63,368 bases of DNA from assembly GCA_014191975.1 (NCBI GenBank), contig BJHG01000004.1:1-63368 (forward strand), in the 5' to 3' direction. Numbering within the stretch: the first letter of the stretch is position 1; each line of letters opens with the position of its first letter. Positions 1 through 63,368 of this stretch are shown here, in pieces. The notes beneath the pieces were generated by a model. It did not search any database. It saw only the letters and a program-made list of their open reading frames with translations, and had not been told where the DNA came from. The stretch comes from Methylococcaceae bacterium (GTDB taxonomy: Bacteria; Pseudomonadota; Gammaproteobacteria; Methylococcales; Methylomonadaceae). The translations under genes were made by a program, and so were the position numbers.

Positions 1-166
1 GGAAACCACCAAAACCAACAAAGGCTTAAAAGTGACTGTCGATATTCTCACTGGCGTTTATCTTACCGGAAAGAAATGTACTATTGATTTCATTAAAAAC
101 TCGGACATTGCTTTTGATGCTCATCTTCCAAAATGGAATTATCGTGTCGTTTTAAATCATTGCTAA
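1..166 (+). CDS. C-terminal 54 codons of an unidentified protein (5' end outside window)
   Basis: An open frame enters at the left edge (first full codon at base 2) and stops at TAA 164-166. The visible 54 residues are polar and beta-strand-like, with two cysteines: one in the middle (T-G-K-K-C-T) and one as the last residue (N-H-C). That would fit a small exported, disulfide-containing protein, but no family is recognised. The next gene's first ATG (133) lies inside this frame, so the two overlap by 34 bases if that start is right. Being cut by the window edge, its length and start are unknown. Confidence 0.5.
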   Translation, partial: ETTKTNKGLKVTVDILTGVYLTGKKCTIDFIKNSDIAFDAHLPKWNYRVVLNHC

Positions 167-626
167 TTCGGGATGTTATTTTTGACTGTATCCTAAGTTT
201 GTTAATTGGCTCTCTTTCTGGAAATGTTTTTGCGGCTTGCCCGGCATCAGCAGCAATGAGTGGCAAATATTCTGGCCAAGCCACTTATACAGAGTTAAAT
301 GGTAACTCCCTGGATGCTGTCGCTGAAAAGCTAATCATTTAATCATTGTTTCGTTCGACGGTAAAGGGACTGCTACAGTTAAAGGAAAAGCTACCCTGTC
401 ACTATATATTGAAGCTTCTCCAGGTGAAGCTGAAGTGAAAATACAATCAACGAGCCAGATTATGCCATATACTTTCGATAGCAAAAATTGCTCAATGCAA
501 GTACGGGGTGGTGGTGGTGATGATTATATAAACTTCGTTGTTGCCAATGCAGGAAATACACTATACGGAGTTAAGCGTGACCAAGAATTTCCGGGTGTTG
601 AGCGATATTTACTCACCAAACAATGA
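133..626 (+). pseudogene. Small secreted protein gene, frameshifted by an 8-bp tandem duplication
   Basis: Two adjacent frames make one protein. The first (133-342) has a signal-peptide-like hydrophobic stretch ending in V-F-A-A-C at about residues 32-36, then a strand-rich segment. It stops at TAA 340-342. The second frame is open from 327 and runs through S-F-D-G-K-G-T-A-T-V to TGA 624-626. At the join, TAATCATT occurs twice in tandem (332-339 and 340-347). Removing one copy restores a continuous frame reading L-I-I-V-S-F-D-G and a product of about 160 residues. The start is uncertain: ATG 133 overlaps the upstream gene, while TTG 160 or 199 would give a shorter leader. The family is not recognised. 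It could be a true pseudogene, a reversible slippage state or a sequence error. Confidence 0.6.
332..347 (+). repeat. 8-bp perfect tandem duplication causing a frameshift
   Basis: TAATCATT is repeated perfectly head to tail (332-339, 340-347). The second copy introduces the TAA that ends the first half of the surrounding gene and shifts the frame by 8 bases. Deleting one copy rejoins the two halves in frame. Confidence 0.85.
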
Positions 627-694
627 TGATTTAATTTGAGCCTTCAATGTTTTATAACGCACAGTAAACTTTAATCACCGAGAAAATAACGGAT

Positions 695-722
695 AGCCAA
701 AACAGGTACACTTGTTTTGGCT
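695..722 (+). other. 10-bp inverted repeat upstream of polA
   Basis: AGCCAAAACA (695-704) and TGTTTTGGCT (713-722) pair perfectly around an 8-base loop. No T-run follows, so it is not a standard intrinsic terminator. It lies 41 bases before the polA start, where it could be an operator, an mRNA leader hairpin or a weak terminator for the broken gene upstream. Confidence 0.4.
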
Positions 723-762
723 TACAATACGGGTCACGCTTAATTTTTTGGTTTAAAATTTC

Positions 763-3489
763 ATGACTTCTCCACTGATTCTTGTTGATGGTTCTTCGTT
801 TTTATATCGTGCTTTTCACGCTGTCCCGCCGCTAACAAATTCTAAAAGTGAACCGACCAATGCGATTTTGGGCGTATCGAATATGTTGCGAAAATTACTC
901 AATCAATATGACCCAGAATTTATTGCGGTGGTTTTTGACAGCGCGAGTAAAACATTTCGTCACGAGTTGTCAGTAGATTACAAAGCTAATCGAACCTCGA
1001 TGCCCATCGATTTAAAAAGCCAAGTGAAATCGTTATATGCGCTAATTCGAGCAATGGGAATTCCGTTAATTTCTGCATCGGGTGTTGAAGCAGATGATGT
1101 TTTGGGAGTTTTAGCGTGTTTTGGTGAGCGTGAAGGTTACGACGTTATTATCGCCACAGGTGATAAAGATATGGCGCAACTCGTCAACGACAAAATCACG
1201 CTCGAAGACACCATGAGTAAAACTAAACTCAATCCTGAAGGTGTATTTGAAAAATTTGGCGTACGCCCTAACCAGATTGCCGATTATTTAGCATTAGTTG
1301 GTGACAGTTCTGACAACATTGCGGGCGTGCCAAAAGTCGGCGCAAAAACGGCGGCGAAATGGCTCGCAGAATATGGAACGCTGGATAATTTAGTGATCCA
1401 CGCAGACAAAATCAAAGGCAAAGTCGGCGAAAATTTGCGTGAACATTTGCCCAATTTAGAACTTGCAAAAAAATTGACCGTCATTCGCTGTGATTTGGAT
1501 TTACCTTACAACATGGCGGATTTAAAACGCCGCCCAATTCATGATGAACAATTGAAAGAAATGCTGTCAGATTTGGGCTTTTTATCGTGGCTAAATGCAC
1601 TAAATAAAAATTCAACCAATACAAACGAAAAGCCATTTTTGAAAAAAGTTGAAGCAACTGAACCAACTGAAAATACTTCTACCGCCCATTACGATACGAT
1701 TCTAACCATGCCGAAACTTGACGCTTGGCTGGCACGTTTAGAAAAATCGGCGTTGATTGCTTTCGATACCGAAACGACGAGCTTGGATTATACGAAAGCA
1801 GAAATTGTGGGTTTGTCGTTTGCTGTTCAAACGGGCGAAGCCGCGTATTTACCGCTCGCACATACTTATCCCGATGCACCCATACAGTTAAATCGTTCCG
1901 AAGTTTTAGAAAAACTGCGTCCACTTTTAGAAAGTTCAATGCACTTAAAAGTCGGGCAAAATCTCAAATACGATTATCACGTTTTAGCAAATCATGGCGT
2001 GACGTTGCGAGGAATTGCGCATGACACAATGATTGCTTCGTATGTTTTAGACAGCACAGGTAAACACAATTTAGATTATCTAGCGCAAAAATACCTGAAT
2101 TTGAAAACGATTCGCTTTGAAGACGTTGCGGGTAAAAAAGGGGTCAAACAACTTAATTTTTCTGAAGTTTCAATTGATGTGGCAACACGTTACGCCGCCG
2201 AAGATGCCGATGTTTGTGTACGCTTGCATCATGCATTGCAAGCAAAATTACAAGCTGAACCGTCAATCTCACGCCTTTATAATACGTTAGAAATGCCATT
2301 GATAAACGTTCTAGCGCGAATTGAACGGAACGGTGTTTTGATTGATGATGATTTGTTGGCGCATCAAAGCTTGGAACTCACGCAGCAAATCATGAGTTTA
2401 GAGCAACAAGCCCATGATTTAGCGGGACACAGTTTTAATTTAGGTTCACCAAAACAAATTCAAACGATTTTGTATGAGCAACTTAACTTACCCATTTTGA
2501 AACGCACACCAAAAGGTCAGCCTTCAACCGATGAATCTGTGCTGCAAGAATTGGCAGAAAACTATGAAATTGCCGTTGTGTTGATTGAGCATCGTAGTTT
2601 AAGTAAACTCAAATCGACTTACATTGATAAATTGCCCCAACAAATCAGTGTTAAAACAGGGCGCATTCATACGTCTTACAATCAAGTTGTAACGGTGACA
2701 GGGCGTTTATCGTCATCAGATCCGAATTTACAAAATATCCCGATTCGCAGTGCAGAAGGTCGAAAAATTCGTCAAGCCTTTGTTGCGCCTGATGGCTACA
2801 AAATTGTTGCGGCAGATTATTCACAAATAGAATTACGAATTATGGCGCATTTAGCGCAAGACGCCGGCTTAATTACCGCATTTCAAAATGGTGAAGATAT
2901 TCACCGCGCGACCGCCTCGGAAGTTTTCAATGTGCCGCTAAATGAAGTCAGCAATGAATTCCGCCGCAATGCGAAAGCGATTAACTTTGGGCTGATTTAT
3001 GGGATGTCAGCGTTTGGTTTAGCGAAACAATTGGATATTTCACGCACTGATGCACAAACCTATATCAATGCGTATTTTGACCGTTATCCAAACGTCAAAA
3101 AATACATGAACGAAACGAAAATCTTGGCGAAAGAACAAGGCTTTGTGGAAACGCTTTTTGGTCGACGTTTATATTTGCCAGAGATTGATTCACGGAATCC
3201 GATGTTACGTCAATATGCTGAACGCACAGCAATTAACGCGCCAATGCAAGGCACAGCGGCGGATATTATTAAACGGGCAATGTTAAAAGTTGATGCGTGG
3301 CTTTTAGATGAAAATGTTGATGTAAAAATGATTATGCAAGTTCACGATGAATTAGTGTTTGAAGTGAAGACAGAACAAATCGACAGTGCGATTGAAAAGA
3401 TTAAAACGTTGATGAATGGTGCGGCAGAATTGATAGTGCCGTTGATTGTCGATGTTGGTGTGGGTAATAATTGGGATGAAGCGCATTAA
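763..3489 (+). CDS. polA: DNA polymerase I
   Basis: Repair and Okazaki-fragment processing polymerase of 908 residues, the usual full length. The N-terminal 5'-3' flap exonuclease domain (about 1-290) carries the VEADDVLG and TGDKDMAQLV motifs. The proofreading domain (about 315-510) keeps the metal-binding D-T-E motif near residue 335, so proofreading should be active. In the polymerase domain, motif A (D-Y-S-Q-I-E-L-R) is near 685, motif B (R-R-N-A-K-A-I-N-F-G) near 735 and motif C (V-H-D-E-L) near 860. It is monocistronic: the 136 bases upstream hold an inverted repeat, and the convergent fabI ends 26 bases past its stop. Nothing is missing or truncated. Confidence 0.98.
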   Translation: MTSPLILVDGSSFLYRAFHAVPPLTNSKSEPTNAILGVSNMLRKLLNQYDPEFIAVVFDSASKTFRHELSVDYKANRTSMPIDLKSQVKSLYALIRAMGIPLISASGVEADDVLGVLACFGEREGYDVIIATGDKDMAQLVNDKITLEDTMSKTKLNPEGVFEKFGVRPNQIADYLALVGDSSDNIAGVPKVGAKTAAKWLAEYGTLDNLVIHADKIKGKVGENLREHLPNLELAKKLTVIRCDLDLPYNMADLKRRPIHDEQLKEMLSDLGFLSWLNALNKNSTNTNEKPFLKKVEATEPTENTSTAHYDTILTMPKLDAWLARLEKSALIAFDTETTSLDYTKAEIVGLSFAVQTGEAAYLPLAHTYPDAPIQLNRSEVLEKLRPLLESSMHLKVGQNLKYDYHVLANHGVTLRGIAHDTMIASYVLDSTGKHNLDYLAQKYLNLKTIRFEDVAGKKGVKQLNFSEVSIDVATRYAAEDADVCVRLHHALQAKLQAEPSISRLYNTLEMPLINVLARIERNGVLIDDDLLAHQSLELTQQIMSLEQQAHDLAGHSFNLGSPKQIQTILYEQLNLPILKRTPKGQPSTDESVLQELAENYEIAVVLIEHRSLSKLKSTYIDKLPQQISVKTGRIHTSYNQVVTVTGRLSSSDPNLQNIPIRSAEGRKIRQAFVAPDGYKIVAADYSQIELRIMAHLAQDAGLITAFQNGEDIHRATASEVFNVPLNEVSNEFRRNAKAINFGLIYGMSAFGLAKQLDISRTDAQTYINAYFDRYPNVKKYMNETKILAKEQGFVETLFGRRLYLPEIDSRNPMLRQYAERTAINAPMQGTAADIIKRAMLKVDAWLLDENVDVKMIMQVHDELVFEVKTEQIDSAIEKIKTLMNGAAELIVPLIVDVGVGNNWDEAH

Positions 3490-3514
3490 TAATGCGCTCC
3501 TAAACCACTATGAA

Positions 3515-4297
3515 TTACGCAGCGGCTAAACCCATAATGTTGTAACCACAATCAACATAAGTCAGTTCGCCTGTAATGCCTGACGCTAAATCAGAACATA
3601 AAAACGCGGCTGCATTGCCAACTTCTTCAATACTAACGTTCTTTTTCAATGGCGAAGCATCTGCCGCTTTATTCAACATTGCCTTGAAATCGTTAATGCC
3701 AGAAGCGGCTAACGTTCTAATTGGACCAGCTGAAATTGCATTAACGCGCGTGCCTTCTGCACCCAATGAAACTGCCATATAACGCACATTCGCTTCTAAA
3801 CTCGCTTTGGCTACGCCCATCACGTTGTAATTTGGAATAGCACGTTCTGCCCCCAAATAACTCAACGTCAATAATGAACCATTACGTCCTTGCATCATTG
3901 AACGACCCGCTTTTGCCAACGCGGTGAAACTGTAAGAACTCACATCGTGTGCAATACGGAAGTTGTCGCGGGTTGTGGCGTTCACATAATCACCATCTAA
4001 TGCCTCACGCGGCGCAAAGGCTACCGAATGTACGATGCAATCTAAACCGTCCCAATGCTTGCTGAGCTCAACAAAAACATTATCAATATGGTCATCAAAC
4101 TGCACATCACATTCAACAATGATTGATGAATCACATTCAGCGGCTAATTTTTCAACACGTCCACGAATTTTTTCAGTTTGATAAGTGAACGCAAGTTCAG
4201 CACCTTCGCGACGCATTGCTTGAGCAATTCCCCAAGCGATAGAACGCTCGCTGATTAATCCTACAATCAATACTTTTTTGCCTTGCATAAAAGCCAT
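3515..4297 (-). CDS. fabI: Enoyl-[acyl-carrier-protein] reductase (NADH), FabI
   Basis: Performs the last reduction of each fatty-acid elongation cycle (trans-2-enoyl-ACP to acyl-ACP with NADH). It is a short-chain dehydrogenase fold: N-terminal [11 protein letters not shown] nucleotide loop, FabI-type catalytic Tyr-x6-Lys (Y-N-V-M-G-V-A-K), then A-G-P-I-R-T-L-A. I chose the ATG at 4297 (260 residues, start M-A-F-M-Q-G-K-K) because an AGGAG lies 8 bases before it; the ATG at 4303 would sit only 2 bases from that site. It follows slyD on the same strand, 27 bases downstream, and probably shares its transcript. It converges with polA. Confidence 0.96.
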
Positions 4298-4324
4298 AAA
4301 CATTACTCCTGAAAATTAAAACGA

Positions 4325-4810
4325 TTAGTGATGATGTCCGCCAGCACCGTGAATATGACCGTGTTCAATTTCTTCTGCGCTCGCATCACGCACGTCAACC
4401 ACTTCAATATCAAAATGTAATGGCATTCCTGCTAATGGATGATTACCGTCAATAGTGACATTTTCAGCATCGACAGCCACAACCGTTACAATTCCAGGGC
4501 CTTCACTTACGTCAGCGTGGAACTGCATTCCAACTTCAATGTTATCAATCCCGTCAAACATTTCGCGTGAAACAACTTGAACACGATCTTCAAAAACTAG
4601 CCCATAAGCGTCTGATGCGGGGATGTGTGCATTGAATTTGTCACCTGTATTTCTACCGTGTAATGCGTTTTCTAAACCTGAAATAATACTGCCTGTGCCG
4701 TGTAAATAAGCAAGTGGCTCACCACTTTCAATTGAACTATCAATCACTTCACCAGCATCGTTTGTAAGAGTGTAATGAATTGAAACCGCTGTATTGTTCT
4801 TAATTTGCAT
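4325..4810 (-). CDS. slyD: FKBP-type peptidyl-prolyl isomerase, SlyD-like
   Basis: Cytoplasmic prolyl isomerase/chaperone of 161 residues. The FKBP half (residues 1-70, with G-T-G-S-I-I-S-G-L-E) is interrupted by the insert-in-flap chaperone domain (about 70-130) and closes with H-F-D-I-E-V-V-D-V-R. The C-terminus is a short histidine-rich tail (H-G-H-I-H-G-A-G-G-H-H-H). In E. coli SlyD the longer metal-binding tail serves nickel delivery; here it is much shorter and cysteine-free, so a metallochaperone role is less certain. It is the first gene of a likely two-gene unit with fabI. The 255 bases upstream, to anmK, are non-coding. Confidence 0.9.
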   Translation of the reverse strand: MQIKNNTAVSIHYTLTNDAGEVIDSSIESGEPLAYLHGTGSIISGLENALHGRNTGDKFNAHIPASDAYGLVFEDRVQVVSREMFDGIDNIEVGMQFHADVSEGPGIVTVVAVDAENVTIDGNHPLAGMPLHFDIEVVDVRDASAEEIEHGHIHGAGGHHH

Positions 4811-5065
4811 TTTAAAACCTTTAGTTTGTTAGATAAATAAGTGAATATGATAAAGGCTAAAATTCGATTTGTCTGAAAAATATCTGCAAAATATACGCCT
4901 GGATTTACCGGGTTTTACCTAAACGGAATGCTCAAATTCTTCCCGTGACAAAAAAATAAAGCACGCGCAATACCATTTAATAGCAGTCTACGTTGCACCA
5001 ACTGCAACTTTTCGATTTAATACGTTAATAACTGTAACAATGACAAACCATTTTAGATTTGAATA

Positions 5066-6178
5066 ATGTCGCCTTCTGAACTTTATATTGGCTTAATGTC
5101 TGGCACAAGCATCGATGGAATTGATGCTGCGTTGGTAAATTTAAGTGACGACAACGTCGAACTTGTCGCGTTTGAGTATTTGCCTTTTTCACATGAAATT
5201 CAAATTGAATTGCAAAAATTAAGTGCGCCGAATGCTCAAATTTATTTACAAAATTATGGCGAAATGGATACTCGTTTAGCGAATTGGTTTGTGCGTGCTG
5301 TAAAAACACTGCTAAGTAAACAACAACTTTCACCGACTGAAATCATTGCGATTGGAAGTCATGGACAAACGGTTTATCACTCGCCTTCAGGACAATATCC
5401 GTTTTCGTTGCAAATTGGCGACCCAAATTACATTGCTGAACAAACAGGAATTACAACGGTTGCAGATTTTCGTCGCCGTGACTTAGCTGTTGGTGGGCAA
5501 GGTGCACCACTTGTCCCCGCATTTCATAAGGCCGTGTTTCATTGCAAAAATGAAACACGTTGCATTGTTAATATCGGAGGAATTGCCAATATTACTGTTT
5601 TGTCTGCGAATGAAGATATACCCGTTTTAGGCTTTGATACTGGGGCAGGTAATATTTTATTGAATCAATGGACACTACAGCACTTAAACAAAAGTTATGA
5701 CCAAAATGGTGCATGGGCAAATACAGGCGTGGTAAATTTTGAGCTGGTTAATTGCTTAAAAAAAGAACCTTATTTCCACGCATCACCACCGAAAAGTACG
5801 GGTGTAGATTATTTCTCATTGGCATGGCTCGAATCGAAATGCAATTTAAGTCATTATTTACCTGAAGATGTGCAAGCGAGTTTGTGTTATTTAACCGCGA
5901 TAACAATTTGTGATGCCATTGTGAAGTTTGCACCAGAAACAACACGAATTTTAGTTTGTGGTGGCGGTGTGCATAATGTGTATTTAATGAATTTATTGAT
6001 TACCAATGCACCCTGCCCTGTCCAATCAACTTCTGATTTCGGTTTGCATCCTGATCATGTTGAAGCGATTGCATTTGCGTGGTTAGCGAAACAAACGCTG
6101 AATCAAAAAACAGGGAATTTGGAATCGGTAACAGGTGCCAATCGTCCTGTTATTTTAGGTGGCATTTATCAATATTAA
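5066..6178 (+). CDS. anmK: Anhydro-N-acetylmuramic acid kinase
   Basis: Phosphorylates and opens 1,6-anhydro-MurNAc released from the cell wall to give MurNAc-6-phosphate, a step in peptidoglycan recycling. It has 370 residues, typical for the family. Diagnostic motifs are G-L-M-S-G-T-S-I-D-G-I-D at the N-terminus, D-F-R-R-R-D-L-A-V-G-G-Q-G-A-P-L-V in the middle and G-F-D-T-G-A-G-N-I-L, in the sugar-kinase/Hsp70 ATPase fold. It lies divergent from slyD and 86 bases before glnS. Two further recycling genes, mpl and murU, are elsewhere in the window. Confidence 0.95.
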   Translation: MSPSELYIGLMSGTSIDGIDAALVNLSDDNVELVAFEYLPFSHEIQIELQKLSAPNAQIYLQNYGEMDTRLANWFVRAVKTLLSKQQLSPTEIIAIGSHGQTVYHSPSGQYPFSLQIGDPNYIAEQTGITTVADFRRRDLAVGGQGAPLVPAFHKAVFHCKNETRCIVNIGGIANITVLSANEDIPVLGFDTGAGNILLNQWTLQHLNKSYDQNGAWANTGVVNFELVNCLKKEPYFHASPPKSTGVDYFSLAWLESKCNLSHYLPEDVQASLCYLTAITICDAIVKFAPETTRILVCGGGVHNVYLMNLLITNAPCPVQSTSDFGLHPDHVEAIAFAWLAKQTLNQKTGNLESVTGANRPVILGGIYQY

Positions 6179-6264
6179 TGAAAAATTTTTGGCGCGTTTT
6201 CTGCTGTATTAGCCTTTTGAGATTCTTTTACCATAAACCCATAACTTTCTATTTTTAAAAAACT

Positions 6265-7926
6265 ATGCAGACTCCAGAAACAATGTTGTCGGCGAATTTC
6301 ATTCGTCAAATTATTACTAGCGATTTAGCTGCAAACAAAAATAATGGCAAAATCGCCACCCGTTTTCCACCCGAACCGAATGGTTATTTACACATCGGTC
6401 ACGCAAAATCGATTTGTTTAAATTTTGCTACGGCGTTAGAAAATAACGGCACTTGTAATTTGCGTTTCGACGATACCAATCCTGAAAAAGAAAGTGTCGA
6501 ATACATGGAATCCATCAAACGCGACGTGGCGTGGCTGGGTTTTGAATGGTCAGAATTGCGTCATGCGTCGGATTATTTTGAGCAACTTTATCAATATGCG
6601 GTCGAATTGATTGAAAAAAATTTGGCGTATGTGGACAGTTTGTCGGCGGAAGAAATTCGCCTTTATCGCGGTACATTGACGCAAGCGGGCAAAGAAAGTC
6701 CAAATCGCAATCGTTCGATTGACGAAAATTTAGATTTATTTGCGCGAATGCGAGCGGGTGAATTTGCTGATGGACAATTTGTGTTGCGTGCCAAAATCGA
6801 TATGGCTTCGCCCAATATGAATATGCGCGATCCCGCGATTTATCGAATTCGCCGTGTGCATCATCAACGCACGGGGGATGCATGGTGCATTTACCCGATG
6901 TACGATTACACGCATTGTATTTCTGACGCGATTGAAGGCATTACGCATTCGCTTTGCACGTTGGAATTTGCCGATCATCGCCCGCTTTATGATTGGGTTT
7001 TGGAGCAATTACAAACGCCGTGTCATCCGCAACAAATTGAATTTGCGCGGTTGCAATTGGAATACACGATTGTTAGCAAACGAAAATTGAATCAACTCGT
7101 GACTGAAAAACACGTTTTTGGCTGGGACGATCCACGTTTACCGACGCTCGCGGGTTTGCGTCGCGCCGGTTTTACGCCGCAAGCGATTAAAGATTTTTGT
7201 GAGCGAATCGGCATTACGAAACAAAATTCGTGGATTGAAATGGGTGTGTTGGAATACTGCATTCGTGAAGACTTAAACGTGAATGCATTCCGTGCGATGG
7301 CTGTTTTAGAGCCATTGCGTGTCGTCATTACCAATTATCCAGACAATAAAATCGAAAATTTAGAAGTCAGCAATCATCCACAACGTGAAGAACTCGGCAA
7401 GCGAATTGTGCCATTTTCAAAAACGATTTTGATTGAATGTGACGATTTTTCTGAAAATCCACCACCAAAATACAAGCGTTTAAGCGTTGGTGAAGAAGTA
7501 CGCTTGCGTGGTTCGTATGTGATTCGGTGTGACGAAGTAATTAAAAATGCGGACGGCGAAATTGTCGAATTGCGATGCAGTTATGACCAAAATACGTTGG
7601 GGAAAAATCCCGAAGGGCGCAAAGCGAAAGGCGTAATTCATTGGGTGTCTGAAGCGCAATCGCACGCGGCAGAAATTCGATTGTACGATAGATTGTTTAC
7701 CGTACCGCAACCCGATAGCGAAGAAAACTTTTTAGACGTGGTCAATCCGAATTCGTTACAAACTCTGAACTTGTGCCGCGTGGAAGCCAGTTTAAAAACT
7801 GCAACCTTAGAAAATCGTTATCAATTTGAGCGCACAGGTTATTTCTGTTTAGACACAGAAAGTACGCCAGAAAAATTGGTGTTCAATCGCACTGCAACAT
7901 TGCGTGACAACGGGCAAAAGGATTAG
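6265..7926 (+). CDS. glnS: Glutaminyl-tRNA synthetase
   Basis: Class I aminoacyl-tRNA synthetase (553 residues) charging tRNA-Gln. The HIGH signature is [11 protein letters not shown] near residue 37, and the KMSKS equivalent is I-V-S-K-R-K near residue 268. Between them is D-D-T-N-P-E-K-E, typical of GlnRS. The C-terminal anticodon-binding beta-barrels are complete. GlnS in this form is a gamma/betaproteobacterial trait, which supports the taxonomic guess. ATG 6265 is preceded by an A-rich stretch with no clear Shine-Dalgarno. The 106 bases after its stop hold the hps promoter and leader. Confidence 0.97.
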
Positions 7927-7939
7927 GGTGTATTTTGCA

Positions 7940-7969
7940 TTGACATAGCTACCCCTTGTACCTTAAAGT
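7940..7969 (+). promoter_or_regulatory. Candidate sigma-70 promoter for hps-phi
   Basis: TTGACA (7940-7945) matches the -35 consensus exactly. It is followed after 18 bases by TAAAGT (7964-7969), a fair -10. The predicted transcript would have a leader of about 55 bases before the strong GGAG ribosome-binding site (8021-8023 region) of hps. An exact -35 fits high expression of the formaldehyde-fixing enzymes. Confidence 0.5.
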
Positions 7970-8032
7970 TAGCCCCGCATAAATTAGCGTAACAATTTTA
8001 ACAATAACTATAACTTTTTTGGAGTGTACATC

Positions 8033-8674
8033 ATGGCAAAACCATTGATTCAAATGGCATTAGATTCATTAGATTTCGACGCAACTATTTCATTAGCAAA
8101 ACAAGTCGCACCATTCGTGGATATTTTCGAAATTGGCACACCTTGCATCAAACACAATGGTGTAAACTTAGTAAAAGCGTTGCGTGCAGAATTCCCAGAT
8201 AAATTATTGTTAGTTGACTTAAAAACAATGGACGCTGGCGAATACGAAGCAACTCCTTTCTACGCAGCTGGTGCGGACATTTGTACAGTATTAGGTGTTT
8301 CTGGCTTGGCAACTTGCAAAGGTTTTATCAAAGCGGCTAATGCACATGGTGCAGAAGCTCAAATCGATTTAATCAACGTTGATGACAAAGCGACTTGCGC
8401 TCGTGAAACTGTAGCGGCTGGCGCACAAGTTATCGGCATTCACACTGGTTTAGATGCACAAGCTGCTGGTGATACACCATTTTATGATTTGAACTTGATT
8501 GCTGGTTTGAACTTAGGTGTTCGTATTTCAGTTGCTGGCGGTATCAACGCTAAAACTGTTCAAGACGTAGTTCGTGCAGGCGCAAACATTATCGTTGTTG
8601 GCGCGGCAATTTACGGTGCAGCATCACCTGCTGAATCAGCTCGTGAAATTCGTGAATTAGTTGACGCTGTTTAA
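8033..8674 (+). CDS. hps: 3-hexulose-6-phosphate synthase
   Basis: Aldol condensation of formaldehyde with D-ribulose-5-phosphate to D-arabino-3-hexulose-6-phosphate, the fixation step of the RuMP cycle. It has 213 residues in an orotidine-decarboxylase-like beta/alpha barrel. The active-site motif is D-L-K-T-M-D, and the phosphate-binding end is V-A-G-G-I-N-A-K-T followed by I-I-V-V-G-A-A-I. I chose ATG 8033 (M-A-K-P-L-I-Q-M), since GGAG lies 9 bases upstream and the GTG at 8024 would overlap it. phi follows 13 bases later. Codons are visibly more uniform than in neighbours, as expected for a highly expressed gene. Confidence 0.97.
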   Translation: MAKPLIQMALDSLDFDATISLAKQVAPFVDIFEIGTPCIKHNGVNLVKALRAEFPDKLLLVDLKTMDAGEYEATPFYAAGADICTVLGVSGLATCKGFIKAANAHGAEAQIDLINVDDKATCARETVAAGAQVIGIHTGLDAQAAGDTPFYDLNLIAGLNLGVRISVAGGINAKTVQDVVRAGANIIVVGAAIYGAASPAESAREIRELVDAV

Positions 8675-8687
8675 TTAAGGAACTTTT

Positions 8688-9221
8688 ATGCACCAACAGC
8701 TTATCTTAGATAAAATCACAGGAATCCTCGAAGCAACTGAGGAATCGTATGATGAAAAACTCACAGCTATGCTCGACGAAGCTGATCGCATTTTTATTGC
8801 GGGCGCGGGTCGGTCAAAACTGGTCGGCAATTTCTTTGCGATGCGGTTGGTGCATGGTGGTTATAACGTCAATGTTGTTGGTGAAATCGTTACCCCAAGC
8901 ATTAAAGCTGGTGATTTATTAATTATAATTTCGGGTTCAGGCGAAACAGAACAGTTAGTTGCGTTCACTAAAAATGCGAAAAAAATTGGCGCGAAAATCA
9001 TGTTGATTTCTGCACAATCCAAATCGACAATTGGTGATATGGCTGACGGTTTATTTCAAATTGGAAAGTCTGATTTATACGGAAAAGTCGTTGGAATGCC
9101 AATGGGAACTGTTTTCGAACTTTCAACATTAGTCTTCTTAGAATCCACAATTTCTCACATTATTCATGAGAAAGGCATTCCAGAAGAAATCATGCGCTTA
9201 AGACATGCTAATTTAGAATAA
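8688..9221 (+). CDS. phi: 6-phospho-3-hexuloisomerase
   Basis: Isomerises hexulose-6-phosphate to fructose-6-phosphate, the second RuMP step. It is a 177-residue single SIS (sugar isomerase) domain. Visible signatures are G-A-G-R-S-K-L-V-G-N-F-F-A-M-R-L at about 40-55 and I-I-I-S-G-S-G-E-T near 85-93. It lies directly downstream of hps and is presumably cotranscribed and translated from the AAGGA before its ATG. A strong intrinsic terminator follows, so hps-phi form their own unit, separate from transketolase. Confidence 0.96.
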   Translation: MHQQLILDKITGILEATEESYDEKLTAMLDEADRIFIAGAGRSKLVGNFFAMRLVHGGYNVNVVGEIVTPSIKAGDLLIIISGSGETEQLVAFTKNAKKIGAKIMLISAQSKSTIGDMADGLFQIGKSDLYGKVVGMPMGTVFELSTLVFLESTISHIIHEKGIPEEIMRLRHANLE

Positions 9222-9232
9222 AAATAGAGTTT

Positions 9233-9263
9233 AAAGCGAATGATTTTAGTCATTCGCTTTTTT
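9233..9263 (+). terminator. Intrinsic terminator after phi
   Basis: A perfect 11-bp stem, AAAGCGAATGA (9233-9243) with TCATTCGCTTT (9250-9260), has a 6-base loop and runs into T's (9258-9263). It lies 12 bases past the phi stop. Confidence 0.88.
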
Positions 9264-9280
9264 ACGTCAGAATATATTGG

Positions 9281-9317
9281 TTGCACTATTGAAGAAGTTT
9301 AGTAGTGCAATTTTTTT
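9281..9317 (+). terminator. Second terminator-like hairpin, inside the tkt leader
   Basis: TTGCACTA (9281-9288) pairs with TAGTGCAA (9303-9310) around a 14-base loop, followed by seven T's (9311-9317). Only 25 bases separate the T-run from the tkt start, too few for a promoter. A transcript reaching tkt must therefore read through it, which makes it a candidate attenuator rather than a plain terminator. Confidence 0.6.
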
Positions 9318-9342
9318 AACAGATACCACAAAAGGAGAGAAG

Positions 9343-11328
9343 ATGACCTCGCGTAGAGAATTAGCCAATGCTATTCGCGCTTTGAGCATGGACGCCGTAC
9401 AAAAAGCAAATTCAGGGCATCCAGGTGCGCCAATGGGGATGGCGGACATCGCGGAAGTGTTGTGGAATGACCATTTAAAGCACAATCCAACTAATCCAAA
9501 TTTCGCAGACCGTGACCGTTTCGTATTGTCGAATGGTCATGGTTCAATGTTAATTTATTCGTTATTACACCTTTCTGGCTACGATTTGCCAATGAAAGAA
9601 TTGGCATCATTCCGTCAATTACATTCGAAATGTGCAGGGCATCCAGAATATGGTTATGCACCGGGTATTGAAACAACAACAGGTCCTTTAGGTCAAGGTA
9701 TTACCAACGGTGTTGGTTTTGCAATGGCGGAAAAATTATTAGCTGACCAATTCAACAAACCAGGTCACGAAATCGTTGATCATCACACCTACGTTTTCTT
9801 AGGTGATGGTTGTTTAATGGAAGGTATCTCACACGAAGCGTGTGCATTGGCTGGAACTTGGGGTTTAGGTAAATTAGTTGCGTTCTGGGATGACAACAAC
9901 ATTTCTATCGACGGTCATATTGATGGTTGGTACACAGACGACACTGTAAAACGCTTTGAAGCTTACGGCTGGCACGTCCAATCTGTTGATGGTCATGATT
10001 CAAACGCAATTAACGCTGCAATCACCGTAGCAAAATCGATTACTGATAAACCGTCCATGATTTGTTGCAAAACCATTATCGGTTTTGGCTCTCCAAACAA
10101 AAGTGGCAGCCATGATTGCCACGGTGCGGCATTAGGCTTAGAAGAAGTTGCATTAACTCGTAAAGAATTAGGTTGGACACACGAACCATTTGTTATTCCT
10201 GAAAACGTTTATGCGGGTTGGGATGCCAAAGCCAAAGGCGCAAGAGTTGAAAATTCTTGGGACGAAAAATTTGCAGCTTATGCGGCAGCTTTTCCAGCAG
10301 AAGCAGCAGAATTCAAACGTCGTATGGCAGGTGATTTACCAGCAAACTGGAAAGAAGTCACTGATGATTTCATTAAAGCGACCAACGAAAAAGGCGAAAA
10401 CTTAGCGTCACGTCAAGCATCGCAAAAAGCGATTGCAGGATTAGCAGAAACATTACCTGAATTTTTAGGTGGTTCTGCAGATTTGACAGGTTCAAATTTG
10501 ACCAGTTGTGCAAGTTTCAAACACGTCAGTGGTAAATCAACAGGCAACTACATTTCTTACGGTGTGCGTGAATTCGGTATGTATGCCATTATGAACGGTA
10601 TGACATTGCATGGCGGTTTATTACCGTTCGGCGGCACATTCCACATGTTCACTGACTACGCAAAAAGTGCGTTGCGTATGGCAGCTTTGATGAAAATTCA
10701 AACAATTGCCATATTAACACACGATTCAATTGGTCAAGGCGAAGATGGTCCAACACATCAACCTATCGAAAATACGTCTGCATTGCGTTATATTCCAAAT
10801 ATGGACGTGTGGCGACCTGCCGATTCAACTGAAACTGCGGTTTCTTGGGTTGCAGCGGTTGAACGCAAAAATGGTCCAACGAGCTTAGTTTTAAGTCGTC
10901 AGGCAATTCCAGCGATTGCACACGATGACGCACAAATTGCAGCAATGCGTAAAGGGGCTTATGTTGTTTCTGAAGCAGTTGGCGCAGTGAGCGTAATTTT
11001 AATTGCAACGGGTTCAGAAGTAACATTAGCGATGAAATCACAAGCAGTTTTAGCCGCTGAAGGCATCAATGCTCGAGTCGTTTCTATGCCGTCAACCAAT
11101 GTTTTCGATCGTCAAGATCAAGCCTACAAAGACAGCATTTTGATTCCTGGCGTTAAGCGTGTTGCTATTGAAGCAGGTATTACCGATTTCTGGCGCAAAT
11201 ATGTTGGTTTAGAAGGCAGTGTAGTTGGTATCGATACATTTGGCGAATCTGCACCAGGTGGGGTTTTATTTGAACACTTCGGTTTCACGCCTGAAAACGT
11301 GGTCAAACACGTTAAAGCTGTGCTTTAA
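9343..11328 (+). CDS. tkt: Transketolase
   Basis: Thiamine-diphosphate enzyme moving two-carbon units between sugar phosphates; in the RuMP cycle it regenerates ribulose-5-phosphate. It has 661 residues from ATG 9343, chosen because AAAGGAGAG precedes it directly (an upstream in-frame start at 9277 would run across the leader hairpin). The ThDP motif [12 protein letters not shown] through D-N-N-I-S-I-D-G is near 155-185. The pyrimidine-domain catalytic Glu lies in G-V-R-E-F-G-M near 405. The C-terminal domain is complete. Its own terminator follows, so it may be a single-gene unit controlled by the leader hairpin. Confidence 0.97.
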
Positions 11329-11342
11329 TTTTTAGCACGAAT

Positions 11343-11373
11343 CCTCGCACGCTTAAAACGTGTGAGGTTTTTT
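11343..11373 (+). terminator. Intrinsic terminator after tkt
   Basis: CCTCGCACG (11343-11351) pairs with CGTGTGAGG (11359-11367; one G-U pair) around a 7-base loop, followed by six T's (11368-11373). Confidence 0.85.
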
Positions 11374-11405
11374 GACTTTATATAACTACAAAAATAGGTG
11401 TCAAT

Positions 11406-12053
11406 GTGAAAAAAAATAATTTACTCCAAGGTGCAATCGTTGCATTATTAGTAGCAAGTCCACTTGCTGCATTTGCAGGTCAATATCCAGCAGCTGATTT
11501 TGAACCAAAAATCCTTTATCAAGACGAATCTATCAAATCATCAGCTACTTCAGTAAAAGCTTCTCCAGCAGCAGCGCCTGCAACCGTAGCAAGTAAAATC
11601 GATGATTCAAAATATCCTGCAGCAAACTTCGAACCTAAAGTTTTGTTTAGTGATGCTAGTTATACAGCACCTAAATCGACTGCATCCTCTGTATCATCTG
11701 AATACAGTACCAGTTCTGACAGTTCTGATTCTGTGATTATAGAAGCCTCTAAAAAAGAAAACGATAACAGTTTATTCCTTTTGTTAGGTGCGTTAGCGGT
11801 AGCCGGTTTTGCTGCGTCAAGATGTCCTAAATTTACAGGTGTTTTCGGCATCAATAATTCTACTGATGAAGGAGTTTATGCAAACCGCGAGACAGGTGTA
11901 ACACGTTATTTGAACGCTCGCATTCCTAAAGTTTCTGGTGTGACAAAATACTTGGAACGTGCTGGTAGACCAACTAACGTTGCACGCTATATTGCTAAAC
12001 AAAATATCGTTCAAAAAGCGGCAGCGGCTAAAAACGACGCGAATCGGGGGTAG
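11406..12053 (+). CDS. OrfA: exported, membrane-anchored protein with G-V-T-K-Y-L motifs; family not recognised
   Basis: 215 residues from GTG 11406 (AGGTG just upstream; the ATG two bases earlier is followed at once by TGA). Residues 1-24 look like a signal peptide ending A-F-A. Two copies of Y-P-A-A-D/N-F-E-P-K follow (27-35 and 70-78), then a serine-rich linker (90-110), a hydrophobic segment (122-138) and a basic tail. The tail carries G-V-T-R-Y-L (164-169), G-V-T-K-Y-L (178-183) and N-V-A-R-Y-I (191-196). If the second segment spans the inner membrane, the tail faces the cytoplasm. The same motif fills OrfB, whose start lies 2 bases past this stop. The position between tkt and tal suggests a link to RuMP metabolism, but no function is assigned. 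Confidence 0.85.
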   Translation: MKKNNLLQGAIVALLVASPLAAFAGQYPAADFEPKILYQDESIKSSATSVKASPAAAPATVASKIDDSKYPAANFEPKVLFSDASYTAPKSTASSVSSEYSTSSDSSDSVIIEASKKENDNSLFLLLGALAVAGFAASRCPKFTGVFGINNSTDEGVYANRETGVTRYLNARIPKVSGVTKYLERAGRPTNVARYIAKQNIVQKAAAAKNDANRG

Positions 12054-12055
12054 TT

Positions 12056-12673
12056 ATGGGTTTCTTCTCAGGTCTTTTTGGTGCCCATTCACAAGATGTT
12101 TACAGCACAACAGTAACTCGCAATGCGATTATTTCGACATCAGATTTATCTGATGGAAGCACTGGTGTCAGTCGTTATTTAGATGAAAAACCATCCACTG
12201 CATTAAGTGGTGTCGCTAAATATCTGAAAGAACAAGAGCATAATCAACCGAGCGGCGTAGCCAAATACTTGGCACGACAAGCAATTACTGAAAAGAATAA
12301 GCCTGTTGTGGTGTTAAGCGGTGTTGCAAAGTATTTGAATAACAATAAAGAGAGTGCACCAATCGTCAGAACTGGCGTGGCGAAGTACTTAGATAATCAG
12401 GACAAAACGCCCACAAGTCGTGTTGCAAAATATGTGTTACAAAAAGCAATCGAGGAACGAAATACACCTGAAAAACCTAAAAAAACGCGTGTTGAAAGCT
12501 ATTTACAAAGCCTTCCTGAAACAAAAATCAGCAGTGTCAGCAAGTATTTAGCAAAACAAACTGCCGCAACTGCTGAAATGCAAATAAAAAACGAAGCCGC
12601 TGCTATTACTGAAACTATTGTTAACGATGTTGCATTGACAGGCGTTGAAAAGTATCTTCAAGCCCAACGCTAA
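12056..12673 (+). CDS. OrfB: nine-copy G-V-A-K-Y-L repeat protein; family not recognised
   Basis: 205 residues with no signal peptide, starting M-G-F-F-S-G-L-F-G. It has nine copies of a six-residue motif at 37, 52, 67, 89, 107, 122, 145, 160 and 196: GVSRYL, GVAKYL four times, RVAKYV, RVESYL, SVSKYL, GVEKYL. Spacings are mostly 15 or 22-23 residues, with charged helix-like linkers. Equivalent repeats use different synonymous codons (GGT GTC GCT, GGC GTA GCC, GGT GTT GCA, GGC GTG GCG), so the protein motif is conserved although the DNA has diverged. The start is preceded by GGGGGTAG, which overlaps the end of orfA, so the two are likely translationally coupled. Transaldolase begins 33 bases after its stop. 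It may be a scaffold or binding partner; this is inference only. Confidence 0.85.
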   Translation: MGFFSGLFGAHSQDVYSTTVTRNAIISTSDLSDGSTGVSRYLDEKPSTALSGVAKYLKEQEHNQPSGVAKYLARQAITEKNKPVVVLSGVAKYLNNNKESAPIVRTGVAKYLDNQDKTPTSRVAKYVLQKAIEERNTPEKPKKTRVESYLQSLPETKISSVSKYLAKQTAATAEMQIKNEAAAITETIVNDVALTGVEKYLQAQR

Positions 12674-12706
12674 ACTTTTTCTTAATTTTTAAAAACAGGT
12701 AATTAA

Positions 12707-13693
12707 ATGAGCCAATCTTTACTCGAACAATTAAAGCAATACACTGTAGTTGTTGCTGACACTGGTGACATTGGTGCGATTGAAAAATTCACACCGCGTG
12801 ATGCAACAACAAATCCAACGTTAATTACAGCGGCGGCGCAAATGCCACAATACCAAGGTATCGTTGACGATACTTTGAAAGCGGCACGTGAAACCAAAGG
12901 CTCAGACGCATCCGCCGCTGACGTTGTAACGTTGGCATTTGATCGTTTGGCTGTTTCATTCGGCTTGCAAATTTTGAAAATTATTCCAGGTCGCGTTTCA
13001 ACTGAAGTAGATGCACGTTTATCTTTTGACACCGAAGCGACTATCGCTAAAGGTCGTGATTTGATTGCTCAATACGAAGCGGCTGGTATCGATCGCAAAC
13101 GTGTTTTAATCAAAGTAGCGGCAACTTGGGAAGGTATCCAAGCGGCAGCCACATTGGAAAAAGAAGGTATTCACTGTAATTTGACATTGATTTTCGGTTT
13201 ACACCAAGCGATTGCATGCGCTGAAAATGGCATCACATTGATTTCACCCTTCGTTGGTCGTATTTTAGATTGGTACAAAAAAGACACTGGCACAGAATCT
13301 TATGCACCTGCAGAAGATCCAGGTGTTTTGTCTGTAACTGAAATCTATAACTACTACAAAAAATTTGGTTATAAAACTGAAGTTATGGGTGCAAGCTTCC
13401 GTAACGTTGGTGAAATCACCGAATTAGCGGGTAGTGATTTATTGACGATTGCCCCGTCTTTATTAGATGAATTACAAAATACACATGGCGAATTGCCACG
13501 CAAATTGAATATTGAAGCTGCAGCAGCATCAGCCGCTGAAAAAATAAATGTTGATAAAGCAACATTTGAAAAAATGCACGCGACAGACCGTATGGCGACT
13601 GACAAATTAGCAGAAGGTATCGACGGTTTTGCAAAAGCTCTAGTAGTTTTAGAAACCTTATTAGCAGATCGTTTAGCTGTTTTAGAAGCGTAA
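12707..13693 (+). CDS. tal: Transaldolase
   Basis: Transfers a dihydroxyacetone unit between sugar phosphates through a Schiff base; part of the rearrangement branch of the RuMP cycle. It has 328 residues, slightly longer than TalB-type enzymes, with the extra length in a C-terminal helix. Motifs are D-A-T-T-N-P-T-L-I near 30, the Schiff-base lysine in [10 protein letters not shown] near 136 and [10 protein letters not shown] near 182. There is no obvious terminator between it and orfB, so orfA-orfB-tal may be one transcript. A strong terminator follows. Confidence 0.96.
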
Positions 13694-13705
13694 GTTTTTA
13701 GCATT

Positions 13706-13746
13706 AAAAAACCACGCTAGACTTTTTGTTTAGCGTGGTTTTTTTT
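13706..13746 (+). terminator. Intrinsic terminator after tal
   Basis: ACCACGCTA (13711-13719) pairs with TAGCGTGGT (13731-13739) around an 11-base loop. The stem is flanked by A's upstream and eight T's downstream, so it could work in both directions. Confidence 0.88.
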
Positions 13747-13792
13747 GCTTCAATAATCGTTTTTAAAAATTTAATTTAGAAAAGGTAACAAC

Positions 13793-15052
13793 ATGACAAT
13801 CAAAAATGTGTTTTATGCTCAGTCTGGTGGAGTAACGTCTGTTATTAACGCGAGCGCGTGCGGTTTAATTCAAACTGCACGATTACATTCCGACAAAATT
13901 GGAACAATTTACGCAGGTTTAAATGGCATTATTGGTGCATTAAAAGAAGACATCATCGACACAAGTTTTGAAAGTGATAACGATATTGCTGCCTTGCGTC
14001 ACACGCCTGCGGGTGCATTTGGTTCATGCCGTTATAAATTAAAAAGCTTAGAAACAAATCGTGCCGAATATGAACGTTTAATAGCAGTTTTTAAAGCGCA
14101 TAATATCGGTTATTTTTTTTACAACGGTGGCGGCGATTCACAAGATACAGCATACAAAGTTTCACAAATTGGTGAACAAATGGGGTATTCATTAACCTGT
14201 ATTGGCATTCCAAAAACCGTTGATAACGATTTACCAATTACCGATAATTGTGCAGGGTTTGGTTCTGTAGCGAAATATGTTGCGATTTCAATGCGTGAAG
14301 CGAGTTTTGATGTGGCTTCAATGTGTGCGACATCAACGAAAGTATTTGTGATGGAGGTTATGGGGCGACACGCAGGTTGGATTGCGGCAGCAGGTGCGTT
14401 AGCTGCGGATGAAAATCATGATATTCCACTCATTATTTTATTTCCTGAAATTACATTTAACCAAACGAAATTTTTAGCCGCAATCGATGAAAAAGTTAAA
14501 TACTACGGTTATTGCTGCATCGTAGTTTCGGAAGGTTTAAAAAATAGTGACGGTCAATTTCTCTCTGAAGCAGGCGGCAAAGATGCCTTCGGTCATGCGC
14601 AATTAGGGGGTGTGGCACCCGTCATTGCGAATTTAATCAAAGAAAAATTGGGTTACAAATATCATTGGGCAGTAGCCGATTATTTACAACGTGCAGCGCG
14701 ACATATTGCATCAAAAAACGATGTTGAACAGGCTTATGCTGTTGGAAAAGCGGCTGTTGAATTTGCACTGGCAGGTAAAAATGCGGTCATGCCAACCATT
14801 GTTCGAACCGCTGACTCACCATATCAATGGGAAATTGGCTCTATTGATTTAAAAGATGTCGCGAATGTTGAAAAAATGATGCCACCAGAATTTATTAGCC
14901 CAGACGGTTTTGGTATTACCTTAGCGTGCCGTACCTATTTAGAACCCTTAATTGCGGGCGAAGATTATCCACCGTACAAAAATGGCTTGCCTGATTATGT
15001 GGTTTTAAAAAACCAATTGGTAACCAAGAAACTGTCTGAATTTAACGTTTAA
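13793..15052 (+). CDS. pfp: Pyrophosphate-dependent 6-phosphofructokinase
   Basis: Reversible phosphorylation of fructose-6-phosphate (and, in methanotrophs, also sedoheptulose-7-phosphate) using pyrophosphate. It has 419 residues. The nucleotide/PPi loop reads N-G-G-G-D-S-Q-D-T, with Asp where ATP enzymes carry Gly. The lysine of G-I-P-K-T-V-D-N-D-L is the PPi-type signature. M-E-V-M-G-R-H-A-G-W-I-A is the substrate-binding motif. AAAGG lies before the ATG. It follows the tal terminator and so needs its own promoter in the 46-base gap, or read-through. PPi-PFK in place of ATP-PFK is characteristic of RuMP methanotrophs. Confidence 0.95.
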   Translation: MTIKNVFYAQSGGVTSVINASACGLIQTARLHSDKIGTIYAGLNGIIGALKEDIIDTSFESDNDIAALRHTPAGAFGSCRYKLKSLETNRAEYERLIAVFKAHNIGYFFYNGGGDSQDTAYKVSQIGEQMGYSLTCIGIPKTVDNDLPITDNCAGFGSVAKYVAISMREASFDVASMCATSTKVFVMEVMGRHAGWIAAAGALAADENHDIPLIILFPEITFNQTKFLAAIDEKVKYYGYCCIVVSEGLKNSDGQFLSEAGGKDAFGHAQLGGVAPVIANLIKEKLGYKYHWAVADYLQRAARHIASKNDVEQAYAVGKAAVEFALAGKNAVMPTIVRTADSPYQWEIGSIDLKDVANVEKMMPPEFISPDGFGITLACRTYLEPLIAGEDYPPYKNGLPDYVVLKNQLVTKKLSEFNV

Positions 15053-15071
15053 AATGAGAAATTCTTAATCA

Positions 15072-15614
15072 ATGATTATAAAAGATAGCGGTATTTTTCT
15101 ATACTTCCTAATGTCATTTGGTTCGGGCTATGCGGTCGGTAGTTTTCCTAATATTGGATTTTTACATTCATGGCTACTTTCAATTATTTTTGTACCAATT
15201 GCGTATGAATTATTGAACCCGAATTTTTTGATGATTATTACAGTGATAGGCTTTTCGTTAGGTCTTTTTTTCGCAAAAAGCGTCTCATTTTTTGATGTTA
15301 CCGGCTATTTAAATCCATCACGCTTTTTACAGCGTCGAACAAAATCGACGTTTCAAGGCAATGCGAAGCATCAACAACCAAAGTTTTCAAAATATGGTCA
15401 TGATACTTTTGAAAATTTAGCTGATAGGCGAAAACCTGAAGAAATTTTAGGTTTATCGCCTGATTTTACCCAAGCCGAATTAAAAACGGCTTATCAAAAA
15501 GAATCTAATCGCACACATCCAGACAAGTGGGTAAATAAACCTGATTCAATTAAACAGGTTATGGAATTTGAGCAAAAACTTATAAATATGGCGTATAAAA
15601 AACTGAAAAAGTGA
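15072..15614 (+). CDS. Membrane protein with C-terminal J domain
   Basis: 180 residues. The N-terminal 75 residues hold two or three hydrophobic segments (about 7-27, 30-50, 54-72). After a basic linker, residues 125-180 form a J domain: I-L-G-L-S-P-D-F-T-Q-A-E-L-K-T-A-Y, then the H-P-D-K signature near 155 and a closing helix. J domains stimulate DnaK/Hsp70 ATPase, so this should recruit DnaK to the membrane. It lies 19 bases after pfp on the same strand, possibly as a read-through partner, and its stop nearly touches the convergent apaH. The J-at-the-C-terminus, membrane-anchored layout recalls DjlA or TerB-like co-chaperones, but the family is not recognised. Confidence 0.85.
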   Translation: MIIKDSGIFLYFLMSFGSGYAVGSFPNIGFLHSWLLSIIFVPIAYELLNPNFLMIITVIGFSLGLFFAKSVSFFDVTGYLNPSRFLQRRTKSTFQGNAKHQQPKFSKYGHDTFENLADRRKPEEILGLSPDFTQAELKTAYQKESNRTHPDKWVNKPDSIKQVMEFEQKLINMAYKKLKK

Positions 15615-15615
15615 T

Positions 15616-16431
15616 TTACTTTCGATTCTGACTTGTGATGCTGAAGCGTTTTACACTGTTAGAATCTAAGCGTAATGCCGTTAATTCACGCCCCCAAATA
15701 CACCCTGTATCAATTCCATAACAATTTTGTGTCTCATAAAATCCTAATGCTGACCAATGCCCAAAAACAAGTTTTACATCAGCTGTTTTTCGTTGCGGCA
15801 CATCAAACCATGGTTTTAAGTTTGAAGGTTGCGAGCCTAATTCACCGCTATTTTGAAAATCTAATCTACCATTTTTATCGCAAAAACGTATTCGGGTAAA
15901 ACAATTGATGATAAAACGAAGTTGTTCAATGCCTGTTAATTCTGTTGTCCACAAATCGGGTGAATTACCATAAAGTTGCATTAATAAGGTTTTATAATCT
16001 TCAGATTGCAATGCTTGTTCCGCGAGCCTTGCCATCACTATTGTTTGTAATAAATCCCATTGTGGTGGCAATCCCGCGTGCAATAAACCAACCCCATTTT
16101 CGTAATGGAATAATGGTTTATGCCTTAACCAATCCAATAATTCATCACAATCTGGTGCGTTAAAAATAGCTTGTAATGTGTCTTTTTTCTTAATTCGTAC
16201 AGGGAAATTCGCGGTGATAAGCAAATGAATATCATGATTACCCAAAACAGTAACCGCTGCGGTGCCTAAATTTTTAATAAAACGTAATGTTTCAAGCGAT
16301 TTCTCACCGCGATTTACTAAGTCACCGACAAACCAAAGTTGATCAGAATGCTCGTTAAACTCAATCTCATCAAGTAAACGTACTAAGTCATCAAAGCAAC
16401 CTTGGACATCACCAATTGCGTAAATGGCCAT
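15616..16431 (-). CDS. apaH: Bis(5'-nucleosyl)-tetraphosphatase, symmetrical
   Basis: Splits Ap4A into two ADP, and can remove Np4-type RNA caps. It is a 271-residue metallophosphatase. The metal-site motifs are G-D-V-Q-G-C (7-12), V-G-D-L-V-N-R-G (35-42) and L-G-N-H-D-I-H (63-69), with H-A-G-L-P-P later. It lies 6 bases downstream of apaG on the same strand, the usual apaG-apaH pair. Length and motifs are complete. Confidence 0.96.
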   Translation of the reverse strand: MAIYAIGDVQGCFDDLVRLLDEIEFNEHSDQLWFVGDLVNRGEKSLETLRFIKNLGTAAVTVLGNHDIHLLITANFPVRIKKKDTLQAIFNAPDCDELLDWLRHKPLFHYENGVGLLHAGLPPQWDLLQTIVMARLAEQALQSEDYKTLLMQLYGNSPDLWTTELTGIEQLRFIINCFTRIRFCDKNGRLDFQNSGELGSQPSNLKPWFDVPQRKTADVKLVFGHWSALGFYETQNCYGIDTGCIWGRELTALRLDSNSVKRFSITSQNRK

Positions 16432-16437
16432 GGATTT

Positions 16438-16812
16438 TTAGTGAATAGTGCGTGGAATAGACAGCGTAAATCGCGGAATTTCCGTATTAAATGTTTCACC
16501 TTTATCGTCACGAAACGTGTAATAACCTTGCATGGTGCCAACGTCAGTTTCAAGTAATGCGCTACTGGTATAACAAAAACTTCCGCCTCCGATAATTCGT
16601 GGATGCATACCAATAACACCATCACCATCAACTTCTTCTATTTTTCCGTTTGAGTTTGTCAAAACCCAATGTCGCTTTAATAATTGTGCTGTTCTTTTAC
16701 CCGTATTAGCGATAGTGATAGTATAGGCAAAGATGTAGCGATTCTGTTTAGCGTCAGATTCTGTTTCAACAAAAGAGGCAATGGCGGTAACGCTGATAGT
16801 ATTTTCATTCAT
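16438..16812 (-). CDS. apaG: ApaG (DUF525) protein
   Basis: 124-residue immunoglobulin-like beta-sandwich protein of the ApaG family (DUF525), whose exact biochemical role is unsettled. Typical features are Y-T-I-T-I-A-N-T-G, the R-H-W-V-L-T segment, G-V-I-G-M-H-P-R-I-I near 63-72 and M-Q-G-Y-Y-T-F near the end. It is the first gene of apaG-apaH. The start is supported by its position relative to family members and a 75-base gap to the divergent ankyrin gene. Confidence 0.95.
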   Translation of the reverse strand: MNENTISVTAIASFVETESDAKQNRYIFAYTITIANTGKRTAQLLKRHWVLTNSNGKIEEVDGDGVIGMHPRIIGGGSFCYTSSALLETDVGTMQGYYTFRDDKGETFNTEIPRFTLSIPRTIH

Positions 16813-16887
16813 GATTGTAGTTGCAAAATTTCAAAATAGTTCTGCATTTTATCCTAAATTCAACTCAAAAACAGGCAACGATTCCTT

Positions 16888-17442
16888 ATGAAGTATAGAA
16901 ATTATTTAATTATGTTATTACTTGCTGGTTCATTACCGCTTCGCGCTGAAGAAGATGGCAAAGATTTATTTCTCGCGGCAATGAATGGTAAAGAAGAGCG
17001 TGTCATTACATTGCTTAATCAAGGCGTGGATGTGAACAGTAAAAATGGCAGTGGGCGAACCGCGTTAATGGCGGCATGTTTTAGCGGAAATTTACGTAGC
17101 GTAAAAACCTTGTTAGCTTATGGTGCAGATGTTAATGCCGCTGATAGCGCAGGTAGTACTGCGTTAATGGATGCGCTGATTTTTGGTGATGAAGAAATCA
17201 TCAATTTACTGATTAAATCGAGTGCAAATGTAAATGCACAAGATGCACAAAAATTACCTCTTCTAGAACGTGCGAAAAAATCAAATAGCGAAAAAATTAT
17301 TAAAATTTTAGAAGATGCAGGAGCTAAAGGTGCTACACCACCACCACCACCTGAGCCGACTGCAGAAGAACTTGCTGCGAAAAAAGCAGAAGAGGAAAAA
17401 GCAGCCACTGAATTGGCTGGAAAATCTAAGAAAAAAAGATAA
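16888..17442 (+). CDS. Exported ankyrin-repeat protein
   Basis: 184 residues. Residues 1-20 form a signal peptide (hydrophobic L-I-M-L-L-L-A-G-S, cleavage after L-R-A). About four ankyrin repeats follow (24-145), with the usual G-x-T-A-L-M-x-A and G-A-D-V-N signatures (S-G-R-T-A-L-M-A-A, Y-G-A-D-V-N-A-A-D, S-G-S-T-A-L-M-D-A). The end is a proline run followed by a lysine/glutamate-rich tail ending K-S-K-K-K-R. A periplasmic protein-binding role is likely; the partner is unknown. It is single and divergent from apaG. The 201 bases after it, up to mpl, show only a short weak hairpin and no convincing gene. Confidence 0.85.
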   Translation: MKYRNYLIMLLLAGSLPLRAEEDGKDLFLAAMNGKEERVITLLNQGVDVNSKNGSGRTALMAACFSGNLRSVKTLLAYGADVNAADSAGSTALMDALIFGDEEIINLLIKSSANVNAQDAQKLPLLERAKKSNSEKIIKILEDAGAKGATPPPPPEPTAEELAAKKAEEEKAATELAGKSKKKR

Positions 17443-17643
17443 CCTAGGTGGAACAAAAATGCGTGTTCACATTGCTTTGGTGTTGCAACAACTTTTATGA
17501 GTGAGCTTACGGTATTTATACATCAAGCTGAAACTGACCAATCGCATCAGATAATAGTTGTATTAATCAATCAAAACGACGAACGCTAAAAGAAATTGGC
17601 GTTCATTTACAGAATACAAAACTGACACGGTTACTCGTTAATT

Positions 17644-18993
17644 ATGAAAATTCACATTCTCGGTATTTGCGGTACATTTATGGCAGGGCTTGCCGTTTTA
17701 GCAAAGACACTTGGACACGAAGTAAGTGGCTCAGATCAAAACGTTTATCCACCGATGAGTGACCAACTTATCGCACAAGGGATTACGTTAAGAGAAGGCT
17801 ATTGTGCTGAAAATTTAAATCTCCGTCCTGATTTAGTGATTATCGGAAATACCTTATCACGTGGAAACGCGGAAGTTGAAGCTGTTTTAAATCAAGGTTT
17901 GCGCTACACCAGTGGCGCACAATGGCTTTCTGAAAATGTATTGCAAGATAAATGGGTTTTAGCTGTGGCGGGAACGCATGGCAAAACAACCACTAGCAGT
18001 ATGTTGGCGTGGATTTTAGAGGTTAATGGCTTTAATCCCAGTTTTTTGATTGGCGGCATTCCATTGAATTTCGGAATTTCTGCACGATTGACAGATTCAA
18101 ATTTTTTCATCATTGAAGCGGATGAATATGACTGTGCTTTTTTTGATAAGCGATCAAAATTTGTTCATTACCGCCCTCGTACTGCGGTTTTAAACAATTT
18201 GGAATATGATCATGCGGATATTTTTCCAGATTTAGCCGCGATTCAAAAACAATTTAATTATTTTATCCGAACAGTTCCAAGCGAGGGTTTATTGATTGCC
18301 CCTGAACATGATATAGCCTTGGAGGAAACACTGTCATTAGGCTGCTGGACACCTGTTTCATACACAAGTATTTTAGGTGAAGGAACCTGGAATGCAGATT
18401 TGTTAAAATCAGACGGCAGTCATTTTGCAGTGTATTTTGATGTTAGTCGTCAAGGCGAAGTACATTGGGATTTGACAGGTGAGCACAATGTACGAAATGC
18501 TTTATCAGCATTAGCTGCCGCACATCATGTTGGCGTTTTGCCACAGAATGCGATTGAAGCATTGTCAAATTTTCATAATGTAAAACGTAGAATGGAAGTG
18601 TTAATATCAAAAAATGGCGTAACAATTTATGACGATTTCGCCCACCATCCGACCGCAATTGCGACAACTCTTGACGGCTTACGTCAGCGTGTAGGAGGTG
18701 AAAAAATTATTGCTATTATTGAACCACGCTCTAATACGATGCGTTTGGGCGTTCATCAACATACCTTAGCGGTTTCATTACGCGCAGCAGATATAGCAAT
18801 TATTTATCAACCTGATTCACATAGTGCGTTGACGTTAGCGAGCAATACAGTCGTTTGCCAAACAATTGCAGATATTGTGGCGCGATTTCGAAATGAAATT
18901 CAAAATGGCAGTCATATTGTATTGATGAGCAACGGCAGTTTTGGCGGTCTACATTCGGAACTTGTTAGCCTTATCGCCACGAAAACCGAATGA
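17644..18993 (+). CDS. mpl: UDP-MurNAc:L-Ala-gamma-D-Glu-meso-DAP ligase
   Basis: Peptidoglycan recycling ligase that attaches recovered tripeptide to UDP-MurNAc. It has 449 residues, Mur-ligase fold. The N-terminal Rossmann motif is I-L-G-I-C-G-T-F-M-A-G, the ATP loop A-G-T-H-G-K-T-T-T-S near 110, then I-E-A-D-E-Y-D, and the C-terminal domain has Y-D-D-F-A-H-H-P-T-A-I near 331. The opening I-C-G-T-F-M distinguishes Mpl from MurC. It starts directly at ATG 17644 with no clear Shine-Dalgarno. Confidence 0.95.
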   Translation: MKIHILGICGTFMAGLAVLAKTLGHEVSGSDQNVYPPMSDQLIAQGITLREGYCAENLNLRPDLVIIGNTLSRGNAEVEAVLNQGLRYTSGAQWLSENVLQDKWVLAVAGTHGKTTTSSMLAWILEVNGFNPSFLIGGIPLNFGISARLTDSNFFIIEADEYDCAFFDKRSKFVHYRPRTAVLNNLEYDHADIFPDLAAIQKQFNYFIRTVPSEGLLIAPEHDIALEETLSLGCWTPVSYTSILGEGTWNADLLKSDGSHFAVYFDVSRQGEVHWDLTGEHNVRNALSALAAAHHVGVLPQNAIEALSNFHNVKRRMEVLISKNGVTIYDDFAHHPTAIATTLDGLRQRVGGEKIIAIIEPRSNTMRLGVHQHTLAVSLRAADIAIIYQPDSHSALTLASNTVVCQTIADIVARFRNEIQNGSHIVLMSNGSFGGLHSELVSLIATKTE

Positions 18994-19130
18994 TTCGTAA
19001 ATTTTATATTAATTTTTAAATTATGGTTTTGACACGACACCTAAATTCATGATAAAAATATACCCGTCGTTTAAAGCGACCTCTTTAAAAAAGAGATAAA
19101 AATTATAAAAATAACCTTGAGGATTTAAAA

Positions 19131-19319
19131 ATGTCAGATGTACATGAAGAAAAAGATTATTTCTGGTTTTACATTGGTGGCTTGATTGCAGTCACTATTA
19201 TCTTAGTTTTAATGTTGAAAGCAGACGAAACTAAACATTTGGCAAGTGGTGCAGTGGCACAAAGCCAAGCGGAAGTGTTCTCAAAAATTGAAAACAAACA
19301 CCAAAACAACAGCAAATAA
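19131..19319 (+). CDS. Small single-pass membrane protein, unrecognised
   Basis: 62 residues: acidic N-terminus (M-S-D-V-H-E-E-K-D), one transmembrane helix (about 12-31), and a polar C-terminal tail with a helix-forming A-Q-S-Q-A-E-V-F-S-K. TTGAGG lies 7-12 bases before the ATG. A -35-like TTGACA at 19032-19037 and an AT-rich -10 zone lie upstream, and an unusually strong terminator lies downstream, so it looks like an independent, well-expressed small gene. The composition recalls accessory subunits of respiratory complexes, but no family is assigned. Confidence 0.7.
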   Translation: MSDVHEEKDYFWFYIGGLIAVTIILVLMLKADETKHLASGAVAQSQAEVFSKIENKHQNNSK

Positions 19320-19342
19320 TTTTAAAAAATTATTCTGTTGTG

Positions 19343-19388
19343 ACTCAGCCTGGCTTTTGAGATACTCAAAAGCCAGGCTGAGTTGTTT
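19343..19388. terminator. Strong bidirectional terminator between the small membrane gene and lpxD
   Basis: A perfect 19-bp stem (19343-19361 with 19365-19383) has a 3-base loop. T's follow on the plus strand (19384-19390), and the A-rich plus strand before it (19322-19332) gives T's on the minus strand. It lies between two convergent genes and probably serves both. Confidence 0.88.
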
Positions 19389-19396
19389 TTAGGACT

Positions 19397-20437
19397 CTAG
19401 TTCTTCAATTCTAATTGCGCTAAACGCGTTTCCAATTGTTTAATTATTTTTACCAAATCAGGCAATTGACCCAATGCTACTTGTTCGCGATACGCAATCC
19501 GCTTTTCTTTTGCAGGACTGCCAAAAACCTGTGTTTTCGGTGCGACATCATTAGCAACTCCCGCACGCGCCATTACAACGGCACCCTGTCCAATTTTAAC
19601 GTGATCGGCAACGCCTGCACTACCCGCTAAAATCGCATAGTTTTCAATCGTACAAGAACCAGAAATTCCCGTTTGCCCACAAATAATAACGTGCTGCCCA
19701 ATTTTATTGTTGTGTCCAATTTGAACTAAATTGTCGATTTTACTTCCCGAACCAATTACTGTACTGCCTAACGCGCCACGATCCACGCAAGTATTTGCTC
19801 CTATTTCAACATTATCACCAATCACAACGTTTCCAATTTGAGGTACCTTAACGTGCTTACCATCACGGAATTTATATCCAAAACCATCCGCACCAATAAC
19901 TGCACCCGAATGAATTATCACGTTATCACCAATTTCCACACCGTCATAAATCACGGCATACGGATAAATTCGACAGTTTTTACCAACTTTAACATTCTGA
20001 CCTAAGTAAACACCCGCCAAAACCTCACTATTTTCACCAATCTCAACACCTTCGTTAATCACCGCAAATGCACCAATATGACAATTCTCAGGCAAAATAA
20101 CTCCTTCAGCAATAACAGCTTGTGATGCAATCTTTGTCGAATAATTCACTGAAGGATGCAGCAATGTCAACGCCTTTATAAATGCCATTTCAGGATCCAC
20201 ACAGCGCAGTAAAACTAACGATTCTGGAACCTCTTGAATTTCAAAATCAGTGGCAATAAAACACGCAGAAGCCTTAGATTCTTTCAAGTAATGACGGTAA
20301 CGTGCTTGCGTCAACTGTGTCACCTGCCCACTTTTGGCAGACGTAATATCGTGCGCCTCTGTCAGTATTTGAGTCGCATCACCACTTTCAATTGTTGCAC
20401 CACAAATCACTGCTAATTCTTGAATAGTCATTGTCAT
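19397..20437 (-). CDS. lpxD: UDP-3-O-(3-hydroxyacyl)glucosamine N-acyltransferase
   Basis: Third step of lipid A synthesis: transfer of a 3-hydroxyacyl chain from ACP to UDP-3-O-acylglucosamine. It has 346 residues: an N-terminal uridine-binding domain (to about 100), then a left-handed beta-helix of hexapeptide repeats (I-G-E-N-S-E-V, V-G-K-N-C-R-I, I-G-D-N-V-I-I and so on) with [11 protein letters not shown]-terminal helix follows. AGGAG lies 8 bases before ATG 20437. It stands alone, not in the usual bamA-skp-lpxD-fabZ-lpxA cluster, so a second lpxD elsewhere is possible. moaC is just upstream on the same strand. Confidence 0.94.
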
Positions 20438-20461
20438 TTTAGAGTCTCCTTTTTTGAATTT

Positions 20462-20953
20462 TTAAATAGCGTCGTTAATGTGCCAATATCCAGATTTACC
20501 ACCTGATTTTTCAAGTAATCTTACACCTTCAATCACCATGCCTCGGTCTAACGCTTTGCACATATCATAAATCGTGAGCAATGCGATTTGCGTTGCTGTT
20601 AAGGCTTCCATTTCAACACCCGTTTGACCATGCGTTTTTGCAGTCGTTTGACATCGAATACGATTTCTTTCGGGCTCTGGAATTAACGCAACTTCAACGT
20701 GTGTTAATGGCAAAGGATGACACAATGGAATTAAGTCCGCTGTCCGCTTGCTCGCCATAATGCCTGCAATGCGTGCAATACCAAGTACATCACCTTTTTT
20801 ATGTCCACCCAGTAAAATCAATGCTAATGTTGCTGGCTGCAAGACAATAAAGCCTTCTGTAATGGCAATACGAGCAGTAAATTTCTTTTCACCTACGTCA
20901 ACCATGTGCGCCTCACCAGCCGCATTAAAATGTGTAAATGCTGAAATCGTCAT
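20462..20953 (-). CDS. moaC: Cyclic pyranopterin monophosphate synthase
   Basis: Molybdenum-cofactor synthesis: converts the MoaA product to cyclic pyranopterin monophosphate. It has 163 residues. Typical motifs are M-V-D-V-G-E-K near 17, [13 protein letters not shown] near 54, [10 protein letters not shown] near 76 and G-V-E-M-E-A-L-T-A near 111, including the catalytic Asp/Lys region of D-M-C-K-A-L-D. It lies 24 bases upstream of lpxD on the same strand and is divergent from hemC. No other moa gene is in the window. Confidence 0.95.
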
Positions 20954-21087
20954 TGCTATCCTTCAAAAGTCATTTTCGTGTTTTACAAAATACATTGGCA
21001 ATTGTAAAGGCAACCGACTTAACCTTCGACGAAATTTCGGATTTACGCTAAACTTTCACTAACTTTCAATTTAAAATTTTAATTTCT

Positions 21088-22014
21088 GTGACTAAAACTA
21101 TTCGAATTGCTACGCGTCAAAGTCCTTTAGCTCTCTGGCAAGCTGAGCACGTCGCCGCACTTTTGCAACAAGCATTTCCCAACATTAAAACCGAACTCGT
21201 TAAAATGGTGACGCGCGGCGATAAAATTCTCGATGCACCGCTCGCTAAAATTGGTGGAAAGGGTTTGTTTGTAAAAGAACTCGAACAAGGAATGCTCGAA
21301 GGTAATGCCGATATTGCCGTACATTCAATGAAAGACGTTCCTATTGATTTCCCCCACGGTTTGCACCTTACTACAATTTTGAAACGTGAAGACCCAACCG
21401 ATGCGTTTGTGTCGAATCATTATCAAAGTCTTGACGATTTGCCCGAAAATGCGCGAATCGGTACATCGAGTTTGCGTCGTCAATGTCAAATAAAATCCCG
21501 TTTTCCGAATGCTGAAATTTTATCGTTGCGTGGCAATGTGAATACGCGCTTGGCGAAACTCGATGCGGGTTATTATGACGCGATTATTCTCGCTTCTGCT
21601 GGCTTGAAACGTTTAGGAATGGCAGATCGAATTCGCCAAAGTTTACCAACTGAAACCAGTTTGCCAGCGTGTGGACAAGGCGCAATTGGCATTGAATGTC
21701 GCGTCGACGACATTGAAATTAACGAAATGTTAAAAGCCTTGCACGATGAAACCACGGCGATTTGTGTTATCGCTGAACGCGCCATGAATGCAAAATTAAA
21801 CGGCGGTTGCCAAGTTCCTATTGCAGGTTTTGCCGAATTGAACGATGGCGAAATTTTTATGCGGGGTTTAGTCGGAAATCCTGACGGCAGCGTCATTTAT
21901 CGCGCGGAAAAACCTGGGAAATCTGCAAATGCAATCGAAGTTGGTGAAAGTATTGCAGATGAATTACTCAAACAAGGTGCTGCTGAAATTTTGAAAGCGT
22001 TGATTGATGGCTGA
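21088..22014 (+). CDS. hemC: Porphobilinogen deaminase (hydroxymethylbilane synthase)
   Basis: Polymerises four porphobilinogens into hydroxymethylbilane for heme, siroheme and cobalamin. It has 308 residues from GTG 21088 ([17 protein letters not shown]). Visible are [12 protein letters not shown], the arginine-rich [10 protein letters not shown] and the cofactor cysteine in N-G-G-C-Q-V-P. The GTG start without a clear Shine-Dalgarno suggests modest initiation. It is the first gene of hemC-hemD-hemX-hemY; hemD overlaps its end by 8 bases. Confidence 0.97.
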
Positions 22015-22789
22015 TTTAAAGCAAGTACGAATTTTAGTCACGCGCCCCACGCATCAAGCCGAAAATTTGTGCGCGTTAATTCACACTCATAACGGCATTC
22101 CAATTCGTTTGCCAACGCTCGAAATTATTCCGATAATTTTAAGTAAAGACCAAATTGAGCTGCGTTTAACATCAGCATGTTTTGTTATTTTTACCAGTGT
22201 AAATGCGGTGCGTTGTTATTGTTCGCAGTTGGATGATGCTAAAATGCGCGACCTGAAAACAAAATTGTGTTTTGCAATCGGTCAAGCGACCACGCAAGCC
22301 TTAAAAACTGTCGGTTTGAACGTCGATTTAATGCCTGAGCATGGTTATAATAGCGAAGCATTATTAGATTTATCGGAATTACAACATGTTTCACAGAAAA
22401 ATATCGTGATAATTCGGGGTGAAAATGGACGTAACACCTTAGCTAATACACTTGAAAAACGTGGTGCAAAGGTTAATTATCAAGACGTTTATCGGCGCGA
22501 CATACCAGAAATCGATTGCACCGAAGTTTCGCAGTTAATCATAAAAAAACAGTTGAATATAATAACGATAACCAGCGGCGAAGCGATACAGAATTTAGTA
22601 AAAATGTTGCCTGAATCGCAACAAAATTTGTTAAAAAAAATACCTTTAATAGTAGTCAGCGAGCGCATTCAAATCATCGCAAAAAATATCGGTTTTGAAC
22701 GTATTTCACTCGCACAAATGCCGTCAGATGACGCAATTATAAATACAATAACGACGATAATAAATGGGGAAGAAAAGTGGCTGAATTGA
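22007..22789 (+). CDS. hemD: Uroporphyrinogen-III synthase
   Basis: Cyclises hydroxymethylbilane with inversion of ring D. It has 260 residues from ATG 22007, which overlaps the hemC stop by 8 bases (a TTG three bases earlier is less likely). The family is weakly conserved. Supporting features are the start V-R-I-L-V-T-R-P, the F-T-S-V-N-A-V-R segment near 63, the [11 protein letters not shown] region near 137 and the position between hemC and hemX. Translational coupling to both neighbours is likely. Confidence 0.9.
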
Positions 22790-23913
22790 TTGAATCGGTT
22801 GAAAAACAACCAACTGTCAAAGAGACAACGCAAGAAGTCAGACGTTCTCGCAGTGGATTTTGGTTTGGTCTAATCATTTTATTGGTGATTGCCGCTGTTG
22901 CCGGCACAGGCTATTATTTTCTTTCACAATTACGCGATAAACAAGAAGGTTTAGGTGGTGAAGTTAAGGGCGCAGTGTCACAACAAATTAGTGATTATCA
23001 AGCACAACTTGCCGCCATTCAGTCGCAACTCGCTGCCGTTCAAACTGATGTCGGCAACAAAGAAGCGCACTTCACAAATAGCGTGACAGAATTTTCAAAT
23101 TTACAAAATGAAAAATTAGATGCAACCCGCAAAGATTTATCCGAAGAAATTCAAAAATTACAACGTCAATTAGGTAAAACACGCGGTGATTGGTTGCTTG
23201 CCGACGCAGAATATTTATTAAGCGTAGCAAATCAACGATTACTTTTAATGGGCGATGTGAATACCACTATGGAAGCCTTAGAAGCAGCAGACCAAAGGTT
23301 ACGCGAAAGTGGCGATGCGGCGGCGTACAAAATTCGTGAGCAACTTGCAAAAGATATTTCGGCAATGAGCAAAGTTAATGCTGTTGATGTCGTAGGAATT
23401 TATGCCACCTTGCAAAATTTAGAATCTCAAATTGATTCACTCACATTATTACTGCCTTACGCGGGAAAAGACGAAACAATTAAACCTGTCGTACCAGAAG
23501 TCAAACCGACTGATTTAATGGGGCAATTAGAAACTATGGTAAAAATTCGCCATGTTCAACAACACGTTAATGAAATTTTAACACCTGAACAAGCACAATT
23601 TATTCGCGAACAATTACGCGTTAAATTAGAAATTATCAAAATAGCCCTTGTTCAGCAAAACGACGTACTTTATCAAGCAAGTTTGTCAGATACGCAAAAA
23701 TGGATATCAGTAAATTTTGTTAAAGAAAAAGCATCCCAACATTTCACACTTGCGCTTGATAAATTGGCAGATGTAAGGATTCGCAGCCAATTTCCTGATA
23801 TTAGTTTGTCATTGAAAATGTTGCGTGACATCACAAAATTACGAATCGAAACCGACAAAGCCTTATCGAATACTTCGGCTGTAAAAACTGAAACTGCGCC
23901 AGCGCAACAATAA
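22777..23913 (+). CDS. hemX: HemX-like membrane protein
   Basis: 378 residues from GTG 22777, overlapping hemD by 13 bases. A short cytoplasmic N-terminus is followed by one transmembrane helix (about 27-50), a coiled-coil region (60-130, rich in Q/A/E) and a periplasmic domain with the family signature W-L-L-A-D-A-E-Y-L-L near 140. The family is often labelled uroporphyrinogen-III C-methyltransferase, but no methyltransferase motif is visible, so a structural or regulatory role in heme synthesis is more likely. It is third in the hem operon. Confidence 0.9.
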   Translation: MAELIESVEKQPTVKETTQEVRRSRSGFWFGLIILLVIAAVAGTGYYFLSQLRDKQEGLGGEVKGAVSQQISDYQAQLAAIQSQLAAVQTDVGNKEAHFTNSVTEFSNLQNEKLDATRKDLSEEIQKLQRQLGKTRGDWLLADAEYLLSVANQRLLLMGDVNTTMEALEAADQRLRESGDAAAYKIREQLAKDISAMSKVNAVDVVGIYATLQNLESQIDSLTLLLPYAGKDETIKPVVPEVKPTDLMGQLETMVKIRHVQQHVNEILTPEQAQFIREQLRVKLEIIKIALVQQNDVLYQASLSDTQKWISVNFVKEKASQHFTLALDKLADVRIRSQFPDISLSLKMLRDITKLRIETDKALSNTSAVKTETAPAQQ

Positions 23914-23924
23914 GAGAATTCATC

Positions 23925-25157
23925 ATGAAAAAAATGCTTTTTCTATTCGTTATTTTAGGCGGTTTAGGTTATGCAGGATTTATTGGTAGTCAGTTTTTGA
24001 CCAGTTTGAGCAGTGCAGGCTATGTATTAATCGGCATTGAACAATGGTCAATTGAAACGTCATTAGTGGTTTTTTTGATGGGATTGATTGTTTTATTTTT
24101 CGCTTTATATTTAAGTTTCCGATTACTTGGCTGGTCATTTCGCTTACCAAAACAAATTAAAAAACGTGTCGCGACCAACAAATTGAACATTTCTCAACAA
24201 GCATTAATCAAAGGTTTAGTCGATTCTGCTGAAGGCAATTGGGAAAGTGCAGAAGATATTTTGATTAAGCACGCCTCGCATAGTGGCGCACCATTGATTC
24301 ATTATTTGACGGCAGCCCGTGCGGCACAATCACGTGGCGCGTTTGATAAACGTGATGAATATTTGCAATTTGCCGCTGAACACGGAAACAATTCTGAAAT
24401 TGCGGTAGGTTTGACGCAAGCTGAATTAAATTTATCAGGTCAACAATATACGGAAGCATTGGAAACTTTAACTCGATTACATTCAATCAATCCAATGCAA
24501 GCCAGCGTGTTACGTTTATTGCATTTAACCTATCAGCAGTTAGGCGATTGGCAAGCGTTGCGTTCATTAATTCCTTCATTAACGACTCACAAAATATTAA
24601 TGGAAGCTGAGTTAAAATTAGTCGAAACAGAAGTATTTAGTAATTTACTCAAACAAGCGGCTGAACAAAAAAATCCTGAAATACTTCAAACTCTTTGGGC
24701 AGAAATGCCCCTCTCCATTAAAGTCATGCGTGGCGTGGCGGCAATTTATTTTGCGGCGATGATTGATGTGGGTTCAGGTGCAAGCATTGAAGACGAATTA
24801 GTGAAAAATTTATCAACGAATTGGAATGAAACTTTATTAGTTTTGTTTGGTAACATTAAATCAACAGATCCAATTTTACAGCTCGAAACTGCTGAACGCT
24901 GGATGATTGGTCACGCAAATGATGCCATTTTATTGATGATTTTGGGTAAATTGAGTGGGCAACAAGCTGATTACGCAAAAGCACAACGTTATTTACAACA
25001 AAGTATTTCACTCGAACCGAATGTACAAAGTTACCGTTTGTTAGGCGATTTAGCTTTTAATCAAAATGATACAAATGCTGCAAGTCAATTTTACAAAAAA
25101 GGCTTAGAACTCGCTGCGGGTGAATTAGTAAATCGTATTGAAACGTTAGTAGATTAA
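23925..25157 (+). CDS. hemY: HemY-like TPR membrane protein
   Basis: 410 residues. Two N-terminal membrane helices (about 3-20 and 43-65) flank the typical G-Y-V-L-I segment, followed by TPR-like helical repeats to the end (for example Y-A-K-A-Q-R-Y-L-Q-Q-S-I-S-L-E-P near 343). The HemY N-terminal domain accompanies HemX in gammaproteobacteria and is implicated in late heme synthesis; the catalytic role is unproven. It starts 11 bases after hemX and is followed after one base by a small lipoprotein gene. Confidence 0.92.
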   Translation: MKKMLFLFVILGGLGYAGFIGSQFLTSLSSAGYVLIGIEQWSIETSLVVFLMGLIVLFFALYLSFRLLGWSFRLPKQIKKRVATNKLNISQQALIKGLVDSAEGNWESAEDILIKHASHSGAPLIHYLTAARAAQSRGAFDKRDEYLQFAAEHGNNSEIAVGLTQAELNLSGQQYTEALETLTRLHSINPMQASVLRLLHLTYQQLGDWQALRSLIPSLTTHKILMEAELKLVETEVFSNLLKQAAEQKNPEILQTLWAEMPLSIKVMRGVAAIYFAAMIDVGSGASIEDELVKNLSTNWNETLLVLFGNIKSTDPILQLETAERWMIGHANDAILLMILGKLSGQQADYAKAQRYLQQSISLEPNVQSYRLLGDLAFNQNDTNAASQFYKKGLELAAGELVNRIETLVD

Positions 25158-25158
25158 G

Positions 25159-25512
25159 GTGTTTAAAAAATTACTTATCGTCACAAATACCATTTTGTTA
25201 TTAGGATGCAATACCATCTTACTTGGCAGTTATGGCGAACAGAATCAATCTTTAAAGGATTTTGCAGAAAGTGTTTTTATATTTCAAAACAGAATGACCA
25301 ATGCGGTAATGTTCAGTGAAACTGAACTGTCTGTTGCGATTTTGGACGCAGAACAAAAAATGCGAATCGCTTGCGAACCACTGAATACTGCTGGAGTCCT
25401 TCAATTTGATGGTTTGGACGTTGATATCGAATTGGTTGGTCGCATTCAACAAACTGCTGTGGGCTGTGAAAAATCGGCACGAGAACTGGAAAAAATATTA
25501 CTTGTACCTTAA
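25159..25512 (+). CDS. Small predicted lipoprotein, unrecognised
   Basis: 117 residues from GTG 25159, one base after the hemY stop, so it is probably the last gene of the hem operon. The N-terminus is a lipoprotein signal: K-K-L, a hydrophobic stretch, then the lipobox L-L-L-G-C with the modified cysteine at 17. The mature part is mostly helical with two further cysteines (near 77 and 107) that could form a disulfide. It has no recognised domain. Its start codon and tight spacing make it easy to miss in annotation. Confidence 0.7.
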   Translation: MFKKLLIVTNTILLLGCNTILLGSYGEQNQSLKDFAESVFIFQNRMTNAVMFSETELSVAILDAEQKMRIACEPLNTAGVLQFDGLDVDIELVGRIQQTAVGCEKSARELEKILLVP

Positions 25513-25596
25513 ATTTTAGAAATCACCACCACAATTCCTGATTTATTCATTCCCTTATCCAGAAAAATCGACACTCAACAATTTAAAGAAAAAACT

Positions 25597-26241
25597 ATGG
25601 AACTCTACGAAACAGAAGAACAACAAGTTGAAGCACTGCAAAAGTGGTGGAAAGAAAACAGCACTGCTTCGCTGATTGGTCTAGGCATTGGGATTGCGGT
25701 AATTTTAGGCTGGAATCAATGGCAAGATCACAAAAAAGAACAATTAAGTAAAGCCTCAGCGGTTTATGACCAATTACTTAAAAATGTAAATGAAAACAAA
25801 GTTTCTGATATTGATACGGTTGCCACAAAACTCAAATCCGAATTTGGTTCAACCGAATACGCGACTTACAGTTTACTTTTACAAGCCAAAACAAAAGTCG
25901 AAGCCGGTGATTTAGCAGGTGCAAAAGAGTTACTCCAAGGTTTGGCAAATCAATCTACTGACCTTAGCCAATTAGCAAAATTACGGTTAGTACGTTTATT
26001 TTTAGCGACAGGCGAATACGAAAAAGGCTTACAGCTTATCGGGCAAGTTGACCAAAAATCTGCGGCTGGATTTTCAGATAATTACGACGAATTGGTGGGG
26101 GATTTGTATGTCGCGCTAGACCGCATAGACGAGGCACGTACTTCTTATGAAAAAGCCTTGCGAAACGGCTACCAATCGCCACTATTGCAATTTAAACTCG
26201 ACGATTTAACTGGGCCTGAGAAATTGGAAAATACAAAATAA
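25597..26241 (+). CDS. yfgM: YfgM-like TPR membrane protein
   Basis: 214 residues: a cytoplasmic N-terminus (E-E-Q-Q-V-E-A-L-Q-K-W-W), one membrane helix (about 23-40) and a periplasmic TPR-like domain. YfgM is an ancillary SecYEG/PpiD partner in envelope protein export. It sits in the conserved order yfgM-bamB-der. Its stop overlaps the bamB ATG by one base (TAATG), so translation is coupled. Confidence 0.92.
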   Translation: MELYETEEQQVEALQKWWKENSTASLIGLGIGIAVILGWNQWQDHKKEQLSKASAVYDQLLKNVNENKVSDIDTVATKLKSEFGSTEYATYSLLLQAKTKVEAGDLAGAKELLQGLANQSTDLSQLAKLRLVRLFLATGEYEKGLQLIGQVDQKSAAGFSDNYDELVGDLYVALDRIDEARTSYEKALRNGYQSPLLQFKLDDLTGPEKLENTK

Positions 26242-27428
26242 TGCGCCGCATACTTTTATTATTTACAGCGTTATCATTGACTGCCTGTAGCTCTCTAGAT
26301 GTCGTTAAAGATTCCGTTTCTGGCATTTCAGATTATTTTTCGGGTGGCGAAGACAATGCCGAACCTCCAGCCATTTTGACTGAAATTGCTAGCGAAATCG
26401 AAATTGAAAAACTATGGAGTTCGTCAACAGGTGTAGGTGCAAATGAACAAACTGTCAAACTTGCACCCGCTATTTACAATCAAAAAATTATCACCGCTGA
26501 CCGCGAAGGCTTAGTTCAAGCAAGGCATCTAGTAACGGGTGACAAAGCTTGGGAAGTCGAAACTGACAAAAAATTATCTGGTGGCGTGGGAGTTGGTACA
26601 GAAACTGTAATTTTAGGTTCAAGTAACGCGGAAGTAATCGCATTAAATAGTGAAACGGGTGAAAAACGTTGGTCTGTAAAAGTATCGAGCGAAGTGTTGG
26701 CTATCCCAACCGTCGAGAAACACATCGTTATCGTTCGTACCACCGATGGCACAGTGACAGCATTAAATGAACAAACCGGCGCAAAACTATGGAGTTACGA
26801 ACACGCTGTTCCCCCGTTAAGTATTCGTGGCACTGGTACACCCATAATCGTCGCAGATAAAGTTATTGCGGGTTACGACAACGGTAAATTGGTGGCACTG
26901 GATTTAAAAAACGGAAAATTTGCATGGGAAACTACCATTGCGATTCCAAAAGGACGTTCTGAAGTTGAGCGTTTAGTCGATTTAGACGTTGACCCGATAG
27001 AAGTTAATGACGTGATTTATATTGCCAGTTATCGCGGAGGCATTGCTGCCATTTCAGCTTCAGACGGCGATGGAATGTGGCGTAACGAAAATATTTCATC
27101 GTATGCTGGTTTAAGTAACGATTTTCGTTATTTGTATTTGAGTGATGCAAAAAGTAACGTTTGGCAAGTAGATCAACGCACAGGCGGCGGATTGTGGCAA
27201 CAAAAAGATTTGCATCACCGTCGATTAACCGCTCCTGCAACTTATCAAAATTACGTTGTAATCGGTGATTTTGAAGGTTATGTACATTGGCTAAGTAGCA
27301 CTGACGGACGACAACTTGGGCGCATTCAAGTTACTGATAGTCCTATTGAAAATAAGCCTGTTGTGATTGATGACATCGTTTATATTTACGCAAAAGACGG
27401 CAAATTAGTCGCATTAAAAGCAAAATAA
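26241..27428 (+). CDS. bamB: Outer membrane assembly lipoprotein BamB
   Basis: Accessory lipoprotein of the BAM beta-barrel assembly machine in the outer membrane. It has 395 residues; the lipobox is L-S-L-T-A-C with Cys16. The mature part is an eight-bladed beta-propeller with PQQ-like repeats (A-L-N-S-E-T-G-E-K-R-W, A-L-N-E-Q-T-G-A-K-L-W, A-L-D-L-K-N-G-K-F-A-W). It is coupled to yfgM by a one-base overlap and is followed by a hairpin before der. Confidence 0.95.
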   Translation: MRRILLLFTALSLTACSSLDVVKDSVSGISDYFSGGEDNAEPPAILTEIASEIEIEKLWSSSTGVGANEQTVKLAPAIYNQKIITADREGLVQARHLVTGDKAWEVETDKKLSGGVGVGTETVILGSSNAEVIALNSETGEKRWSVKVSSEVLAIPTVEKHIVIVRTTDGTVTALNEQTGAKLWSYEHAVPPLSIRGTGTPIIVADKVIAGYDNGKLVALDLKNGKFAWETTIAIPKGRSEVERLVDLDVDPIEVNDVIYIASYRGGIAAISASDGDGMWRNENISSYAGLSNDFRYLYLSDAKSNVWQVDQRTGGGLWQQKDLHHRRLTAPATYQNYVVIGDFEGYVHWLSSTDGRQLGRIQVTDSPIENKPVVIDDIVYIYAKDGKLVALKAK

Positions 27429-27438
27429 ATCAAAAAAC

Positions 27439-27466
27439 AGGTTCAAAATAAAATTATTTTGAACCT
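27439..27466 (+). other. 12-bp perfect hairpin between bamB and der
   Basis: AGGTTCAAAATA (27439-27450) pairs with TATTTTGAACCT (27455-27466) around AAAT. Only a CT-rich stretch follows, not a T-run, so it may be an RNA stabiliser or a weak terminator partly separating bamB from der. Confidence 0.55.
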
Positions 27467-27495
27467 TCCACCTATCCTCCTACCTCGTAGAAATT

Positions 27496-28893
27496 ATGTT
27501 ACCCGTTATCGCTTTAGTCGGTCGTCCCAATGTGGGCAAATCGACCCTATTCAATTTATTAACCCGCACACGAGATGCGATTGTTGCTGATTTTGCTGGC
27601 TTAACTCGTGACCGCCAATATGGACGTGTCAAACACAAAGATATTCGTCCTTGTTTAGTTGTGGATACAGGCGGAATCGCAGACGATGCAGAAGGCATTG
27701 AGCGCGTGGCACGTCAACAAGTTCAAGTGGCACTGGAAGAAGCGGACATCATATTTTTTATGGTGGACGGTCGTGCTGGTTTAAGCACTTCGGACAAAGT
27801 TATTACCGATATGTTGCGTCGTTTAAACAAGCCGGTGCTTTTGGTAACGAACAAAACAGATGGGGTTGATTCATTTTCTTCGATTTCAGATTTTTACAGT
27901 TTAGCGTTAGGCGAACCAATAAAAATTGCGGCTTCACACGGAACGGGTGTACCTGAATTACTGAAGATTGCAGATCAATTATTACCTGTAATTATTGAAG
28001 AAGAAATCGAAGACAAAGACGAAATAAAAATTGCTATCGTTGGTCGTCCAAATGTTGGTAAATCAACACTTGTGAACCGCCTTCTTGGTGAAGAGCGCGT
28101 TGTTGTTTTCGACGAAGCTGGCACAACCCGTGACAGCATTTACATTCCGTTTGAACGTGATGGCAGAAAATTCACACTTATTGACACCGCTGGAATGCGT
28201 CGTCGTTCACGAATTGACGAAGTCATCGAGAAATTCAGTGTGTTGAAAGCATTGCAAGCGGTCGAAAAAGCCAATGTGGTTATTTATCTCGTCGATGCTC
28301 AAGAAGGCATTACCGACCAAGATGCACATTTATTGGGTTTAGTTTTAGAGGCGGGGCGTGCGTTAATAATAGGTTTAAATAAATGGGACGGTATTTCTAC
28401 TGACCAAAAAAATACAATTAGTCGTTTGTTAGAAGTGAAATTAACGTTTGTTGAATTTGCTGAAAAACATCCGATTTCAGCTTTGCACGGTAGCGGCGTT
28501 GGCAAAATGTTTGATCGTGTACAAAGTTTATATGAAGCCGCAATGCTTGATATGTCTACACCAAATTTGACACGGATGCTCAAAGAAGCGACCCTCGCGC
28601 ATCAACCGCCAATGGTAAATGGGCGACGAATTAAATTGAAATACGCCCATCAAGGTGGACGAAACCCGCCAATTGTGGTGATTCATGGCGCACAAACCGA
28701 CGAATTACCTGAATCATATAAACGCTATTTGATAAATTATTATCGAACAGCCATGCAACTTAGTGGCACACCGATTCGGATTGTATTCAAATCGCCCGTT
28801 AATCCATTTGCAGGAACCAAAGCTAAAATGACAGAATGGGCAGTCAAAAAACGTGAACGATTAACCCGCCGCGCAAAAGCGAAAAGCCACTAA
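27496..28893 (+). CDS. der: Ribosome-assembly GTPase Der (EngA)
   Basis: Double-domain GTPase needed for 50S assembly. It has 465 residues with two G domains, each with a full P-loop G-R-P-N-V-G-K-S-T-L (about 8-17 and 186-195). Switch/G3 motifs are D-T-G-G and D-T-A-G, and G4 motifs are N-K-T-D and N-K-W-D. A C-terminal KH-like domain (about 355-440) follows, then a basic tail. It is the last gene of the yfgM-bamB-der block and is closed by a bidirectional terminator. Confidence 0.97.
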   Translation: MLPVIALVGRPNVGKSTLFNLLTRTRDAIVADFAGLTRDRQYGRVKHKDIRPCLVVDTGGIADDAEGIERVARQQVQVALEEADIIFFMVDGRAGLSTSDKVITDMLRRLNKPVLLVTNKTDGVDSFSSISDFYSLALGEPIKIAASHGTGVPELLKIADQLLPVIIEEEIEDKDEIKIAIVGRPNVGKSTLVNRLLGEERVVVFDEAGTTRDSIYIPFERDGRKFTLIDTAGMRRRSRIDEVIEKFSVLKALQAVEKANVVIYLVDAQEGITDQDAHLLGLVLEAGRALIIGLNKWDGISTDQKNTISRLLEVKLTFVEFAEKHPISALHGSGVGKMFDRVQSLYEAAMLDMSTPNLTRMLKEATLAHQPPMVNGRRIKLKYAHQGGRNPPIVVIHGAQTDELPESYKRYLINYYRTAMQLSGTPIRIVFKSPVNPFAGTKAKMTEWAVKKRERLTRRAKAKSH

Positions 28894-28904
28894 TTTGAGA
28901 TTAA

Positions 28905-28949
28905 AAAATAACGTCCAGATTTCAATTTTTATAATTTAGACGTTATTTT
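28905..28949. terminator. Bidirectional terminator between der and the FAH-family gene
   Basis: AAAATAACGTC (28905-28915) pairs with GACGTTATTTT (28939-28949) around a long loop. Both flanks are A/T-rich and the genes converge on it. Confidence 0.7.
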
Positions 28950-28959
28950 AAAAATAAAA

Positions 28960-29811
28960 TTAAGCGGCAATTACAGAATTAACCAGCAATCCAATCCCTT
29001 CGATTTCAATTTTTACAACTTGCCCTGCTTTCAAATAACCACGCGGTTTCATTTTGACACCTACACCACTTGGTGTTCCGGTCGTAATAACATCACCCAC
29101 TTCCAACGTCATAGCTTGCGATAAATAGGCAATCATTTCGTAGCAATTAAACATCATGTAACAAGTATTTGAATTTTGGCGTAAATCATCATCAACCCAC
29201 GTTTTCAAACTCAAAGCATGTGGATTTGGAATTTCGTCTGCAGTCACCATCCATGGTCCCATTGGTCCATGGGTGTCGAACGATTTTCCAATTGTCCACG
29301 TTGGTGTTCTAAATTGCCAATCTCGCACCGTAACATCATTCACAATAGTAAATCCTGCAATCACATTATGTGCATTTTCGACAGAAACATTTTTGCAACG
29401 CTTGCCAATAACAAAGGCGAGTTCGCCTTCATAATCGGCTTTTTCAGACACAATCGGCATTTCAATCGCCATGCCATGACCAATCACGCAACTACTTTGT
29501 TTCGTAAAAAACATCGGATATTCAGGCTTTTCCAAACCCGTTTCGTCAATATGATCGGCATAATTCAAGCCGATACCTAAAAATTTTCTCGGACGTGGAA
29601 TGGGCGCCAGTAATTGAACATCCGCCAACAGAATTCGATGCGCTTCAGATGAAATCAGCCGCTGCATTTTTTGCAACGCGCTGTCGCCTTGTTCTAAAAA
29701 TATAATCATGTTGCTCGGCAAACTCGTGTCGCCCAACCCATCCACGATTTGGTTTTCAATCACCGCGCCAATGCGTGTTTGGTTTTGATAAGTAAATGTT
29801 GCTAATTTCAT
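28960..29811 (-). CDS. Fumarylacetoacetate hydrolase family protein
   Basis: 283 residues. The N-terminal 80 residues are a small lid-type domain. The catalytic FAH domain follows, with G-I-G-L-N-Y-A-D-H-I near 77, the metal ligands in K-A-D-Y-E-G-E-L-A-F-V-I-G near 124-136 and T-G-T-P-S-G-V-G near 241. Family members hydrolyse or decarboxylate 2-oxo acids (acylpyruvase, 2-hydroxyhepta-2,4-diene-1,7-dioate isomerase, oxaloacetate decarboxylase); the substrate cannot be read from sequence. It marks the left border of the restriction/toxin-antitoxin island. Confidence 0.9.
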   Translation of the reverse strand: MKLATFTYQNQTRIGAVIENQIVDGLGDTSLPSNMIIFLEQGDSALQKMQRLISSEAHRILLADVQLLAPIPRPRKFLGIGLNYADHIDETGLEKPEYPMFFTKQSSCVIGHGMAIEMPIVSEKADYEGELAFVIGKRCKNVSVENAHNVIAGFTIVNDVTVRDWQFRTPTWTIGKSFDTHGPMGPWMVTADEIPNPHALSLKTWVDDDLRQNSNTCYMMFNCYEMIAYLSQAMTLEVGDVITTGTPSGVGVKMKPRGYLKAGQVVKIEIEGIGLLVNSVIAA

Positions 29812-29832
29812 AAGTTGTTAAAAGTTAATGTG

Positions 29833-29937
29833 TTATAAATAATTCTTCAAAACCGCCGTTTTTCTACTCGCAGCACCATCAATCACTTTTTTTGCGTCGT
29901 CGATTTACTTTTCAAAGGTTTCAATTTGCGTGACCAT
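29833..29937 (-). pseudogene. hsdS 3'-end remnant R1 (105 bp)
   Basis: Read on the minus strand, this is a 35-codon copy of the end of the specificity gene at 32590-33999: V-T-Q-I-E-T-F-E-K, then TAA in place of a Gln codon, then I-D-D-A-K-K-V-I-D-G-A-A-S-R-K ending N-Y-L-stop. It begins exactly at the stop of the upstream relE copy (TAATG junction). It has the same length as R5 (32007-32111) but a different stop mutation, so the two have decayed independently. Confidence 0.9.
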
Positions 29938-30203
29938 TAAACGAATCGCTTATTTCTATCTTTTCTATCGCCAATTTTGATAATTTCAATCATTAACTGC
30001 TGCTCAAAAAGTGAATACACCACGCGATAATTTCCAACTCGAATACGATAACTCTGTTGTGAACCCGTAAGTTTTTTATAACCGTGCGGACGTGGATTTT
30101 CAGCTAATGCTGCAACGGCTTTCACAACGCTTTCACCTATTTCACGCGGCAATTGTGCAAGTTCCTTTTTCGCACTGGGTTTGATTTCAATGCGATATGT
30201 CAT
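29937..30203 (-). CDS. relE: RelE/ParE-family toxin, copy 1 (C-terminal deletion)
   Basis: 88 residues, RelE-superfamily mRNA interferase or ParE-like toxin. Motifs are E-I-K-P-S-A-K-K-E-L, L-T-G-S-Q-Q-S-Y-R-I-R-V-G-N-Y-R-V-V-Y and I-K-I-G-D-R-K-D. It is nearly identical to copy 2 (32111-32398) but lacks seven residues (V-Y-G-N-K-K-D) after R-K-D. The loss removes the conserved D-V-Y tyrosine, a likely slip between CTTTTCTATC-type repeats. It overlaps its antitoxin by 17 bases. Activity may be reduced. Confidence 0.88.
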   Translation of the reverse strand: MTYRIEIKPSAKKELAQLPREIGESVVKAVAALAENPRPHGYKKLTGSQQSYRIRVGNYRVVYSLFEQQLMIEIIKIGDRKDRNKRFV

Positions 30204-30375
30204 AACCCAACTCAGCTAAAACTTGCTCAAACGGTTGTGTGATTTCATTTCGACGTTCAGCGATCGCGGCTAAATCCTCTAAATCTTCCAGTAATTCTTG
30301 ATAATCAGACAACGACAAAATGACTGACATTTTTTCGCCTTCAGCATTCGTAATGTATTGGGGTTGAGCGTTCAT
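30187..30375 (-). CDS. Phd/YefM-type antitoxin, copy 1
   Basis: 62 residues. The start M-N-A-Q-P-Q-Y-I-T-N and the segment K-M-S-V-I-L-S-L-S-D-Y-Q-E-L-L are typical of Phd/YefM-type antitoxins that bind RelE-like toxins; the C-terminus (L-A-E-L-G-Y) is the toxin-binding part. It overlaps the toxin by 17 bases, antitoxin first, so the two are translationally coupled. AAAGGTG lies 6-7 bases upstream of the ATG. It differs from copy 2 at only a few residues (for example N-E-I-T versus N-E-T-T). Confidence 0.88.
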   Translation of the reverse strand: MNAQPQYITNAEGEKMSVILSLSDYQELLEDLEDLAAIAERRNEITQPFEQVLAELGYDISH

Positions 30376-30394
30376 TTCTTCACCTTTGGATATT

Positions 30395-30435
30395 TCATAA
30401 ATAATTTCTCAAAACCGGCGTTTTTCTACTCGCCG
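30395..30435 (-). repeat. hsdS 3'-end remnant R2 (41 bp)
   Basis: On the minus strand this copies the last 13 codons of the specificity gene including its stop: A-S-R-K-T-P-V-L-R-N-Y-L-stop. It separates the YafQ-type toxin gene from antitoxin copy 1 and contains the AAAAC/GTTTT mini-palindrome present in most copies. Confidence 0.85.
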
Positions 30436-30705
30436 TTAAAATAATTCACTGTGCGAACCCGTACGAACTAACACTAATTCATTAGGCTGCAATTGATAAA
30501 CGAGTAACCAATCGGGTTTGAAGTGACATTCACGATAATTGCGTAGATTTCCTGCCAGTGCGTGGTCGCAGTATTTTTCAGGCAACGGTTCATCATTTGC
30601 AAGCTGCTCAACAACGTTTTTCAATTCTTCCATCACATAATGCCCTGAACGCTTCAGACGCTTGTAATCTTTTTTAAACGATGAGATGGTAACAACTTCG
30701 CGCAT
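30436..30705 (-). CDS. yafQ: YafQ-family toxin (intact)
   Basis: 89-residue mRNA interferase of the YafQ branch of the RelE superfamily. Motifs are F-K-K-D-Y-K-R-L-K-R-S near 10, H-A-L-A-G-N-L-R-N-Y-R-E-C-H near 49, P-D-W-L-L-V-Y and the C-terminal R-T-G-S-H-S-E-L-F, with catalytic histidines in place. I chose ATG 30705, which overlaps the antitoxin's TGA by one base (TGATG). It has the same length as the broken copy at 30976-31245. The gene ends directly at repeat R2. Confidence 0.9.
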   Translation of the reverse strand: MREVVTISSFKKDYKRLKRSGHYVMEELKNVVEQLANDEPLPEKYCDHALAGNLRNYRECHFKPDWLLVYQLQPNELVLVRTGSHSELF

Positions 30706-30923
30706 CAATCATTATCCAAATCTGCCCACATGGCATTTAACGATTCATATCTTTGAACCTGACCATTACGCACCGCATCGATTGCGTTGAGCGTTTCTTG
30801 ATTCGGTACAATGTTTTCATACATCACAATCACTTTTGCCACCGATGCCGTGACACTTTCTGGAAGTTTTAAATGTATTTCGTGGGTGCTAGTGATTTGT
30901 GCCTGTAATTCTATTGCTTGCAT
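30705..30923 (-). CDS. Antitoxin of the YafQ module
   Basis: 72 residues. The N-terminal half (I-E-L-Q-A-Q-I-T-S-T-H-E-I-H-L-K-L-P) looks like a short DNA-binding strand-helix unit. The C-terminal half contains P-N-Q-E-T-L-N-A-I, which matches the antitoxin at 31242-31460. A GGAG lies 10 bases before the ATG, inside the repeated leader R3. An earlier ATG in that leader reads into a stop after five codons. It is paired one base ahead of yafQ. Confidence 0.8.
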   Translation of the reverse strand: MQAIELQAQITSTHEIHLKLPESVTASVAKVIVMYENIVPNQETLNAIDAVRNGQVQRYESLNAMWADLDND

Positions 30924-30975
30924 TTCATTTTCTCCGTTATAAATAATTCTAAAACCGCCGCCTTTCTACTCGCCG
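30924..30975 (-). repeat. hsdS 3'-end remnant plus shared leader, R3
   Basis: On the minus strand it reads GGCGAGTAGAAAGGCGGCGG (A-S-R-K-A-A), then a form of the hsdS end with two bases missing, then TTATAACGGAGAAAATGAA leading into the antitoxin start. It supplies the next gene's ribosome-binding site. Confidence 0.82.
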
Positions 30976-31245
30976 TTAAAATAATTCACTGTGCGAACCC
31001 GTGCTAGTTAAAACAACCTTGTCAGGCGTTAATTGATAAATCAGCAACCAATCAGGTTTGATGTGACATTCTTTGTGACCTCTCCAATTGCCCGTTAAAT
31101 TATGATCTTTGTGTTTTTCGAGTAGCGGCTGATTTTATGCGAGTAAATCTACAATTCCCAACAAATCATCAATCTTATAACGCTCCGAATGTTTAACGCG
31201 CTTTAAATCTTGTTTAAATTGCGATGTTTGAACAATTGTTTTCAC
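30976..31245 (-). pseudogene. YafQ-family toxin gene interrupted by an in-frame TAA
   Basis: Starting at GTG 31245 (overlapping the antitoxin stop, GTGA), the frame reads V-K-T-I-V-Q-T-S-Q-F-K-Q-D-L-K-R-V-K-H-S to codon 36. Codon 37 (31137-31135) is TAA. The frame then continues without shift through N-Q-P-L-L-E-K, H-I-K-P-D-W-L-L-I-Y-Q-L and T-G-S-H-S-E-L-F to TAA 30978-30976. It is 270 bases, exactly the length of the intact yafQ. A single point change has inactivated the toxin while its antitoxin remains open. Confidence 0.88.
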
Positions 31246-31460
31246 GCCTCGTCCCATTGTTGACGTAATTCGTTCAAACTTATCGCTTCATATTCGCCAC
31301 GTTCAGCGGCTTCCATCGCTTCAATGGTTTCTTGATTGGGCGTTTTATGTTCACTTTTAAACCTTACAAATTCAACAAATCGCAACACCTCAGTTAAATC
31401 TTCAATCGGTAGCAAGTGGGTTTGTTGATAAATAATTTGCTCTATTTCTTGTCGTTGCAT
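31242..31460 (-). CDS. Antitoxin of the broken YafQ module
   Basis: 72 residues: M-Q-R-Q-E-I-E-Q-I-I-Y-Q-Q-T, then P-N-Q-E-T-I-E-A-M-E-A-A-E-R-G and S-L-N-E-L-R-Q-Q-W-D. The C-terminal half is related to the antitoxin at 30705-30923. It starts after the repeated GGAG leader (R4). It overlaps the dead toxin's GTG by 4 bases. It may still act as an orphan antitoxin. Confidence 0.78.
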   Translation of the reverse strand: MQRQEIEQIIYQQTHLLPIEDLTEVLRFVEFVRFKSEHKTPNQETIEAMEAAERGEYEAISLNELRQQWDEA

Positions 31461-31512
31461 TTCATTCTCCGTTATAAATAATTTCTCAAAACCGCCGTTT
31501 TTCTACTCGCCG
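31461..31512 (-). repeat. hsdS 3'-end remnant plus shared leader, R4
   Basis: On the minus strand, G-E-stop of the DUF2442 gene merges into GGCGAGTAGAAAAACGGCGG (A-S-R-K-T-A-V-L-R-N-Y-L-stop in the hsdS frame), then TTATAACGGAGAATGAA before the antitoxin ATG. The TAG of the upstream gene lies within the repeat. Confidence 0.85.
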
Positions 31513-31745
31513 TTAATCCACAATTCATATTCGCTAATATCAATTTCATCATTCCAAAAAACAGCATAACCGCCTGTTTCAACTTGTACATTTTTGAAAA
31601 ATTCGGGATTCTGCAATGGCAAAAACATCTCCTTTTTTAACAAAGGTAAAATGTCGTACCGTTTTTGTTCGCCATTATTGAATTCAACTGACAAAACATG
31701 ATTGCTAATCGCGTGAGCTGATTGTATTTTTGGATATTTCATCAT
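31503..31745 (-). CDS. DUF2442 protein
   Basis: 80 residues from the ATG at 31745 (M-M-K-Y-P-K-I), overlapping the TAA of the DUF4160 gene by one base. An in-frame upstream extension to 31823 lies wholly inside DUF4160 and is unlikely. Features are V-L-S-V-E-F-N-N-G-E and F-W-N-D-E-I-D-I-S. DUF2442 partners DUF4160 in many bacteria and the pair is treated as a putative toxin-antitoxin unit; which member is toxic is unclear. Confidence 0.85.
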   Translation of the reverse strand: MMKYPKIQSAHAISNHVLSVEFNNGEQKRYDILPLLKKEMFLPLQNPEFFKNVQVETGGYAVFWNDEIDISEYELWINGE

Positions 31746-31993
31746 TATTTTAACGGGGGCAATTTGTGGAACTCTTGCAAATTCCACATTCTCATCAGTT
31801 CGTTTTGTTCTCGCGTTGCCCACTCAATAACCATTTTCATCGCTCGCGGCGGTAAATCACCTTCAATCATTTCAAGCGTTTCAATGTTGAATAGCGCGTT
31901 ATATTCACCATAAACGGCGTGAAAATGCGGCGGCGGGTGGTCACCAAAAAAGAGTTTAATCACAATTCCATAAAATCGGGTTACTTCTGGCAT
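31745..31993 (-). CDS. DUF4160 protein
   Basis: 82 residues with the family hallmark F-F-G-D-H-P-P-P-H-F-H-A-V-Y-G near 15-29, followed by E-M-I-E-G-D-L-P-P-R-A and an A-x2-H/N-x3-E-L-type helix. Start ATG 31993 follows the shared GGAG leader of repeat R5. It is coupled to DUF2442 by a one-base overlap. Putative toxin-antitoxin component. Confidence 0.88.
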   Translation of the reverse strand: MPEVTRFYGIVIKLFFGDHPPPHFHAVYGEYNALFNIETLEMIEGDLPPRAMKMVIEWATREQNELMRMWNLQEFHKLPPLK

Positions 31994-32006
31994 TTCATTT
32001 TCTCCG

Positions 32007-32111
32007 TTATAAATAATTCTTCAAAACCACCGCCTTTCTACTCGCCGCGTCATCAATTACTTTTTGCGCGTCGTCGATTTGCTTTTAAAAGGTTTCTATT
32101 TGCGTAACCAT
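32007..32111 (-). pseudogene. hsdS 3'-end remnant R5 (105 bp)
   Basis: A second long remnant of the specificity gene: V-T-Q-I-E-T-F, TAA in place of a Glu codon, then K-Q-I-D-D-A-Q-K-V-I-D-D-A-A-S-R-K-A-V-V-L-K-N-Y-L-stop. It begins at the stop of relE copy 2 (TAATG junction), just as R1 follows relE copy 1. Confidence 0.9.
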
Positions 32112-32398
32112 TAAATAAATCGTTTGCTTCTATCTTTTTTATTACCGTACACGTCTTTTCTATCGCCAATTTTGACAATTTCAATCATTAACTGCTGCTC
32201 AAAAAGTGAATACACCACGCGATAATTTCCAACTCGAATACGATAACTCTGTTGTGAACCCGTCAGTTTTTTATAACCGTGCGGACGTGGATTTTCAGCT
32301 AATGCTGCAATGGCTTTCACAACGCTTTCACCTATTTCACGCGGGAGTTGTGCAAGTTCCTTTTTCGCACTGGGCTTGATTTCAATGCGATAGCTCAT
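32111..32398 (-). CDS. relE: RelE/ParE-family toxin, copy 2 (complete)
   Basis: 95 residues, near-identical to copy 1 but with the C-terminal G-D-R-K-D-V-Y-G-N-K-K-D-R-S-K-R-F-I intact. Arg and Tyr of the D-R-K-D-V-Y motif match the end of RelE-type toxins. It overlaps its antitoxin by 17 bases. This module directly follows the real specificity gene and may be the parent of copy 1. Confidence 0.9.
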   Translation of the reverse strand: MSYRIEIKPSAKKELAQLPREIGESVVKAIAALAENPRPHGYKKLTGSQQSYRIRVGNYRVVYSLFEQQLMIEIVKIGDRKDVYGNKKDRSKRFI

Positions 32399-32570
32399 AA
32401 CCCAACTCAGCTAAAACTTGGTCAAACGGTTGTGTGGTTTCGTTTCGACGTTCAGCAATCGCGGCTAAATCCTCTAAATCTTCCAGTAATTCTTGATAAT
32501 CAGACAACGACAAAATGACTGACATTTTTTCGCCTTCAGCATTCGTAATGTATTGAGGTTGAGCGTTCAT
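32382..32570 (-). CDS. Phd/YefM-type antitoxin, copy 2
   Basis: 62 residues, the same protein as copy 1 apart from a few substitutions near the C-terminus (N-E-T-T-Q-P-F-D-Q, G-Y-E-L-S-H). AAAGGTG precedes the ATG. Only 19 bases separate it from the end of the specificity gene, so it may be expressed by read-through from the restriction genes. Confidence 0.88.
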   Translation of the reverse strand: MNAQPQYITNAEGEKMSVILSLSDYQELLEDLEDLAAIAERRNETTQPFDQVLAELGYELSH

Positions 32571-32589
32571 TTTTTCACCTTTGGATATT

Positions 32590-33999
32590 TCATAAATAAT
32601 TTCTCAAAACCGCCGCCTTTCTACTCGCCGCGCCATCAATCACTTTCTGCGCGTCGTCGATTTGCTTTTCAAAGGTTTCAATTTGCGTGACTAGCGTTTG
32701 TTGTTTAGACAAAGGTGGAACTGGTGTGAGAACAACTTGTAAATTCTGAACAGATAGCCCTGGCTGTGCTACTCCCGTTTTGTATTGGTTTAAGTTCAAA
32801 AATTTGAGTTGATAATAAAGCCAATTCACATCTATTCCAGAAAGAGGCGTTACGGCAATTGCGTGTTCAGTTGCATGAAATTTGCCCGTTACTTTATGAA
32901 CATTTCCACATAAAGCCCCTTGTCTTCCAATGAGCGGAAACGTTCCATCGTGTGTAAATTTTTTTGTATAACCGCGCAGTCCATTTCCACCATAACAAGG
33001 ATATAAACCAACATCTTTTTTATCGCTAATATCAGAAGCGGATACAAATTGCCCTGCTTTCAAACTACATATCGCCTCTAACTTTTTTGTTTCGCCATAT
33101 TTGTTCATTTCAATCAAAACATCCGTGATATTCGATTTTAGATTTTTGACATTTTGTTGTGCTTGTTCAACTTCGCCATCAATCGCTTCACATTCACTCA
33201 CGATTTGCTGTTGAATATCTAACGGCGGGAGAGGGATTTTATAAGGCGATAAATTTTCTCGTGTTATTTGTGGTTGTGCTGTGCCAGTTATCATAGTTGA
33301 TAAATCGCAATAAATGAGAGTTTCAAACAAATACTTTTTCAGAATATCTTTGCTTGAAGGTTGCGCCACCATTGCATTACCTGTAATCCAAGATTTTGGC
33401 TCTGTTACATTAACAGTCCCGCAAGTTGCACCTCGGCAAGTAATCGCAATCTCTGCTGATTCATGATTGAACTCATCGTAATATCCAATTACACCATTTG
33501 CACCAAATACTTTATAAAGCCCTGAATCTTTTATTTGAGCTGATGTTATTGTTTTTGGTTGATACAGTTTGCAAATATCGCCCAACTTCACTAAGTCCCA
33601 GCGCGTTTGAATTTCCACTGATTTTTTATCATTTAATGAAATAGCTTTAGAAAAATCTTTGCGTGAGAAATCGAGCATATCAACCAAATTCACCAACGAC
33701 GCGAAAGGCTTTAAAACGTCGGGGATTTCAACCATTTCACCTAAAAAATTCTGCGTGATTAAAGCGTTAATTTTTTCGGGATTGTCGCGGTTGGTTAAAT
33801 CATAAAGCGGCGTTAAATGCGTGCCGTTTGAATCGGTGGTTAATTGGATGCCTTCCGCGCCTTTTCTATCGCTCCAGCCATAACCTAAAAAGGCTTTTTG
33901 CTCTTTGTTGTCGGACGGGCTTTTGATGACTAAGACTTTTTGCGGGTTCGAATACGCCAACACGAAATAAAAGAGTTTGTCTTTTTCGATGGTTCGCAA
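32590..33999 (-). CDS. hsdS: Specificity (two-TRD) part of a split restriction-modification enzyme
   Basis: 469 codons. The first 130 residues are not specificity protein: R-T-I-E-K-D-K-L-F-Y-F-V-L-A-Y and A-F-L-G-Y-G-W-S-D-R-K-G-A-E-G-I belong to the tail of N6-adenine methylases. Two target-recognition domains follow (about 133-260 and 300-430), each ending in a conserved helix region (P-L-P-P-L-D-I-Q-Q-Q, V-P-P-L-S-K-Q-Q). The only upstream start is an internal TTG, so this is best read as the second half of one gene with 34026-36299, in another frame. An independent S protein could start at an internal Met near residue 113. Its 3' end is the source of the R1-R5 repeats. Confidence 0.85.
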   Translation of the reverse strand: MRTIEKDKLFYFVLAYSNPQKVLVIKSPSDNKEQKAFLGYGWSDRKGAEGIQLTTDSNGTHLTPLYDLTNRDNPEKINALITQNFLGEMVEIPDVLKPFASLVNLVDMLDFSRKDFSKAISLNDKKSVEIQTRWDLVKLGDICKLYQPKTITSAQIKDSGLYKVFGANGVIGYYDEFNHESAEIAITCRGATCGTVNVTEPKSWITGNAMVAQPSSKDILKKYLFETLIYCDLSTMITGTAQPQITRENLSPYKIPLPPLDIQQQIVSECEAIDGEVEQAQQNVKNLKSNITDVLIEMNKYGETKKLEAICSLKAGQFVSASDISDKKDVGLYPCYGGNGLRGYTKKFTHDGTFPLIGRQGALCGNVHKVTGKFHATEHAIAVTPLSGIDVNWLYYQLKFLNLNQYKTGVAQPGLSVQNLQVVLTPVPPLSKQQTLVTQIETFEKQIDDAQKVIDGAASRKAAVLRNYL

Positions 34000-34025
34000 A
34001 TAGGTTAAAAAGCGTTTTTCGAGTT

Positions 34026-34036
34026 CTATTTTTTTT
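34026..34036 (-). other. A8 slippery tract at the frameshift in the restriction gene
   Basis: On the minus strand the codons read CAA AAA AAA TAG. This is an A-AAA-AAA heptamer in the correct phase for -1 slippage, immediately before a stop. A -1 slip, or one extra A (A9), gives A-T-A-G-A-A and continues [15 protein letters not shown] into the specificity half. Confidence 0.85.
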
Positions 34037-36299
34037 GTTCGGACGTGAAATCTTTGAAAAACTTTTGCGCCCTTAATTTAGTGATGTCGGTGGAATTGTC
34101 AAAATCTTTTCGATAATCGACAAACATTTCATGCGCGAGTAATTGCGCCGACGGTTCGCCGTTTAACAGCGATTGATACTGTTCAAAGGGAATGTTGATG
34201 TGGTCGCAATAACGTTCGATAAAATGTCTGTCGTTATAGATTTCATCGCCGTCTTTTATGGGGCTAAACCAATCATTCACACTATTAAAATACTGGCTCG
34301 CTGCGGTAGGATTTTTATCTTTGCGTCGTAAAAATAACACTACGGTTGTCGTGCCAGTTGCGTCAAATGTCCGATTTTCTAATTGCACGAATGCCACAAC
34401 ATCAAAGTGTTTTAACAAAATTTCGCGGCTGCCAATATGTGTTTTGTCGCTATTTGAAAGAACCGAGGACGGAACAATAATTGCCGCAATGCCATTGGGT
34501 TTGAGTAATTGTTTGGCGCGTTCAATAAAAAAGCATTGAATGTTGCCGTTTTTTGTATCTGAAATGGTTTGGGTTAAATCGTAATTGCCGCGCGTTTCTG
34601 GGCTTAATGTGGTTAAAAATCCATCGACGGCAAACGGTGGATTGGCGACCAAAATGTCACAAGTTTCATTTTCGACTTTGATTGTTTTGCCGCGAATATC
34701 TTGCTTAATCGCATTGAGCACGTCGCAATAAATCACGTTAATTTCATCTTGCCCATACATAAACGCTGAAATTTTGGCGACTTTTGATAAGCGATATTCT
34801 TTTTCAACACCATAAATAGCTGAATAGTATTTTTTAAGTTCGTTTTCGTCGCTTGAATCAATAAACGCTTTAATTTCGCTGGCGTATTCCGTTAAAAAAT
34901 GTCCACAGCCGCAGGCATAATCAATGACTTTGGGCGGCATCGGATTGTTTTTAATGGTTTGTTCTAACCGAAGGGCGTGCAGAATAAATCGACAAATCGG
35001 AATCGGCGTGAAAAATTGCCCTTCGGATTGTTTAAAGCCTTTGTCTAAAAAAAGCTCAAACATATTTCCCAAAAATTGATTTTGTGTATCGCCCGTTAAT
35101 CTAACGCGCTGCCACAATTCTATAACATCCAATAAAATCGTCACGTTTTGATAAAACAATTTTTCATTATGAACATCAATAAAACCAAAATCGGAATTGG
35201 TGAAGTATTTTTGTTGCTTGAATAAATCTAAAATCGCATCTCTTACGGCATTTGTGCCTTGCTTGAAATAATCATCGAACGGCTTAGAGATTGCAGTTCT
35301 ATCAATTAACGTAATAGTTTCGCCTAAAAACTCGTCCATGCCTTGCTGATAAAGGCGTTGCAGTCGATCAATTAAATCAAAATGATTATCGGCATAAATG
35401 CCTTTCCAATAAAATTCCAATTCCTTTTCGTTTTTATCTTTTTCGGTTTTCTGACTATTTTTTTCATCAACGATTTTGCACAAAAACAAATTGATTAACT
35501 TATCAAACGCACTTTCTTTGCTTGAAACATTGTGCGTTCTTAAAATCTCCGCAAATTTATTAAATTTATCCGCCATTTCGGTGTCGTTTAAATGGCTAAA
35601 TGTCAGCTTTTTTTTGCCGATGTTGTAGATTTGAGCATCATTTTCAAAAATGCCATTTTGCTGATAATTCCTGCCATACGTTTCTGACCACGCTTTAAAT
35701 AAACCATTCGCATCGGTAGCATCTTTATAAAAAAAACGTTTTTGATTTTTACCTGCGTCTTTTTTAATTTCGTCTTCATCATCGTTTAAATCAATAACGT
35801 AATGATTAACATTGAGCGTTTCATTTTCAAAATTCGACGCATACAAACACAGGAATTTTGTACTTTTCTTCTGGTGTGCATAAGAAAAGAGCTGATAGAT
35901 TTTTTCTTTAGTTTTCAGCCAAGCCTCTTCAAATTCTTTGCCAGCCGTTTTGCATTCGATAATGAGCAGCGAATTACCTTGGCGATCTGAAACTAAAATA
36001 TCAGCCCGTCCTCCGCTCATGTCACGCCCGCTAGGAAATTGAGGTCCAAGTTCAATCGATTCGGGAGCGTAACCCTTCTCAAGTAATCGATGCACGCATT
36101 CAAACACCACAAAATTTTCGTTAGATGAAAAATTACTCGTGGTCAGATTGCTGATAATTAACGTATCAGGATAAATCAGCTTTTCATTTTCAAAATCAGC
36201 GGCTAACTCTGAATTCCCAAATTTTTTGCTGTAATGGCTGTCGTTTTGGGTGAAATTCAACGACAGCAATAGCAATTTGAATGAATCCGAATTTATCAT
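34026..36299 (-). CDS. Restriction endonuclease/N6-adenine methylase part of a split type IIB/IIG-like enzyme
   Basis: 757 residues. The N-terminal nuclease domain has the PD-(D/E)XK core G-G-R-A-D-I-L-V (Asp100) and L-L-I-I-E-C-K (Glu115, Lys117). A helical linker region follows. The methylase domain (about 400-757) has F-T-P-I-P-I, motif [10 protein letters not shown] near 458 and motif IV N-P-P-F near 550. It stops at TAG 34028-34026 after an A8 run; the methylase tail and recognition domains continue in the next frame. Restored, it would resemble single-chain R-M-S enzymes such as AloI or CjeI. Its ATG overlaps the argH stop (ATGA), so its translation may be coupled to argH. Confidence 0.88.
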
Positions 36300-37687
36300 A
36301 ATTGAATTAGATTTTGATGCGCTGTCGCAATCGCCAAACGGACGGTTTCAGGCGCAGTGCCGCCAATGTGTGAACGTGATGCTACTGAACCTTCGAGCGA
36401 TAAAACGTCAAACACTTCTTCACCAATCAGCGGCGAAAAGGTTTGCAATTCCGCCAACGAAATCTCCGACAAATCGCGTTTAGTTTCCACGCCTAAACGT
36501 ACCGCCAAACCCACAATTTCGTGCGCGTCACGAAACGCCAACCCTTTTCGCACCAAATAATCGGCTAAATCTGTCGCCGTCGCAAAACCTTGTTTTGCTG
36601 CACGATACATATTTTCTTTTTTTGCCATCAAATGCGGCACCATGTCGGCGTAAGCGCGTAAGCAATTCAACACCGTATCGACCGTATCAAAAAGCGGCTC
36701 TTTGTCTTCTTGATTGTCTTTGTTGTACGCTAACGGCTGACCTTTCATCAGCATCAATAACGCCATCAAATGACCCGTGACGCGCCCTGTTTTACCGCGC
36801 ACTAATTCGGGAACATCGGGATTTTTCTTTTGCGGCATAATCGATGAACCCGTGCAGAACGCATCGGGAATATCAATAAAATCAAACTGTGCGCTTGCCC
36901 ACAAAATCAATTCTTCCGAAAAACGCGACAAGTGCATCATCAAAATACTGGCGGCAGCGGTAAATTCAATCGCAAAATCGCGGTCGCTCACTGAATCCAA
37001 CGAATTCGCCGAAGGACGTGAAAAACCTAATAATTCCGCGCTGAAATGGCGGTCAATCGGGTAACTCGTTCCCGCCAACGCCGCCGCGCCCAACGGTGAA
37101 ACATTCAACCGTTTTGCACAATCGCGCAAACGGTCAGCGTCACGGTTTAACATTTCAAACCACGCCATCAAATGATGACCGAAAACGATAGGTTGCGCGA
37201 CTTGCAAATGCGTAAAACCCGCCATAATGGTGTCGGTGTGTTGCGCGGCTAAATCTAAAATCGCTGTTTGTAAGCGCGTTAATTCAGTGCCAATCGTGGC
37301 AATTTCATCACGCAAATACAGCCGAATATCCGTTGCAACTTGGTCATTTCGAGAACGTCCCGTGTGTAATTTTTTTCCCGCAATACCAATTAAATTGGTC
37401 AATCGCGCTTCGATATTCATGTGAACATCTTCTTGTTGAATAGACCATTCAAATTCGCCACGTGCAATTTCGTCGTGAATTTGCGTCAAGCCGCTAATAA
37501 TTAAATCGCGCTCTTCGTCGGTTAAAACGCCGACTTTACAAAGCATCTTGGCGTGTGCCAGAGAACCTTGAATGTCTTGATTTGCCATGCGTTTATCGAA
37601 ATCAACCGATGCGGTAAAAATTTCGACAAATGCGTCGGTGGCTTGCGCGAATCGTGCGCTCGAGAGTTTTTGAGAATTGATATTCAT
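36296..37687 (-). CDS. argH: Argininosuccinate lyase
   Basis: Last step of arginine synthesis: argininosuccinate to arginine plus fumarate. It has 463 residues of the fumarase/aspartase superfamily. Signature [12 protein letters not shown] near 283; also S-R-N-D-Q-V-A-T-D near 113 and T-H-L-Q-V-A-Q-P near 160. The stop TGA overlaps the restriction gene's ATG by 4 bases, so argH is the insertion boundary of the island yet intact. Confidence 0.97.
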
Positions 37688-37722
37688 GAGAGTTTAAAAC
37701 GAGAGGGGTGAGAAGATGAAAA

Positions 37723-37759
37723 GTTAAAGAGAAAAAGTGTTGCGCTTTTTATCTTTAAC
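37723..37759. other. 15-bp near-perfect hairpin between the Hpt protein gene and argH
   Basis: 37723-37737 pairs with 37745-37759 with one mismatch and a 7-base loop. It lies after the minus-strand Hpt gene and before argH. No clear T-run follows on the minus strand, so terminator function is uncertain. Confidence 0.45.
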
Positions 37760-37770
37760 CCATTTTTACG

Positions 37771-38514
37771 TTATTTACCTTTGAGAGCTTGGCTAGCCAT
37801 TTTCGTTAAATTAGGAATGAAATGCTCATCACGTGCTAAAACGGCAATAATTGTTAAATAATCCGGGATTGGTGTGGCATTACTACTCACCAAAATAACA
37901 GGAACGTGCTGATTTCGACAATGAGATTCACGCAATGCAGCAACAATTGCAACCGTATTTAAATCGGGTAATTCGCGGGCTGCAACAACTAAATCAAAAG
38001 GTTGATGCAGCAATTGCTCTAATGCCAACATACCACGATCTTGCATCACAATTCGCACACCTAACGACGCTAAAATACCCTGACACAACTTACGACGTGA
38101 TGCCGACGATTCAATCAATAAAATGGTTGCACGTCCTGGCATACTTGATTTTCTTAATTCGTCAAGCTCGTGTTCAAGACTGTGTGTCGATGTACCATCT
38201 TGTACTAAAAAATCCGACATTTTTTTCAGTAAATCCACATAACTCAAAGCATAACTCATGCTGAGTTGTTCTGTGGTGAAACTACCACTGCTCAAAAAAC
38301 TTTCAAACTGATGACAAATCGATGTGACCAATGAAAAACCAAATTGGCTGCCCGCGCCTTTTAAACTGTGAACAAAACGATAAATTTCATCAAATTTATC
38401 TACGTGTCCGTCCCCGAAGGATAGAACTGATTCTTCTAAAGTGTCACAACGTTCTGGAAATTCGGAAACGAACTCATCACGAAGTTGTTTTAACAAATTA
38501 TCAAATTCATTCAT
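37771..38514 (-). CDS. Hpt domain fused to a degenerate receiver domain
   Basis: 247 residues. Residues 1-105 are a histidine phosphotransfer domain with the phospho-His in V-H49-S-L-K-G-A-G-S-Q-F-G. Residues 129-245 have the receiver fold (I-L-L-I-E-S-S-A-S, later V-P-V-I-L-V-S-S), but the phospho-acceptor Asp is replaced: F-D-L-V-V-A-A-R-E-L-P-D has Ala179 where L-L-D is expected. The conserved Lys is also absent. So the Hpt half should relay phosphate and the receiver half may act as a binding module. No kinase or regulator gene is adjacent; pyk lies upstream on the same strand. Confidence 0.82.
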   Translation of the reverse strand: MNEFDNLLKQLRDEFVSEFPERCDTLEESVLSFGDGHVDKFDEIYRFVHSLKGAGSQFGFSLVTSICHQFESFLSSGSFTTEQLSMSYALSYVDLLKKMSDFLVQDGTSTHSLEHELDELRKSSMPGRATILLIESSASRRKLCQGILASLGVRIVMQDRGMLALEQLLHQPFDLVVAARELPDLNTVAIVAALRESHCRNQHVPVILVSSNATPIPDYLTIIAVLARDEHFIPNLTKMASQALKGK

Positions 38515-38547
38515 AAATATTTATCCTTGTTTTTTTAACGAGTGATT

Positions 38548-39993
38548 TTAAGGTGTTAAATCATGACCAACAGTAACGATTTTCAAATCATTAGTGCTGC
38601 CTTTTGTACCCGCTAAATCGCCCTTCGTGATAATAAGTTTATCACCGGTTTTGGTCATGCCATAATCGCGTAATTGCGCCACAATATCTCGATTCACTTC
38701 CACATGTATTTGCGATTCGTGTGAAAAATAAATGGGAATCACGCCACGATATAATGTCACCTTACCAAGTGTTTTCAGCTGGCAACTTAACGCAAAAATT
38801 GGCATTCCAGAACTAATGCGCGACATTAAAAGTGGCGTCGTGCCCGATTCTGTCAACGCCGCAATTCCTTTTACATTCGTGTGATTCGCCATATACATCG
38901 CGGCCATCGCAATCGCTTCTTCGTCACGTTTAAATTCACGGTCTACACGATGCTGCGATACACGAACGATGTTAAGTTTTTCGGCCTCTAAACAAACACG
39001 GTGCATGGCTTCAACTGCTTTAATTGGATATTTTCCTGTTGCCGTTTCAGCCGACAACATAATTGCATCCGTACCATCATAAACCGCATTCGCCACGTCG
39101 AAGACTTCGGCGCGTGTAGGAATCGCATTTTCAATCATTGATTCCATCATTTGCGTTGCCGTAATCACCACACGATCTAGCGAACGAGCGCGTTTAATCA
39201 ATTTTTTCTGCATCGCTGGTAATTTCGCATCGCCGATTTCAACACCCAAATCACCGCGTGCTACCATCACAACATCTGACGCTAAAATGATTTCGTCCAT
39301 AATTTCATCATTTTCAACCGCTTCTGCACGCTCCACTTTTGCAACGATCCCCGCATGACAACCAACAGCTCTGAGCAATCGACGTGCCTCATGTAAATCT
39401 TCACCACAACGTGGAAATGACACTGCAACAAAATCACAATCAATTTTACCAATTGTCAGAATGTCCTCTTTATCTTTTTCGGTTAATGCTGCTGCTGATA
39501 ATCCACCACCTAACAAGTTAATGCCTTTGTTATTTGATAAATCTCCACCAATCGCAACAGTGCAATTAATTCGTCCATTTTCGACATTTACAACGTCTAA
39601 AACAATCCGTCCGTCGTCAAGCAGTAAGCGACTGCCCTTATGAACTTCTTCAGCAAGTGGCTTGTAAATAAAACCGACTTGGTCTTTGTCGCCTTCATCT
39701 GTACCTAAATTCAAATCAAGCGCAAATCGCTGCCCTTCATTTAATGTCACTTTTGTATTTTTGAAGCGTGCAATTCGAATTTTTGGACCTTGCAAATCCG
39801 CAAGAATACCGACGTGCCAATTCATTTTTTTACTAATTTCGCGTACCTGTCTAGCACGTTCAATGTGATCTTCTGCTGAACCGTGAGAAAAATTTAAACG
39901 TACAACGTCAACACCGGCTTTAAATAAAGCTTTCAACACGCCTTCTTTATCTGTCGAAGGTCCCAATGTGGCTAAAATTTTCGTGCGTCTCAT
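38548..39993 (-). CDS. pyk: Pyruvate kinase
   Basis: Converts phosphoenolpyruvate and ADP to pyruvate and ATP. It has 481 residues: A-domain start [18 protein letters not shown] near 32, the B-domain lid, D-F-V-A-V-S-F-P-R near 190, V-A-R-G-D-L-G-V-E near 246 and the C-terminal allosteric domain. It lies 26 bases after gap on the same strand, so gap-pyk form a lower-glycolysis pair acting on the output of the RuMP cycle. Confidence 0.97.
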
Positions 39994-40019
39994 TATGAAA
40001 CCCTTTATTTTGAAGTAAA

Positions 40020-41033
40020 TTATTTTGCATTCATTAACGCTAAAGATGTATCAAGCATTCTATTTGAAAAGCCCCATTCATTGTCATACCAAGAAAGTAC
40101 TTTCACAAAATTACCACCAGTCACTTTCGTTAAAGATGATTCAAAAATCGAAGACGCAGGATTATGATTAAAATCTTGAGAAACTAAAGGCTCGTCGTTA
40201 TAGGCTAAAATGCCTTTCAATGCGCCCTCTGAAGCGGCTTTTAAAATCGTATTGATTTCATCTGTTGTTGTATTGCGTGAAGCTGTAAAACATAAATCAA
40301 CAATTGAAACGTTAATTGTCGGAACGCGCATCGCAAAACCGTCTAATTTACCGACCATTTCTGGAATCACTAAACCTACTGCTGAAGCCGCCCCGGTTTT
40401 AGTTGGGATCATCGATTGTGTTGCTGAACGAGCGCGACGTAAATCACTGTGATAAACATCCGTTAAAACCTGATCATTTGTGTAAGAGTGAATCGTTGTC
40501 ATCAAACCATGCTCAACACCAATCGTGTCAAGCAAAGGTTTAATGAGTGGTGCTAAACAGTTTGTCGTACAAGAAGCATTTGAAATCACGGTGTCACTGG
40601 CTTTCAAAATCTGATGATTTACACCAAAAACAATCGTCGCATCAACATCTGTTCCACCTGGTGCAGAAATAATCACTTTTTTTGCGCCTGCATCAATATG
40701 CATTTGCGCTTTAGCTTTACTGACAAATAATCCCGTGCATTCATGAACAACATCAATATCTAATTCTTTCCACGGTAATTTTGAAGGATCACGTTCAGCT
40801 AAAACGCGAATACGGTCGCCATCAATAATTATGTAATCACCATCGACAGTAACGTCGAACGGAAATTTTCCATGAACAGTGTCATATTTTGTTAAATGTG
40901 CGTTCGTTTTTGAGTCACCTAAATCGTTAATCGCGACAACTTTGAATTCACTTCTACGATTTGTTTCATAAACTGCTCGAACGATACAACGTCCAATTCT
41001 GCCATAACCATTGATTGCAATTTTTTGCACCAT
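40020..41033 (-). CDS. gap: Glyceraldehyde-3-phosphate dehydrogenase
   Basis: Oxidises glyceraldehyde-3-phosphate to 1,3-bisphosphoglycerate. It has 337 residues from ATG 41033, chosen because GGAG lies 7 bases upstream; a longer in-frame extension has no support. Motifs are I-N-G-Y-G-R-I-G-R near 6, A-I-N-D-L-G (Asp after the second strand, favouring NAD) and the catalytic Cys in [12 protein letters not shown] near 153. It is cotranscribed with pyk. Confidence 0.96.
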
Positions 41034-41117
41034 AAAAATCTCCAGAAAAATAAATTTATTTAAAGAATAACGGAATCGTCTGAAACAACCATAACAAAAC
41101 ACGTTATAAAAAAAGTA

Positions 41118-41528
41118 TTATAAAATATGTGACTTCATTTCTTCCATATCTTCAAGTTCAATACTCAAAGCACACGTCGAAAAAATTAATTCCATAATGG
41201 ATGCAAGTAACGATAACGTGATAAAGACGATACTTGTGGCAAAAGCGATATTGCCTTGCCATTGCAATCCTAAAAAGATAAGCCCTATTGCAACGGTGCA
41301 ACTGATGATGCCAAATACGGCAAATAATTCCATTGCCACAATGTATCTAATGCGCTGACGAAAACTGACAATTTGTTTGCGATCAACAGGATTTTTGGTT
41401 TTATTAAAATCTGCGTGTTTTTCACGAATACGTGTGGCAATCGTTAAAAATCTATTCGAATACGCCAAAAACAAAATCGTAACCGCTGGAAAAAGTAACG
41501 CAGGTGTTGTGATTGCAATATCCATCAT
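41118..41528 (-). CDS. DUF2721 membrane protein
   Basis: 136 residues with three membrane helices (about 7-27, 64-86, 92-116) and a positively charged loop (R-I-R-E-K-H-A-D-F-N-K-T-K). It matches the pattern of DUF2721 proteins: L-L-F-P-A-V-T-I-L-F-L-A-Y-S-N-R-F. The function is unknown. It starts with Met-Met; AAGGTAA precedes it. It lies 11 bases after the next gene on the same strand. Confidence 0.8.
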   Translation of the reverse strand: MMDIAITTPALLFPAVTILFLAYSNRFLTIATRIREKHADFNKTKNPVDRKQIVSFRQRIRYIVAMELFAVFGIISCTVAIGLIFLGLQWQGNIAFATSIVFITLSLLASIMELIFSTCALSIELEDMEEMKSHIL

Positions 41529-41539
41529 AAGAAATTACC

Positions 41540-41929
41540 TTATTTACTGATGATTACGTTGTCATCAACAATCAATTCAGAAATTCCACCTAAAGACCCT
41601 TTCAATGTACAACTGGCTTTTTTGAAACCACCGTTGCCAACATTTTCACCTTCCCAAAATAGTGTGATGTAAGTATCTTTATCAGATTCTGTACGAATTG
41701 GGAAAAAGACTTGTTCGCCCGTTGCTGCTTGAACGGCTTCAGGACATTTTTGATTTGCCATGCCTTGAATGTTCGCGTAATTGCGAATCATCGATTCGGC
41801 TTCCATTTCAGCAACCGATTTTTGTTTACTTTCACCAACCATTGCAAAACCGACTACGAATACACCAGCAATTGCAATAACGATTTTCATTGTGCTACTA
41901 ATCATTGGTTCTTGTTGTTCTTCACTCAT
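41540..41929 (-). CDS. Single-pass membrane protein, unrecognised
   Basis: 129 residues: a short cytoplasmic N-terminus, a transmembrane helix (about 15-31), then a periplasmic domain with two cysteines (near 59 and 107) in N-Q-K-C-P-E-A and A-S-C-T-L-K. The beta-rich C-terminal half (F-P-I-R-T-E-S-D-K, Y-I-T-L-F-W-E-G) may be stabilised by a disulfide. It lies between cobO (22 bases upstream) and the DUF2721 gene, probably in one transcript. The family is not recognised. Confidence 0.7.
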   Translation of the reverse strand: MSEEQQEPMISSTMKIVIAIAGVFVVGFAMVGESKQKSVAEMEAESMIRNYANIQGMANQKCPEAVQAATGEQVFFPIRTESDKDTYITLFWEGENVGNGGFKKASCTLKGSLGGISELIVDDNVIISK

Positions 41930-41950
41930 AAATAATTCCTTATTGTAGTT

Positions 41951-42487
41951 TTAAAAATCAATACCTTGTTCGGCTTTTACGCCTGTTTCAAAAACGTGTT
42001 TTATTTTGGTCATTTCAGTAACGGTATCCGCCACTGCAATCACTTCGGGCGATGCATTCCGTCCAGTTAGAATTAAATGTAACCAAGACGGTTTTTCTTC
42101 GGTAATAAACTCAGCAAGTTCTTGTCCTGAAATCCAACCGTAGCCACAACAATAATTAATTTCATCGAGCAACACAACATCAAACTTTTCCGACAAAATC
42201 TGTGCTTTCGCAAAGTCCCAAATTTCACGGCTGGTTTTAATATCTTGTTCAGGGTTTTTGGTGTCCCAAGTAAAACCATCGCCGAGGGCATGCCATTCGA
42301 TATTTTCAAAATGCTGTGCGGCTTTTTGTTCGCCCGTTTGCCATTGCCCTTTGATAAATTGAATCACGCAAACGTTCATTTTCCAACCAGCGGCACGAAA
42401 TACCATGCCGAACGCGCTCGATGATTTTCCTTTGCCTTCGCCCGTGTTGACGACGGTTAAACCGTGTCTTCTGTCTCTTGTTTTCAA
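41951..42487 (-). CDS. cobO: Cob(I)yrinic acid a,c-diamide adenosyltransferase
   Basis: Adds the 5'-deoxyadenosyl ligand to cobalamin precursors (CobO/BtuR/CobA type). It has 178 residues. The P-loop-like N-T-G-E-G-K-G-K-S-S-S-A-F-G near 15-28 and V-L-L-D-E-I-N-Y near 108 are diagnostic. It overlaps lspA by 4 bases. No cobalamin riboswitch is visible nearby, as expected for an internal operon gene. Confidence 0.95.
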   Translation of the reverse strand: MKTRDRRHGLTVVNTGEGKGKSSSAFGMVFRAAGWKMNVCVIQFIKGQWQTGEQKAAQHFENIEWHALGDGFTWDTKNPEQDIKTSREIWDFAKAQILSEKFDVVLLDEINYCCGYGWISGQELAEFITEEKPSWLHLILTGRNASPEVIAVADTVTEMTKIKHVFETGVKAEQGIDF

Positions 42488-42966
42488 ACTTGTTCTTCCT
42501 GTGATTTAAGCGATTCCACCAACATTAGTGCCACACCAATCGTAATCGCTGAATCGGCAATGTTAAACGCAGGCCAATGATAAGTACCATAATAGACATC
42601 GAGAAAATCAATCACATAACCATAAAAAAGACGGTCGATTAAATTGCCAATCGCGCCGCCTAAAATCAGCGATAACGCTACGGCAAGTAGCGTTTCGTTT
42701 TCTTTCAAGCGGGTGAGCCAAATCGTCATAATCGTACTCATGATGATTGCCAACGCAGCAAAAAACCAACGTTGCCAACCACCCGCTTCGCTTAAAAAAC
42801 TAAACGCCGCACCTGTGTTGTGAACGTAAGTCAGATTAAAAAACGGCATCACCGTCATTGATTCATAAAGCTGAAACGATTTATCAATCGCTAATTTACT
42901 GGCTTGGTCAAAACCGATTGCTAACGCGGCAAGCCACAACCATTTTAATTTTGGAAATTTAGGCAT
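42484..42966 (-). CDS. lspA: Lipoprotein signal peptidase (SPase II)
   Basis: Cleaves prolipoproteins in the inner membrane. It has 160 residues from ATG 42966 (M-P-K-F-P-K-L-K-W), which overlaps the ileS end by 8 bases with AAGGTG upstream; an in-frame extension to 43014 lies inside ileS. Four membrane helices. The catalytic aspartates are in G-F-D-Q-A-S-K (substrate region), V-I-D-F-L-D and N-I-A-D-S-A-I. Paired with ileS as in most proteobacteria. Confidence 0.95.
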
Positions 42967-45751
42967 AAAGACGTGTTTCACCTTCGCCCGCAATGTTTTC
43001 AACACAACGTCCACATAATTCCGGATGTTCAGCGTGTGAACCTACGTCAGCGCGTTGATGCCAACAACGAACACATTTTTGTTCGGTTGACGCGGTGACT
43101 TTGATTTTGACTTGATAATCTATCGTGTCCAATTTTGTAATTTTTGCGTCTGATGTAATAAATACAAAACGTAATTCGTCGCCTAATTTATCCAGCGTTT
43201 CAAACGTTTTCGCGTCACATTCCAATTCCACATTTGCCGCCAATGACGAACCAATTTCTTTCGTCGTGCGGCTATGTTCAAGGGCTTGACTGACTTCGGC
43301 ACGAACCATCATCACCGTTTGCCAGAATTCGTGATTAAATTCCGCATTAAAATCCAATGCCGTTAAATCTTCGTACCACGTTGTTAAAAATACCGATTCT
43401 GGGCGATTTCCAACGGCGGGCAAATGTTGCCAAATTTCTTCAGCGGTATAACTCAAAATCGGTGCAAGCCAACGCGTCAACACTTCCAAAACGTGGAACA
43501 TCGCGGTTTGTGCCGAACGTCGCGCCAAGCCATCGGTTTTTGCGGTGTATTGACGGTCTTTGATAATATCCAAATAAAAACTGCCCAAATCAATCACGCA
43601 AAAATGATGCACTTTTTGGAAAATGGTTTGAAATTGGTAATTTTCATAAGCGGCTTTCACTTCGTTTTGCAACATAAACGCGCTATCCAAAACCCAACGA
43701 TCAAGTGGCAATAATTTCGCCGTTTCAACCAAATCTTCGGCAGGATTGAAATCATTCAAATTCGACAACAAGAAACGCGCGGTATTTCGCAAACGACGAT
43801 AACCGTCCGACGTGCGTTCTAAAATTTCGTCAGAAACACGCATTTCGCCACGATAATCGGTCGATGCAATCCACAAACGCAACACGTCCGCGCCCAAACT
43901 TTTCATCACGGATTGTGGCGGAATGACGTTGCCTTTCGATTTCGACATTTTTTCGCCTTTCGCATCAACCGTAAAACCGTGTGTTAAAACGGTTTTGTAC
44001 GGCGCAACGCCATTCATCGCAACCGACGCCAACAAAGACGATTGAAACCAACCGCGATGTTGATCCGAACCTTCCAAATATAAATCAGCGGGGAATTGCA
44101 ATTGTTCACGACGATTCAAAACCGCCGCGTGCGTCACGCCCGAATCAAACCACACGTCTAACGTGTCAGTCATTTTGTCGTAATCGCTCGCTTCGTCGCC
44201 TAAAAATTCAGCAGCCGTTGCATCAAACCACGCATCAATGCCCGATTTTTCAATGCGTTGTGCGACTTCTTCAATCAATTCAGCGGTGCGTGGATGCAAT
44301 TCGCCTGTTTCTTTGTGGACAAAAAACGCAATCGGCACGCCCCACGTCCGTTGGCGCGAAATGCACCAATCGGGGCGATTTTCCATCATGCTTTCAATTC
44401 GTGCTTGACCCCATTCGGGCAACCAAGCGACTTTTTTCACTTCGGCAAGTGCTTGTTCACGCAACTGTTTTTGGTTCATCGAAATAAACCATTGCGGCGT
44501 GGCGCGGAAAATAATCGGGGTGTGATGTCGCCAGCAATGCGGATAACTGTGCAAAATTGTTTGTTGATGCACCAACGCGCCACGTTCATGCAGCACTTCC
44601 AAAACGTGAGTATTTGCTTTGAAAACGTGTTCGCCTGCGAAAATTTCGACGTTTGATAAAAATACGCCGTCACCACCGACCGGACAATCGACTGGCAAAT
44701 CATAAACGCGACCCACCACATAATCTTCTTGACCATGTGCGGGTGCAGTATGAACCGCGCCAGTTCCCGCGTCAGTCGTAACGTGATCGCCCAAAACAAT
44801 CGGGACGTGACGCGCATAAAAGGGATGTTGCAACAACTGATTTTCCAACGCCACGCCTTCGCATTCCGCTAAAATGGTGTAATCCAAATTGCCATAACGA
44901 AGCATTGCGGCTTCCACTAAGTCTTGTGCCAAAACCAAACGCTCGTCGCGGTATTGAACCAAAACGTAGGTTAAATCTGGATTTAACGCCACCGCTTGAT
45001 TCGCCGGCAATGTCCACGGTGTCGTCGTCCAAATCACCACAGAAACTTTGCCGTGACCTTGCGACGAACTAAAATTTAACAAAAATTCTGCCGAATCCAC
45101 CGCCGCAAAGCGCACATCAATTGCGGGCGAATGTTTGTCTTCGTGTTCGACTTCGGCTTCGGCTAACGCTGAACCGCAATCGGTACACCAATGAACAGGT
45201 TTCGCGCCTTTGACAATGTGACCATTCGCGGCAATTTTGCCCAACGAGCGCACAATATCCGCTTCAAACGCAAAATCCATTGTTAAATACGGATTCTGCC
45301 AATCGCCAAAAATGCCTAATCGCACAAAGGCTTCTTTTTGAATTTCGACTTGTTTGGCGGCGTATTCGCGACACGCATTTCGGAAAACTTGCGGCGACAC
45401 TTTCGCGCCTGCTTTGCCGACTTTCTTTTCAACTTGCAATTCAATCGGCAAGCCGTGGCAATCCCAACCTGGCACATAAGGCGCGTCGAAACCGCTTAAC
45501 GTTTTCGATTTCAAAATAAAATCTTTCAATACTTTATTGACCGCATGACCAATATGAATTTCACCATTCGCATAAGGCGGTCCATCATGCAAAATGAATT
45601 TCGGGCGATCTTTCGCCGTTTCACGAATTTGTTGATATAACGCGGCAGTTTGCCATTTTTTCAATTGTTCAGGTTCACGTTGTGCCAAATTACCTTTCAT
45701 CGCGAAATCTGTCGAAGGTAAATTGAGCGTTTTTTTGTAATCAATCGTCAT
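42959..45751 (-). CDS. ileS: Isoleucyl-tRNA synthetase
   Basis: Class I synthetase charging tRNA-Ile, with an editing domain. It has 930 residues from ATG 45751 (M-T-I-D-Y-K-K-T-L); a TTG 12 bases earlier is less likely. HIGH is G-E-I-H-I-G-H-A near 61, the editing CP1 region spans about 200-400, KMSKS is G-E-K-M-S-K-S-K-G near 603. The C-terminal zinc site is C-V-R-C with C-G-R-C. It is first in ileS-lspA-cobO and onward. The 452 bases upstream are non-coding. Confidence 0.97.
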
Positions 45752-46203
45752 TTTTGAATCCAAATTTAAAAATCATGTTGGCATATTATAACTCACTAAC
45801 AACGTGTATTGCCTTCAAATCAAATGTCATAAAAAATGAAGACTCTACAATTTAGACGCTCAATTTTTAACTTTGGTGATTTACGTCTAATGAATAATCG
45901 GAAATCGTCGTTTAAAAGTCGTGCCTTGATTTGTCTCCACCATCAATGTAAATATATTTACCCGAATAGCGATCAAAAATGTTAGCGAGCAAAAAAGTAA
46001 CTTGTCGGCATTTAAATTTTTAAACATAATTCCATTTTTTTTGTAATTTTTATCAAGTATATCTTTTTTACATTTCTGAAAAACCAGATAGCAATTCTGC
46101 TAGCCATAATTTACGAAAGTTTTTTGATGTTTGTTACGCTTAAATCAATAATAATAATGCGTAATTAAATTCCACATTTAAAAACGATGAAAGAGATTAC
46201 ACA
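45752..46203. other. 452-bp AT-rich intergenic region between ileS and nadC
   Basis: No frame of convincing length or composition is found on either strand. It must hold the divergent promoters of ileS and nadC. It is very AT-rich between 46000 and 46200, with short palindromes such as AGCAATTCTGCT near 46090-46105. No tRNA, T-box or known riboswitch fold is recognised. Confidence 0.6.
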
Positions 46204-47025
46204 ATGCACAATCCGATAAATATTTTGCCATTTTTAGAAGAAGATTTAGGAACTGGCGACATTACAGCCATGATTATCCCTGAAAATCGGCAAGCCACCG
46301 CTGAATTAGTCACGCGTGAAACGATGGTTTTATGCGGACGCGAATGGTTTGACGCGGTTTTTAACTATTTAGATGCGGATATTTTGATTGAATGGCACAT
46401 GAATGAAGGTGAAAAAATTGCCAAAAATACGACACTTTGTACGTTAAACGGTTCAGCGCGACAATTATTAACGGGCGAGCGAACGGCGTTAAATTTATTG
46501 CAAACATTGTCTGCAACAGCAACGATTTCACGCGAATATGCGGACACTATTCAAGGCACGAATTGTAGAATTTTAGACACGAGAAAAACTATTCCTGGTT
46601 TGCGAGTTGCCCAAAAATACGCGGTAAATTCTGGTGGTTGTTACAATCACCGCATTGGCTTATTTGATGGTATTTTAATCAAAGAAAATCACATCATCGC
46701 GGCGGGTTCGATTGCAAATGCGGTCAAAATTGCACGAGAACAAAGTGGCGTTTCAATTGAAGTTGAAGTTGAAAATCTAACTGAACTCGCCGAAGCCTTA
46801 AACGCAAAACCTGACCGTATTATGCTTGATAATTTCACACTTGAAGATTTGAAAAAGGCCGTTGTTTTTACGGCAGGAAAAATTGAATTAGAAGCGTCAG
46901 GAAATATCGATTTAACGACCATTCGCGCGGTTGCAGAAACAGGTGTTAATTTCATTTCGATTGGCGCATTAACCAAACATATTCAGGCAATTGATTTGTC
47001 GATGCGAATTACACAAAAAATATAA
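46204..47025 (+). CDS. nadC: Nicotinate-nucleotide pyrophosphorylase (carboxylating)
   Basis: Quinolinate phosphoribosyltransferase of NAD synthesis. It has 273 residues. Motifs are E-E-D-L-G-T-G-D-I-T near 12, the L-D-T-R-K-T-I-P-G-L-R substrate loop near 125 and E-V-E-V-E-N-L-T-E near 180, with I-M-L-D-N-F. GAAAGAG lies just before the ATG. Sixteen bases separate it from aroA. Confidence 0.96.
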   Translation: MHNPINILPFLEEDLGTGDITAMIIPENRQATAELVTRETMVLCGREWFDAVFNYLDADILIEWHMNEGEKIAKNTTLCTLNGSARQLLTGERTALNLLQTLSATATISREYADTIQGTNCRILDTRKTIPGLRVAQKYAVNSGGCYNHRIGLFDGILIKENHIIAAGSIANAVKIAREQSGVSIEVEVENLTELAEALNAKPDRIMLDNFTLEDLKKAVVFTAGKIELEASGNIDLTTIRAVAETGVNFISIGALTKHIQAIDLSMRITQKI

Positions 47026-47041
47026 ATTTTCAGGAAAAAAA

Positions 47042-48361
47042 ATGTCAAAAAAAATTACATTCCATGTCCAAAAAGGTGGTTCGTTAAATGGTGAAGCGCG
47101 AGTCGCTGGTGACAAATCGATGTCGCACCGCTCGATTATGCTGGGTTCATTAGCGGAAGGCACAACACACGTCACTGGATTTTTAGAAGCTGAAGATGCG
47201 TTGACAACCTTGCAAGCCTTTCGTGATATGGGCGTAGAAATCGAACAAAATGGCGACGGTTGCTTAACAATTCACGGAGTAGGAAAACACGGTTTAAAAG
47301 CGCCGAAAGCCCCGTTGTATTTGGGAAACTCAGGGACATCGATGCGTTTGTTAAGCGGTTTATTAGCCGGACAAGCGTTTAATTCGATTTTGACGGGTGA
47401 CGAATCACTATCGAAACGCCCAATGAAACGAGTGACTGAACCGTTAACAAAGATGGGCGCGGATATTAAAACGACTGAAAAAGGAACCTCACCATTAGAA
47501 ATCACAGGGAAGTCTGGCAAGTTAACGGGCATTGATTACGAAATGCCTATGGCGAGTGCACAGGTGAAATCGTGTTTGCTATTAGCGGGAATGTACGCAC
47601 AAGGTGAAACGACAGTGACCGAACCCGCGCCAACTCGTGACCATACTGAGCGTATGTTAAATGGTTTTGGCTATCCCGTTGACGTCGATAAAAATCAAGC
47701 AAGCATTACCGCAAACGGAAAATTAACCGCAATGACAATTGACGTACCGAGTGATATTTCGTCGGCAGCATTTTTTTTAGTTGGCGCATCGATTGCCGAG
47801 AATTCAAATGTCTTACTGAAACATGTTGGTATCAATCCTACTCGAACAGGTGTGATTGATATTTTGCGTTTGATGGGTGCGAACATCGAAATTTTAAACG
47901 AGCGCACCGTTGGCGGTGAACCTGTTGCTGACTTACGTGTAATTTCGAGTCAATTAAAAGGCATCGCAATTCCTGAGCATCTTGTGCCACTAGCCATTGA
48001 TGAATTTCCAGTCTTATTTATTGCTGCTGCGTGTGCCGAAGGTGAAACTCGTTTGACAGGTGCTGAAGAATTACGTGTGAAAGAATCTGATCGTATTCAA
48101 GTGATGGCGGACGGATTGCAAATTTTGGGCGTAAACGCAGAACCGACAGCAGACGGCATGATTATTAACGGTGGTGGAATCGGTGGTGGAACCGTTGAAT
48201 CTCAAGGTGATCATCGAATTGCAATGGCGTTTGCGATTGCAGGTTTACGAGCGTCAGCCGCAATTACGATTTTAGATTGTGCCAATGTGAACACTTCGTT
48301 TCCTACATTTAAAAAATTAGCGACCGATTTAGGTTTGCAACTCACGAGTGATGAAAGTTAA
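47042..48361 (+). CDS. aroA: 3-phosphoshikimate 1-carboxyvinyltransferase (EPSP synthase)
   Basis: Shikimate pathway: adds an enolpyruvyl group from PEP to shikimate-3-phosphate. It has 439 residues from ATG 47042 (AGGAAA upstream; a longer in-frame start at 46991 overlaps nadC). Motifs are A-G-D-K-S-M-S-H-R near 21, G-N-S-G-T-S-M-R-L near 96 and K-E-S-D-R near 344. The L-Y-L-G-N-S-G-T-S-M-R form resembles class II-type enzymes more than E. coli AroA. The stop overlaps the cmk ATG (TAATG). Confidence 0.96.
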   Translation: MSKKITFHVQKGGSLNGEARVAGDKSMSHRSIMLGSLAEGTTHVTGFLEAEDALTTLQAFRDMGVEIEQNGDGCLTIHGVGKHGLKAPKAPLYLGNSGTSMRLLSGLLAGQAFNSILTGDESLSKRPMKRVTEPLTKMGADIKTTEKGTSPLEITGKSGKLTGIDYEMPMASAQVKSCLLLAGMYAQGETTVTEPAPTRDHTERMLNGFGYPVDVDKNQASITANGKLTAMTIDVPSDISSAAFFLVGASIAENSNVLLKHVGINPTRTGVIDILRLMGANIEILNERTVGGEPVADLRVISSQLKGIAIPEHLVPLAIDEFPVLFIAAACAEGETRLTGAEELRVKESDRIQVMADGLQILGVNAEPTADGMIINGGGIGGGTVESQGDHRIAMAFAIAGLRASAAITILDCANVNTSFPTFKKLATDLGLQLTSDES

Positions 48362-49017
48362 TGGATATTCCAGTTTTGACAATAGATGGTCCAAGTGGCG
48401 CGGGAAAAGGCACTGTTAGCCGTTTACTAGCAAAACAATTGGGCTGGCATTATTTGGACAGTGGCGCAATTTATCGAGCCTTAGCACTTGAAATTACTGA
48501 GAAAGATATCGAACACGGTAGCATTTCTGACATTGTTGAAGCTGCGCTTGCTATGCATTTGAGTTTTGAATGTGACAAAGAATTTACTGTTTTACTTAAT
48601 GGTAAAAATATTACGAATTTATTAGGTTTAGAAAGTACCGGGAACAGCGCCTCGAAAATTGCCGTGATTTCCGAAATTCGTGCGGCATTGCTGAAAAAAC
48701 AACATGATTTCAAACAAGCCCCAGGCTTAGTTGCTGACGGGCGTGATATGGGAACGGTAATTTTTCCTGATGCAAAATACAAAGTTTTCCTAACGGCTAG
48801 CGCATCTGAGAGAGCAGAAAGACGCTATAAACAGTTGAAACTGAAAGGAATTGATGCTAACCTTTCTACCATAACTACCGATATACAAGAGCGCGATCAG
48901 CGTGACAGTGAAAGACAATTTGCACCACTTGTCCCCGCTGCTGATGCAGTTTATATTGATTCTTCAACAATGAGCATTCAAGCCGTTATTGCAGAAGTGT
49001 TAAGTTTAGTCCGCTAG
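48361..49017 (+). CDS. cmk: Cytidylate kinase
   Basis: Phosphorylates CMP and dCMP. It has 218 residues. The P-loop is D-G-P-S-G-A-G-K-G-T near 8-17, with Y-L-D-S-G-A-I-Y-R near 31, D-G-R-D-M-G-T-V-I-F near 124 and R-D-x2-D in the lid. It is coupled to aroA by a one-base overlap and precedes rpsA, a widely conserved order. Confidence 0.96.
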   Translation: MDIPVLTIDGPSGAGKGTVSRLLAKQLGWHYLDSGAIYRALALEITEKDIEHGSISDIVEAALAMHLSFECDKEFTVLLNGKNITNLLGLESTGNSASKIAVISEIRAALLKKQHDFKQAPGLVADGRDMGTVIFPDAKYKVFLTASASERAERRYKQLKLKGIDANLSTITTDIQERDQRDSERQFAPLVPAADAVYIDSSTMSIQAVIAEVLSLVR

Positions 49018-49036
49018 GGCATTTTTTTACGAACTG

Positions 49037-49106
49037 CCACAAAAAATTGTGGTGTTTTATTAACTTTTAAATAACAGATAAAGATTGGTTTCAAGCCAAT
49101 CTGGGA
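49037..49106 (+). promoter_or_regulatory. rpsA leader with two hairpins next to the ribosome-binding site
   Basis: The first stem is CCACAA (49037-49042) with TTGTGG (49047-49052). The second is AGATTGG (49082-49088) with CCAATCT (49096-49102), loop TTTCAAG, ending directly before GGGA (49103-49106), the likely Shine-Dalgarno 8 bases before the ATG. S1 controls its own translation through structured leaders in enterobacteria; this layout would suit the same control, by inference. Confidence 0.5.
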
Positions 49107-49113
49107 AAGAAAA

Positions 49114-50802
49114 ATGAGCGAGAGCTTTGCAGCATTACTAGAAGAAAGTTTAACCAAGACTAAAATGAGTCCTGGTGCCATGTTAGCTGGTACAGTTATC
49201 GATATTGAAAACGATATGGTTATCGTTAGCACGTATTCAAAATCAGAAGGCGTGATTCCGAAATGGCAATTTTTAAACGCTAACGGCGAATTAGAAATTT
49301 CAATCGGTGACGAAATTGAAGTTGCGTTAGATTTATTTGAAGACGGCTTAGGCGCAACCATTCTTTCCCGCGATAAAGCTAAGAAAAATAAAGCATGGTT
49401 TGAATTAGAAACTGCGTTTGAAAATAACGCTACGATTATTGGTCGCATCAACGGTAAAGTTCGTGGTGGTTTTACTGTAGAAGTAGGTGCATTACGTGCA
49501 TTTTTACCTGGCTCACTCGTTGACGTTCGTCCAGTTCGTGACACAACTTTCTTGGAAGGTCGTGATTTAGAATTCAAAGTCATCAAGATTGACCAAAAAC
49601 GCAACAACGTTGTTCTTTCACGTCGGGCAGTCGTTGAAAAAGAATACAGCGCAGAACGCGAAGAATTATTGAAAACACTTGAAGAAGGCGCAACCGTTAC
49701 AGGTGTTGTTAAAAACTTAACGGATTATGGCGCATTCATTGATTTGGGTGGTGTTGATGGCTTATTACACATCACAGATATGGCTTGGAGACGTGTTCGT
49801 CATCCGTCAGAATGTGTTGAAATTGGTCAAGAAATCCAAGTTAAAGTCATGAAATATGACAAAGATAAAAATCGTGTTTCATTAGGCATGAAACAAATGG
49901 CTGAAGATCCTTGGTTAAACATTGCAACCCGCTACCCAGCTGGAACACGTGTTTCTGGCAAAGTAAATAACTTAACGGATTATGGTTGTTTTGTTGAAAT
50001 CGAAGAAGGCGTTGAAGGTTTAGTTCATGTTTCAGAAATGGATTGGACAAACAAAAATGTTAATCCAGGAAGATTAGTTCAATTAGGTGATGAAGTTGAA
50101 ATTATGGTTTTGGAAATCGACGAAGAACGTCGTCGTATTTCATTAGGCATGAAACAATGTAAATCAAACCCTTGGGATGAATTCGCTGCAACACACAACA
50201 AAGGCGATAAAATCTCTGGAAAAATTAAATCAATCACTGATTTCGGTATTTTCATTGGTTTAGATGGTGGCATTGACGGCTTAGTTCATATGTCTGATAT
50301 TTCTTGGGAAGCTGAAGGCGAAGCCGCTGTTCGTGATTTCAAAAAAGGTGATGAACTCGAAACAATCATCTTAGCCGTTGATTCAGAACGCGAACGTATT
50401 TCTTTAGGTATCAAACAATTAGCACAAGATCCATTCCAGAATTTCTTAGCAACTCATGAAAAAGGTAGTGCGGTTAAAGGCATTATCAAAGAAGTTGACG
50501 CGAAAGGTGCGACAGTGACTTTAGATGACGGCATTGAAGGCTATTTGAGAGCATCTGAAATTCAACGTGACCGTGTTGAAGATGCACGTACCATTTTGAA
50601 AGAAGGCGACAGTGTTGAAGCTAAATTCATTGGTATTGATAAAAAATCGAAAACTATTAGCTTGTCAATGAAACCAAAAGAGGAAAGTGCTCGCGTTGAA
50701 AAAGAACATACTGTTTCAACAAAAGACTATTCTACTTCGGCACAACAAAGCGTTGCTGCACCAACTTTAGGTGATATTTTCAAGCAACAAATGGAAAAAT
50801 AA
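49114..50802 (+). CDS. rpsA: 30S ribosomal protein S1
   Basis: Binds mRNA and aids initiation. It has 562 residues with six S1 domains starting near 21, 106, 192, 277, 364 and 451. The canonical repeats [19 protein letters not shown] and R-I-S-L-G-M-K-Q are clear in domains 3-5. Domain 6 is more divergent, as usual. It is followed by a terminator and ihfB. Confidence 0.97.
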
Positions 50803-50816
50803 AATCGTAAGATTTT

Positions 50817-50849
50817 AAAGGAGACGTGGATTTTCGTGTCTCCTTTTTT
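50817..50849 (+). terminator. Intrinsic terminator after rpsA
   Basis: AAAGGAGAC (50817-50825) pairs with GTCTCCTTT (50838-50846) around a 12-base loop, running into a long T-rich tract. Confidence 0.82.
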
Positions 50850-50877
50850 ATTTTTTTTATTTTTAACAGGAGCGAAA

Positions 50878-51183
50878 GTGACAAAATCTGAACTCATCGA
50901 TGTACTAACAAAACAGCAAAAACATCTCGTATTAAAAGATGTTGAGCTAACCGTTAAATGTATTATTGAGCAAATGAATCAAGCGTTAGCGGCTGGAGAA
51001 CGTATTGAAATTAGAGGGTTTGGTAGTTTTTCATTACGGGTACGTGCACCTCGAATTGGACGAAATCCTAAAACAGGGGAATCAGTGACATTGGCGAAAA
51101 AGCATGTTCCACATTTCAAACCTGGTAAAGAATTACGTGATCGAGTCAATGAATCAGCAAGTAAATATAAAATTGTAGAATAA
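50878..51183 (+). CDS. ihfB: Integration host factor, beta subunit
   Basis: DNA-bending HU-family protein of 101 residues from GTG 50878 ([10 protein letters not shown]), with AGGAG 6 bases upstream. A longer in-frame start at 50836 would lie on the rpsA terminator. Family features are [10 protein letters not shown] near 45 and the arm tip [10 protein letters not shown] near 58-67. It follows rpsA, the conserved order. Its partner ihfA is not in the window. Confidence 0.95.
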
Positions 51184-51207
51184 AGCATAGTTTGAACAAA
51201 TAATAAT

Positions 51208-51240
51208 TAGCGCGATTTTCTAAAATCACGCTATTTTTTT
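51208..51240. terminator. Intrinsic terminator between ihfB and a convergent gene
   Basis: TAGCGCGATTTT (51208-51219) pairs with AAAATCACGCTA (51222-51233) with one mismatch, followed by seven T's. It lies between convergent genes. Confidence 0.82.
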
Positions 51241-51244
51241 GTGC

Positions 51245-52018
51245 TTACGCTTGAGCGTTAACGATAATACCTAATGGGCTTTGACCGTGAAGATTTTGCG
51301 CCAAGGTTTGCAAAAAACTGCCTAATTGTTTAGAGTCATTTACTCCTGGCCCAGAATTTTGGGCATTCAAAATACGTTGAAAGCCATCTTTTAATACCTT
51401 AATCATTTCATTTTGAGCACTGTCGTTACTTCCGCTATCTAACTGCTTAACTAACGACTGTAAATTTAATGCAAGATTACCAACTGTCGTACTTTTGACA
51501 TCAGTGTAAGCTGCAATTGCTGCTTTGTTAACACTTTGGACTTCAGTGGTACTTGGCGCTTTAACATTTCCCGTCACACCTGGAACGTTAGCATTTTCTG
51601 TGACATTAGGTTTTCGGTTTTCCGTGACACTTGGAAGTTTAATTTGTTGATGGTCACTTGAGCCTTTAGGATTTTTATGTTCTTTTAAAGCAGGCGGCTG
51701 GTAATTTACTTGTACAACAACCGATTTAAGAGGTTGTTTTGAGGAATCATTTTGACTAAGAACTGCAAACAAATCGTTAATAAATGAACTCATCGATTGC
51801 TCTGGTGAATTAGGTTTGCTTGTACCACTAACTACAGGTGCTGACAAATTAGTTGGATTCGCGACACCAATTTGTGCAAATGCTTGTCCAATATACGATG
51901 AAAAGGCAGATTGATTCGCGGCATTACTCGCCACATTCGCGCTATTTTCTACTGCTACCTTAGTAGTAACTTGCGGATTATAACCGTTAGCATTATTAAC
52001 GGAAGAAATGGTATTCAT
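51245..52018 (-). CDS. Low-complexity protein with V-T-E-N repeats, unrecognised
   Basis: 257 residues from ATG 52018 (M-N-T-I-S-S-V-N-N), with GAGG upstream; an in-frame extension to 52084 is unsupported. It has no signal peptide or membrane segment. The N-terminal half is Ser/Asn/Ala-rich, and the middle holds tandem degenerate units around 128-165 (S-V-T-E-N-R-K-P, N-V-T-E-N-A-N-V, G-V-T-G-N-V-K-A). The C-terminal 90 residues are helical (L-A-L-N-L-Q-S-L-V-K-Q-L, Q-L-G-S-F-L-Q-T-L-A-Q-N-L). Overall it resembles hook-length-control or other secreted low-complexity proteins, but no family is claimed. It stands alone. Confidence 0.72.
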   Translation of the reverse strand: MNTISSVNNANGYNPQVTTKVAVENSANVASNAANQSAFSSYIGQAFAQIGVANPTNLSAPVVSGTSKPNSPEQSMSSFINDLFAVLSQNDSSKQPLKSVVVQVNYQPPALKEHKNPKGSSDHQQIKLPSVTENRKPNVTENANVPGVTGNVKAPSTTEVQSVNKAAIAAYTDVKSTTVGNLALNLQSLVKQLDSGSNDSAQNEMIKVLKDGFQRILNAQNSGPGVNDSKQLGSFLQTLAQNLHGQSPLGIIVNAQA

Positions 52019-52179
52019 GATGAACCTCACACTTTTAGCTAAAAAATCGAAATGTATGTTTAAGAACGAATAACGCCCTAACATGTGTATCGGATTCTAC
52101 GCCAATTACTTTAAAAATAAAGTGACCAAATCGGACTTTTTATACACCTAATTTTTATAACCAAATTTTAAGGATTTTT

Positions 52180-54729
52180 ATGTTAAATACTTATCGACAA
52201 CACGTTGCAGAACGTTCAGCGGAAGGCGTTGTCCCCAAACCATTAGACGCGCCACAAACTGCCGAACTGATTGAATTATTTAAAAATCCGCCTTCCAATG
52301 AAACAGATTTTATTTTGGATTTACTCGCAAATCGTATTCCTGCTGGCGTGGATGAAGCCGCTTATGTGAAAGCGGGATTTTTAGCGGCAATCGCAAAAGG
52401 TGAAAATACGTCGCCGATTTTAACAGCAGAACGTGCGACTGAATTGCTCGGAACCATGCTCGGTGGTTACAACATCGAGCCATTGATTGATTTGCTCGAC
52501 AATGAAAATAAAACAATTTGTGCGTTGGCGGTAAAAGGGTTGTCGCACACGTTGTTAATTTTCGATGCGTTTCACGACGTTCAAGCTAAAGCGAGAGCGG
52601 GGAATTTGTTCGCGCAACAAGTGATGCAAGCGTGGGCGAATGCGGATTGGTTTACCGCGAAAAATGCCACGCCTGAAAAATTAACCGTGACGGTTTTCAA
52701 AGTCACTGGCGAAACAAACACCGACGATTTATCACCCGCGCCCGATGCGTGGTCACGTCCCGATATTCCGTTACATGCTAAAGCGATGTTGAAAATTCCC
52801 CGCGACGGCATTACCAACGCCGAGGCGCAAATTGCCGAATTGAAATTAAAAGGTTTTCCCGTTGCTTACGTTGGCGACGTGGTTGGAACAGGTTCGTCAC
52901 GCAAATCCGCGACAAATTCGGTTTTATGGTTTATGGGCAACGACATTCCGCACATTCCAAATAAACGCGAAGGCGGTGTGTGTATCGGTGGCAAAATCGC
53001 GCCAATTTTCTTCAATACAATGGAAGATTCGGGCGCATTACCGTTTGAATCCGACGTGAGCCAGTTAAATATGGGCGACGTGATCGATATTTTCCCGTAT
53101 CAAGGCGAAGTCAAACGCCACGACAGCGACGAAATCATCTGTAAATTTGAACTCAAAACAGACGTTTTATTGGACGAAGTGCGAGCTGGTGGGCGGATTC
53201 CGTTAATTATCGGACGTGGTTTAACCGACCGAGCGCGAATTGCCTTAGGTTTAGAACCGTCCACCGTTTTCAAACGTCCGATTGACGAAAAAGACAGCGG
53301 CAAAGGCTTCACACTTGCACAAAAAATGGTTGGCAAAGCGTGCGGCGTAGCGGGTGTTCGTCCGAATACTTATTGCGAACCACACATGACGACGGTTGGT
53401 TCACAAGACACGACGGGGCCGATGACGCGTGACGAATTGAAAGATTTGGCGTGCTTAGGATTTTCGGCAGATTTGGTGATGCAATCATTTTGTCACACCG
53501 CCGCGTATCCGAAACCCATTGATATTACGATGCAAAACACCTTGCCCGATTTTATTATGAATCGTGGCGGCGTGTCGTTACGCGCGGGCGACGGCATTAT
53601 TCATTCGTGGTTAAATCGAATGTTATTGCCCGATACGGTTGGCACGGGCGGCGATTCGCACACCCGTTTTCCGATTGGGATTTCGTTTCCAGCGGGTTCG
53701 GGTTTAGTCGCTTTTGCCGCAGCGACAGGCGTGATGCCGCTCGATATGCCCGAATCGGTTTTGGTGCGTTTCACGGGTGAAATGCAATCGGGGATTACCT
53801 TGCGTGATTTGGTCAACGCGATTCCTTATGCTGCGATTCAACGCGGTTTGTTGACGGTCGATAAACAAGGCAAAAAGAATGTTTTTTCTGGGCGAATTTT
53901 GGAAATCGAAGGTTTGCCCGATTTGAAAGTCGAACAAGCATTTGAATTATCGGATGCGTCGGCAGAACGTTCGGCGGCCGGTTGTACGGTACGTTTGAAT
54001 GAAGCTCCGATTCGTGAATATCTGAATTCAAATATCACGCTGTTGAACTGGATGATTAAAGAAGGTTACGGTGACGCGCGAACGATTGAACGCCGCATTT
54101 CAAAAATGCAAGATTGGCTCGAAAATCCTGTGTTGCTTGCGCCTGATGCTGATGCAGAATACTTTGAAATTCTCGACATCAACATGAGCGACATCACAGA
54201 GCCATTGCTCGCGTGTCCAAATGATCCCGACGATATTAAAAAGCTGTCGGACGTAGCAGGAACGAAAATCGACGAAGTGTTTTTGGGTTCGTGCATGACG
54301 AATATCGGGCATTTTCGCGCGGCTGGGAACTTACTCAAACAACAAACTGGCGATTTGCCGAGCAAATTATGGGTCGCGCCACCGACGAAAATGGATGCCG
54401 CGCAACTCACGAAAGAAGGTTATTACGACACATTTGAAAAGTCGGGCGCACGTTTAGAAATGCCAGGTTGTTCGTTGTGCATGGGAAATCAAGCGCGAGT
54501 AAAAGCAGGTGCAACAGTGGTTTCAACGTCAACGCGAAACTTCCCGAATCGGTTGGGTGATAACACAAATGTGTATTTATCGTCGGCAGAATTGGCAGCG
54601 GTGTGTTCGATTTTAGGCAAAATTCCAACGGTTTCAGAATATATGTCTTACGCGACACAAATCAATGAAACTGCTGACGAAACGTATCAGTATTTAAATT
54701 TTGATCAGATGGCCGATTATCGCGGGTAG
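52180..54729 (+). CDS. acnB: Aconitate hydratase B
   Basis: TCA-cycle citrate-isocitrate isomerase with a 4Fe-4S cluster; apo-AcnB can also bind RNA. It has 849 residues in the AcnB order: HEAT-like N-terminal domain (1-160), swivel domain with G-T-G-S-S-R-K-S-A near 236, then the catalytic domains. Cluster cysteines lie in F-L-G-S-C-M-T-N near 706 and G-C-S-L-C-M-G-N near 765. G-D-S-H-T-R-F is near 492. AAGGA precedes the ATG. Confidence 0.97.
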
Positions 54730-54736
54730 ATTGAGT

Positions 54737-54774
54737 TGAAAAGTAGGGCTTAATGATTCGTGCTCTACTTTTCA
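54737..54774. terminator. Hairpin between convergent acnB and murU
   Basis: TGAAAAGTAG (54737-54746) pairs perfectly with CTACTTTTCA (54765-54774) around an 18-base loop. It overlaps the last codons of murU and is flanked by AT-rich sequence, fitting a shared terminator. Confidence 0.55.
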
Positions 54775-55442
54775 TTTGCGAAATAGTGATTAGATAATAC
54801 TTGTAGGCGATCTGGTGTACCAATATCCATCCAAAAACCATCAAAAACCTGCCCTGTTACACGATTATCTAACATTGCAGCGTGTAGTAATGGTGCAAGT
54901 TTTGTACTATTTTTGGGTGCATTTAAAAATAATTCTGGTGAATAAATTCCAATTCCACTAAACGTAAATGTATTTAAACATCCCGAAGAAAGTGTATTAT
55001 TTGAATCAATTTGAAAATCCCCATTTGAATAATGATTAGGATTTGGAACTAAAACTAAATGCGCTAAATCAAACGATTTTTCTCTAAGCTCTGCGAATGG
55101 AAAATCTGTTGCAATATCGCCATTGACTACTAAAAAAGGTTTGCCATCATCCATAAGGGGTAGCGCATGAATAATTCCCCCTGCAGTTTCCAACCCATTT
55201 TCACCTTCATGTGAATAAGAAATTGTTGCATCAAATTTTGAACCATCCCCCAAAACCGTTTCGATTTGTTTGCCTAAATACGCATGGTTTATGACTAAAT
55301 CTTTAAAACTAGCCATTACCAACTGCTCTATTGTGCGTTGAATTAACGATTTTCCAGCGGCTTTTAATAACGGTTTTGGTGTAAAATCTGTTAATGGTCG
55401 CATTCGCTCACCACGTCCAGCGGCTAAAATCATTGCTCGCAT
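54765..55442 (-). CDS. murU: MurNAc-1-phosphate uridylyltransferase-like nucleotidyltransferase
   Basis: 225 residues of the sugar-nucleotidyltransferase family. The N-terminus M-I-L-A-A-G-R-G-E-R-M-R-P-L-T, with K-P-L-L, closely fits MurU, which makes UDP-MurNAc in the fosfomycin-bypass peptidoglycan recycling route. V-V-N-G-D-I-A-T-D holds the metal-binding Asp. It overlaps hflX by 13 bases; an alternative ATG (55433) would give an ATGA overlap. The usual partner amgK is not next to it. Other sugar-1-phosphate substrates remain possible. Confidence 0.82.
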   Translation of the reverse strand: MRAMILAAGRGERMRPLTDFTPKPLLKAAGKSLIQRTIEQLVMASFKDLVINHAYLGKQIETVLGDGSKFDATISYSHEGENGLETAGGIIHALPLMDDGKPFLVVNGDIATDFPFAELREKSFDLAHLVLVPNPNHYSNGDFQIDSNNTLSSGCLNTFTFSGIGIYSPELFLNAPKNSTKLAPLLHAAMLDNRVTGQVFDGFWMDIGTPDRLQVLSNHYFANEK

Positions 55443-56716
55443 TTTAAATCCAATAATTCTACATCTTTGAGTAACCCTAAATGCTTTACATCAATTTCGA
55501 TAAATAAATTTGTGTCACCAAATTCATCAATGGTTTCGTCAATAATTTGTGCATGTTCAAAAAGTTGAGCGCGAATTCCACCTTGTTTTGGTGTTAAAAA
55601 ACAATTGCGACGCACTTTTGTGTTAGCAAATTTTTCAACCAAAACATCAAATAATAATTCTACGCCCTGCCCTGTTTCAGCCGATAGCCAAACACGAATT
55701 GCATTGCCTTCGTCATCTCTATCAATATGTGGCACAACATTTTCAAGTAAATCAATTTTATTAAAAATTTCTAAACGTGGGATTTCTGCCGCCCCAATAT
55801 CTTTTAAAACTAAATCAACTTGCTTCATTAAATCATCACGGTCTTCTGAAGCGCCATCCACAATATGTAAAAGTAAATCAGCTTCTAAGGCTTCTTGTAA
55901 TGTCGATTTAAATGCAGCAACTAATTCATGTGGCAATTGGCGAATAAATCCGACCGTATCCGCAAAAACCACTTCGGCATTATTTGGCAATGGACAGCGA
56001 CGCAACGTCGGATCAAGCGTTGCAAAAAGTTGGTCAGCGGCGTAAATTTCCGTCCCCGTCAGTGTATTAAAAAGCGTCGATTTCCCAGCGTTGGTATACC
56101 CAACGAGTGAAATTGTTGGTGTTTCACTTTTTTTGCGTTGACTACGTCCTTGATGACGCTGTCTATCAACTTTATCAAGGCGTTGTTGAATTTGCTTTAA
56201 TCGAACCGCGAGCAAACGACGATCAGTTTCCAACTGCGTTTCGCCAGGACCACGCATTCCAATTCCGCCTTTTTGGCGTTCTAAATGCGTCCACCCACGA
56301 ACTAAGCGTGTTGATAAATGCTTTAATTGTGCAAGTTCAACCTGCAATTTACCTTCAAATGACTGCGCTCGCTGGGCAAAAATGTCCAAAATAAGACCAT
56401 TTCGATCAACCACACGAACACCTAAAAAACGTTCTAAATTACGTTCTTGACTGGGTGAAAGTGCGTGATTAAACAAAACAACGTCAGCTTCAAATAATTC
56501 AATTGCAGACTTTAATTCGTCGAGTTTCCCTGTACCGATAAAGTATTTCGGATCAGGACGTTGCCGCCCACCTGTAACAACATGAACAGGATCGGTCGCA
56601 GCAGATTTTGCGAGTTCTTTCAGTTCGGGTAAATTTGCTTCACCATGATGAAAAATCATGTGAACCAAAATTGCACGCTCACCTGTATCGGGACGCTCTG
56701 AAACTAAATCTTGCAT
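55430..56716 (-). CDS. hflX: Ribosome-associated GTPase HflX
   Basis: 428 residues. The N-terminal HflX domain (V-H-V-V-T-G-G-R-Q-R-P-D and Y-F-I-G-T-G-K-L near 45-67) is followed by a coiled coil with G-G-I-G-M-R-G-P-G-E-T-Q-L-E near 148. The G domain has G-Y-T-N-A-G-K-S-T-L near 205, D-T-V-G-F near 254 and N-K-I-D near 315. HflX splits stalled or heat-damaged ribosomes. It lies 3 bases after hfq, the conserved hfq-hflX pair. Confidence 0.96.
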   Translation of the reverse strand: MQDLVSERPDTGERAILVHMIFHHGEANLPELKELAKSAATDPVHVVTGGRQRPDPKYFIGTGKLDELKSAIELFEADVVLFNHALSPSQERNLERFLGVRVVDRNGLILDIFAQRAQSFEGKLQVELAQLKHLSTRLVRGWTHLERQKGGIGMRGPGETQLETDRRLLAVRLKQIQQRLDKVDRQRHQGRSQRKKSETPTISLVGYTNAGKSTLFNTLTGTEIYAADQLFATLDPTLRRCPLPNNAEVVFADTVGFIRQLPHELVAAFKSTLQEALEADLLLHIVDGASEDRDDLMKQVDLVLKDIGAAEIPRLEIFNKIDLLENVVPHIDRDDEGNAIRVWLSAETGQGVELLFDVLVEKFANTKVRRNCFLTPKQGGIRAQLFEHAQIIDETIDEFGDTNLFIEIDVKHLGLLKDVELLDLKCEQ

Positions 56717-56719
56717 GAT

Positions 56720-56965
56720 TTACTCATCATCATTATTTTCGTCAATATCGGCACCTAATCGCACCATTTTACTTGGTACAATCGTTGAAATCGCATGCTT
56801 ATAAACCATTTGGCTAACCGTATTTTTCAACATAATCACATATTGATCAAACGAATCAATTTTACCTTGCAATTTAATTCCGTTCACCAGAAAAATGGAC
56901 ACAGGCGTGTGTTCTTTTCTAAGAATATTTAAAAAACTATCTTGTAAATTTTGACTTTTTGACAT
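56720..56965 (-). CDS. hfq: RNA chaperone Hfq
   Basis: 81-residue Sm-like hexamer that pairs small RNAs with mRNAs. Sm1 is Q-D-S-F-L-N through [14 protein letters not shown] near 8-42; Sm2 is the [10 protein letters not shown] motif near 55-64. The C-terminal tail is short and acidic (D-I-D-E-N-N-D-D-E). AAGGAAA precedes the ATG. Its presence implies sRNA regulation, although no sRNA gene was recognised in the window. Confidence 0.97.
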
Positions 56966-57031
56966 TGGATTTTCCTTTATTATTTTTATTTTTAGATTAC
57001 ATTCACCAACGGGAATTCCGGTGAAATGAAT

Positions 57032-57727
57032 CTAATTTTGTGGTGCGTTATCTTCTATATAAAGCGTTGCTGCGATAATTGCAATAGGTGCGACAACGAT
57101 ATTGATAACCGGTAATGATTGACCAAGTGCAACCAACCCACCAAAACTTAACACACTAAAGCGCATTTTTTTTAACAGTTCTTTTTGATTTGGAAATAAT
57201 ATGCCACGATTTTCTAATGGAAATGCAAAATATTCTAATGCAACACACCATGCGCTAAATCCCAACCAAAGCAATGGTGCAATCAAATTTACCACAGGAA
57301 TTACAAATAAAACCAGTAAAGGCAATGCGTGTGTTAAAGAATAACGCAGCCGATTCAATTCTGCCCGCCAAATTTGAATCGCACTTAGTTCAATCGTCAA
57401 CAATTGCGGTGCATTAATAACGACAAGTGTTTTCGCTGCTAATTTTGCATAAAACGGCGCAGCAATCAAATTTGCTAATAATGAAAATGTAAAAAATCCA
57501 ACTAAACAAAAACTGACGACGAACACCGGATAAATCAGCCACGTCAAAAAATGCAACCACGTCGGGATAATTTGTGCGACCCAATGATCTAAATACCAAT
57601 AACCAAAAAATAACGCGATACTGTATAAAACGACGTTAATTAGCAATGGCATCAATAAAAATGGACGCAATACAGGATTTGTCAGTAATTTCAAACTTTT
57701 CCAAAAATACGGAATAACATAAATCAC
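57032..57727 (-). CDS. CysZ/EI24-family membrane protein
   Basis: 231 residues with four or more hydrophobic segments (about 22-45, 60-88, 132-160, 195-222). The EI24/CysZ-like layout is supported by N-L-I-A-A-P-F-Y-A-K near 85-94 and E-Y-F-A-F-P-L-E-N-R-G near 165. CysZ proteins carry sulfate; whether this one does is unproven. The ATG overlaps the mtnA stop by 4 bases, and mtnA belongs to methionine salvage, so a link to sulfur metabolism is reasonable inference. Confidence 0.78.
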   Translation of the reverse strand: MIYVIPYFWKSLKLLTNPVLRPFLLMPLLINVVLYSIALFFGYWYLDHWVAQIIPTWLHFLTWLIYPVFVVSFCLVGFFTFSLLANLIAAPFYAKLAAKTLVVINAPQLLTIELSAIQIWRAELNRLRYSLTHALPLLVLFVIPVVNLIAPLLWLGFSAWCVALEYFAFPLENRGILFPNQKELLKKMRFSVLSFGGLVALGQSLPVINIVVAPIAIIAATLYIEDNAPQN

Positions 57728-58755
57728 TTTTGTAAACTCCGAATGCCATTTTCTTGCTCTGCTGGATTCAAAATAACACCATTCTCCGTCACAATTGCGC
57801 TAATTAAAGCTGCTGGCGTAACATCAAAAACAGGATTCCACCCGCTAACTAATGAATTAGCTGTATCGTAGCAAGCCGGTAAAAGTTCACACGGTTCACG
57901 ACATTCGATTTCAATATTGTCGCCATTTTCTAAGCTCCAATCAATGGTCGAAGTTGGCGCTACAACCATAAATTTCACGCCATGTTGCTTTGCTAAAACA
58001 GCTAATGAATACGTTCCAATTTTATTTGCAGTATCGCCATTTGCTGCAATTCTATCTGCACCGACAATAATCCAATCAATTGCACCCGATTTCATTAACC
58101 ACGCTGCTGCTGAATCGGCAATTAACGTGGTAGGAATACCATCTTGCGATAATTCCCAAGCGGTTAAACGTGCACCTTGCAACCAAGGTCTTGTTTCACC
58201 TGCAAAAACATTTAATTGCTTATTTCGTGCCACGGCACTACGAATAACGCCTAATGCAGTTCCATAACCGCCTGTCGCTAAACTTCCCGTATTGCAATGA
58301 GTCATAACACCTTTTATGCCTAATAATAAATCAGCACCAAATTCCCCCATTCGTTTATTTGCCGCTTTATCGTCTAAGTGAATTTTTATTGCACAGTTTG
58401 TAACTGCAGCTAAAACATCATCATTTTTTTCATTCAAAACTGCTCTCATTTTATCTAATGCCCAAAATAAATTTACAGCAGTTGGGCGAGATTGTGCGAG
58501 TATTTCAATGTCAGCAAAAACTGAGTCATAATAATTTTTTGATTCAAAATGCCTTTGAACCGATAAAACAACACCGTAAGCCGCAGCAATTCCAATGGCA
58601 GGCGCACCGCGAACACGCATTGATTTAATAGCTTCGGCAACACCAGACGCATCAGAGTAAGTATCGTAATGCCTAATTTCAGGTAATTGCCGCTGATCTA
58701 AAACGTCTAAATTTTTACCTGTCCAAATTAAAGCTTGTACAATTTCAGTTGTCAT
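57724..58755 (-). CDS. mtnA: S-methyl-5-thioribose-1-phosphate isomerase
   Basis: Methionine salvage: aldose-ketose isomerisation of methylthioribose-1-phosphate. It has 343 residues of the eIF2B-like family. R-V-R-G-A-P-A-I-G-I-A-A-A-Y-G near 48-62, the catalytic Cys in T-H-C-N-T-G-S-L-A-T-G-G-Y-G-T near 155-169 and Asp in V-G-A-D-R-I-A-A-N-G-D near 235. It is the first gene of a two-gene unit with the CysZ-like protein and divergent from secA. Confidence 0.95.
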   Translation of the reverse strand: MTTEIVQALIWTGKNLDVLDQRQLPEIRHYDTYSDASGVAEAIKSMRVRGAPAIGIAAAYGVVLSVQRHFESKNYYDSVFADIEILAQSRPTAVNLFWALDKMRAVLNEKNDDVLAAVTNCAIKIHLDDKAANKRMGEFGADLLLGIKGVMTHCNTGSLATGGYGTALGVIRSAVARNKQLNVFAGETRPWLQGARLTAWELSQDGIPTTLIADSAAAWLMKSGAIDWIIVGADRIAANGDTANKIGTYSLAVLAKQHGVKFMVVAPTSTIDWSLENGDNIEIECREPCELLPACYDTANSLVSGWNPVFDVTPAALISAIVTENGVILNPAEQENGIRSLQK

Positions 58756-58850
58756 AATTTAAATTTTTCCCAAAAATTTTACAGCGTTTTGTTTATCTCA
58801 TTTTGTTTTAATTAAAAACATATTTTGGATTTGATTTGTATTGTAACTAC

Positions 58851-58879
58851 TGTAAATAAAATAATAGACAGTATATAAT
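58851..58879 (+). promoter_or_regulatory. Candidate secA promoter
   Basis: A perfect -10 hexamer TATAAT (58874-58879) has a weak -35 match TGTAAA (58851-58856) at 17 bases. It would leave a leader of about 40 bases before secA. Confidence 0.45.
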
Positions 58880-58924
58880 CCCACGTTTTCGTTAAGTTTT
58901 CACTAAATTCACATTGGAAAAAGT

Positions 58925-61627
58925 ATGCTGGGCAAACTGGTCAAATTAGTTATAGGTAGCCGTAACGACAGGCTGATTAAGAAAAAAAGAGCATTGGTTA
59001 AAAAGATCAATGCCCTGTCGTCAGAATACGAAAAACTCTCCGACGCAGAGTTACAAACAAAAACACAAGAATTTCGTGAACGCTTAGAAAGCGGCGAAAA
59101 ACTGAATGATTTATTACCTGAAGCCTTTGCAACTGTCCGTGAAGCGTCAACGCGCGTTTTTGGAATGCGCCATTTTGATGTGCAGTTAATTGGCGGCATG
59201 ATTTTGCACAAAGGCAAAATCTCAGAAATGAAAACCGGCGAAGGTAAAACTTTAATGGCAACACTCGCCGCGTATTTAAACGCACTGCCTTCTCGTGGTG
59301 TTCATATTGTGACCGTCAACGATTATTTAGCAAAACGCGATTCCGAAACCATGAGCAAACTTTATAGTTTTCTTGGCATGAGTACTGGTGTGATTTTGGG
59401 GCAAATGGAAGCACATGATCGCCGTCTTGCTTACGCTTGTGATATTACTTACGGTACAAATAACGAATTTGGTTTTGATTATTTACGCGACAATATGGCG
59501 TTCACGCTTGAACATAAAGTACAGCGTGATTTGCATTTTGCAATTGTTGATGAAGTGGATTCAATTTTAATTGATGAGGCAAGAACACCACTTATCATTT
59601 CTGGACCCACAGATGACACCAGTGACATTTATTTGAAAGTAAATGCCATTGTGCCATTGCTCGTGAAACAACTCAAAGAACATGAGGCTGGAGATTATTC
59701 GGTCGATGAAAAATCAAAACAAATTCATTTAACTGAAGACGGTCATGAAAACATTGAGCGTTTGCTTGCCGAACACGGATTAATTGAGGAAGGCACAAGT
59801 TTATATGATTCGGCAAATTTACGTTTAATGCACTACATGAGCGCAGCATTACGAGCTTTCGTATTGTTCCGCCGTGATGTTGAATACATCGTGAAAGACG
59901 ATCAAGTCATTATCGTTGATGAATTCACAGGGCGCACAATGCCAGGCCGTCGCTGGTCAGAAGGATTGCATCAAGCCATTGAAGCAAAAGAAGGCGTGTC
60001 AATCCAAAACGAAAATCAAACCCTCGCTGCCATTACCTTCCAAAACTATTTCCGTTTATACGAAAAACTCTGCGGAATGACAGGTACTGCAGACACAGAA
60101 GCGTTTGAATTGAATAAAATTTATGGCTTAGAAGTTGTCGTTATTCCAACACACCGAAATATGATCCGCCGTGATTTAGGCGACGTGGTATTTCTAACCT
60201 CCGCTGAAAAATATCAGGCGGTTGCCAACGATATTAAAGAATGTGTTAGTCGTGGACAGCCTGCTTTAGTCGGCACAACATCAATTGAAAATTCAGAATT
60301 GTTGTCAGAAATTTTGACAAAACAAGGTATTACACACGAAGTTTTAAACGCCAAACAACATGAACGCGAAGCACATATTATTGAGCAAGCGGGGCAGCCT
60401 AATGCGGTCACGATTGCTACAAATATGGCGGGACGTGGGACAGATATTGTTTTAGGTGGCAATTTAGAAGCTGAATTACACGCTCTCGGTGAAAACGCAT
60501 CGCAAACTGAAAAAGATAAAATTCGTGGCGCATGGTTAGACCGTCACAATACAGTTGTTGAAAGCGGAGGGTTACATGTAATTGGTTCTGAACGTCATGA
60601 ATCACGTCGAATTGACAACCAATTACGTGGTCGTTCAGGTCGTCAAGGCGATCCAGGTTCAAGCCGTTTTTTCTTGTCGCTCGAAGACGATTTAATGCGA
60701 ATTTTCGCTTCAGAACGGGTTTCCGGATTGATGCAGAAATTGGGAATGGGCAACGGCGAAGCGATTGAACATCCGTGGGTTACACGTTCGATTGAAAATG
60801 CACAGCGTAAAGTTGAAGCGCATAACTTCAATATTCGTAAAGAAATTTTGGCATATGACGACGTGGCAAACGATCAGCGTAAAGTAATTTACGCGCAACG
60901 TAGCGACATTATGGCAGCAGATAATATTTCAGACATCGTCACCGCAATTCGTGAAGATGTTGTCAATGATATGATTACGCTCTACATTCCAGAAAAAACG
61001 ATGATGAATCAATGGAATATCAAGGGACTGGAAGAACACTTGCAGTTGGAGTTTGGCGTTGAGATTGCCGTACAAAATCTACTTGATGAGGATAAAAAAC
61101 TTCAAGAAGAAGGCTTACGTCAAAAAATCATCGGAATTCTGGAAGAAAATCACACTGAAAAAGAAGTTTCAATTGGTGCAGCTACGTTACGAAATGTTGA
61201 AAAAACCTTTATGTTGCGTGCCTTAGACCATAATTGGAAAGAGCATTTAGCTGCAATGGATTATTTACGTCAAGGAATTCATTTTCGTGGTTACGCACAA
61301 AAGGATCCAAAACAAGAATATAAACGTGAAGCATTTGAAATGTTCACTAATTTGCTCGAAACAATTAAATTTGAAGTAGTGGGTTTATTATTCAAAATCC
61401 CATTAGAGCAAAGTGCGTTAGATCGTGAATTAGAAGCTGAATTTGCAAATATTCCAACAGGTTCAATTGAGCATAATAACGAACACTTATCGGCTATTGC
61501 TGATGTGGAACAACCTACATTTGTTGAAATGCCGACACATTTGACGCAAGACAGTGTGGGACGAAATGATGTTTGCCCTTGTGGCTCTGGTTTGAAATAT
61601 AAACAATGTCATGGGAAATTGAGTTGA
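58925..61627 (+). CDS. secA: Preprotein translocase ATPase SecA
   Basis: Motor of Sec-dependent export. It has 900 residues. Walker A is M-K-T-G-E-G-K-T near 102, Walker B is [12 protein letters not shown] near 207-218, helicase motif V/VI is [10 protein letters not shown] and [10 protein letters not shown]. The C-terminal zinc site C-P-C-G-S-G with C-H-G is intact. GGAAA precedes the ATG. Its last 22 bases overlap the pilM frame. Confidence 0.98.
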
Positions 61628-62709
61628 ATTTCAACTTGAAAATTCCATTTTTTGGAAGAAAACACACAGCTGTGCTGGGTATTGATATTACAACGACCGC
61701 CGTAAAATTATTAGAACTTAGCAAACATGGCAATACGTATAAAGTTGAAAATTATATGGTTTCACCGTTGCCACGTGATATTAACGATAATCAAATCCAA
61801 CAAGTCGAAATTATCGGCGCTGCGATTAAAAAAGCCGTTGAGCGGTCAGGTACAAAGTTAAAAAAAGCGGCCGTGGCTGTTGGTGGCTCGTCAGTTATTA
61901 CAAAAATGATTACGCTACCTATAGGCTTAAACGACTATGAAATGGTCGAACAAATTATGATCGAAGCGTTGGAATATATCCCTTACGATATCGACGAAGT
62001 TAATTTCGATTTTGAAGTAATGGGTAAAAATGACATTGATTCAAGTCGCGTAAATGTTCTACTAGCTGCTTCGCAACGTGAAAATGTTGATTATCGTGTT
62101 ACAGCTTTAGAGCTTGCGGGGTTAAAAGCAAAAATAGTAGATATTGAAACATTTACCATTGAAAATGCGTTCACTTTATTAGTAAGTCAACTTCCCTATT
62201 CCGTTGAAAATAAAACCGTTGTTGTTATCGAAATTGGTGCCAATTTGACAACATTACATTTTTTGTACAATTCACGTGTTATTTATACACGGGAACAAAA
62301 TTTTGGCCGGAAACAACTCACTGAAGAAATTCAACGAACATATAATTTAAGTTATGACGAAGCAGGGATTGCAAAAAAAATAGGTGGATTGCCCGATAAT
62401 TACGAAATAGATGTACTGGAGCCTTTTAAACGCCATATGGTTCAGCAAATTCAACGCTGCATACAATTTTTCATTGCGTCAAACGTTAGTCGTCCAATCG
62501 ACGGCGTAATTATTGCTGGTGGCTGTGCGTCTATTGCGGGTGTTGATCAATTGATTTCACAAGCCATTAACATTCCCGTACACATAGCAAATCCCTTTAT
62601 AAATATGGAATTATCCTCAAGGGTTGATCCCAAAAACTTAAGTAAAGATGCCTCTTCAATGTTAATTGCGTGTGGTTTAGCATTACGGAGCTTTGGCGTG
62701 AATGATTAA
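61606..62709 (+). CDS. pilM: Type IV pilus assembly protein PilM
   Basis: Actin-like cytoplasmic ATPase of the pilus alignment complex, binding the N-terminus of PilN. It has 367 residues from ATG 61606, overlapping secA by 22 bases; TTG 61624 is an alternative start (361 residues). Features are [12 protein letters not shown] near 23, [11 protein letters not shown] near 205 and [11 protein letters not shown] near 304. The order secA-pilM differs from the usual ponA/mrcA-pilMNOPQ. Confidence 0.95.
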
Positions 62710-63196
62710 ATTTAACTTATTGCCCTGGCGTGAAGAATTACGCATCAAAAAACAAAAAGAATTCACAATCACTTTAATAACTATTGTTATCTGTTCAGCA
62801 ATACTTTTTACAGGCGTACATTTGTATTTTGATGATCAACAAATATATCAAACGCAACGTAATCAAATGTTACAAGATGAAACTGTTTTATTAGACAAGC
62901 AAATTTTAGATATTAACAATATCAAAGAAACAAAAAAAAATCTCAGTGAGAAAATCAAAGTAATTAATAGTTTGCAGCGTTCACTTCCAGAAACGGCACA
63001 TTTATTTGATGAAATATCACACATTACGCCAGACGGTTTATTTTTAACAAAATTAACACGCATAGATAGAAAATTAATCATTGAAGGAAAATCTGAATCT
63101 AGCGCACTCGTTTCTGCTTTTATGCGTTCTATGGAGACTTCATTATGGCTTCAAGCACCTTCATTAGATATTATTCAATCTCAAGATAAACAATAG
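62702..63196 (+). CDS. pilN: Type IV pilus assembly protein PilN, possibly truncated at the C-terminus
   Basis: 164 residues. It starts with the PilM-binding [12 protein letters not shown] motif (here [10 protein letters not shown]), a membrane helix (about 22-40), a coiled coil and a periplasmic domain. It overlaps pilM by 8 bases. It stops soon after W-L-Q-A-P-S-L-D-I-I-Q-S, where PilN proteins usually have 10-25 further residues forming the last strand. The following bases do not open into pilO, so an insertion may have clipped the gene. Confidence 0.88.
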   Translation: MIKFNLLPWREELRIKKQKEFTITLITIVICSAILFTGVHLYFDDQQIYQTQRNQMLQDETVLLDKQILDINNIKETKKNLSEKIKVINSLQRSLPETAHLFDEISHITPDGLFLTKLTRIDRKLIIEGKSESSALVSAFMRSMETSLWLQAPSLDIIQSQDKQ

Positions 63197-63284
63197 TTCG
63201 GACAGTTTTTGAAAGGTAAAAACAAAATCTAAAAATCAGCGAAAATGTAGTTCAAAAAAAACATTAACGCTGAACAAGATTTCG

Positions 63285-63368
63285 ATGGAACTACTTGAAA
63301 CGATTTTGGGAAAAATGACCACAACAAAAACACAAAAAAATTTTGTACATTTTGCTGATGGTTCTGAT
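63285..63368 (+). CDS. Start of an open frame at the window edge, possibly a transposase
   Basis: 28 codons, open at the right edge: M-E-L-L-E-T-I-L-G-K-M-T-T-T-K-T-Q-K, then F-V-H-F-A-D. The I-L-G-K-M-T opening resembles the N-terminus of some IS transposases, and it stands where pilO is expected. There is no clear ribosome-binding site. Identity is tentative. Confidence 0.3.
   Translation, partial: MELLETILGKMTTTKTQKNFVHFADGSD

Follow-up and report, generated by a model that had tools for sequence, protein, structure and literature searches.

In the 63,368-nt stretch of contig BJHG01000004.1 analyzed here (the window), a restriction-modification (R-M) gene is followed by five predicted toxin-antitoxin (TA) modules separated by copies of the gene's own 3' end. 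The module content varies at one chromosomal site, and the enzyme gene is a mosaic. We read the locus as a Type IIG gene followed by stacked, probably promoterless TA modules, with pieces of the gene's 3' end as the joints. Our favored account, to which we give about an even chance, is that homologous recombination between gene tails lets the array grow while the addiction modules already present are kept.

The tail of the restriction specificity gene is present as six direct copies on the same strand (repeat families D2 and D3), located at 29826-29873, 30388-30435, 30928-30975, 31465-31512, 32000-32047, and 32583-32630; five of them are downstream of the gene and separate the five modules. 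A preliminary description had reported six copies in one orientation at module borders, in agreement with these families and with a 60-nt query of the host's own genome (2.13 Mb, 131 contigs), which recovered the six window copies at E values of ≤2.7e-9 and the next match at 0.11. Two further matches in this genome, L007 and L008, look like chance on reading. The tail as a dispersed repeat was rejected, as the six copies of the own genome all lie at one locus. The host of the array is probably a methane-eating bacterium.

Ungapped extension, starting at the gene's own end, gave the limits of R1, R2, R4, and R5; all window genes and tail copies described here are on the minus strand. The in-place sixth copy lies at about 32591-32691, within the specificity half. 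The two long copies measure 101 nt each and contain an internal stop: R5 (32008-32108), which differs from the own gene end at 10 positions, continues into the module 2 leader, and R1 (29834-29934), with 11 mismatches, is connected to the FAH leader in the way seen in G009 and G010. Both long remnants had been placed exactly at the relE stop codon; they begin 2 nt past the stop. R4 (31473-31512; 40 nt, 3 mismatches) covers the final 10 nt of the DUF2442 gene, whose stop codon it supplies, while R2 (30396-30435; 40 nt, 3 mismatches) begins directly past the yafQ stop and is followed by a relBE-type leader. R3 (30936-30975) is about 40 nt long and has a small deletion. The leader common to R3, R4, and R5 was found as described earlier.

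Module 1 consists of a relB-like antitoxin (32382-32570; PF18506) and a relE/parE-like toxin (32111-32398; PF05016). Module 2 contains a DUF4160/DhiT-like toxin (31745-31993; NF048015, below its cut-off) and a DUF2442 (DhiA-like) partner (PF10387), listed as the ORF 31503-31823, with a true start probably nearer 31740. In module 3, an antitoxin-like ORF (31242-31460, from the ORF list), which had no match in Pfam or NCBIfam, precedes a yafQ-like toxin (30979-31245) broken by an internal stop and 53% identical to the yafQ of module 4. Module 4 carries a RelN-like antitoxin (30705-30923; a weak NF050107 match, below cut-off) and a yafQ toxin (30436-30708; PF15738, TIGR00053), and module 5 carries a relB-like antitoxin (30187-30375) and a relE/parE-like toxin (29937-30203), both assigned with Pfam. 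The two relBE copies (modules 1 and 5) are 95.9% identical. As in a TA island, several closely spaced TA classes are predicted in the array: relBE twice, DhiT/DUF2442, and yafQ twice, one of them broken. A scan for the sigma-70 consensus on the coding strand found no site in any of the R copies and one within the broken toxin (31161-31132); on the other strand, two sites overlap R1 and the gene's own tail (29815-29843 and 32572-32600). With 13 sites observed and 18.7 in shuffled sequence, the scan gives a weak hint that the modules may be promoterless.

The identification of the parent gene as hsdS had to be revised. Judged from its predicted domains, the parent gene is a Type IIG R-M-S enzyme gene and not a classical hsdS, the "hsdS" being its C-terminal half. 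The PADLOC model PDLC03624 matches both window ORFs of this gene, namely, the restriction-methylation half (34026-36299; model positions 1-743, E value 1.8e-300), with a start overlapping the argH stop and domains taken from an intact relative, and the specificity half (32590-33999), a separate ORF in the window. Against these two ORFs, the gene is a single open frame of 1249-1284 aa in G007, G008, G009, G010, and G015. The G007 protein matches PDLC03624 from end to end and carries HSDR_N_2 (just under cut-off), N6_Mtase, and two Methylase_S domains, so that nuclease, methylase, and specificity domains stand in one chain, as in Type IIG enzymes. The mosaic is seen in nucleotide identities of 95-96% between G000 and G010 over the last 514 alignment columns and 48-76% over the first 2400; G010 and G009 share 96-100% over the first 2600 columns. 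The upstream neighbor (36296-37687, from the ORF list) we take to be argH, and the downstream neighbor (28960-29811, from neighbor comparison) is presumably a gene of the FAH family.

Variation of module content at a fixed tail, and empty sites in relatives, had been suggested as checks, and both were observed between argH and FAH in 18 congeneric genomes. The site is empty in 8 of the 18; two have the enzyme alone, three the enzyme and one module, and one (the window) five modules. One further genome has a module between tails without the enzyme, two have a tail remnant only (one of them probable), and one is unclear. G008 has one tail, with the enzyme gene directly before FAH, and in G009 and G010 a single relBE, with the leader of modules 1 and 5, sits behind the enzyme gene between two tails; the repeats flank the insert, and the insert-free relative has one copy, a feature shared with insertion by long target duplication. 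A single relN-yafQ module follows the enzyme gene in G015, and a DhiT-type module is found in G007. The tail of G015 is degenerate (33 nt, 9 mismatches), so that its identification is only probable. The contigs of G007, G008, G009, G010, G014, and G015 are metagenome assembled.

Three module types share the same toxin-tail junction with different sequence beyond the tail. The tail behind relE leads into the leader of DhiT at R5 and into that of FAH at R1 and in G009 and G010. Behind yafQ, the tail continues with the leader of relN (R3) or of relBE (R2). Behind a DhiA-like gene, it continues with tadA-side sequence in G007 and with the FAH leader in G017, at two different chromosomal sites. Since the same junctions have different continuations, the tail appears to be the place where joints are exchanged. 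In a 99-nt tail comparison, R5 and G009 were the closest pair (97.0%; own gene ends, 90.9 and 92.9%). The G009 tail was 96.0% identical to both the G010 gene end and the G010 tail, the G010 tail was equally close to the G000 gene end (96.0%), and R1, at 89.9% to four sequences, favored none of them. For R4, R2, and the G074 copy, no other tail gave a better match than their own. A closer relationship of relBE-linked tails to one another than to their own gene ends was dropped, as the 105-nt comparison had included 6 nt beside the relE stop.

Tail-TA chains are also present in three other genera: g13 (G192, G191, and G189), g10 (G074), and g22 (G084), the last with a different S family. Close tail copies occur in G074 (1 mismatch in 36 nt) and G084 (2 in 62). 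In G198, the same kind of VapBC stands directly behind the gene, and the junctions found there reappear in the interior of the arrays of G192, G189, and G191 (tail, 20/20; leader, 18-19/20), with the 20-nt tail telling own from foreign by one base only. Matches in G021 and G038 look like chance. In an 84,980-species collection, 47 loci were found, 42 of them testable (5 without a readable end); copies around modules occurred only in L148, L149, and L164, all of the window's genus, the scan having missed the G015 locus (L153). In the Cytophagales locus L158, a 103-nt tail copy is found, but the 53 nt that separate it from the gene leave no room for a module. L159, L160, L161, L162, L171-L174, and L176 had matches of 10-19 nt, provisionally taken for chance; the within-gene control windows gave 5/420. 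Behind type I S genes of the family, a tail copy of at least 18 nt was found downstream in 6 of 97 testable regions (of 100), with 2/290 within-gene and 1/291 cross-genome windows as controls. None of the six encloses a TA pair on reading, and tail copies around TA pairs as a general S-gene property were rejected.

The reading of growth by recombination between tails was kept in front because of the shared toxin-tail junctions. One partner would be the gene end or a tail copy already at the locus; the other would be a tail carried by incoming DNA, which might be a different allele of the locus or a circle bearing a single tail and a single module. The incoming enzyme-TA allele or module would join in front, while the older TA pair and the last bit of the older gene would stay, retention being favored because loss of the resident antitoxin would poison the cell. 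The first joining of a TA type to a tail would be a rarer event just past the toxin stop, possibly a target duplication, and the modules would presumably be cotranscribed with the enzyme gene. This recombination is supported by the shared left junctions with different right continuations (relE, yafQ, and DhiA-like), by the argH-FAH allelic series with its single-module relatives and the mosaic gene, and by the G198 junctions buried in g13 and the similar anatomy in g13, g10, and g22. Counting against it, tails of 20-101 nt are short for RecA, no clear tail grouping emerges beyond R5-G009, and a module of G004, located between bioB and bioF, is not tail to tail. We infer tail recombination from these comparisons; no addition or excision event was seen among the genomes compared. 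More tentatively, and with our judgment leaning against it, the restriction-gene end might work, without an integrase, as a docking seam for many classes of addiction modules, which would gather and stack there, pass from strain to strain through ordinary recombination, and now and then move to other loci, addiction driving growth since no resident antitoxin could be dropped.

Instead, each TA module could have been inserted at the gene's 3' end with a long target duplication of 20-105 bp, the copy after the insert being the old gene end with its old neighbor. Repeats as long and variable as these (20-101 nt) are described for R-M units in the available text of PMC3874152, and the tail plus leader would then be the junction of the insert-free state (G192 versus G198); the close copies in G074, G084, and R2 also fit. 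However, independent insertions would have to strike the same nucleotide past the toxin stop (R5/R1, R3/R2, and G007/G017), with the sequence beyond the tail differing, and we regard this account as rather unlikely. Target duplication may be the origin of each first junction; for later copies, the shared junctions with different continuations would speak against both repeats coming from the recipient's own target. Leaders matching another genome were dropped as an exclusion of target duplication: as leaders belong to the following module, such matches are also expected under target duplication in front. That ordinary duplications and deletions in a TA-rich defense region copied the tails, which would have no special role, accords with the six type I S genes that have tail copies and no TA pair and with the copy in L158. 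Yet duplication of one module does not yield different TA classes that each follow a tail and have a leader of their own, and similar chains exist in three other genera; we think such a passive history quite improbable.

Another possibility is that an unseen recombinase uses the tail, in trans, as its attachment site. In G004, the TA module between bioB and bioF has CAGTTTTTAT at both ends, and bioB and bioF adjoin without an insert in G003 and G007; the same recombinase would have placed this module, and the right junction has a constant position at the tail end. Nevertheless, no integron integrase was found above the TIGR02249 cut-off in any of the 18 genomes (incomplete assemblies), consistent with the earlier remark that none was in sight, and the weak tyrosine-recombinase matches in all 18 occurred likewise in 14/14 controls. 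Within the locus, the list of ORFs of at least 40 aa has no large entry from the S half to FAH other than the module genes. Of seven junctions folded as single strands, six were no better than shuffles (z, -1.57 to 0.93) and R2 had a z of -2.69, so that no general fold of the tail, as in a conserved folded cassette site, was seen in this set. Moreover, the tail follows the local gene between genera, and we hold site-specific cassettes to be very unlikely. The cassette-like addition at the gene end proposed earlier stands insofar as joints change at the tail, but one tail-bearing module, that of G004, is elsewhere. Least credible, to the point of being nearly dismissed, is a functional tail kept for spacing, ribosome binding, or translational coupling of the next antitoxin. 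Many tail copies are followed by a GGAG-type leader, and some genes terminate within the tail, but the likely ribosome-binding site lies beyond the tail, tail length ranges from 20 to 101 nt, R1 and R5 have stops in the old frame, and R1 leads to FAH without a GGAG-type leader.

Several known systems resemble the array in part. In the passages available of the work of the Kobayashi group (PMC3874152, PMC3031569), R-M units insert with long, variable target duplication; these addiction genes have flanking direct repeats of ~100 bp, between which crossing-over was proposed to cause amplification. In the window, by comparison with those passages, the R-M gene itself provides the repeat, TA pairs behind the gene form the cargo, and the modules are stacked, one toxin-tail junction having several continuations. 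TA islands also contain closely spaced TA pairs of different classes; according to the sections seen of Makarova et al. (2009; PMC2701414), they cannot be accounted for by tandem duplication, and preferred regions or multipair cassettes were suggested. Relative to what those sections cover, the seam (an R-M gene tail) and the allelic series in the window suggest how an island is built. The pneumococcal tvr locus likewise has parts of S genes together with direct repeats and a TA pair of the phd-doc type; in the part consulted of PMC6265443, TvrR shuffles S domains through circles next to one TA pair, whereas the array has no recombinase and its TA content varies. Like integron cassettes, the modules appear promoterless and stand in one orientation behind a fixed point, but no integron integrase above cut-off was found in the 18 genomes and no general folded site among the junctions folded. 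The window bears on the origin of islands of unrelated TA pairs, as it offers a seam with empty, single-module, and multimodule states at one site, and it ties two kinds of addiction genes, restriction enzyme and TA, into one recombining locus. One prediction is that replacing the restriction allele would tend to leave the previous TA pair behind.

A plasmid search gave, among the best 20 of 22 records, S-gene similarity only. In a looser control, behind type I S genes (66 first ORFs, 97 loci), the first ORF was Phd/YefM, VapB, DUF4160, and DarT once each and Fic six times, among 25 of 45 families listed. Inspection by eye of ORF lists and Pfam matches placed a TA gene first behind the Type IIG-type S end in 13 of the order's 25 loci, a count made differently from the type I control and set beside it with no formal test. 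The 13 are G000, G007, G009, G010, G015, G054, G074, G112, G161, G189, G191, G192, and G198; the loci without a TA gene in first place are G008, G014, G034, G063, G066a, G165, G250, G275a, G275b, G285, G292, and G304. Outside the count are G286 and G296 (<250 nt downstream), 12 regions whose S gene belongs to another family, and G534 and G535, which come from other orders and where TA was not seen. G165 may retain a toxin remnant.

The array lies entirely on the minus strand, between an upstream and a downstream neighbor that we take to be argH and FAH, respectively. Behind argH, a Type IIG enzyme gene in two open reading frames (ORFs) is followed by relBE, R5, a DhiT/DUF2442 module, R4, an antitoxin-like ORF with a broken yafQ-like toxin, R3, a relN-like/yafQ module, R2, relBE, R1, and FAH. 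R1 to R5 are copies of the 3′ end (the tail) of the enzyme gene's specificity part, of 101 nt in R1 and R5 and approximately 40 nt in R2, R3, and R4. As the preliminary description proposed, the borders of the toxin-antitoxin (TA) modules are marked by gene-tail copies, R5, R4, R3, and R2 separating modules and R1 preceding FAH, and the repeat is confined to the array rather than dispersed, with no further match of credible score in the same genome. The count of six copies, including the one in place, also stood, but the identification of the parent gene as hsdS did not. The PADLOC model PDLC03624 matches both window ORFs, and a relative in G007 is a single 1266-aa chain with nuclease-like, methylase, and two specificity domains; the "hsdS" is therefore half of a Type IIG enzyme. 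The enzyme gene is an unbroken frame in G007, G008, G009, G010, and G015. In the window, its halves are parted by a frame change beside a run of eight A (34020-34040), a split that could be phase variation, decay, or assembly error.

A 60-nt tail query gave matches in 10 of 151 genomes; besides the window's own, seven of these belong to its genus, and the other two matches look accidental. Comparison of the argH-FAH site in 18 genomes revealed empty sites in relatives, as argH and FAH are no more than about 100 bp apart in eight (G001, G002, G003, G005, G007, G012, G013, and G016). The enzyme gene occupies the site without TA genes in G008 and G014, and with relBE and a 105-nt tail in G009 and G010, while in G015 it is accompanied by relN-yafQ and a tail that has degenerated; G017 harbors a DhiT-type module flanked by two tails, the enzyme being absent. 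A tail remnant alone was observed in G004 and in G006, where it is short and at a contig end, and no state was assigned to G011, in which argH is about 500 bp away. Together with the five modules of the window, module content at a fixed gene tail ranges over 0, 1, or 5, the variability the preliminary description had anticipated. In G007, the enzyme gene is found at another chromosomal site, beside a putative tadA (a name we assume), and is followed by a DhiT-type module, whose partner was named DUF2442-like by resemblance, and a tail. Upstream of the G004 remnant and FAH, on the opposite strand, lies a tandem run of three similar ORFs (L077, contig C81, 2319-3728), each about 140 to 150 aa long and presumably hemerythrin-like.

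The tail seems to act as a joint. The relE-tail junction is identical to the base in R5, R1, G009, and G010, and continues into the DhiT leader (the sequence preceding that module) after R5 and into the FAH leader in the other three. Likewise, the yafQ-tail junction is identical in R3 and R2, which continue into the relN and relBE leaders, respectively, and a DhiA-like gene is joined to the tail at the same point in G007 and G017, at different chromosomal sites and with different continuations. Given these shared junctions with different continuations, separate insertions picking the identical base are unlikely, and exchange within tails, or copying of a toxin-tail unit, is the simpler reading. 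Over 99 nt, R5 is closest to the G009 tail (97.0%, versus 90.9% to its own gene end), and the G009 tail is closest to R5 (own gene end, 92.9%). The G010 tail is 96.0% identical to both the G009 tail and the window's gene end (own, 93.9%), and R1 is tied at 89.9% with four sequences. Apart from the R5-G009 pair, these values do not set the relBE-linked tails off as a group. R4, R2, and the copy in G074, from another genus, match their own tail as well as any other. Identity is also uneven along the enzyme gene: the window and G010 share 48 to 76% in the first 2400 columns of the alignment and 95 to 96% in the last 514, while G010 and G009 share 96 to 100% over the first 2600, 50 to 74% over the next 1200, and 94% over the last 114, which shows past recombination inside the gene, including near its end.

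Tail copies beside TA genes were sought in 29 regions of the family with an S-gene match. In other genera, such copies follow a Type IIG-type gene in G074, G189, G191, and G192, the last of which has two, and in G084 a copy lies beside TA genes behind a different S family; the toxins of these chains are ParE and PIN type. A module directly behind the enzyme gene, with no tail copy found, is present in G198 (on a contig that stops about 670 nt later) and in G054 and G161 (BrnT); G112, which belongs to a different family within the order, has a Zeta-like gene in this position. Judged by eye, 13 of 25 loci of the order have TA genes immediately after the Type IIG-type S end, a tally whose control was counted differently and is not matched. 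The closest named relatives include Methylococcales assemblies, and the window probably comes from that order. The tail preceding the buried VapB in G192, G189, and G191 matches G198 at 20/20 positions and its own gene end at 19/20, and its leader at 18 to 19/20 and 3 to 6/20, respectively. Both are those of G198, which shows that the new module entered between the gene and the resident one. In L144 (G084, reversed, 783-1811), a pair of consecutive antitoxin-like ORFs are identical over an N-terminal stretch of about 42 residues but diverge beyond it. A PIN toxin follows the first of them and a different toxin-like ORF the second, and the repeat at this locus spans the gene tail and the antitoxin start. 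In L158 (Cytophagales), the end of the Type IIG gene recurs as a 103-nt, 96% copy that starts 53 nt downstream of the gene.

These genomes thus display module content that varies, empty sites, toxin-tail junctions that are shared but continue differently, and mosaic enzyme genes. We propose that units would be added at the gene end through homologous recombination between tails, addiction holding older units in place; the first fusion of each TA type to a tail would need another event. The match of the buried VapB tail and leader with G198 agrees with insertion by target duplication as well as with tail recombination; the base-identical junctions are what favor exchange within tails or unit copying. 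At the 14 junctions compared, tail starts range from 10 nt upstream to 62 nt downstream of the end of the preceding stop (the stop position used for G007 was 3 nt off). Six of the contigs used from the genus are metagenome-assembled; common read lengths exceed those of the tails, and the same pattern turns up in separate assemblies. Among the open-licence matches listed, no title or abstract opening indicated a publication on such an array.

A module of this kind also lies in G004 between genes that we take to be bioB and bioF. It comprises a PemK-type toxin and a small upstream ORF, with an array-type leader in front, a tail behind, and CAGTTTTTAT at both ends. bioF is present in 17 of the 18 genomes; bioB is directly next to it, without insert, in G003 and G007 and is absent from the stretch read around bioF in the other 14. 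The leader pattern (at most two mismatches) occurs at three places across the 18 genomes, each at such a module.

Behind type I S genes, tail copies were detected in 6 of 97 cases (controls, 2/290 and 1/291), and on reading, none of these six loci had a TA pair enclosed by tail copies. In one of the six, L228 (G254, contig C57), where the S gene ends at 661, an AAA-like gene follows and a 58-nt, 95% copy of the gene end lies beyond it, at about 2436-2493, the same geometry with non-TA cargo. In the family, the position behind type I S genes often contains other defense-like genes: of 66 first ORFs, 12 are AAA_13 and 6 are Fic.
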